Shown: piece after piece, positions 1-28,673 of the stretch
Numbering within the stretch: the stretch's first letter is position 1
Layout: each line of letters begins with the position of its first letter
Origin: a virus
DNA: 28,673 nucleotides
Direction: 5' to 3' (one strand)
IMG/VR virus record: IMGVR_UViG_3300009481_000069
Span: 1 to 28,673 of that record
Made by a program: the position numbers and the translations under genes
The notes under the pieces: generated by a model
Databases searched by the model: none
What the model was told of the DNA's origin: nothing
What the model saw: the letters and a program-made list of their open reading frames with translations, nothing else

Positions 1-72
1 ACGACACACCATCGCCGAGATAACCCTTTTTTAAACAGCGTGTTTATAACGGCTTACAAATGGAATAGTTAA

Positions 73-117
73 TTCGGGGGTGAGGGGTCGGAGGTTCAAA
101 TCCTCTCATCCCGACCA
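73..117 (+). other. attP: attP-like site: 3' fragment of tRNA-Pro(CGG)
   Basis: These 45 nt read as the 3' part of a proline tRNA: anticodon loop TTCGGGG (anticodon CGG), variable loop GGGTC, T stem GGAGG/CCTCT around TTCAAAT, 3' acceptor strand CATCCCG, discriminator A and encoded CCA. They closely resemble E. coli proK by eye. The 5' acceptor strand, the D arm and the 5' anticodon stem are absent upstream. Tyrosine integrases commonly use tRNA 3' ends as cores, and int begins its 3' end 33 nt away. A truncated tRNA followed by int is the arrangement of attP, not of attL, where a complete tRNA would be expected. The short AAACA-GCG-TGTTT palindrome at about 38-50 could belong to the arm region. 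Confidence 0.75.
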
Positions 118-149
118 ATTTTCTCATTAAAAAACAATAATTTATATGG

Positions 150-1319
150 TCAATCATTTGACACTCCAGAAAAAAGTAACGGTTTGTGCGGTTTTTGTGC
201 GGTTTTTTCTTCGTAAAACTCCTTAAATTCGCCTGCTTCGAGAAAAGTCATAGGTTTTCTGCCAACTACTTTTTCGCAATTTTCAATCATAGGTTCGAGT
301 GCCTGAGTCGTGAATGCGTAGGTCGCAGTCACCCCTGGAACCACATGCCCCAGCAGTATTTTTATGTCCACTTCGCTCACTCCGTAACGCGCCAGTCGAG
401 TTGCAAAGGTATGTCGAAGGTCATGGACAGTTACATGAGTCAAATTCACTCTCGCCCTGGCCTTTCGCCATGCACTTGCGTTTAACCTTTTAATCTTGTT
501 TCCCTTGTAAGTAAAAACAAACTCAGGATGCTCACCACGCTTTTTCTCAATGATCGATTTGGCAATAGAATTTAAAACGACGATCTTGGGGCGTTCATTC
601 TTATGAAACTCACCAGGAATGCGAAACGCCTTGACCTTGAGCGTCGGAAAATAAATTTCCCAACTCCATTTCAAGTTAGTTATTTCGCCCATCCGAGCGC
701 CTGTATTAACGGCATACAAGGCAGCGTCTTTGAGATGCACTGGGAGTTGCCCAAACAAACGGTCCTGCTCCTCCCAAGTGATGACCGTACCCTGCTTCTG
801 GTTCATATGCTTGATAGGATTTTTCTTAAACTTTTCCATGACAAAATGGCGCTTCTCAGTGATCCACGGAATGCCAGCCTCTTCCCACTCCAGGCATTTA
901 TTCAGAACCTGGCGCACCACCTTAATGTAATCGTTGACCGTGTTTGCCTTGCGGCCTTTATTTTTCAACTCCGCCCTAACAGGGTCAAGCGTGGAATTGT
1001 AAATGTCTTTGATCCGCATGGTCAAAGGAATCACGCACTCTAAATATCTAAACTTTCTTTTTAATTCTTCCTGATTTTTGTGATACGTCGTGTCTAAATA
1101 TTTATTCAACGCTTCCGCCCAGGTTTTGTCCAAACCTACAGACTCGCCTGTTTCGCTCTGTCTTCTTTGCTTAAACCGCAGATCGTCCAGGACTGTTAGT
1201 GCTTCTTTTACGTTATCAGTCTTAGTCGTTTGGCGCACTTCTCGATTGCCGATTGTTGTGTTGATGTGAATGATTTCGCCCCGCCATATAAGCCCCGACG
1301 GGAGTTTCCGTTTTCGCAT
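150..1319 (-). CDS. int: Tyrosine-recombinase integrase
   Basis: This is a site-specific recombinase that would integrate the phage at the tRNA-Pro site and excise it together with the excisionase. The 389-aa length is normal. Residues 1-60 look like an arm-binding domain, about 65-165 a SAM-like core-binding domain, and 180-350 the catalytic domain. The catalytic set is visible: Arg209 in GARMGE, a Lys near 240 in the beta hairpin, His299 and Arg302 in HDLRHTF, His325 in LGH, and the nucleophile Tyr334 in TATYAF. The ATG has a strong SD (AGGAGG, 7 nt away). The gene is last in the leftward operon, its start lies inside the upstream excisionase gene, and its 3' end faces the att fragment. The family is certain; the att assignment is an inference from position. 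Confidence 0.97.
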   Translation of the reverse strand: MRKRKLPSGLIWRGEIIHINTTIGNREVRQTTKTDNVKEALTVLDDLRFKQRRQSETGESVGLDKTWAEALNKYLDTTYHKNQEELKRKFRYLECVIPLTMRIKDIYNSTLDPVRAELKNKGRKANTVNDYIKVVRQVLNKCLEWEEAGIPWITEKRHFVMEKFKKNPIKHMNQKQGTVITWEEQDRLFGQLPVHLKDAALYAVNTGARMGEITNLKWSWEIYFPTLKVKAFRIPGEFHKNERPKIVVLNSIAKSIIEKKRGEHPEFVFTYKGNKIKRLNASAWRKARARVNLTHVTVHDLRHTFATRLARYGVSEVDIKILLGHVVPGVTATYAFTTQALEPMIENCEKVVGRKPMTFLEAGEFKEFYEEKTAQKPHKPLLFSGVSND

Positions 1320-1498
1320 GATCTTGCCTCCTGGGTTTCAAACATGCTGTTGATAAAATCCTCTAAATCGCCCTGGCGAAAAAGGATGTGTTTCCCCAAC
1401 TTTGCTTCCTTTAAATGGGGCCGAATATTAGTATTGAAAAATTTTCTATTGACATTGAGCAAACTTAAACTTTGTTTCAGAGAAATTAACTTTTGCAT
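1208..1498 (-). CDS. xis: Excisionase-like helix-turn-helix protein (Xis/AlpA type)
   Basis: This small protein has an N-terminal winged-helix/MerR-like DNA-binding module of the excisionase/HTH_17 type: MQKLISLKQSLSLLNVNRK, then a recognition-like segment, then the wing GKHILFRQGDLEDFI. It probably binds the att arms and directs the integrase toward excision. The ATG at 1498 (96 aa) follows GGGGTAAG and is preferred over an in-frame TTG four codons upstream. The last 37 codons overlap the start of int in another frame, an unusually long overlap of 112 nt. Because the int start has its own strong SD and a typical N-terminus, the overlap seems real; a shorter functional Xis with a dispensable tail is possible. 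Confidence 0.75.
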   Translation of the reverse strand: MQKLISLKQSLSLLNVNRKFFNTNIRPHLKEAKLGKHILFRQGDLEDFINSMFETQEARSCENGNSRRGLYGGAKSFTSTQQSAIEKCAKRLRLIT

Positions 1499-1623
1499 CT
1501 TACCCCGCAATTAAAGGTGAGCTTGACACGGCCTTGGGCCAGCGGCTCACGGATTGTCCCTCGTTGTTGAACGTCTTCTGCCAACCGTCATTGGCACAAC
1601 TAACCGTGTTCTCTTCGTAATTT
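1499..1623. repeat. Gene-free gap between SSB and xis with two inverted repeats
   Basis: Two potential hairpins lie in this 125-nt gap. One has GTGAGC (1517-1522) and GCTCAC (1545-1550) arms around a GC-rich interior. The other is TGCCAA-ccgtca-TTGGCA (1579-1596). Neither is followed by a convincing U tract on the leftward strand, so they may be weak attenuators, mRNA-processing signals or protein-binding sites controlling xis-int relative to the recombination genes. Confidence 0.4.
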
Positions 1624-2355
1624 TTAAAAATCAATATCGTCTTCGTCATCTTCTTCTGAAACTTCGCCTGCTGTTACCAAAGCCGGAGCGTCTGGGTTAG
1701 CTTCAAAAGTGCTATCGTCAAACCCGCCGCCGCCGTTGTATTCAACTAACTCCCAAACTTGAGCGGCGACGAGTCGAATGCGAATGCCAATCGAAGGCTT
1801 CTGGTAGCCACTCAGCTCGATCTGTAACCGAATTAACGATCCATTTCCAATTTTTGGAATAACATCATATTTTCTGTTTTGAGGATTTCTGACTATAGGC
1901 AAGTTATCCCATTCTTCAATAATATTACCCTGTTTATCCTTTTGTACACCCTTCGCCCATTGTTTGGCTTTCACTTCCCACACGTCGATGAGGTCGCCAT
2001 CGTCATTTCTGATTTGTTTGATTGGTATGGGATTAACCTTGATGTCAGTTTCATCCTGGACAAACTTGACTGCATCTTTAATTTTTCCTTTTTGCTTCGG
2101 AAATTTTTCTAAATGTGCGTCAAGAATGATCTGGCATGCTTCTTTTAGATTTTCTTCGTGCAACTCAGTAATTAATTTTTTAAGACCTTCTGACTCTTTG
2201 CCTGTAAACCTGACGCAAGCCTCGTAGTACCCGCCCTGCTTATATTCAGGGTCCGTTGATGATACCCATCGCGTTTCAGGGTTAGCCAGCTTCGTCCACA
2301 TGGACTTGCCAATTGGAGTCGTTACTTTTTTAAACTGCGTTTCTTTTTTCGCCAT
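1624..2355 (-). CDS. Single-stranded DNA-binding protein, T7 gp2.5-like
   Basis: This 243-aa protein (TPIGKSMWTKLANP near the N-terminus, followed by a beta-rich OB-type body) ends in a strongly acidic tail, EEDDEDDIDF. An acidic tail with a terminal Phe is the hallmark of T7 gp2.5, where it occupies the DNA-binding groove and contacts replication partners. T7 gp2.5 also anneals complementary strands, so here it could act as the annealing partner of the neighbouring exonuclease. The start follows AAGGGAGACAATAA and overlaps the 3' end of the exonuclease gene by 26 nt, which implies translational coupling. The family assignment rests on overall pattern and tail, without a database search. Confidence 0.8.
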   Translation of the reverse strand: MAKKETQFKKVTTPIGKSMWTKLANPETRWVSSTDPEYKQGGYYEACVRFTGKESEGLKKLITELHEENLKEACQIILDAHLEKFPKQKGKIKDAVKFVQDETDIKVNPIPIKQIRNDDGDLIDVWEVKAKQWAKGVQKDKQGNIIEEWDNLPIVRNPQNRKYDVIPKIGNGSLIRLQIELSGYQKPSIGIRIRLVAAQVWELVEYNGGGGFDDSTFEANPDAPALVTAGEVSEEDDEDDIDF

Positions 2356-3232
2356 TTATTGTCTCCCTTTTAAAATTAAAATTGAATCGTCTATCACCTT
2401 TTTTTGTTTGCTTCCATGTACACAGTACTTCGCCGGTGGGCGAGACTATCGTGTCAGCTTCCTGTAAAAAATTTCGCAGGCGGTTTTCCATCAACTGCAT
2501 TTGGGATGCGTAAACTTCTTTCATTTCTTTTTTAACTTCACGTTCTTTCAGATAAGTTAAAACAGTCTCGTCTGCTACCTTGACCTGACCTGGATCACTT
2601 TCCCGCCACTCCTGCTTTAGAGTTGTTGCGGTTGCATTCGAGTCGTCTACGTCTGGGCGTGTGTCGCTCGTCACATGCTCCCAGAACTTTATGCACCTCG
2701 TTAGGTAAAGCTCAATATCATCCTGGGTAAATTCAATCGTGTTGAAGAAAGGATCGCGACGACCATCGGTGAAGACCACGGCAAAGTCCCAGGTCATGCG
2801 CCCTGTCACCAGGGCGTAATGCTTGACTTGAGAGATATAGTACGGTGGCACGATCAAGTTGTCGTCTTCATCCAGCCATTTGCCCATTCCGTCTGCGGTG
2901 ACGGCTTTGCATTCAACCCCTCTATTTGGATCGCCTTCGACCAATCGATCTATATGCCCGCCAATGAAAGGGTATTTCTTATGCTTCAAGGTGCGGTGAA
3001 CCCTGCGGCAAATACGCCCTGAGTGTTCCTCATATTTCTTAACAGCAAATCCTTCCAGCCATTCGCCCAACTCCGTCTTATTATTGCCCTTGAATGTATC
3101 TACAACGCGCCTGGTTTTTATTGCCCAATCACCATAAGCAGAAGAATACATTGAGGTTCCTTCAATTGCTCCGGCGTTTGATCCGGTAATCATACTCAAG
3201 CGGTCTTCTAATTGAGCGGCAGTTAGACTCAT
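2330..3232 (-). CDS. YqaJ-family viral exonuclease (phage recombination)
   Basis: This 300-aa nuclease belongs to the PD-(D/E)XK superfamily, YqaJ/lambda-exonuclease-like. Visible motifs are GGHIDRLV (metal-binding Asp, about residue 94), GVECKAV (the E-x-K motif, about 107-113) and YISQVKHY (the conserved Gln/Tyr helix). It should resect one strand of double-stranded DNA ends to give single-stranded tails. It is coupled at both ends: its ATG overlaps the stop of the small membrane protein gene (TAATG), and its 3' end overlaps the SSB gene. No RecT, Erf or Red-beta gene lies beside it, so the gp2.5-like SSB is the natural candidate for annealing. The C-terminal 80 residues are charged and coiled-coil-like. 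Confidence 0.88.
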   Translation of the reverse strand: MSLTAAQLEDRLSMITGSNAGAIEGTSMYSSAYGDWAIKTRRVVDTFKGNNKTELGEWLEGFAVKKYEEHSGRICRRVHRTLKHKKYPFIGGHIDRLVEGDPNRGVECKAVTADGMGKWLDEDDNLIVPPYYISQVKHYALVTGRMTWDFAVVFTDGRRDPFFNTIEFTQDDIELYLTRCIKFWEHVTSDTRPDVDDSNATATTLKQEWRESDPGQVKVADETVLTYLKEREVKKEMKEVYASQMQLMENRLRNFLQEADTIVSPTGEVLCTWKQTKKGDRRFNFNFKRETINGEKRNAV

Positions 3233-3384
3233 TATTCACCCCTCAAAAACTTTTCCAACTCGGCTGTATCCTCTGCATCCAACTCATCCCAAAATTGCCA
3301 AAAAAGATCGGTGCATATAAAAAGTATCCCTAAAACTGAGGCGCATAAAAACATACTCAAAATAATTGTATTTGTATCACTCAT
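3232..3384 (-). CDS. Small single-pass membrane protein (50 aa), unknown function
   Basis: A short gene encodes about 50 residues: an N-terminal hydrophobic segment (TIILSMFLCASVLGILFIC, about residues 6-24) followed by an acidic tail (DELDAEDTAELEKFLRGE). It is supported by an SD (AAGGA, 8 nt before ATG), an 8-nt overlap with the upstream gene and a TAATG overlap with the exonuclease start. Such operon spacing makes it a real gene. I do not recognise the family. An inner-membrane protein in a recombination operon could act in host interference or superinfection exclusion, but nothing in the sequence proves this. Confidence 0.65.
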   Translation of the reverse strand: MSDTNTIILSMFLCASVLGILFICTDLFWQFWDELDAEDTAELEKFLRGE

Positions 3385-3646
3385 ACCAATATTCCTTTTT
3401 CAGTTTTTCAATCATTTGATTCATGGCCCGTATTTGAACAGACTCTGGATAGCCTTGAATTTCATTGACAATCCACTCGTTAAGAGTAGTATTATAAGCT
3501 TTTAGAAGAAGCGCTTTACCTGACCCGCCAGGAGGTCGGCAAGACGTAGGCGCCGATGGAAACGAACCAGGTAAAGCGCATAAACGAGGTTCTGCGGGAA
3601 CCTCATCTTTAAGTGTATGCAGTTGATTGTTATGGTGAAATTTCAT
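3377..3646 (-). CDS. Hypothetical 89-aa protein with an in-frame hairpin insertion
   Basis: This is the first gene of the leftward operon, with a good SD (AAGGATGAAAATATG). The N-terminal part (MKFHHNNQLHTLKDEV) and the C-terminal part (TLNEWIVNEIQGYPESVQIR, then a charged helix ending EYWYE) look like ordinary protein. The middle, about ALPGSFPSAPTSCRPPGG through SGKA, is encoded by a 69-bp DNA palindrome (3511-3579) and is low-complexity Pro/Gly/Ser. Because 69 is divisible by three the frame is kept. The C-terminal segment resembles short phage helical proteins, but I do not recognise a family. The GGSGK string is not taken as a P-loop because it derives from the palindrome. Confidence 0.55.
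   Translation of the reverse strand: MKFHHNNQLHTLKDEVPAEPRLCALPGSFPSAPTSCRPPGGSGKALLLKAYNTTLNEWIVNEIQGYPESVQIRAMNQMIEKLKKEYWYE
3511..3579. repeat. 69-bp palindromic element with 12-bp perfect terminal inverted repeats
   Basis: GCGCTTTACCTG (3511-3522) is repeated as its exact reverse complement CAGGTAAAGCGC (3568-3579). The 45-nt interior can form two smaller stems (GACC/GGTC at about 3522-3537, CGGC/GCCG at 3537-3555). The whole element would fold as a three-way hairpin, in the manner of REP- or MITE-like palindromic elements. It lies inside an 89-aa coding sequence without breaking the frame. I see no target-site duplication and no second copy in the window. Confidence 0.7.
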
Positions 3647-3677
3647 ATTTTCATCCTTAAATTTTGATTTTAAAAAT

Positions 3678-3706
3678 ACTTTAGAATAAATTTAATATAC
3701 TGTCAA
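3678..3706 (-). promoter_or_regulatory. Leftward early promoter for the recombination/integration operon
   Basis: Read on the minus strand, TTGACA (3706-3701) is followed after exactly 17 nt by TAAAGT (3683-3678), about 30 nt before the SD and ATG of the 89-aa gene. The -35 matches sigma-70 consensus perfectly and the -10 matches four of six positions. The site lies between divergent repressor and operon genes, where a lysogeny repressor would be expected to act. Confidence 0.7.
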
Positions 3707-3712
3707 TAAAAA

Positions 3713-3724
3713 AAATAATTATTT
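3713..3724. promoter_or_regulatory. AT-rich palindrome just upstream of the repressor gene (operator candidate)
   Basis: AAATAATTATTT is a perfect 12-bp palindrome ending 3 nt before the repressor ATG, and a second AT palindrome (TAAATTTA, 3687-3694) overlaps the leftward promoter. Both could be repressor operators. AT-rich palindromes arise easily by chance, so support is limited. Confidence 0.35.
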
Positions 3725-3727
3725 ATT

Positions 3728-4084
3728 ATGGGCATCATTAAGGAGGCTATAAAAAGGGAATGCCGCAAGAAAGGGCTGGCTCAAATCGAGCTGGCGGATA
3801 TGCTGGAGATGAAACCGAGCAACCTGAACAACCAGATTGGTCGCGACGAAAGTGTTCAGTTCAGTCTAATACAAAAAATTTGTCAAAAACTATCTATTAG
3901 TGTAAATATGCTCCTCGACAATGTAGATAAACAAACCGAAAACGAGGAGGAACAGGTGATATTTGACCAGTTAAAAACTATTTTAGAGCATGGGGATGAG
4001 GCGACGGTAGACTTGATTCTTGGCAAGATCACCAGGGAGTACCTGAAGGTATCCCAAAAAAAAGAAAGCAAAAAAGCAGTTTAA
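3728..4084 (+). CDS. Phage repressor-like XRE-family HTH regulator
   Basis: This 118-aa protein has an N-terminal XRE/HTH_3 domain (about 1-62): AIKRECRKKGLAQIELADML is helices 1-2 and the turn, MKPSNLNNQI the recognition-helix region, and LIQKICQKLSISVNMLL the closing helices. A charged C-terminal region (EEEQVIFDQLKTILEHGDEA) probably mediates oligomerisation. There is no LexA-like peptidase domain, so induction by RecA-stimulated self-cleavage is unlikely. It is the only rightward gene in the early region and diverges from the recombination/integration operon, as expected of a CI-like lysogeny repressor. No clear SD precedes the ATG and no better in-frame start exists, so translation may be weak or leaderless. 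Confidence 0.82.
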   Translation: MGIIKEAIKRECRKKGLAQIELADMLEMKPSNLNNQIGRDESVQFSLIQKICQKLSISVNMLLDNVDKQTENEEEQVIFDQLKTILEHGDEATVDLILGKITREYLKVSQKKESKKAV

Positions 4085-4102
4085 AGCCAAAAAAAATAAT
4101 TA

Positions 4103-4134
4103 AGATAGAGGATGTCGCTTATAAACGACACCCC
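4103..4134. terminator. Hairpin between convergent repressor and RHH genes
   Basis: GATGTCG (4111-4117) and CGACACC (4126-4132) form a 6-7 bp stem around an AT loop between two convergent genes. This is the usual place for a bidirectional terminator, but there is no U tract on either strand, so it may instead be a protein-binding palindrome. Confidence 0.35.
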
Positions 4135-4137
4135 ACC

Positions 4138-4363
4138 AGTTAGACTACAAGCTAAATAATATTGAGTTTTGCAAGAGCGTGGCAGATCAAGTCAGTTAGA
4201 CTTACTCCGCGCTCTTTTGCGTCCTCAGTTAGACTCGCCAGCTCCTCTGGTGTTAGACGAAATGTAACGCGCTCACTTCTGCGGTCCTCTGGATCAAGCG
4301 GTGGCCTGCCCCTGGTTTCTTCTTTCAATGTCATAGTAAATTCCTTTTAAAGTTAGTTAGACT
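4138..4363 (-). repeat. Cluster of AGTCTAACT repeats (minus-strand reading)
   Basis: The 9-mer AGTTAGACT (AGTCTAACT on the minus strand) occurs at 4138-4146, 4194-4202, 4227-4235 and 4355-4363, with a fifth copy at 3221-3229. All are in the same orientation. The copies at 4227 and 4355 share a 14-bp identity (AGTTAGACTCGCCA). They fall in intergenic sequence, in one gene in frame and in another gene in a different frame, so codon use alone does not explain them. They may be operators or a short dispersed repeat. Confidence 0.6.
4152..4334 (-). CDS. Ribbon-helix-helix (CopG-like) DNA-binding protein
   Basis: This 60-aa protein has a basic proline-containing N-terminus (RGRPPLDPEDRRSER), then the beta-strand VTFRLTPEE and two helices (LASLTEDAKERG, SLTDLICHALAKL). 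This is the plan of a ribbon-helix-helix repressor, which dimerises through the strand and inserts it into the major groove. An SD (AAAAGGA) precedes the ATG. The gene lies downstream of a small minus-strand gene and converges on the repressor gene. It could act as a Cro- or Arc-like regulator; its operator is unknown, although the AGTCTAACT repeats in and around it are candidates. Confidence 0.72.
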   Translation of the reverse strand: MTLKEETRGRPPLDPEDRRSERVTFRLTPEELASLTEDAKERGVSLTDLICHALAKLNII

Positions 4364-4647
4364 CGCCATCCTTGCGTGTTTCATAAGATGGATTAATATT
4401 GCTTTCCTTGTGAATAGTGAGCATAATTTTATTGTAGGCATCACTAATCGCCACATGGCAAACTTTAGCCCCATCCCTTTCTGTTCCATGCTCATAATTA
4501 AACACCACAACATCTGAAAAAATTAAAGTTTCAAAAAGTTCTTTTTTCTCATGCAAATTTAATGTTTGGTAAAAATTCCCATGATTCCGCTTCGATTATT
4601 CCGTGAAATTTTTCAATATTCGTTGCATGAACATAAAATTTTTGCAT
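4353..4647 (-). pseudogene. Small gene split by a one-base frameshift (two overlapping ORFs)
   Basis: A 32-aa frame starts at the ATG at 4647 with a good SD (AAAGGGA, 7 nt) and ends at 4549 (MQKFYVHATNIEKFHGIIEA...). A second frame runs 4556-4353 (67 aa from a TTG: HEKKELFETLIFSDVVVFNY, then ...YETRKDGESN) and stays open upstream to about 4600 but has no ATG and no SD. Removing one base from the run of five A (plus strand, 4571-4575) joins them into about 97 aa passing through AESWEFYQTLNLHEKKE. The simplest readings are a recent frameshift mutation or a sequencing error in a homopolymer; programmed +1 frameshifting is less likely. Family unknown. Confidence 0.5.
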
Positions 4648-4730
4648 AATATTTCCCTTTTTATAAACACATCATTAATATTATTAATACGCTTAAAAGC
4701 GTGAATAGTAGTAAATCTTGAATAATTTCT

Positions 4731-5459
4731 TTAAGCATATGCAATACCCGCAGCCCGTGCCCCATGCGCTTCAATCGTTATATTTTTAGCTTGTTTTGCG
4801 CCATTGCATAATTTGCAATCAATGCATTGAATGCCGATATCGGATGGGCATGTTATTTCATTTTCAAAATTAATTGCGCCAGGTGGTTTTATGCGAAAAT
4901 ATCGAAAACCTTTTTTAAGTGCTTTTTCGGCAAGCTTTTTTGTTTCAACACTTGCCATAAAATACTTTTTAAGAAAATTAAATTTGCGCTTATTCCACTG
5001 GTGAGTGTATCCGGTAAAATCTTTGCAATTTTTTGCGATCGTTTTAATTAAACATTTCGGCAATGCTGCGGGGTCGCCATAAGCGCCGAAACGAATAATT
5101 AAATTTTTCAGTAATGACATAAAATCCACCATTTTTTGCGTTTCATCTAACATATTGGAAACGGTTAAGGCTGGATTTAATTTGACATAACTTCCGCGCT
5201 TATATGCATTCCATACTGATAACGGCCCTTGAAAAGTTATAACGTAGCATTCTTTTTTTATAGGACAATCGCCACATACCGCGTCATCGTCACCCGTTTT
5301 TTGCGCGATATGAGGCGGGATATCTTTATGCAATATCCACAGCTGCGCCATATTGCCAGTTTTTTTATTAGTACTTTCCAGGGTTAAAATTGCTGCGATA
5401 TTTTCGCCATTAATAGCGCTAGGCCCTTCATATAAAACATAGCCTTTAATTTTTGACAT
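4731..5459 (-). CDS. Cys-rich phage protein resembling the gp88/DUF7227-type family
   Basis: Start chosen at the ATG at 5459 (242 aa) because AGGGAG lies 9 nt upstream; an extension to 5486 has no SD. Two cysteine clusters stand out: CGDCPIKKEC (Cys62, 65, 71) and near the C-terminus TCPSDIGIQCIDCKLC (Cys204, 212, 215, 218), suited to zinc or an Fe-S cluster. Between them are RFGAYGDPAALP and GYTHQW, characteristic of a phage family I recall as gene-product-88-like, of unknown function. Neighbours are small DNA-binding proteins, which suggests an early role in the host takeover or lysogeny region. The leader before the gene is highly structured and may control its translation. Confidence 0.6.
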   Translation of the reverse strand: MSKIKGYVLYEGPSAINGENIAAILTLESTNKKTGNMAQLWILHKDIPPHIAQKTGDDDAVCGDCPIKKECYVITFQGPLSVWNAYKRGSYVKLNPALTVSNMLDETQKMVDFMSLLKNLIIRFGAYGDPAALPKCLIKTIAKNCKDFTGYTHQWNKRKFNFLKKYFMASVETKKLAEKALKKGFRYFRIKPPGAINFENEITCPSDIGIQCIDCKLCNGAKQAKNITIEAHGARAAGIAYA

Positions 5460-5467
5460 TGTTTTAA

Positions 5468-5527
5468 TCTCCCTTTTTTGGTACAAGGGAAATTACCTAC
5501 TCCGACAAAGTTTAGGTAAAATCCCTT
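5468..5527 (-). promoter_or_regulatory. Structured leader of the gp88-like gene: competing hairpins over the SD
   Basis: On the transcript (minus strand), AAGGGA-TT-TTACCTA (5527-5513) can pair with TAGGTAA-TT-TCCCTT (5499-5485), giving 13 bp with one 2x2 internal loop and a 13-nt loop. The same TCCCTT (5490-5485) can instead pair with AAGGGA (5475-5470), which is part of the SD of the gene starting at 5459. The two pairings exclude each other, so the upstream arm would act as an anti-sequestering element. This is the design of a riboswitch or protein/RNA-controlled translational switch. No known riboswitch class is recognised. Confidence 0.5.
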
Positions 5528-5539
5528 ATGTGGATTTAT

Positions 5540-5576
5540 CCCGCCTATCTATTTGCGTAGATATGGCGGGTTTTTT
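5540..5576 (+). terminator. Strong intrinsic terminator reading on the plus strand
   Basis: CCCGCCTATCTA (5540-5551), loop TTTGCG, TAGATA-t-GGCGGG (5558-5570), then TTTTTT. The stem is 12 bp with one bulged T and the U tract is only on the plus strand. All annotated genes nearby are on the minus strand, so either it stops rightward read-through or it ends an unannotated plus-strand transcript. For leftward transcription it is just a stem between the 26-aa gene and the gp88-like gene. Confidence 0.75.
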
Positions 5577-5579
5577 ATG

Positions 5580-5660
5580 CTAATTGGTTAATAATGTTTT
5601 TCCAGTTTTGGGAATTACTCTTAATTCAACCTTTTCGTTTGTTTGAATTACTATTTTCAT
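5580..5660 (-). CDS. 26-aa microprotein
   Basis: ATG at 5660 follows a near-ideal SD (AGGAGG, 7 nt upstream) and opens a 26-codon frame reading MKIVIQTNEKVELRVIPKTG and a short tail. It lies in the same direction between a 58-aa gene upstream and the gp88-like gene downstream. The product would be a short beta-rich peptide without a membrane segment. The strong SD argues that it is translated; it could be a leader peptide for the structured region after it or a small regulatory protein. No family recognised. Confidence 0.5.
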   Translation of the reverse strand: MKIVIQTNEKVELRVIPKTGKTLLTN

Positions 5661-5684
5661 AAGTGCCCTCCTGTAATATTAGAA

Positions 5685-5711
5685 AGTTATTTGAATTCTA
5701 ATAGCTATAAG
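5685..5711. promoter_or_regulatory. Inverted repeat TATTAGAA/TTCTAATA (operator candidate)
   Basis: An 8-bp perfect inverted repeat lies between the 58-aa and 26-aa genes. A related half-site, TATTAGAAATATAATA, sits just upstream of the 58-aa gene start (about 5900-5915), overlapping the -10 region of that gene's promoter. The shared TATTAGAA core suggests a common regulator, possibly the 58-aa protein itself. Confidence 0.4.
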
Positions 5712-5722
5712 ACAAAAAAATA

Positions 5723-5899
5723 TTATTCTTTATGCTCTCTTAAAATTTGTTTAGCTCTTTCAAAAGCTAGTCTTTTTGTACCTTCGGACCTACTTAACAG
5801 CTCACCAGATTCATTGGATAAAATTTGAATAGATTTTAATATTATCTTTTCTTGTTGATCTGTGACTAATACCTGGATAACTTTTGTTTTAGTATTCAT
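5723..5899 (-). CDS. 58-aa small regulator candidate (possible ribbon-helix-helix)
   Basis: The frame begins ATG AAT ACT and encodes about 58 residues: a short strand (KVIQVLVTDQQ) followed by two helices (EKIILKSIQILSNESGELL and EGTKRLAFERAKQILREHKE). Strand-helix-helix with a basic C-terminal helix fits a small RHH-like DNA-binding protein, but the match is loose. A good promoter lies upstream (TTGACA at 5936-5931, 17-nt spacer, TATATT). It is probably first in the operon with the 26-aa and gp88-like genes. I could not assign a family. Confidence 0.55.
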   Translation of the reverse strand: MNTKTKVIQVLVTDQQEKIILKSIQILSNESGELLSRSEGTKRLAFERAKQILREHKE

Positions 5900-5907
5900 A
5901 TTAGAAA

Positions 5908-5936
5908 TATAATAGCTTTATATTGGGTTGTCAACA
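5908..5936 (-). promoter_or_regulatory. Leftward promoter for the 58-aa gene
   Basis: On the minus strand TTGACA (5936-5931) is separated by 17 nt from TATATT (5913-5908), an excellent sigma-70 arrangement ending just before the ATG at 5899. The short distance to the ATG implies a very short leader, consistent with the lack of a clear SD before that gene. Confidence 0.65.
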
Positions 5937-5999
5937 AAAAAACAAATTGCCAATATTAAATAAAGGGAAATTTAAGAGGTTTTAAGGGATGCCCAGGTA

Positions 6000-6044
6000 T
6001 TCACCAAGGTGAAATAATCAATTATACGGCGAATAAGAGCGCCG
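6000..6044. repeat. Two short inverted repeats in the gap between small regulators
   Basis: TTCACC-aa-GGTGAA (6000-6013) has the look of a repressor half-site pair. CGGCG-aataagag-CGCCG (6027-6044) could be a weak terminator or RNA hairpin for the gene that ends at 6071 on the minus strand. No U tract follows it. Confidence 0.35.
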
Positions 6045-6070
6045 GATTTATGTGAAATGGAAGGAAAGTA

Positions 6071-6370
6071 TTATTCGATAACTTTGCCGGATTGCTGTGC
6101 TAATTCCTGGGCAATTTTATTAAGGTGCATCAAAGTAGCTGCACAAACAAAACCGCGCATTGATACGCCGATAGCGCTTGCTACTTTTGAAAGTAGTTGA
6201 TGCTGAGGAGTTGTAAGACTAACTGAAACGGCGCGGCGCTTCTTATTGGAATAGATGTGCTTCTTGGTTAGATCAGGCTTAAGTGGCAAAAACCTACCTT
6301 TATCTGATCGCGGCAATTGAACCGGATTTGGATTGCCAAAATGGATTGTCTTAGTACTTTTTTTAGTCAT
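6071..6370 (-). CDS. Small basic DNA-binding protein, RHH-like
   Basis: Start chosen at the second ATG (6370, 99 aa), preceded by GTGAG; the first ATG (6391) lacks an SD. The N-terminal half is basic and disordered-looking (KKSTKTIHFGNPNPVQLP, KKRR). The C-terminal half has the RHH pattern: strand AVSVSLTTPQHQLL, helix SKVASAIGV, helix SMRGFVCAATLMHLNKIAQEL. It would be another small repressor in this control region. The gap rightward of it (6392-7174) has no gene, so this protein may control the late promoter or the repeats there. The role is inferred from fold and location only. Confidence 0.58.
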   Translation of the reverse strand: MTKKSTKTIHFGNPNPVQLPRSDKGRFLPLKPDLTKKHIYSNKKRRAVSVSLTTPQHQLLSKVASAIGVSMRGFVCAATLMHLNKIAQELAQQSGKVIE

Positions 6371-6681
6371 TTTCTCACAATTTCCCCACATTCAAGGTGG
6401 GGTGGGTGGTAACTCTAATTAATATAGTATGTTATAAATCAGCGCATATAACTAAATAGGACGTTGCCGGTCATAAATTGCTTTTCAGGATTCAAAAAAA
6501 TGAGTCAACCCACTCCCCAAATTTTGGGCCACTCTCTCGATATGAACCCGCACACGCAAAATTCCAATTTTTCATTTCCGTCAGACGCTTAAAAGTTGTC
6601 ATCCCGTTCATTCTACCATTTTCGTCACGTTCATTTCAACGCATATATTAGGTATATCGATCAGTGCATCTTATAGTTATA

Positions 6682-6711
6682 TATATAAGCATGTATATAA
6701 GTATATATAAG
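6682..6711 (+). repeat. Three direct TATATAAG repeats (iteron-like)
   Basis: TATATAAG occurs at 6682-6689, 6694-6701 and 6704-6711, with starts 12 and 10 nt apart, close to one helical turn. This is compatible with cooperative binding of an initiator or regulator. The AT-rich context raises the chance of coincidence. Confidence 0.4.
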
Positions 6712-6914
6712 AGATGTACCAGAGAGGGGTTTAAGGAGAGTTTAATTATATATATTATATTGGCAAATGGTTTTAGCCTCGCAGAGCAAGAGCCTCGGAG
6801 GGCTGGTTCTTGTAAAAGAACAGACCCCTGGCAAAATATTTATATAATCTTTAAGAGGTTTGCCATACGGTCATAAGCTTGTGTCTGGGAAAATCAAAAC
6901 CTTAAAAGCAAGTC

Positions 6915-6975
6915 GGGCTAAAGCCCTCCCTCTTGCTGAAGCAAGAGAATATATAGCTTTTTTCTGCGAAAAAAG
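6915..6975. ncRNA. Tandem three-hairpin structure (possible small RNA or antitermination site)
   Basis: Three perfect stems follow one another within 61 nt: 4 bp GGGC/GCCC with TAAA loop, 7 bp CTCTTGC/GCAAGAG with TGAA loop, 7 bp CTTTTTT/AAAAAAG with CTGCG loop. Tandem stem-loops at the mouth of a phage operon recall RNA antitermination elements such as HK022 put, but there is no recognised sequence match. Confidence 0.35.
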
Positions 6976-7101
6976 AAAAACAATGCTTTGCAGTGTTAAT
7001 CATAAATATAAATTAATCTTAATTAGTTAAACCTCTAATTTGATTATATCATAAATTCACTCCAGATTCTACAGTAAATTTAGTGCTTTATTTGTAGTAC
7101 G

Positions 7102-7130
7102 TTGCGAAGGTATACACTCATGAGTATAAT
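7102..7130 (+). promoter_or_regulatory. Rightward (late operon) promoter
   Basis: TTGCGA (7102-7107), a 17-nt spacer, then a perfect TATAAT (7125-7130). It lies upstream of the first of the rightward genes, which continue without a strand change to the end of the window. It uses host sigma-70 rules; no phage-type RNA polymerase gene is visible. Confidence 0.7.
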
Positions 7131-7150
7131 GAAAATAAGGTCATTATACT
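7123..7150. promoter_or_regulatory. Operator-like palindrome over the late promoter -10
   Basis: AGTATAATG (7123-7131) and CATTATACT (7142-7150) are 9-bp perfect inverted repeats 10 nt apart. The left arm contains the TATAAT box and the right arm covers the expected early transcribed sequence, so a bound repressor would block the polymerase. It could also form an mRNA 5' stem. Confidence 0.6.
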
Positions 7151-7174
7151 TTACGAGGTGCAACGCAGCAGGAA

Positions 7175-7441
7175 TTGAAGCGAATACTCAGATTGGTCAG
7201 GGACGTAGCTGCGCCGCGCCCAGAAGTCGTTTACGACGCGAATGAGTATCTAATGTCTGATCCTTTGCAAGGAGTTGGCGTTCCCAGTTCCTTTCCTGCC
7301 TTTGAGGAAGCTATGACTTCTTATTTCTCTGGGGCGAAAATTCAGCGAACTCCTTTCGATAAGACTCTTCAGTGGATTGTTGATGAGATTGAGGAACATG
7401 ACCCTCCTGTCCCGCCGGATGAATGGCAAAAGGGCATATGA
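7175..7441 (+). CDS. Hypothetical 88-aa protein, first gene of the late operon
   Basis: The frame is open from a TTG at 7175 (88 aa) with AGGA close by but badly spaced; the first in-frame ATG is at 7253 (residue 27). The product is acidic and Pro-rich at the C-terminus (DEIEEHDPPVPPDEWQ), with YDANEYLMSDPLQGVGVPS in the middle. No family is recognised. Its 3' end overlaps the next gene by 23 nt, and it lies just after the late promoter, so it is likely to be translated. The start is uncertain. Confidence 0.5.
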   Translation: MKRILRLVRDVAAPRPEVVYDANEYLMSDPLQGVGVPSSFPAFEEAMTSYFSGAKIQRTPFDKTLQWIVDEIEEHDPPVPPDEWQKGI

Positions 7442-7703
7442 CCGCTGCCCGTGGGAAGGCTGTGACGGAGTCATGGAGGTTTGGGAAGAGCAGATTTTTT
7501 ATAACACGTTTTTAGCTATGGGATGCACTAAATGCCCAGGCTTATGGTTTTGGGGCGAAGACGCTGGCGACAGCGACGCACCACAAGGCGAATGGCTTTG
7601 CTCTATGGGTTACGTCGAATGGAGTCAGCGTGTTTACAGACAAGGCTATCGAATGGGGAATTTGGGAAGGTGGTGGGATGGATGTGGTTATCCGCCTGAT
7701 TGA
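7419..7703 (+). CDS. Small zinc-ribbon-like protein
   Basis: Start taken at ATG 7419 (94 aa, MNGKRAYDRCPWEGCDG). Two cysteine pairs, CPWEGC (about residues 10-15) and GCTKC (about 39-43), could hold one zinc ion in a ribbon. The C-terminal half is rich in Trp and Gly (EWSQRVYRQGYRMGNLGRWW). It overlaps the genes on both sides by about 25 nt, typical of compact phage operons. The role is unknown; zinc-ribbon folds in phages often bind nucleic acid or a host protein. Confidence 0.55.
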   Translation: MNGKRAYDRCPWEGCDGVMEVWEEQIFYNTFLAMGCTKCPGLWFWGEDAGDSDAPQGEWLCSMGYVEWSQRVYRQGYRMGNLGRWWDGCGYPPD

Positions 7704-7791
7704 CCCAGAAGAAGAGCTGGCAGAGTTTTTATTTCAATGTGATGAGTTTTTTGAAGAGGGTGAGGCTATCCAAAAATTAGGAGGCGAATGA
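7678..7791 (+). CDS. 37-aa acidic protein
   Basis: ATG at 7678 is preceded by GGGAAGGTGG, and the 37-codon frame ends with TGA inside the ATG of the endolysin gene (ATGA overlap). The product (MDVVIRLIDPEEELAEFLFQ, then an acidic stretch) is acidic and helical, without a membrane segment. Both overlaps and the SD favour a real gene that couples translation into the lysin. Function unknown. Confidence 0.5.
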   Translation: MDVVIRLIDPEEELAEFLFQCDEFFEEGEAIQKLGGE

Positions 7792-8144
7792 CCTGGGTTC
7801 ATTTTAAGAAGGAAGAATTTGCCTGCAAGTGCAATTGCGGGAGAAACAGCATTAAGGAGGAATTGATAGACCGCTTGCAAGTCGTCAGGCAAATGTACGC
7901 CAAGCCAATGCGGATTAACTCAGGTTATCGATGCAAAAAATCAAATGGAAACGCTGGTTCATCCAGCACCAGCTCGCATCTCATTGGCGAGGCTGCTGAT
8001 ATTTCATGCACTAACTCCAAGGACAGAGATGAATTGGTTGGTTACTTAAGGACTCAATTTCATCGCATGGGAATTCACAAGCAGTTTATCCATGTGGATA
8101 TTTCAGATGACAAAAAAGCATCGCCTGTTTTGTGGGTGTACTAA
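7788..8144 (+). CDS. Endolysin: M15-family peptidase (peptidoglycan L,D-endopeptidase type)
   Basis: A compact 118-aa zinc peptidase of the Peptidase_M15_3 kind. The N-terminus FACKCNCGRN and RINSGYRCKKSN are typical. The zinc site is readable as SSHLIGEAADIS (His64, Asp71) and FIHVDIS (His102, with Asp104). These enzymes cut peptide cross-links of the cell wall; here it would release progeny at lysis. No signal peptide is present, so export depends on a holin; the membrane gene at 8422 and the spanins at 9017/9159 complete the cassette. Length is normal for a stand-alone catalytic domain. Confidence 0.9.
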   Translation: MTWVHFKKEEFACKCNCGRNSIKEELIDRLQVVRQMYAKPMRINSGYRCKKSNGNAGSSSTSSHLIGEAADISCTNSKDRDELVGYLRTQFHRMGIHKQFIHVDISDDKKASPVLWVY

Positions 8145-8420
8145 TTGCCAAGGCCAAAGCTAAAAGTTGAAGACCCTATTATCGTCGAGTGGCGAGATGC
8201 TGCTGACCTTGGAGATGAAACGTGGACAGATTTAAAGGACGCGTTGAAAGACGCGAAGGACATGCCGGTCCGCACGATTGGATATTACCTTGGCGAGACA
8301 GAAAATAACTTATGGCTGTTCTCTAACGTAGAACATCGCGACAAGGCAAACAAGAGCATTACAGGAAGGATGCAGATTCCATTGGGCTGCATTAAAAAAA
8401 TAATAAAACTGAGGAAATGA
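8145..8420 (+). CDS. Conserved-looking small phage protein of unknown function
   Basis: A 91-aa protein starting at TTG 8145, directly after the lysin stop. It resembles a common phage family whose members begin with a basic PRPKL stretch, carry PIIVEWRDA, then TIGYYLGETENNLWLFSNVE, and finish with PLGCIKKIIKLRK. The pattern is a small beta-barrel-like protein. It sits between lysin and putative holin genes, one base from the next ATG. No function is known to me for this family. Confidence 0.6.
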   Translation: MPRPKLKVEDPIIVEWRDAADLGDETWTDLKDALKDAKDMPVRTIGYYLGETENNLWLFSNVEHRDKANKSITGRMQIPLGCIKKIIKLRK

Positions 8421-8421
8421 A

Positions 8422-8619
8422 ATGGAATTTTTAGCAAACAGTACGGCAGCGACTTGCATCGCATTTACAATTGCGCTGGCGAACATGGTGACAGCTATCA
8501 TGCCTTCGGTCAAGGGCAACGAAATTTATGACACGGTTATGCGTGTTCTTAACTGGCTTTCTTTGAACGTCGGCAAGAACAGAAACAGCGATGACCCAGA
8601 GCAACCAGCCAAGAAGTAG
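8422..8619 (+). CDS. Small membrane protein, holin candidate
   Basis: A 65-aa protein with one clear hydrophobic segment (TCIAFTIALANMVTAIMPSV, about residues 11-30), an amphipathic stretch (YDTVMRVLNWLSLNVG), and a charged tail ending DDPEQPAKK. Size, membrane segment, hydrophilic C-terminus and location between lysin and spanin genes support a holin or holin-like role. Sequence alone cannot separate a holin from an antiholin or another small membrane protein. Confidence 0.5.
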   Translation: MEFLANSTAATCIAFTIALANMVTAIMPSVKGNEIYDTVMRVLNWLSLNVGKNRNSDDPEQPAKK

Positions 8620-8621
8620 AT

Positions 8622-9032
8622 TTGGCTTATACATCCAAAGCAGATCAAAAGCGAGTGAGCGATGCTTATTACCAGGCACACGCGGAAGAGATAAAAGCTA
8701 GTAATCGACTTTGGAAAAAAAACAACCCTACTAAAGTTTATTTAAACAGTGTCAGGCGCAGGGCCAGAGCGAGAAATCTAAAGTTTGATCTGGACTTGGA
8801 GTGGTTTGAACAGCGTTTGACAAAGGGGGTTTGCGAGGTAACAAATTTATTTTTTATAGATTCCGGTAAACCTATGGCTCCTTTTAAGCCAAGTGTGGAT
8901 CGCATTGATCCTAAACGTGGTTACACAAAAAATAATTGCAAAATGGTGGTCTGGATATACAACGCCTGCAAGGGCGACAATTTGCATGAGGACGTAATGA
9001 TGATGGCAAGGGCGCTATGTACTCAATCTTAG
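8622..9032 (+). CDS. HNH-like endonuclease fold protein
   Basis: A 136-aa protein starting at TTG 8622. A basic helical N-terminus (SVRRRARARNLKFDLDLEWF) leads into GVCEVTNLFF, then SVDRIDPKRGYTKNNCKMVV and NACKG. The CEVT, SVDRIDP-GYT-N and N-x-x-K spacing is that of phage HNH/VSR-like nucleases, where the first His is often Asp, as here (Asp93). Only part of the usual cysteine set is present. It could be a packaging-associated nicking nuclease, a free-standing homing endonuclease or a degenerate form. It overlaps the i-spanin gene by 16 nt. Confidence 0.6.
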   Translation: MAYTSKADQKRVSDAYYQAHAEEIKASNRLWKKNNPTKVYLNSVRRRARARNLKFDLDLEWFEQRLTKGVCEVTNLFFIDSGKPMAPFKPSVDRIDPKRGYTKNNCKMVVWIYNACKGDNLHEDVMMMARALCTQS

Positions 9033-9235
9033 CGGTAATTATTTTAGGCACAGCCGCAGTATTTTATTTCATAAAGATAGGCAAAAAGCTGGAGAAGGCT
9101 TCGGGCCTGAAAGCAGCTTTAGGCATTCACGGGAAGATCAATCGTGCGAAGGCAAAGATTGAAGAAGAATTTAAAAGGAAACTGGCAAAAAAGAACAGGG
9201 GTAACCCTCGCGATTTTTTTAATAGCGGGAATTAG
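9017..9235 (+). CDS. Inner-membrane spanin (Rz-like)
   Basis: This 72-aa protein starts with an N-terminal signal-anchor (SILAVIILGTAAVFYFIKIG) followed by a highly charged helix (GKINRAKAKIEEEFKRKLAKK). That is the plan of an i-spanin, although shorter than the usual 120-150 aa. The overlapping downstream frame encodes a lipoprotein, the usual Rz1 partner. Together they would bridge and fuse the inner and outer membranes in the last step of lysis of a Gram-negative host. The assignment rests on topology and gene overlap, because spanins share little sequence. Confidence 0.65.
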   Translation: MYSILAVIILGTAAVFYFIKIGKKLEKASGLKAALGIHGKINRAKAKIEEEFKRKLAKKNRGNPRDFFNSGN

Positions 9236-9431
9236 CGCCTGCTCTACTTTGCCTTACAGCTTGAACCTGGCTTACCCGATTCGACCTGGAGAGCCGAAGT
9301 TGTACTTTAAAAATACAGGGCAGCATTGTCTGAAAGACGAGGAACTGGATGCGTTATCCATTTACATTTTAGGTGTTCAGAAATATCAGAAAACGACTGA
9401 AGCAATTATTGATAGCGTTAATCATCCCTAG
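9159..9431 (+). CDS. Outer-membrane lipoprotein spanin (Rz1-like), overlapping the i-spanin gene
   Basis: The frame is open from a GTG at 9144; TTG 9159 gives LKKNLKGNWQKRTGVTLAIF and a better signal peptide. The lipobox LIAGISAC-S is clear, so Cys would be lipidated and the mature protein would be about 60 aa. The mature part has several prolines (YPIRPGEP). It overlaps the i-spanin in a different frame by at least 77 nt, the classic Rz/Rz1 architecture. The exact start codon is uncertain. It also overlaps the next lipoprotein gene by 59 nt. Confidence 0.65.
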   Translation: MKKNLKGNWQKRTGVTLAIFLIAGISACSTLPYSLNLAYPIRPGEPKLYFKNTGQHCLKDEELDALSIYILGVQKYQKTTEAIIDSVNHP

Positions 9432-9891
9432 TCTTGTTGCATGCGGAGAGGCAGTAACTGCCACGGAAGTGCATGAGCAGTGGAAGATGGAAATGCCAGG
9501 GTTTGTCGAGCCTCCAATGAAATACATGATTGGATGGAACGCAAACGAGGTTCCAAGGAACGTGACGATTTATTACGATCTTGATGGAGACAAAGTTCCT
9601 GAGCTGGTGTTTGCTCATCCGATTATTGCCGAAAACCATGCCCCGAAATGTAACGGCGGAGTCAGGGAGGAAGAAGAGTATCACGCGCTTTTAACAACTT
9701 GCCCTTCACCGCATGCGGTAGATTATTTTATAACAAAGCAGTATTCGATGTTTCGCTTGCTGAACGAGAAGGTGTGGTCAAGAATTTATAGGATGGTAGG
9801 TGAAGATGAACGACATGTTGAAAGGTGCGCGGGAAATCGAAGCAAAAGTAAAAGCTTTACGCCTCGAACCCTTGGAGCAATGCGTAGATAA
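9373..9891 (+). CDS. Second phage lipoprotein with a DxDGD calcium-type motif
   Basis: A 172-aa frame from GTG 9373: a basic start (RNIRKRLKQ), hydrophobic core LLIALIIPSLVAC-G with a lipobox, then a secreted domain with TIYYDLDGDKVPELVFAHP. D-x-D-G-D followed by a hydrophobic strand resembles EF-hand/VCBS calcium loops. Two Cys in the mature part (KCNGG, TTCPSP) could form a disulfide. It follows the spanins, so it may help lysis or act at the cell surface of lysogens, for instance in superinfection exclusion. The last 30 codons overlap the terminase small subunit gene and are Arg/Ser-rich. Confidence 0.6.
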   Translation: MFRNIRKRLKQLLIALIIPSLVACGEAVTATEVHEQWKMEMPGFVEPPMKYMIGWNANEVPRNVTIYYDLDGDKVPELVFAHPIIAENHAPKCNGGVREEEEYHALLTTCPSPHAVDYFITKQYSMFRLLNEKVWSRIYRMVGEDERHVERCAGNRSKSKSFTPRTLGAMRR

Positions 9892-10144
9892 AGCTTCAAG
9901 CCAGAGTGTTCGCCAACAGTTGATGACGACATTCGAGCGCATCGGCGGTGAGCAGGCTTTTGCAGAATTTATCAAGAAGGACGATAGAAACAAAAGGGAG
10001 TTTTATTCTTGGTGGTCAAAACTAGCACCGAAGGAAGAAGGCAATGTCGGGACTCAAATTCAGATCAATGTAATTAATTACAATGGCGAAACTGACAATA
10101 CCTTACAACTTCCAACCGCGCAAATATCAGATACCCCTCTTTAA
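9806..10144 (+). CDS. Terminase small subunit candidate
   Basis: Start at ATG 9806 (112 aa) after TAGGTG; a GTG two codons upstream is an alternative. The protein is helical (EIEAKVKALRLEPLEQCV, RQQLMTTFERIGGEQAFAEF, KREFYSWWSKLAPKE) with a flexible beta-like tail. The IGGEQAFAEF...FYSWWSKLAPKE pattern is one I associate with small proteins directly upstream of TerL in podoviruses. It would recognise the packaging site and regulate TerL. Its 3' end overlaps TerL by 62 nt. The identity rests mainly on gene order. Confidence 0.6.
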   Translation: MNDMLKGAREIEAKVKALRLEPLEQCVDKASSQSVRQQLMTTFERIGGEQAFAEFIKKDDRNKREFYSWWSKLAPKEEGNVGTQIQINVINYNGETDNTLQLPTAQISDTPL

Positions 10145-11405
10145 AGCGTTTGACGCTGGAATAAAAAGAGGCGTGTGCTGCTGGCACAGACGCGCGGGAA
10201 AAGATAAATGCGGTCTTAACTTGTTCATCCGAGAGATGTTCAAAAGGAAGGGCCAGTATTACCATTTGTTTCCAACTGCCCGACAGGCTCGCAAAGCTAT
10301 CTGGGACGGAATTGATAAAGACGGTCTGAAGGTGATGGATCATTTTCCAAAGGAGGTGATCGTATCTAAGAACGAGACTGATATGAAGGTGACTCTCACC
10401 AACGGGAGCATCTATCAATTGGTCGGGACGGACATGGGGCTGGATTGGCTCGTCGGGACAAACCCTGTTGGCCTGCTCTTTAGTGAGTATCCAATCATGT
10501 CACCTAAAGCCTGGGACTTTCTCAGGCCGATTATCAGGGAAAACGATGGCATAGCTTTATTCGTATATACGCCTCGCGGTCAGAATCATGGTCATCGCAT
10601 GTTCGAGATGGCACAGGAAAACGATCAGTGGTTTTGCTCGAAGCTGACGGTGGAAGATACTCTTCGTGATTCAGAGGGCGAAGATGGTTCAAGGGTGGTG
10701 AGCGCAGAAGATTTAGAAGAAGAACGTCGCGAGGGAATGGATGAACAAATGATCCAGCAGGAGTATTACTGTTCGTTCCACGCGGCGATTCCAGGAGCCT
10801 ACTTTGCAAAAGAAATGACTCGCATGGAAACGGATGGTCGAATAGGCAGAGTTCCCTGGGAGCCAAAACTAAGAACGTCAACGTATTGGGACTTGGGAAT
10901 CGATGACTCGATGTCAGTGGTCTTTGCTCAACAACATGGTCAAGAGGTTCGCATTATTGACTACTATGAGGCGAGTGGCGAAGGGCTGCCTCACTTCATC
11001 AGCGAAATTAAAAATAAGCCGTATTCTTACGACAGCCACAACGCCCCGTGGGACATAGAAGTACGGGAGTTAACGACAGGCAAGACTCGTAGGGAAACGG
11101 CGCGTAGTTTGGGTATTAACTTTAGAGTGGGCAAAAAAGTTAATAAGAAGGAAGAGGCAATTGAGCAGGCGAGGCAATTGCTGAGTCGTACATGGATGGA
11201 CCGCAGAAAGTGTGAAAGGTTGATTGCTTCTTTGAGGAATTATCATAAGGAGTACGACGACAAGAATCAGGTGTTCAAGGCAAGGCCGGTACATAATTGG
11301 GCAAGTCATGGCGCGGATTCATTTATGGAACTAGCTATGAGCATCAGGCCGGAGAGAACAGAACCTTTGCAGGCTCAAGCCATTAATGTGGGAGATATTT
11401 GGTAA
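10083..11405 (+). CDS. terL: Terminase large subunit
   Basis: The 440-aa packaging motor. N-terminal ATPase: Walker A CWHRRAGKD (33-41) and Walker B GLLFSE with Glu135; VYTPRG (161-166) fits the coupling motif. C-terminal RNase H-like nuclease: Asp270 (TYWDLGIDD), Asp324 (APWDIE) and Asp412 (HGADSF). It cuts concatemeric DNA and pumps it through the portal. It is shorter than T7 gp19 (586 aa) but has all motor and nuclease motifs. No good SD precedes the ATG, so translation is probably coupled to the overlapping upstream gene. Confidence 0.95.
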   Translation: MAKLTIPYNFQPRKYQIPLFKAFDAGIKRGVCCWHRRAGKDKCGLNLFIREMFKRKGQYYHLFPTARQARKAIWDGIDKDGLKVMDHFPKEVIVSKNETDMKVTLTNGSIYQLVGTDMGLDWLVGTNPVGLLFSEYPIMSPKAWDFLRPIIRENDGIALFVYTPRGQNHGHRMFEMAQENDQWFCSKLTVEDTLRDSEGEDGSRVVSAEDLEEERREGMDEQMIQQEYYCSFHAAIPGAYFAKEMTRMETDGRIGRVPWEPKLRTSTYWDLGIDDSMSVVFAQQHGQEVRIIDYYEASGEGLPHFISEIKNKPYSYDSHNAPWDIEVRELTTGKTRRETARSLGINFRVGKKVNKKEEAIEQARQLLSRTWMDRRKCERLIASLRNYHKEYDDKNQVFKARPVHNWASHGADSFMELAMSIRPERTEPLQAQAINVGDIW

Positions 11406-11425
11406 TGATTAAGGGGAATATATAA

Positions 11426-11737
11426 ATGGGAGCGCCTACACCACCACCAAGACCAGCGCCCTCGCCTGAATTGACTCGCCGAGCAGCGGCAAGTGGCGGA
11501 CACGTTCAAGATGACCGATTGTATCTGGAACATCATTATGACCCAACAGCGCCTAAGCCGGTAGCTAAAACAGCGCCAACACAAGATCAGCCAATTTCTC
11601 AGAGTACCGAGGAGCGCCAAAAGAGAGCGAGTAATAAGCGCAGCGGAAGAACTTCTTTGATTGTTAATCGAGGAGGAGCGCAAGGGCTGGGCGGAGGTGA
11701 TGACAACATGTCTATTAAGAAACGTACTTTAGGATAA
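11426..11737 (+). CDS. Short virion-associated protein, tandem paralog 1
   Basis: A 103-aa protein with SD AAGGGGA. The N-terminus is Pro/Ala-rich (GAPTPPPRPAPSPEL), the middle is low-complexity, and the C-terminus is GRTSLIVNRGGAQGL...IKKRTLG. This ending (GR-S/T-SLI-N-RGGA-GL...KK-LG) recurs in the next gene and in eroded form in the third. Short proteins with a GRxSxIL...GL...K-LLG end are common near podovirus portals, and T7 gp7.3 ends in a comparable basic/Gly pattern; gp7.3 is an ejected tail-assembly and host-range protein. A similar role is inferred. Confidence 0.6.
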   Translation: MGAPTPPPRPAPSPELTRRAAASGGHVQDDRLYLEHHYDPTAPKPVAKTAPTQDQPISQSTEERQKRASNKRSGRTSLIVNRGGAQGLGGGDDNMSIKKRTLG

Positions 11738-11741
11738 AAAT

Positions 11742-11984
11742 ATGAATTTACTGGATTTTATTTTCACAGGATGTTTCGGCGGAGCGCCAGCCTTACCTCC
11801 TTTACCTCCCCCCCCAGAATCTCTGCCTCCTGTTGACGAAGGTAAGTCGGAAAGAGAAGACCGTATGAAAACAATAGCGAAGAAACGAAAAGGCCGTAGT
11901 TCTTTAATCACCAATCGAGGGGGTGCGGCAGGGTTGTCTGGCGAAGAAGATGCAACTAAGAAAACAAAACTAGGCGGGAATTGA
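11742..11984 (+). CDS. Short virion-associated protein, tandem paralog 2
   Basis: An 80-aa protein. The N-terminus is hydrophobic then Pro-rich (NLLDFIFTGCFGGAPAL, PPLPPPPESLPPVDE), the middle is charged, and the C-terminus GRSSLITNRGGAAGL...KKTKLGGN matches paralog 1. Its SD lies within the last codons of paralog 1 (TTAGGA). Its stop overlaps the ATG of the third gene (TGATG), and the codons for LGGN (TAGGCGGGAATT) supply that gene's SD. The hydrophobic N-terminus could interact with membrane. Probably a minor virion or tail-assembly protein; no direct evidence. Confidence 0.6.
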   Translation: MNLLDFIFTGCFGGAPALPPLPPPPESLPPVDEGKSEREDRMKTIAKKRKGRSSLITNRGGAAGLSGEEDATKKTKLGGN

Positions 11985-12364
11985 TGAGTGCTACAGGAAT
12001 GATACGGCCTATGGAGGCAGAATATTTAAAACGCAATCCAGGAGCAACAGTTACAAGCCGTACTATTACAGGCCAGCAGGATATTCCGCAAGGGCATGTA
12101 TTTGATCGGATAGGAGAACGGTATGGTCGGCAAGCACTGGCTGGTGGTATTTTAGATGAAGGTAAAGCACAACCACAATTTGGTTCGCGGGGCAATATGA
12201 AAGCTAGGGTATCTCGCCCACAAAAATCATCAACTCCTGGGGAATCATTAATCACAGGAAAGCAGACAACAAAAAGAAAAAGAAAACGTATTCACGGTCT
12301 TGAAAAAACTACAGGCAAAGAAAATTCTGGAACAGTTAAAAAACAATCATTAGGCGGGAATTAA
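11984..12364 (+). CDS. Short virion-associated protein, divergent paralog 3
   Basis: A 126-aa protein starting at ATG 11984. The N-terminal 90 residues (MEAEYLKRNPGATVTSRTIT, DIPQGHVFDRIGERYGRQAL) are unrelated to the two genes before it. The end keeps GESLIT, a Lys/Arg-rich stretch, GLEKTTG and KKQSLGGN, a weak copy of the shared C-terminal motif. The final LGGN codons overlap the SD of the portal gene, as in paralog 2. It is likely a minor structural protein made together with the portal. Function not recognised. Confidence 0.55.
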   Translation: MSATGMIRPMEAEYLKRNPGATVTSRTITGQQDIPQGHVFDRIGERYGRQALAGGILDEGKAQPQFGSRGNMKARVSRPQKSSTPGESLITGKQTTKRKRKRIHGLEKTTGKENSGTVKKQSLGGN

Positions 12365-14037
12365 TGGCAATCAACGCAAAGCAATTACTCAGCAGAAATG
12401 AAAAGCTGAAAGAGGATCGTACTCTTTGGGACGGCTTCTACCAGGATGTAGTAGATTTTATGCGAATGGGCAAGCAGGCTCCTAATGAGCAGAGAGTGGC
12501 TGGCACTCAACGTCATAAGCATTACGACTCGACAGCTCCTCATGCTTCAAAGACTCTGGCGTTGATTATGGCAGAGACTCTGACGAGCAAAGCAATTCAG
12601 TGGTTTGGCTTCAAGATTCCTGAGTCAAGTCAATTTGCTGATTTGAATGACGACCAGGATGTTCTTCGGTGGTTTGACGACTTAGCTAAAAGCGTTGGGT
12701 TTGCTCTAAACCAAAGTAATTTTTACGTTGTGATTAACGAGGTCTACGAAGATTTTAATTCTTTTGCCACGGTCTGCCTGTATATGGAAGAGGCAAGGCT
12801 TAAGCATAAAGGGTTTAACGGATTAAACTTTAGAGCGCTTCCAATCAGTTCTTATGTGTTTGCAGAAAGCGAATCTGGATTAGTCGATACAGTATTTTGG
12901 GAATACGACAGAACAGCAAGGCAAATGGTTCAGCAGTTTGGTGAGAAGAATATTCCTGATCCTGTTCAAAAGGCATTAGAGAAAAACCCTGATGATAAAT
13001 TTGATTTGGTACGAGTGGTAGCGCCCGTTGAAGATATTGGTGCAAAAGTAGCTGGCAAGTTTGAATACGCTCACGTTGATATATTTAAGGATATGTCTTT
13101 GGTATTAGACCAGCGTGGCTACCATGAAAATCCATACATGGTTGGGCGTTGGGATAAGGCAAGTGGAGAGACTCGCGGACGCGGTCCTGCCATGATTGCA
13201 ATGGATGATATTAAGTCACTCAACCAATTAAGAAAACTTGAATTAACTGGATTAGAAAAAGCAGTCAACCCTTCGATCTTAACTGGCGAAGAAGGTTTTA
13301 TCGGCAACGTCAAGTTAGGCGGAAATTCAATCGTCTATTCGCGTGACCCGCAGAACGTAAGGCTATTGCCAACGGAATTGCGACTCGACCTTTCTTCATT
13401 GAAAGCTGGGGAATTGCGACAGGGTATTCGCGACATGTACCTGACGGATCAATTGAACTTGCCTAGCAGCTCGCGCATGACAGCAGAAGAAATTATGACC
13501 AGGCGCGGCGAGATGGAACGATTGCTTGGTCCTACCATAGCAAGATTTGAAACTGAAGTATTAGGTCCAATGCTTGAAAGAGCAGTCGGCATAATGTTGA
13601 GAGCGGGTGCAATTGCTCCTCCGCCAGAAGTGCTTAACGGCTTGGATAAAATTGACATCGAGTATGTAGGGCAACTCGCAAGGGCGCAGAGAATCACTGA
13701 AGTCCAATCCATGCAAAGCTGGCTTGGCATGTTGGCAGAATGGGGGCAACTTGATCCTGATGTTATGCAGATTCCTGATCTTCCGGCTATGGCAAGGTTG
13801 GCAGCGCCGATATTGGGTGTTCCTAAAAAGGGAATACGAGGAGCGGCTGAGACTCAAGAAAAAATTGCTGGACAGAAACAGAAGGAAGCGGCGATGCTCC
13901 AGCAGCAGCAGATGGCTCAGACAGCGGAGTCGGCTGGCAAGGCAGCGCCTGCATTAAAAGTTTTACAAGATGGAGCGGCAAATTTAAGTGAAGAAGACAA
14001 ACAAGCACTCGTCGAGCAGTTCGCAGGACAAGTCTAG
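12364..14037 (+). CDS. Portal protein (T7-type head-to-tail connector)
   Basis: At 557 aa, close to T7 gp8 (536 aa), it belongs to the Head-tail_con type: an N-terminal helix-rich start (RNEKLKEDRTLWDGFYQDVV), RHKHYDSTAPHASKTLALIM, the beta wing region, and late helices around PSSSRMTAEEIMTRRGEMER, a conserved stretch. The C-terminus is Gln/Ala-rich (AAMLQQQQMAQTAESAGKAA). Twelve copies are expected to form the ring that nucleates capsid assembly, passes DNA and holds the tail. It starts at a TAATG overlap with the preceding gene, and its end overlaps the next gene by 50 nt. Confidence 0.93.
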   Translation: MAINAKQLLSRNEKLKEDRTLWDGFYQDVVDFMRMGKQAPNEQRVAGTQRHKHYDSTAPHASKTLALIMAETLTSKAIQWFGFKIPESSQFADLNDDQDVLRWFDDLAKSVGFALNQSNFYVVINEVYEDFNSFATVCLYMEEARLKHKGFNGLNFRALPISSYVFAESESGLVDTVFWEYDRTARQMVQQFGEKNIPDPVQKALEKNPDDKFDLVRVVAPVEDIGAKVAGKFEYAHVDIFKDMSLVLDQRGYHENPYMVGRWDKASGETRGRGPAMIAMDDIKSLNQLRKLELTGLEKAVNPSILTGEEGFIGNVKLGGNSIVYSRDPQNVRLLPTELRLDLSSLKAGELRQGIRDMYLTDQLNLPSSSRMTAEEIMTRRGEMERLLGPTIARFETEVLGPMLERAVGIMLRAGAIAPPPEVLNGLDKIDIEYVGQLARAQRITEVQSMQSWLGMLAEWGQLDPDVMQIPDLPAMARLAAPILGVPKKGIRGAAETQEKIAGQKQKEAAMLQQQQMAQTAESAGKAAPALKVLQDGAANLSEEDKQALVEQFAGQV

Positions 14038-14236
14038 CGACAAACTGTTACGAGCGTTTTACGATACATTCAAAAGCCAGAGTGGCTCCGTAGTCTACAA
14101 GCATCTTGAAGATGCCTATAACAACACCTCCAGTTTTGTTCCTGGCGAACCTGAGACTACGGCTTATAACGAAGGTTGTCGTGCGGTCTTTTTACAGATT
14201 AAGCACAACTTGGAACACTGGGAAAATCGAGGGTAA
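13988..14236 (+). CDS. Bbp19-like small phage protein
   Basis: An 82-aa protein from GTG 13988, inside the end of the portal gene. After a Lys/Ser-rich N-terminus the body reads LLRAFYDTFKSQSGSVVYKH, then LEDAYNN, and CRAVFLQIKHNLE. This matches the pattern of Bordetella phage Bbp19-like proteins (F...F...G..V..L......Y.EG.R..V..I). Those lie between portal and scaffold genes in podoviruses and have no established function. The overlap and position favour a role in head assembly. No clear SD; translation is probably coupled. Confidence 0.6.
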   Translation: MKKTNKHSSSSSQDKSSDKLLRAFYDTFKSQSGSVVYKHLEDAYNNTSSFVPGEPETTAYNEGCRAVFLQIKHNLEHWENRG

Positions 14237-14239
14237 TTT

Positions 14240-15091
14240 ATGAGCGAAGAAGCGATAACCTCTGAAACAGAGGCCGCCGAATCAACGGAAGAAGTAAAAG
14301 AAGAAACCGAAGAAGTTGTTGAAAAATCCTGGCGCGATGATCTGCCGGAAGAGTTACAAGGTGTAAAAACCCTGGAAAAGTTTAAGGACGTTTCTGGTTT
14401 GGCTAAAAGCTACGTTGAAACGGAAAGGTATTTCGAGGGAGCTGTACGCATCCCAGACGAAAAAGCTTCCCCCGAAGAGTGGGAGCGATATTATGCGAAG
14501 CTTGGAAGACCAGAACAATCTGACGGCTACGAGTTTGAAAAAGCTGAATTGCCGGAAGGCATGAACTACGATGAAAATTTTGAAAAAGCTTTTTTGGATA
14601 AAGCTCACACGGCAGGCTTAAACAGCAAGCAAGTGAGCGAGCTTTACAATTGGTGGAATACTACCAGTAAAGATATATTTGTTCAAAATCAAGTTGAATC
14701 CGAAAACACGATTCAGCGAGCCGAAATAGAACTTCGTGCGGATTGGGGCAGACAGTACGATGAAAAGCTTGCCGGAGTCCAAAGATTAGTTGACAAATAT
14801 ACTGATGGTCCAGACAAGCAATATCTTGAAGAATCCGGCATTGGCAATAACCCAGGGCTGGCAAGGTTTTTGGATCGCATTGCCAAAGACTTCGGCGAAG
14901 GGCGTCATTTAGGTGACCCAAAAGTTAATGCTTTTACTGATCCTGAGTCTGCTCAAAAGGCTAAAGACGCTTTTTATAACGATACAAAGAGCGACGATTA
15001 TCAGGCGTATTTTGATGAGGCCCATCCTCGTCATAACCAGGTGGTTAAGATGATTGACCGCTGGAACATGACGATTCATGGAGATGAATAA
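14240..15091 (+). CDS. Capsid scaffolding protein
   Basis: A 283-aa very acidic protein. The N-terminus is Glu-rich (SEEAITSETEAAESTEEVKE), followed by WRDDLPEELQGVKTLEKFKD, GLAKSYVETE, SPEEWERYYAKLGRPE and GYEF, the usual signature of podovirus scaffold/assembly proteins. The central part is helical, and the C-terminus (HPRHNQVVKMIDRW) is amphipathic, as needed for coat binding. It sits between portal and capsid genes, as expected. It should guide coat polymerisation and leave the head before or during packaging. SD is GAGGG. Confidence 0.85.
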   Translation: MSEEAITSETEAAESTEEVKEETEEVVEKSWRDDLPEELQGVKTLEKFKDVSGLAKSYVETERYFEGAVRIPDEKASPEEWERYYAKLGRPEQSDGYEFEKAELPEGMNYDENFEKAFLDKAHTAGLNSKQVSELYNWWNTTSKDIFVQNQVESENTIQRAEIELRADWGRQYDEKLAGVQRLVDKYTDGPDKQYLEESGIGNNPGLARFLDRIAKDFGEGRHLGDPKVNAFTDPESAQKAKDAFYNDTKSDDYQAYFDEAHPRHNQVVKMIDRWNMTIHGDE

Positions 15092-15378
15092 TGGGCCTAA
15101 GTAAAGATGTCAAATGCAGCGACTGTATATATTTTATTGAAGCGACAAGCGCTTGTGAAGAATACAGCGCATTGGTGGAGCCGGATGAAGTTAGAAACTG
15201 TTATTTCTTCCGTGATACGCCAATCGTACCTAAAGACGAGCCTTCTATGGACAAGCCTTCGGCCCCAAAGAAAGCCGTCAAGAAAAAACGCCGTAAGGCT
15301 GTTCCTGACAACCCTAATCGGGCCAGGGCTAAAAGTCAGGGGAGTCCAATTCATGGGCAACTCTCCGCAACAACATAA
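15091..15378 (+). CDS. Small Cys-motif protein next to the capsid gene
   Basis: A 95-aa protein with start overlapping the scaffold stop (TAATG). The N-terminal 40 residues carry CSDCIYF, ACEEYS and VRNCYFF; four Cys (about 9, 12, 22, 37) could bind zinc. The C-terminal half is Pro/Lys-rich and basic (KKAVKKKRRKAVPDNPNRAR). A zinc knuckle plus a basic tail suggests nucleic acid or scaffold binding. I recognise this only as a type often seen near capsid genes of podoviruses and cannot give a function. Confidence 0.5.
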   Translation: MGLSKDVKCSDCIYFIEATSACEEYSALVEPDEVRNCYFFRDTPIVPKDEPSMDKPSAPKKAVKKKRRKAVPDNPNRARAKSQGSPIHGQLSATT

Positions 15379-15398
15379 TTAATTAATAGGAGAGAGTA

Positions 15399-16519
15399 AT
15401 GTCTAATCAGATTAACAAGGCATTCGAGAGCCAGTTTTCCGACAACTTTATTCATCTTGCGAGCCAGAAGTCTTCCAAGTTGAGTGGAGCTGTTCGCATG
15501 GAACAGGTGAACGATGCAAAGCAATTTTTCTTCGACAGAATGGACACCGTAAACACTTGCGGCGTATAAGTCTTTGAGTTAAAAGGCTTATGTGAAAAAT
15601 GGGGCTAATTCGGTGGAACTCCCTCGCGGACAATACCGAGCCAGCAAACGAGATTACGAAAGGCTCGTTGGGCGTGTGTGACGGTCAGGGTTGAATAAAT
15701 ATAATACCCATAAATGTCCCAGCCGAAAGGCATGATATGACCTGAACTTGGTGGCAACATCAAGAAGCTGAAAATAGAAAACCAGCGATAACAAATTGAA
15801 GCATGGTCCAATCTGTCAGTCGTCACGAAGATACTCCGTTGACCGAAGTACCTTTTTCAAGACGACGCGTTACATTTAACACATACAGAGCCGTTGACTT
15901 GATCGACAATCCTGATCGAGTGAAGATGGCAAAAGACCCAACGTCGCCAACCATGAAACAATTAATGGCAGCGATGAATCGTCAAAAGGATGATGTAATT
16001 ATCTCAGCAGCTCTTGGTTCAGCTTATTCAGTGAATGCGTCAGATACAGCGTCTGCGGTAAGTTTACCTTCGGGACAGCAAATAGCAAATGCAGGAACTG
16101 ATTTAACACTCGCTAAGTTGCTTACAGCAAAGAAAAAACTTTTGGCAAACGATGTGGACCCTAACGAAGAGCCTATGTATGTCATAGTCGGCCCTGACCA
16201 GTTGGAAGCATTGTTGAATGTTACGACAAATACATCAATTGATTTCAATAGTGTTCGTGCGTTGATGAACGCTGAAATCGATACATGGTGTGGATTTAAA
16301 TTTATTATTTCAACCCGCCTTGCTAAGAGCGGAAACATTCGCAGTTGTTTCGCATGGGCGAAGTCTGGACTTGGATTAGCCATGAACGGTACTCCGAATA
16401 TCCGCATCTCTGAGAGAAGCGATAAAAACTATAGTACTCAAGTTTTTGTTGAATGTTCATTGGGCGCGACACGCATCGAGGACGAAAAAGTTGTCCAGAT
16501 TGATTGTGACGAATCCTAA
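15399..16519 (+). CDS. Major capsid protein, split by a group I intron (join 15399..15550, 15799..16519)
   Basis: Exon 1 (152 nt, SD AGGAGAG) encodes MSNQINKAFESQFSDNFIHL to FFFDRMDTV. Exon 2 (721 nt) continues in frame with SMVQSVSRHEDTPLTEVPFS, giving 290 aa, a normal size for this coat family. SRHEDTP...SRRRVTF and AVDLIDNPDRVKM are conserved-looking capsid segments and need the N-terminal part supplied by exon 1. Without splicing, translation stops at TAA 15567 after 56 residues. The ATG at 15803 has no SD and is not a real start. Placement between scaffold and decoration genes supports the call. An HK97 fold is expected but not shown. Confidence 0.87.
15551..15798 (+). ncRNA. Group I self-splicing intron (ORF-less) in the capsid gene
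   Basis: A 248-nt intron with a full core. P1: exon CCGU (15547-15550) with guide GCGG (15559-15562), with U-G at the splice site. P10: CUU (15556-15558) with exon-2 AAG (15799-15801). P2 66-75/82-91. P3 UGGGGC 15600-15605 with GUCCCA 15716-15721. P4 UCGGU 15610-15614 with ACCGA 15635-15639. P5 UCC/GGA (15620-15630). P6 includes AACGAG/CUCGUU (15647-15669). P7 GGUCA 15683-15687 with UGACC 15738-15742. P8 GCC-GAAA-GGC 15722-15731. P9 15747-15764 with a GCAA loop. P9.1 GCUG/CAGC 15767-15786. The terminal G is 15798. CGGTGGAA and GACAATACCGAGC match the conserved core of phage introns such as T4 td. No homing endonuclease lies inside. Confidence 0.93.
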
Positions 16520-16563
16520 TATCTTCACTAACTGATTACTTAATTTAAATAGGAGTATTAAAA

Positions 16564-17118
16564 ATGGCAACTGCATATTCAACAGAGTTGACTAGCTTTG
16601 AGGCTACCCCTCAAGTTATGGCTGACTCTGGAAGTGCCGGTGGTAAAGTTCGCGTATGGTCTGACACCATCGCTGCTGGAACTGGCGACATTGATGACGA
16701 CGACATCCTTATGATGGCTGAGATTCCGTCTAACGCTAAGATCAAGTCAATTAAGCTTTACAACGACGACTTGGATAGCAACGGATCACCAACTTTGGTA
16801 ACTGATGTTGGTATTTACAACGGTAACGTCAAGTTCAATGATACTGATGGTTCTGCTACGGCTTACGCAGCAGAGGGTGTTATTGATAGAGACTGTTACG
16901 GTACGGTAATGACAACGCTTCAAGCGGCTAATACGTCTGGAGTTGAAGTTCGTTACGAAACACTTGGAATTGAAACGGTTGGAAACTATATGTGGGAAGA
17001 TGCTGGTCTTACTTCAGACCCTGGCAAAAACCTTCGTATTGCGTTGACAATCGAAACAGTGGCTGCTACGGCGGCTGCTGGAGACATAACATTGGTTGTT
17101 GAGTACATCGTCAACTAA
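16564..17118 (+). CDS. Probable head decoration or minor capsid protein
   Basis: A 184-aa, Ala/Thr/Asp-rich, beta-strand-rich protein (GKVRVWSDTIAAGTGDIDDD, ILMMAEIPSNAKIKSIKLYN, ITLVVEYIVN) with a good SD (AGGAG). It lies immediately after the major capsid gene and before an intrinsic terminator, so it would be made in large amounts with the coat. A jelly-roll-like decoration protein is the simplest reading, common at this place in marine-type podoviruses. No enzyme motifs are seen. The role is inferred from place and composition. Confidence 0.6.
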   Translation: MATAYSTELTSFEATPQVMADSGSAGGKVRVWSDTIAAGTGDIDDDDILMMAEIPSNAKIKSIKLYNDDLDSNGSPTLVTDVGIYNGNVKFNDTDGSATAYAAEGVIDRDCYGTVMTTLQAANTSGVEVRYETLGIETVGNYMWEDAGLTSDPGKNLRIALTIETVAATAAAGDITLVVEYIVN

Positions 17119-17125
17119 ATGGATG

Positions 17126-17154
17126 GGGGGGAGTTTCGGCTTCCCCCTTTCTTT
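17126..17154 (+). terminator. Intrinsic terminator after the capsid/decoration genes
   Basis: GGGGGGAG (17126-17133), loop TTTCGG, CTTCCCCC (17140-17147), then TTTCTTT. The 8-bp GC-rich stem with one G-U pair is followed by a U-rich tail. It parallels T7 Tphi, which also follows the capsid gene, and would raise capsid mRNA over downstream tail mRNA. Confidence 0.75.
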
Positions 17155-17184
17155 ATACCGACATTTTTAAATCAGTGATAACAC

Positions 17185-17760
17185 ATGGCATCTTTTGTTG
17201 AAATTACTTCAAATGCACTAAGGCTACTAGGTGACGATCCTATTACTTCGTTGTCTGATGATTCAGAGCGAGCTAGATTGGTGAACTCTTTGTACGAGGA
17301 AGTCAGGGATGAAGTAACTCGCGCTGCAATGTGGAACTGCGCAAAAGATCGCCAGGTACTGGCTTCATTGGCAACAACGCCTGCATTTGGATGGTCATAT
17401 TATCATCAGCTTCCTTCCACCTGTTTGCGAGTTGTAGATGTTCTATCTGGCGATATTCGAGTTGAGCATGAAATCGAAGGAAGGAAGTTAATGACAGATG
17501 AAAGTTCTGTCAATTTAATTTTTCTTAAAAAAATAACTGACCCGAATGACATGGACAGTTTATTCATAGGGGCATATACGGCAAAGCTTGCCGCTGAGTT
17601 GGCAGAGGCTGTTACTGGGAGCCGTTCACTTGCGGAACAGATGTGGGCTATTTATGAAAGAAAAGTTCGGGAAGCCAGAACAATTGATTCACAGGAAGGG
17701 ACAGTGTCCAATTTGGACGTACAGCAATTAGTAGATGCTAGATCAGGAACGGTAATTTAA
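17185..17760 (+). CDS. Tail tubular protein A (T7 gp11-like)
   Basis: A 191-aa protein, close to the 196 aa of T7 gp11. The N-terminus ITSNALRLLGDDPITSLSDD is characteristic, followed by LYEEVRDEVTRAAMWNCAKDR and YYHQLPSTCLRVVDV. The C-terminus is helical (AKLAAELAEAVTGSRSLAEQ) with KVREARTIDSQEG. In T7 a twelve-fold ring of this adaptor joins the portal to the nozzle. It starts 67 nt after the decoration gene, across the terminator, and its stop overlaps the ATG of tubular protein B. Confidence 0.92.
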   Translation: MASFVEITSNALRLLGDDPITSLSDDSERARLVNSLYEEVRDEVTRAAMWNCAKDRQVLASLATTPAFGWSYYHQLPSTCLRVVDVLSGDIRVEHEIEGRKLMTDESSVNLIFLKKITDPNDMDSLFIGAYTAKLAAELAEAVTGSRSLAEQMWAIYERKVREARTIDSQEGTVSNLDVQQLVDARSGTVI

Positions 17761-19742
17761 TGGCGAAATCCGCTTCAATAATTTCCACGTTCACGGCTGG
17801 AGAAGTTACAGAACGCCTGGACGGAAGGACTGACCTTGCTAAATACAAAGACTCTTTGAAGACTTTGGAAAATGGCATCGTTCTCCCTCATGGTGGTATA
17901 AAAAGTCGAGGAGGATTTCATTTTGTTGCGGCAGCAAAATCAAGTGCCAACAAGATCAGGCTGGTTCCATTTGAATTTAGTGTTACACAGCCATACATAT
18001 TAGAGTTTGGAAATTTATATATACGTTTTTACAAAGACAATGGGCAAATACAATCAGGTGGATCGCCTGTAGAAATAACGACAACTTACACGACTGCGGA
18101 TATTCCTAATCTTCATTTTGCACAATCCGCAGATACTCTTTACATAGCACATAAATCATACGCTCCAAGAAAGCTTACGCGTACATCTCATACTTCTTGG
18201 ACGTTATCTACAATTAGTTTTACAGGAGCGACTTTTCCATCGACGTTTTGCGCTGGCTCTGCCGGAGTCGGAACGGATGGTAATAATCAAAATCCTGGCG
18301 CTGTTACTTTCTTTAACCAGAGACTTTATTGGGGAGGTAGTAACACAGACCCTCAAAAAATATGGGGAAGTCAGGTTGCAGACTTTGAAAACATGCACCA
18401 AGGTACAGCCCTTGATGATGAAAGTGTTGAATTTACATTGGTGGCAAATCAGGTTAACGCTATTCAATGGCTTGCAGAATCAACGGACATGCTATGTGGA
18501 ACACTTGGTGGCGAGTTTACAATTACTGGTGGTCAAGATGACAATATAACGCCAACCAATATTAAGGCAGTTCGCCAAGCTGGTTTTGGAAGTAATAAGG
18601 TTGCCCCTCTTAATGTAGGCAACTTACTTTTATTTAACCAAAGAGCAGGCCGTAAGGTTAGAGAGTTGGTATTCAGTTTTGATGTTGACGGTTATCTCGC
18701 TCCAGATATTACTTTATTGGCAGAGCATGTCAGTGAATCTGGAATTGTTGACATGGCATATCAGCAGGAAGAAGACGCAATCGTTTGGGCATGTACGGCA
18801 GACGGAATTTTAGTGGGTTGTACTTACTTGCGCGACCAGAATGTAGTTGCATGGCATCGCCATCCAGTAGGAGGAGACTTGCCTGTAGTTGAATCTCTGG
18901 CTGTTATTCCTTCGTCTGATGGTTTGCGGGATGAGTTGTGGATCAGTGTTAAAAAAAGAATTAATGGAACAACAAAAAGATTTATTGAATATCTTGATCC
19001 TACGGTATTTTCAGATTCATGTTTAAAACTGAACAGCCCTATCACCATATCAGGAGCAACGCAGGCAAACCCAGTTGTTATTACGGCAACATCTCATGGG
19101 TTCTCAAATGGTGATCTTGTAGATATTAAAAATGTTGTAGGTATGACAGATATTAACGGCAACCGTTATCAGGTTGCTGGTGTAACGACAAATACGTTTC
19201 AATTAACGCACCAAACAGCGGGAACTAATATTAACGGTACTTCTTTTTCTGCATACGACTCCGCCGGAGAAGTTCGGAAGGGTGTAACCTCAATAACTGG
19301 TCTAGCGCACCTGGAAGGCGAGTCGGTAAAAATTGTTGGTAACGGAGCAGTGTTTCCTGACAAGACTGTCAGTAGTGGCACAGTCACAGTTTCAAGTGCC
19401 GTATCTGAAGCTTATGTTGGGCAGGGTTTTACTGGAGTGATTAAACCTTCGCGCCCAGAGTTTGGAACGCCTACTGGCACAAGTCAGGGAAAAAAGAAAA
19501 GAGCCAATCAAGTTTTAGTGCGGTTGGTACGCACTACTGGAATAAAAATTAATGGCGACCAGATTCCATTCAGGTCATCGTCTGATCCAATGAATAGCCC
19601 CCCAGCAGCATTTACTGGGGATAAGAAGGTATTGAACCTTGGCTATGATCGTGATGGTTTTGTTGAAATTCGCCAGGAGCAACCATTGGATTTTCATGTG
19701 GTCGCCGTAATTATGGACATGAATGTCGGAGAGCATTTCTAA
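17760..19742 (+). CDS. Tail tubular protein B / nozzle (T7 gp12-like) with an inserted FCCH-like domain
   Basis: A 660-aa beta-propeller-type nozzle protein. The N-terminus STFTAGEVTERLDGRTDLAK and LENGIVLPHGGIKSRGGFHF is diagnostic. The region around TATSHGFSNGDLVDIKNVVG to NRYQVAGVTTNTFQLTHQ (about residues 440-485) resembles the E1_FCCH-like repeat often found in phage tail tubular proteins. The C-terminus carries NSPPAAFTGDKKVLNLGYDR and QPLDFHVVAVIMDM, typical of the nozzle end. Six copies should close the tail and carry the fibres. T7 gp12 is 794 aa, so this is a shorter version with an inserted domain. Confidence 0.92.
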   Translation: MAKSASIISTFTAGEVTERLDGRTDLAKYKDSLKTLENGIVLPHGGIKSRGGFHFVAAAKSSANKIRLVPFEFSVTQPYILEFGNLYIRFYKDNGQIQSGGSPVEITTTYTTADIPNLHFAQSADTLYIAHKSYAPRKLTRTSHTSWTLSTISFTGATFPSTFCAGSAGVGTDGNNQNPGAVTFFNQRLYWGGSNTDPQKIWGSQVADFENMHQGTALDDESVEFTLVANQVNAIQWLAESTDMLCGTLGGEFTITGGQDDNITPTNIKAVRQAGFGSNKVAPLNVGNLLLFNQRAGRKVRELVFSFDVDGYLAPDITLLAEHVSESGIVDMAYQQEEDAIVWACTADGILVGCTYLRDQNVVAWHRHPVGGDLPVVESLAVIPSSDGLRDELWISVKKRINGTTKRFIEYLDPTVFSDSCLKLNSPITISGATQANPVVITATSHGFSNGDLVDIKNVVGMTDINGNRYQVAGVTTNTFQLTHQTAGTNINGTSFSAYDSAGEVRKGVTSITGLAHLEGESVKIVGNGAVFPDKTVSSGTVTVSSAVSEAYVGQGFTGVIKPSRPEFGTPTGTSQGKKKRANQVLVRLVRTTGIKINGDQIPFRSSSDPMNSPPAAFTGDKKVLNLGYDRDGFVEIRQEQPLDFHVVAVIMDMNVGEHF

Positions 19743-20190
19743 AACTCGCTGGGTCGCAGGCTTTGAACCTTGGCATCTGAAGGCTTTAAATCTGCGACAT
19801 AGGGACGCGGTTGCATTATCGCATGTTGACCGTGAAGCTGATGTAGAAACAAAAGCTTTGCAGAAGGGAACAGCTTTCACGGGATTTTCTGAAGGGGAAA
19901 TCATAGGATGTGCTGGCATTATTCCTATCTGGCCTGGAGTTGGACACGCCTGGGTAACGATGGGAGCAAATTATAAGAAGCACCGAATATGGGTGCATAA
20001 AAACGTAGTTAATTTCATGGATAAGATTATTGATGGCATGGAACTTCATCGAGTGCAGGCGAATGTTGTTTGCGATTTTATCCCAGGCGTTCAATGGTTG
20101 GAACGAATGGGGTTTAAACTTGAAGGCAAGATGCTCAGGTACGGCCCTGATGGACAAGATCATTATTTATACGCAAGGATAATTGAATGA
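19723..20190 (+). CDS. GNAT-fold protein in the T7 gp13 position
   Basis: A 155-aa protein overlapping the end of tubular protein B by 20 nt. The order of elements fits a GNAT acetyltransferase: TAFTGFSEGEIIGCAGIIPI (beta 2-4), HAWVTMGANYKKHRIWVHKN (beta 4 to helix 3), RVQANVVCDFIPGVQWLERM and GFKLEGKMLRYGPDGQDHYL (beta 5 to 7). The acetyl-CoA loop R/Q-x-x-G-x-G/A is not obvious, so the fold may be kept without catalysis. T7 gp13, encoded at the same place and needed for virion assembly, has a similar look. A virion-assembly role is therefore more likely than acetyl transfer. Confidence 0.68.
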   Translation: MSESISKTRWVAGFEPWHLKALNLRHRDAVALSHVDREADVETKALQKGTAFTGFSEGEIIGCAGIIPIWPGVGHAWVTMGANYKKHRIWVHKNVVNFMDKIIDGMELHRVQANVVCDFIPGVQWLERMGFKLEGKMLRYGPDGQDHYLYARIIE

Positions 20191-20750
20191 GTTTAGGACT
20201 AGCATTATGCGATGACGATAAGAGCCGCTGGCAGTGGTTGCTGAAAAACGCTGACCATGATCCAGGAACTATTGCAATTGCATCTCTTGCTGCAACTGTA
20301 ATTGGAACGGGTGTTCAGATGGTTGGGCAAAAGAAGGCAGGGGATGCAGCCAACGTAGTCGCCCAGAGAAACGCGCAAATACAATTGCGTGATGCCCAGA
20401 TAGCAAAGCAGAACGCTGAGTTTAACGCAAGGATACATGAGAAGCAGGCTGACCAAAGGCGTAGGACCATGATTGCCAAGCAGGGAGCCAGTGGAGTTGA
20501 AGTGGCAGAGGGAACTAACCTGATTGCTTTAGCAGAGCAGGAGTTCATCGACGACTTGAACGCAAAACTTATCAGGAGAGGCGGGGCTATTCAAGCACAA
20601 GGATTGCAAGACCAGGCAGTGCTTACTTCAGCTAGTGGCACAGTTTCGAGAGCTGCTGGGATGACAGGTGCGGGTGCAAGTTTACTGACAGGTGTGGGTA
20701 AGGTTGCTAAAGATTATACAGCATTCGACAAACAAGGGGTGTTTGAATAA
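20187..20750 (+). CDS. Internal virion protein, gp14-like (DNA-ejection protein)
   Basis: A 187-aa protein with ATGA overlap to the previous gene. A hydrophobic stretch near the N-terminus (TIAIASLAATVIGTGVQMVG, about 29-48) is followed by a long coiled coil rich in Gln/Asn/Ala (VVAQRNAQIQLRDAQIAKQN) and KQGASGVEVAEGTNLIALAE, then a Gly/Ala-rich end (MTGAGASLLTGVG). This is the usual layout of the smallest T7-type internal core protein (gp14, 196 aa), which enters the outer membrane during DNA ejection. The following two large genes fit gp15 and gp16. Confidence 0.82.
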   Translation: MSLGLALCDDDKSRWQWLLKNADHDPGTIAIASLAATVIGTGVQMVGQKKAGDAANVVAQRNAQIQLRDAQIAKQNAEFNARIHEKQADQRRRTMIAKQGASGVEVAEGTNLIALAEQEFIDDLNAKLIRRGGAIQAQGLQDQAVLTSASGTVSRAAGMTGAGASLLTGVGKVAKDYTAFDKQGVFE

Positions 20751-22843
20751 TGGCAATTAATATCGATATACAAAAGCAAACTCGACTGTCAGGTTTACAA
20801 CATCCTTACCCGCGCCAATTTCAGCAGGCAGGATTAGCGCTGGCTCAAGCAGGAAAAGGATTACAGAACATTGGCACAGACATAGGGAATTTTGCGTTAG
20901 CAGAGACTCAGGCTTTACAAACCACTCGCTCAAAAAGAATTTTGGCGGATTTTACTGCGTATGAAATTTCAACTGCTAATGAATTAAGAGAGACTGCTTC
21001 GGCAGATCAGTTTGAGGCTTTGTATAACCAAAATATTACAAGTTGGATTAACCATACTCTTAACGGCAATGAACAGACCGGCGCTAAAGGTTTGCCGAAG
21101 GGAATATTTAAAACATCAGTTGCTCAAGCATTAGAGGCTCAACGGCTGACACGTTTAAGACCCATAGCATCCGAGGCAAGATTAAGAAGGCTTAAAGCTG
21201 AAAAGGCTGGGGTGGAAGATACCATTTTATCGCTACAGCAGGCATACGCGGAGACATTTCTCACTGAAAATGCAACTAGCGAAAGCACTCGCGCAGGTTT
21301 GCAATTAAATATAGAAGGACTGATTGAAGGCATGGTAAGCGCTAATATAATTGATCCTGATGATGGCGTGGCTAAAAGGCAAAAATCTTCCAGTGATTTG
21401 CAAATTTCTCAAGCTAAGTTTTTACAGCGCACCGCTCCAGAAGATGCAATTGAGTATTTGTTGAGCGACAGGTCTTCTAATATTGTGGAGCGCGTACGCC
21501 AAGAAATGTTGAAAACTTCTGAATCAATTTTAATCAGAAAAGCGGCAGCTTCTTTGAGAGAGGAAGAAAAAGAGGAGCGTAATCGCATTAGGGAGTTGAA
21601 GACAAATCAGAATAAAACATATTCAATATTAATTGCTGGAGCCTCAAAAGGAAATCTTACTGCTACTCAAATTGCAGAACAACTTACATCTCAGTCAATT
21701 AGTGGAACGCAAGGAACTTCGTTAATAGAGTTTATTGGCAAATACCCAGATGGTATTTCTGATCCAGAACAAGTCAAGAATATTCAAAAGCAGTTATTGC
21801 TAAATCCAGACGTTCTATCTGTTGAGCAAATTTTAGGTATGGATGGCCTAAATCGCGCTGATTCGGTCAAGTTTGCTAAAGAAAAACAACAAATTGATGC
21901 GGAGCCAAGAGAAACAAAAGACTTTAAAGATGGGCGCGCAATGATTTTAAATATTTATAAACAAGACCCCGACCATTGGGCAGACGAAAAAGAACAATAC
22001 AAAATTGTTGCTGTAGAGAATTATAAAAAATTAGTTAAAGAGGGTAGAACTCCATTTCTTGCGGCAGTGGAATCTATAAATAATTTAAACATAGCATTAA
22101 ACAAGAAAGACAGCCAAAAAAGCCCTATCTCAGTGATGGGTCGCAATCGTCTTTTAGGGCGACTAAACTTTGGCGGAGACAATTACGTTGATGCTGCGGT
22201 CAGGTTAAAAAATAATATAGCTGCTGCAAAACAAGAGAATGAGGGCAAATTGCCTGACGACCAAAAGAAATTTTTTAAGCAGCAACAAATTTTATTAGAG
22301 AGAATTAAAAAACTCACACCCCTTGATGAACAAGTTTTGCCAGATTTTTCGCCTACTAATAATAATGGTGGGGATACAGCCAAGGAAAAAACGGAGATAC
22401 CTATTCCGCGGAAAGATTCTGAAGTAAACACTGGGGAACAAATTAAAACCCGAGTTGAAGAATTTTCTGAGCCAATTCAAGAGCAAGTTAAAGAAGTGGT
22501 TCAGCCTATTCAAGAGCAGGCTAAAGAATTTGCCAAACCAATTCAAGAGCAGGCTAAAGAATTTGTTAAGCCGATTCAAGATGTGCTTACTGCTATCAAG
22601 GAATCAGAAACTACTGGAGAAACTTTAAATCGACTTGCAAATGATGGGCTTCAGTCTTTAGGTTTATTAAGAGGGCCAATGTTTGCCCTTGATCTAAGTA
22701 ATTTTACGGCAGAGGATATTTCAGAGGAACTTAAACGATTGGAATCTTATGTGGTACGAAAAGGTGAGGATGCTATCACAAAACTTTATAAAAACAATCT
22801 GACAAATAAGAAAAAAGAGTTAGAACAAACCAGAGAAAACTAA
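20750..22843 (+). CDS. Internal virion protein, gp15-like
   Basis: A 697-aa protein, close to T7 gp15 (747 aa), and starting TAATG on the previous gene. It is almost fully helical: TRLSGLQHPYPRQFQQAGLA, many charged coiled stretches, and LQDFADGRAM-like helices. Residues about 575-618 carry four 11-residue PIQEQ-type repeats predicted to be amphipathic. The protein is expected to line the trans-envelope channel made during ejection. The assignment is from length, order and composition; sequence similarity in this family is low. Confidence 0.78.
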   Translation: MAINIDIQKQTRLSGLQHPYPRQFQQAGLALAQAGKGLQNIGTDIGNFALAETQALQTTRSKRILADFTAYEISTANELRETASADQFEALYNQNITSWINHTLNGNEQTGAKGLPKGIFKTSVAQALEAQRLTRLRPIASEARLRRLKAEKAGVEDTILSLQQAYAETFLTENATSESTRAGLQLNIEGLIEGMVSANIIDPDDGVAKRQKSSSDLQISQAKFLQRTAPEDAIEYLLSDRSSNIVERVRQEMLKTSESILIRKAAASLREEEKEERNRIRELKTNQNKTYSILIAGASKGNLTATQIAEQLTSQSISGTQGTSLIEFIGKYPDGISDPEQVKNIQKQLLLNPDVLSVEQILGMDGLNRADSVKFAKEKQQIDAEPRETKDFKDGRAMILNIYKQDPDHWADEKEQYKIVAVENYKKLVKEGRTPFLAAVESINNLNIALNKKDSQKSPISVMGRNRLLGRLNFGGDNYVDAAVRLKNNIAAAKQENEGKLPDDQKKFFKQQQILLERIKKLTPLDEQVLPDFSPTNNNGGDTAKEKTEIPIPRKDSEVNTGEQIKTRVEEFSEPIQEQVKEVVQPIQEQAKEFAKPIQEQAKEFVKPIQDVLTAIKESETTGETLNRLANDGLQSLGLLRGPMFALDLSNFTAEDISEELKRLESYVVRKGEDAITKLYKNNLTNKKKELEQTREN
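22472..22603 (+). repeat. Four 33-nt repeats encoding 11-residue PIQEQ(V/A)KE units
   Basis: The units PIQEQVKEVVQ, PIQEQAKEFAK, PIQEQAKEFVK and PIQDVLTAIKE follow one another with a period of exactly 11 residues. The DNA copies keep ATTCAAGAGCA and TAAAGAA, and differ mostly at third positions. Eleven-residue periodicity is typical of long amphipathic helices in lipid-binding proteins. Confidence 0.8.
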
Positions 22844-22874
22844 GTAAAAGGGTTTGCTCATAAAGGAATACTTA

Positions 22875-25800
22875 ATGGCTGAAGATATTACACATCCGTT
22901 TAATGATGTCCCAGATAGTGGCATATTATTAAAAAATGAAAATGATGCTGCTGACCGCATTAAGCCGCAACAAAATCAAAAACCATCTGACTTGTCGGAA
23001 TTTTTAGGTTTAGAGGATAGCCCCTCCGAGCCTGCACCACAACCGACAACCACTGTTCCAGTGGCTGCTGCGCCTGAGAGTTTAGAGCCTCAAGTTAAAA
23101 TTGAGGAAACATTAAGCAAAAAATTTTTCAATGTCATTGGTACGGTTACTCGTAATTCTATTGCTGGTGTCGAGAATGCAGTGTTTAGCGCAGGCCAGGA
23201 AGTTGAGGCATTAGGTGATGTCTTGCGTGAAGAAAGCGAAACTATTCGCCAACTTGATACATATTTTGGCGGCAAAATGCAGATTGAGAGGCCATTTGCT
23301 ATTCCTCGCGAAGATGGAATTTTAGCAACTGCTTCCAGGGATACCGCAAATTTTATAGTTGGCTTTTTGCCTGTTTTTCGGGCGATGAAAGCTATGTTGC
23401 CAGCCAAGGCTATACAAGCTGGCAAGGGGATTCCTGCGCTTATCGGTGCTGACGCTACAACTGGCGCAGTATTTTTTAACGAAGAAGACCCTTTAGTTTT
23501 AGAATCTTTAGGGGAATTGCCAAAGAACATGTTGAATGCAACTGCTAAGTATTTTGTCAGCGATCAATCTCCAAAAGCACAGGCTGCATTAAAAAGATTT
23601 ATTGACTTTGGCACGTTAGGGGCAGCGGGGGAAGCGGTCTTTGGGGCAATAAAACTTTTAGGTAAAACTAAAACCGCTCAAAAACTTGTTTCAAAACTAG
23701 GTGGCAAAAAAAGCGTAGAAGAAGCCGTTGAAGAAACGGGAGAAGAGTTTGAAGATATTTTAGTTGATTCAATTGAGGGAGAAATACCGAAGGGCAAGCC
23801 ACGTCCGAAGTTTCAAGTGCGCGTGTCTAAAGCTGATGCGAAGAAAGCGGAATCCTTACTTGATGACACGTTTGATGACATTAATATCACAGGCAGAAAA
23901 GGGGGTATTAATCTCGACAATATTGTGGTGGATGGTTTTGAACAAGTATCTTCTAGGCAAGATTTAAAACGTGTTTTAGCGGCAACCGCAAAGATTTATG
24001 CAAAGCGTATTGATAAAGCAAGGCGCGGTAAAATTACTGTAGAACAAACTGAAAAGCTGGCTAATGAGCTACATATGCCCGTTGAAAGGTTGTTAACCAG
24101 AAAGAAGGGCGAGTTGTTTAACGCTGAAGAGGTATTGGCTTCGCGCAAAGTATTAAATTCTTCTGGTATTCGATTAAAGCAATTAGCAGATGCGGTTTCT
24201 TCCGGCGCTATTGATTCAAAAAATAATTTTATCAGGCAGTTTGTCTTACATTCTGAAATACAAAAACAAGTGTCTGCGCTTGCTGGGGAGACTAGCGGAG
24301 CGTTACGAGCATTTGGTATTAAAGCTGCCCCAGAGCAGAGGTTGATTGAAAAATTAACCGAAGCTGTAGAGTCTGGAAGTTTTGGAGGTCGAGGGATTGA
24401 GGATTTAGCATCTGCTGTTAAATCTTTAGATGACCCTCATAAGATGCACAAGTTTGTCAATGATGTTGCTCAAAATGATGGCGATGGGTTATTTTTTGAA
24501 TACTGGTACGCCGCTTTATTGTCATCGCCAAGAACGCAAATGGTTAACTTGCTGGGTGGTGCAACCAATCTTGTGGGTTTTCAAATTCCAGAGCGAATGT
24601 TGGCATCAGCATTAGGCAGGGAAGTAGCTATTGAGGAGGGGCCAGCATTAGCCTTTGGGTTAATTGGTGGTGTTTGGGACGGTTTAAAACTAGGGCTTCA
24701 AACTTTAAAGTCTGGAGAAGTACCTAAGTTGTTACGCAGATCAGATAAGTTTGATTTTGGCTTGAACAAAGAATTTGGCGCAACAAAATTTGATATTGAA
24801 AATGACACAATGCATGGCTTTATGGCTGATGCTTTTGGAGAGTGGATATTGCGTTCTAGTCGCAGAGGTTTGCAGGCAGGTGATGCTTTTATTAAAGGTA
24901 TTGCTATGAACTCTGAGAAGTGGGCGTTAGCCGCTCGTCAAGCAAAGTCAGAGGGGCAATTTCCTATCTTAAGAATTGCTCGCATGATTGATTTGGTGAG
25001 CGACGCAAGTTTTTTAAAGAACATTAAAAACGAACAACTAGATTTTGCTGAAGAAATTACGTTCACTAGAAGATTAGGTGAATTTGGTGGCAGGGACATG
25101 CAACACTTTATACGAAAGCAACCGATTGTTCGTATTGCAATGCCATTTGCAAGAGTACAAACAAACATTGGTGTTTTTACAGGACAAAGATTTGGGCCTC
25201 TAGGGTTAATTAACAGGCAAATTCAAGATGATTTAAAGGTTGGTGGGGCGAGGGCTGCACTCGCACGATCCAAGATGGCGTGGGGGTCAAGTATGCTTTC
25301 TTTTGGGGCGTATCTTTATCACTTGGGCGTGATAACAGGTGGTGGCCCAACTGATCCAATTTTACAGCGTGAGTGGCGAGAGTCTGGGTGGGAACCTTAC
25401 TCCATTAATACAAAGTTTTTTGAAACTCCAATATTGGAGTCTCTGTCTGGCAATATCGATTATTCGGGTGTGGATGAAGGGAAAAAATATGATCGTAAAC
25501 TTATGCCATACCGACAATTTGATCCATTACGAATGTTTCTTGGAACGCCTGCTGATTTTGTAGAGAGTATGCGTGGCATAGAAGAAGAGCAAGAAGCGGT
25601 AGATTTGGCAACCAACATGACTTTAGCAATCTCGAGAAATTATTTTAGCCCTTTGTATGCACAAGGAATTTCAGATTTTGTTGGGGCTATGTCTGATCCA
25701 GATCGAAACGGTAAAAGATATATGGAAAAACTTGCAACATCTATATTGCCTACGGTTTCCAGACAAGCGGAAGCCTCATTGTCTCCAGAATTAACACAAG

Positions 25801-26348
25801 TGGATGGCATTGTTTCTCGCATAAAAGCAAAGACTCCAGGATTGTCCAAATCTGAACCCCCATTGCGTGGTCGCTGGGGTCAAAAGATTAAATTGGACGG
25901 TACAGCATATTTACCAGAAGCCATATCCCCATTCTATGTTGCTAAAAAAGAATGGACGTTTGTTGATGAGGAAATTAAAAATCTTGGTATTACGATGCGT
26001 CATCCAACACGCAATTTAGAGGGTGTTGAGATTACGCGCACACAGCATGATCGGCTAGTCGTTCTTGAACGTCAAGAAGTGAAGATTGGTAATAAGGATT
26101 TAAAGCAAGCAATTGAGCATTTAATTAACAACAATGGCATCTATAAGCGTAGCGATAAAAAAGGTGGCCCAGATGGAATTCGCGCACACCTCATTCGGCA
26201 GATAATTGGTAGGTATCGCTCTAGGGCAAAACAATTATTACAAAGAGAGTTTCCAGAAATTAAGGATCAAATTAAAGAAAAGAAGTTGCAGCAACGTGGG
26301 CGTAGAGCGCCAGCAGACCCTGCTGCTCTCGATCAACTTTTGAGGTAA
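22875..26348 (+). CDS. Large internal virion protein, gp16-like (DNA ejectosome)
   Basis: Start chosen at ATG 22875 (1157 aa) with SD AAAGGAA; the extension to 22854 uses a TTG without SD. Size and place match T7 gp16 (1318 aa). The N-terminus is acidic and disordered; hydrophobic helices appear at DTANFIVGFLPVFRAMKAML and after; EYWYAALLSSPRTQMVNLLG near residue 550 is a hallmark of large phage ejection and polyvalent proteins. No lytic transglycosylase motif is visible at the N-terminus, unlike T7 gp16. The protein should span the periplasm and help draw DNA in. The end is basic (QQRGRRAPADPAALDQ). Confidence 0.8.
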   Translation: MAEDITHPFNDVPDSGILLKNENDAADRIKPQQNQKPSDLSEFLGLEDSPSEPAPQPTTTVPVAAAPESLEPQVKIEETLSKKFFNVIGTVTRNSIAGVENAVFSAGQEVEALGDVLREESETIRQLDTYFGGKMQIERPFAIPREDGILATASRDTANFIVGFLPVFRAMKAMLPAKAIQAGKGIPALIGADATTGAVFFNEEDPLVLESLGELPKNMLNATAKYFVSDQSPKAQAALKRFIDFGTLGAAGEAVFGAIKLLGKTKTAQKLVSKLGGKKSVEEAVEETGEEFEDILVDSIEGEIPKGKPRPKFQVRVSKADAKKAESLLDDTFDDINITGRKGGINLDNIVVDGFEQVSSRQDLKRVLAATAKIYAKRIDKARRGKITVEQTEKLANELHMPVERLLTRKKGELFNAEEVLASRKVLNSSGIRLKQLADAVSSGAIDSKNNFIRQFVLHSEIQKQVSALAGETSGALRAFGIKAAPEQRLIEKLTEAVESGSFGGRGIEDLASAVKSLDDPHKMHKFVNDVAQNDGDGLFFEYWYAALLSSPRTQMVNLLGGATNLVGFQIPERMLASALGREVAIEEGPALAFGLIGGVWDGLKLGLQTLKSGEVPKLLRRSDKFDFGLNKEFGATKFDIENDTMHGFMADAFGEWILRSSRRGLQAGDAFIKGIAMNSEKWALAARQAKSEGQFPILRIARMIDLVSDASFLKNIKNEQLDFAEEITFTRRLGEFGGRDMQHFIRKQPIVRIAMPFARVQTNIGVFTGQRFGPLGLINRQIQDDLKVGGARAALARSKMAWGSSMLSFGAYLYHLGVITGGGPTDPILQREWRESGWEPYSINTKFFETPILESLSGNIDYSGVDEGKKYDRKLMPYRQFDPLRMFLGTPADFVESMRGIEEEQEAVDLATNMTLAISRNYFSPLYAQGISDFVGAMSDPDRNGKRYMEKLATSILPTVSRQAEASLSPELTQVDGIVSRIKAKTPGLSKSEPPLRGRWGQKIKLDGTAYLPEAISPFYVAKKEWTFVDEEIKNLGITMRHPTRNLEGVEITRTQHDRLVVLERQEVKIGNKDLKQAIEHLINNNGIYKRSDKKGGPDGIRAHLIRQIIGRYRSRAKQLLQREFPEIKDQIKEKKLQQRGRRAPADPAALDQLLR

Positions 26349-26351
26349 GAA

Positions 26352-28004
26352 ATGACCATATCAACAACCACAAGAACCAAACAATACAATGGAAATGCGT
26401 CAACGACTGTCTTCGCCTATGATTTTAATATACAGGCTGACTCAGAAATTGAAGTCTACCTTGGGACTCCAGTAGCTGCTCCTACAACGTGGGCGAAACA
26501 AACGATTACTACAAACTACTCAGTGAGTGGAGCTGGTACGGCTGGCGGAGGAAATATTACATTTGTTACCGCTCCTCCATCCGGCACTGGCAATGTATTC
26601 ATTCGCCGTGTGACTGCGAAGACTCAGACAAGTGATTACGTTGAGAATGATCCTTTCACTGCTAATACATTGGAGGGAAACCTCGATAAGCTCACGCAAG
26701 TCACCCAGGACATGCAGGAAGAAATTGACCGTTGTTTCAAATTGGGAAGCATCGTGCCGGATGCGGGTACGACAGAAGCTTCATCCGTGGTTGCGGATCG
26801 CGCCAGTAAATTGTTTGCGTTTGACGCAAGCGGAGACTTTAGCGTAGCCCAGGAAATCGGCACGTTCCAGGGCAATTGGGCAGCATCCACCGCTTACGTT
26901 GTGCGGGATTTAATTAAAGATACCTCAAACAATAATATTTATATTTGCTTAACCGCACACACATCATCTGGGTCGCAACCGATTTCAAGTAATACAGATG
27001 TAGCAAAGTGGTCTTTGATTGTGGATGCCGCGAGTGCAACTTCGGCTAGTTCTTCGGCTAGTTCCAGCGCATCCGCTGCCGCGACTTCAGCTACGAATGC
27101 GGCGGCATCTGAGGCAAATGCGCTGACTTATAAAAATGCCAGTGAAGTTGCAAAAGTTGCCAGTGAAACTGCTAAAACTGCTAGTGAAACTGCAAAGACA
27201 GCAAGTGAAACGGCAAAAGTTGCCAGTGAAGCTGCTCAAACCGCCGCTGAAGGAGCCGTTGGAGCCGTAGCGTGGAAATACAATTATGATAATTCCACGA
27301 CAATGGCCGATCCGGGAACGGGTGACATCCGATTTGACAACGCGACACTTGCGTCAATTACTAATATCGCTATCGATGCCACCAGTGCGGATAGCGGCAA
27401 CCCTGATGTTTCAGATTTAATCGCTTCCATTGATGATGGCACGAATTCAACGCATGAAGGATACATTTTTGTTAGAAAGTCCGGCACACCCGCCACGTTC
27501 ATAGCGTTCAATGTCACCGGAGCAATTTCGGACAATACGGGTTGGCTTCAAATTCCAGTCACAACGGCTGCGAGTAACGGGTCATTGTCTGCATCCGATA
27601 CGCTTTACGTTTCGTTTGCAAGGTCGGGCAATGTAGGAGCACAGGGTATTCAAGGAATTCAGGGAATTCAGGGAATTCAGGGGCCGGCAGGGGACGTAGA
27701 TAACGTCTTAACTACCCAAGGCGATATTGTTTTCAGAAACGCCACAGAGAGTGCAAGACTCGGTGCTGGTACATCAGGCTATTACCTCAAGACGCAAGGA
27801 GCAGGTGCTAACCCAGTATGGGCAGAGGTTACAGGCGGAGGGCCATCATTAGGAACGGATTCAGTAATACGCACCAATGCTAAAACAATTAGTGAAAACA
27901 TAACTTTTGCTGGAACTGAAAACGGCTCAAGTGTTGGGCCAATATCTGTAGCTTCTGGTTATACGGTTACAGTTACATCAGGCTCAACTTGGACTATAAT
28001 CTAA
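26352..28004 (+). CDS. Tail fibre with T7-type attachment domain and collagen-like segment
   Basis: A 550-aa protein. Residues 1-140 are the T7 tail-fibre N-terminal domain (TKQYNGNASTTVFAYDFNIQ, RVTAKTQTSDYVENDPFTAN, LTQVTQDMQEEIDRCFKLGS) which docks on the tail. Then come a carbohydrate-binding-like GNWAASTAYVVRDLIKDTSN stretch, an Ala/Ser coiled coil with ASETAKT heptads, a beta region, collagen-like GIQ triplets (27636-27692) and a short beta end. It trimerises and binds the host surface. The protein lacks a chaperone-like C-terminus. SD is GAGG. The next gene may supply the tip. Confidence 0.9.
   Translation: MTISTTTRTKQYNGNASTTVFAYDFNIQADSEIEVYLGTPVAAPTTWAKQTITTNYSVSGAGTAGGGNITFVTAPPSGTGNVFIRRVTAKTQTSDYVENDPFTANTLEGNLDKLTQVTQDMQEEIDRCFKLGSIVPDAGTTEASSVVADRASKLFAFDASGDFSVAQEIGTFQGNWAASTAYVVRDLIKDTSNNNIYICLTAHTSSGSQPISSNTDVAKWSLIVDAASATSASSSASSSASAAATSATNAAASEANALTYKNASEVAKVASETAKTASETAKTASETAKVASEAAQTAAEGAVGAVAWKYNYDNSTTMADPGTGDIRFDNATLASITNIAIDATSADSGNPDVSDLIASIDDGTNSTHEGYIFVRKSGTPATFIAFNVTGAISDNTGWLQIPVTTAASNGSLSASDTLYVSFARSGNVGAQGIQGIQGIQGIQGPAGDVDNVLTTQGDIVFRNATESARLGAGTSGYYLKTQGAGANPVWAEVTGGGPSLGTDSVIRTNAKTISENITFAGTENGSSVGPISVASGYTVTVTSGSTWTII
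27122..27250 (+). repeat. Heptad-like ASE(T/V)AK(T/V) repeats in the fibre gene
   Basis: Several consecutive 21-nt units encode the seven-residue motif ASETAKT and variants (KVASEVAK-type). They form an Ala-rich trimeric coiled-coil shaft. Near-identical units could vary in number by slippage. Confidence 0.7.
27636..27692 (+). repeat. Collagen-like G-x-y repeats (GIQ units) in the fibre gene
   Basis: Seven triplets read GAQ, GIQ x4, GPA, GD, with near-perfect 9-nt repeats GGAATTCAG. Collagen-like stretches serve as rigid trimeric spacers in phage fibres. The short DNA repeat is prone to slippage. Confidence 0.85.
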
Positions 28005-28013
28005 GGATAAATT

Positions 28014-28589
28014 ATGGCATCAACAATTAAAGCAACAAACATATCAACACCAGATGGTACTGGAAATATAACAGTAGACAGGCCGTTGAGTGGATCGGGA
28101 GCGAGTCTTACCAATCTGTCAGCAGCGAATTTAACTGGTGCTATGGCAAGTGGTGTTACAGGAGGCCCATTTGTCAGAGCATATGTAAATTCAACTCAAA
28201 GTAATATAACAAATAATACGTTTACCAAAGTGATATTAAATGCAGAGACATATGATACAGCAAGCGAGTTTGATCCTTCCACAAATTACAGATGGACTTG
28301 CGGAACTGCCGGTAAATACTTGGCAACAGCAAATTTAACTTGGGATAGCGGTGGAATAGTTCAAGATAAACGACATAAGGTAATGATTTATAAAAATGGT
28401 TCTCAAACCTCACACAATGAAATTTTTACTGCTCAAGGGAGTGAGTTTTCAATGTGTGTAACAGACGTATATGATATGTCTGCCACAGATTATCTTGAAA
28501 TGTGGTGTTGGCATCTGGCAGGAGTAGACACACCAGATATACAAGCGGGAGCACAGACTACTTGGTTTGCTATAGCGAGGATTATATGA
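28014..28589 (+). CDS. C1q-like fibre or tip protein
   Basis: A 191-aa protein (SD AAGGA). The N-terminus (STIKATNISTPDGTGNITVD, LTNLSAANLTGAM) is a beta shaft found in many phage fibres. The C-terminal 130 residues, FDPSTNYRWTCGTAGKYLAT, KVMIYKNGSQT, and the end DYLEMWCWHL...TTWFAIARI, are those of a C1q/TNF-like jelly roll, used as a trimeric receptor-binding head. It probably forms the distal tip or a second fibre next to the main fibre gene. Its stop overlaps the ATG of the next gene. Confidence 0.75.
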   Translation: MASTIKATNISTPDGTGNITVDRPLSGSGASLTNLSAANLTGAMASGVTGGPFVRAYVNSTQSNITNNTFTKVILNAETYDTASEFDPSTNYRWTCGTAGKYLATANLTWDSGGIVQDKRHKVMIYKNGSQTSHNEIFTAQGSEFSMCVTDVYDMSATDYLEMWCWHLAGVDTPDIQAGAQTTWFAIARII

Positions 28590-28673
28590 AATTTATAAAA
28601 CAAAAATCAACAGGGCAAATCGTTCACAGAGAAATGCCTCACACTGATAAAACACTAGATAATGCTGCCCATG
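28586..28673 (+). CDS. Partial gene at the right edge (fibre-associated small protein?)
   Basis: ATG at 28586 overlaps the previous stop (ATGA), and the frame is open to the window end (29 codons: MKFIKQKSTGQIVHREMPHT, DKTLDNAAH). Small proteins that start KxxxGxIVxRE are frequent after phage fibre genes, sometimes acting as fibre assembly factors. The rest of the gene is outside the window. Confidence 0.5.
   Translation, partial: MKFIKQKSTGQIVHREMPHTDKTLDNAAH

Follow-up and report, generated by a model that had tools for sequence, protein, structure and literature searches.

The interrupted capsid gene

The window, by which we mean the whole stretch of DNA analysed, is a 28,673-base virus record from IMG/VR that carries genes for an integrase, a YqaJ recombinase, a terminase, a connector and an internal virion protein. 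The capsid open reading frame (ORF) that begins at ATG 15399 ends at TAA 15567–15569, and a second part extends to 16519. A first-pass annotation had placed an ORF-less group I intron between the two parts and called the gene major capsid. The latter assignment agrees with the matches of exon 2 to a phage major head protein (PF19821 Phage_capsid_2, E = 9e-64; phrog_3437, E = 2e-71). The gene is laid out as follows.

15399..15550, + strand: capsid exon 1, 152 nt (50 codons plus 2 nt); N-terminal MS(T/N)QINKAFE...FDRMDTV, which runs on into exon 2 in 27 intron-free relatives
15551..15798, + strand: group I intron, subgroup IA type, 248 nt, ORF-less on the + strand, as indicated by empty sites, six further copies and model R3 (see below)
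15799..16519, + strand: capsid exon 2, 721 nt; PF19821 Phage_capsid_2 / phrog_3437 major head protein

Pelagibacter phages, among them HTVC010P (48% identity), are the isolates nearest to the exon 2 product. By sequence, the connector and the capsid point to a place among the podoviruses near this phage, and the earlier description of the phage as T7-like is not established. An IMG/VR protein search yielded 39 capsid relatives. A blastn search of phage records with the capsid gene gave no match, a pattern search of bacterial genomes for prophage relatives found no close relative, and there was no matching plasmid.

Intron boundaries and empty sites

Excision of positions 15551–15798 joins 152 + 721 = 873 nt in frame, with codon 51 reading GT|A across the junction. 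We compared this prediction with the capsid relatives from IMG/VR, 27 of which have no insert and read uninterrupted through ...FDRMDTV|(S/N)MVQ..., which is exactly the predicted splice product. The alignment with intron-free homologs, proposed earlier as a check, thus returned the exact ligated frame, and the interruption of the capsid frame (15399–16519) had been placed correctly to the base. Two more distant capsid alleles (L028 and L029) read MDTV-NMVQ, with GT|TAAT at the intron site. The same insert, 243–267 nt long, occupies the identical base in six other contigs (L007, L008, L014, L016, L023 and L039), and the length differences among the seven copies are confined to the P2 loop and P5.

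The elements that define the splice sites are the following.

15547..15562, + strand: P1, exon CCGU (15547–15550) with GCGG (15559–15562); both strands unchanged in 7/7 intron-bearing alleles
15556..15558, + strand: P10 guide strand CUU, pairing with AAG (15799–15801) of exon 2
15798, + strand: terminal guanosine (omega G) at the 3' splice site, the last intron base ahead of the empty-site junction

The guide CUUGCGG (15556–15562) accordingly pairs with the last four bases of exon 1 in P1 and the first three of exon 2 in P10. It had been proposed to fix both splice sites while keeping the frame, and the empty-site comparison agrees: both sites are fixed by the 27 empty alleles, and the 5' splice site lies at a U-G pair in P1 (U15550-G15559). 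AAG follows the site in 7/7 intron-bearing alleles, compared with 6/27 intron-free ones (Fisher P = 0.002 with five independent intron-bearing alleles counted, uncorrected for kinship). Its presence in all intron-bearing alleles is what P10 requires.

Inside the intron, the coding strand contains no ORF of at least 60 aa, and no intron-encoded homing endonuclease is therefore recognized. On the opposite strand, a 73-aa antisense frame (15605–15826, –) overlaps the intron core and is kept in the other copies; its conservation is probably a by-product of the near identity of the copies.

Secondary structure of the intron

The remaining helices, all on the + strand, are listed below.

15563..15594: P2 hairpin, 15563–15575 with 15582–15594; contains the in-frame stop TAA 15567–15569; loop length variable among relatives
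15600..15605: P3 5' strand UGGGGC, pairing with GUCCCA 15716–15721
15610..15614 with 15635..15639: P4, within 15610–15639
15620..15622 with 15628..15630: P5, which covaries
15640..15642 with 15671..15673: P6, recovered by unguided RNAalifold
15647..15652 with 15664..15669: P6a, with covariation, recovered by unguided RNAalifold
15683..15687: P7 5' strand GGUCA, pairing with UGACC 15738–15742; guanosine-binding helix
15688..15709: P7.1 hairpin, GGGU 15688–15691 / ACCC 15706–15709; double changes in 5/5 pairs of the corresponding helix
15716..15721: P3 3' strand GUCCCA, partner of 15600–15605
15722..15731: P8 hairpin, GCC-GAAA-GGC
15738..15742: P7 3' strand UGACC, partner of 15683–15687
15748..15763: P9 hairpin, UUGGUG-GCAA-CAUCAA; double changes in 4/7 pairs of the corresponding helix; P9 double changes are seen with the sequence-only alignment too
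15767..15786: P9.1 hairpin, GCUG 15767–15770 / CAGC 15783–15786; conserved in the six other copies

Every pair of the P3–P7 pseudoknot, with P4–P6 and P8, is present in the window. The canonical core described in the first-pass annotation stood in its P8 GAAA and P9 GCAA loops and required a small correction in P3. The pairing AUGGG/CCCAU was considered for this helix and rejected, since it shows no covariation and the ACCC there is part of P7.1; it was replaced by UGGGGC/GUCCCA. When P3 was left out of the model, a full 6/6 P3 partner was found between the P7 strands in 55 of 68 distinct related introns, compared with a mean of 17 and a maximum of 26 in 500 shuffles. In most relatives P7 reads GACUA/UAGUC, and its double changes (A-U/G-C, C-G/U-A and U-A/C-G) appear even with the sequence-only alignment. 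The P5 of L007 is longer by 19 nt, an addition that can be drawn by eye as an extended P5 hairpin. Thermodynamic folding alone is unremarkable (z = –1.8), as expected because the core is pseudoknotted.

One or more extra hairpins (P7.1/P7.2) between P7 and P3 are typical of subgroup IA. One P7.1 hairpin is present in the window and P7.2 was not seen, which places the intron in IA as a whole, with no finer division among IA1, IA2 and IA3.

Covariance models and covariation

We searched the window with the Rfam group I model RF00028, and found no match at the gathering score or at E ≤ 10 with permissive filters. Such a miss had been named beforehand as refuting the intron. However, in a control at the gathering score, RF00028 also missed the td and nrdB introns of T4 (positions 136000–148000 of that genome), although it found introns in three other phages. 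The failure to match the window therefore says little and has no force as a refutation.

A model built from the core of the capsid introns (R1) matched IMG/VR loci sharing the P4–P5 motif as well as annotated terminase and polymerase introns, and three relatives that the window's own model found also exceed the threshold of Rfam Intron_gpI at the same places. To lessen circularity, a further model (R3) was made from 11 other introns aligned without the window family, with the structure taken from RNAalifold; these introns had been found through a window-derived pattern, blastn query and model, so that R3 is independent of the window's sequence, but not of the way in which its relatives were sampled. 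R3 matched the window at 15599–15767 (92.2 bits, E = 5.5e-24), gave 82–94 bits for the four other copies tested and 23–34 bits for the T4 td and nrdB introns, and matched 0/17 intron-free capsid loci. Elsewhere in the window, a weak R3 match within a coding frame (9529–9598, +; 15.2 bits, E = 0.006) is probably due to chance.

Over the 11 related introns, 99% of the pairs were standard and double changes occurred in 18 of 31 pairs. The covariation score was 0.48, compared with 0.17 for shuffled alignments (0/500 shuffles as high), and all five covariation measures lay above every one of the 500 shuffles. Strong compensatory change was seen in P3, P5, P7, P7.1 and P9; P4, which the search pattern included, is invariant in the sequence-only set and is uninformative here.

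These results support the view that positions 15551–15798 are almost certainly a self-splicing group I intron of the IA type that interrupts the major capsid gene. The P1–P10 logic and the fold follow from the comparisons, while we infer the chemistry, and splicing in vivo, from the family. In the transcript, exon 1 would pair at its end with the guide CUUGCGG, and a guanosine held by P7 would cut after U15550; exon 1 would then attack after G15798 with P10 holding exon 2, giving a predicted capsid protein of 290 residues.

Alternatively, the insert could be a dead or unspliced remnant, with the capsid produced in two pieces or from the internal start at ATG 15803. There is indeed an ATG at the opening of exon 2, RF00028 has no match, and split proteins arising from unspliced phage insertions have a precedent in Aeh1 nrdA, as cited in PMC7344957. 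We nevertheless regard this as highly improbable: every core helix is intact in 7/7 copies, as are the U-G pair of P1, P10 and the terminal G, the intron-bearing alleles retain the coding sequence of exon 1, and the Rfam miss is explained by the T4 controls.

Probable recent spread between phages

The window's intron shares 95–98% identity with the other copies over aligned bases, whereas exon 2 is 76–78% identical and its third codon positions only 51–56% over the full exon (L039, which has 130 nt of exon 2 only, is left out of this comparison). On a capsid tree built from exon 2 without its first 200 nt, intron presence requires at least five changes, all of them forced by well-supported branches. 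L007 and L004 are otherwise near-identical phages, with and without the intron, respectively. They show no differences in the first 965 nt upstream of the site; downstream, there are 21 differences, all within 199 nt, followed by agreement until +1327. This tract of at most 199 nt looks, by sequence, like co-conversion, a pattern known from T4 td homing (PMC2988022), although recombinational loss would look alike. No donor of the tract was found among the sampled alleles. A further contig, L006 (sample 3300025112), starts exactly at exon 2, as if the assembly had broken at a mixed intron site; the intron-bearing L039 and L040 come from the same sample.

The same data could be read as an old vertical resident, with selection on the ribozyme keeping the sequence near-constant and repeated loss producing the patchiness. 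The intron core is under constraint, and the L004/L007 pattern would also arise if the intron were lost through recombination with an intron-free allele. However, the identity here extends to loops and joining segments, which differ among related introns in other genes, even though capsid third positions are so little alike, and near-identical phages differ in intron presence. We thus consider long vertical residence unlikely, and recent mobility of the intron between phages very likely. The geneless intron has probably spread recently among related marine phages by being copied, along with some exon DNA from downstream, into capsid alleles that lacked it. The most likely route, which we infer, would be a break by a trans-acting endonuclease, followed by recombination.

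Search for a nuclease

We examined intron-bearing contigs for a nuclease gene. None adjoining the capsid gene was found, and L040 and L043, both intron-bearing and covering the counterpart of window position 7788 to the capsid gene, have no recognizable nuclease gene among their ORFs of at least 70 aa. The window itself contains a free-standing gene for an HNH/Endo VII-type nuclease (8622–9032, +) between the lysis and terminase genes, with matches to the phage endonuclease families phrog_3322 (E = 4e-27) and phrog_1035 ('endonuclease VII', E = 5e-14). These matches would fit a trans-acting mover of the intron, as would the T4 precedent of a free-standing nuclease, mobE, that moves an intron in trans (PMC2988022) and F-CphI of cyanophage S-PM2, which has an Endo VII motif (PMC6083498). 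Nonetheless, this gene is separated from the capsid gene by 6.5 kb and is absent at the corresponding place in L040 and L043, as well as from all other fetched loci, and we consider it a very doubtful candidate. Active, ongoing spread of the geneless intron through a marine phage population by way of a nuclease of co-infecting phages, or without a dedicated nuclease, with the capsid gene serving as the dock, is a tentative proposal that we consider somewhat less likely than not.

The mobE gene with the nrdB intron of T4 and F-CphI of S-PM2 are also comparable in that introns with no working nuclease of their own move by recombination with co-conversion (PMC2988022, PMC6083498); unlike in those systems, the partner nuclease of the window intron is putative only.

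Related introns in other phages

The introns of T4 td and nrdB, of the terminase genes of Staphylococcus phage SA2 and Lelliottia phage phD2B, and of the DNA polymerase gene of Vibrio phage S4-7 share the group IA core, and all were found by R1 or R3. They differ from the window intron in occupying other genes and sites, and those of T4 td, T4 nrdB and the phD2B terminase have endonuclease ORFs in their records.

The earlier remark that an intron without an endonuclease in a capsid gene is uncommon holds only in part. Introns in capsid and tail genes of mycobacteriophages, one of them without an endonuclease gene, have been shown to splice (PMC3706429), and a capsid intron of Tuc2009 is cited in the same paper. 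The LittleE capsid intron and the 265-bp BAKA tail intron resemble the window intron in interrupting virion genes, and that of BAKA is also ORF-less; however, they lie in other phages and at other sites, and the LittleE intron encodes a predicted homing endonuclease (PMC3706429). Moreover, we found a related ORF-less IA intron in six IMG/VR contigs (L089, L115, L097, L076, L072 and L095; 86–101 bits with R1). In the three whose capsid gene was read out (L089, L115 and L095), all from unrelated phages, it lies early in an SU10-type major capsid gene (SU10_MCP), which belongs to an unrelated capsid family and is interrupted at a different site. At three further loci (L053, L057 and L068), related introns occur close to head genes, and endonuclease ORFs lie inside or adjoin them.

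Implications

The intron belongs to a known kind. It is of value for its natural presence/absence pairs and for exposing a blind spot of RF00028. It is a base-exact group I intron case that standard Rfam annotation overlooks. Given this blind spot, many IA introns in phage contigs have probably been overlooked, and the genes that contain them annotated as broken. Moreover, because closely related phages differ in whether they carry the intron, the way in which an ORF-less intron moves can be tested directly in natural populations.
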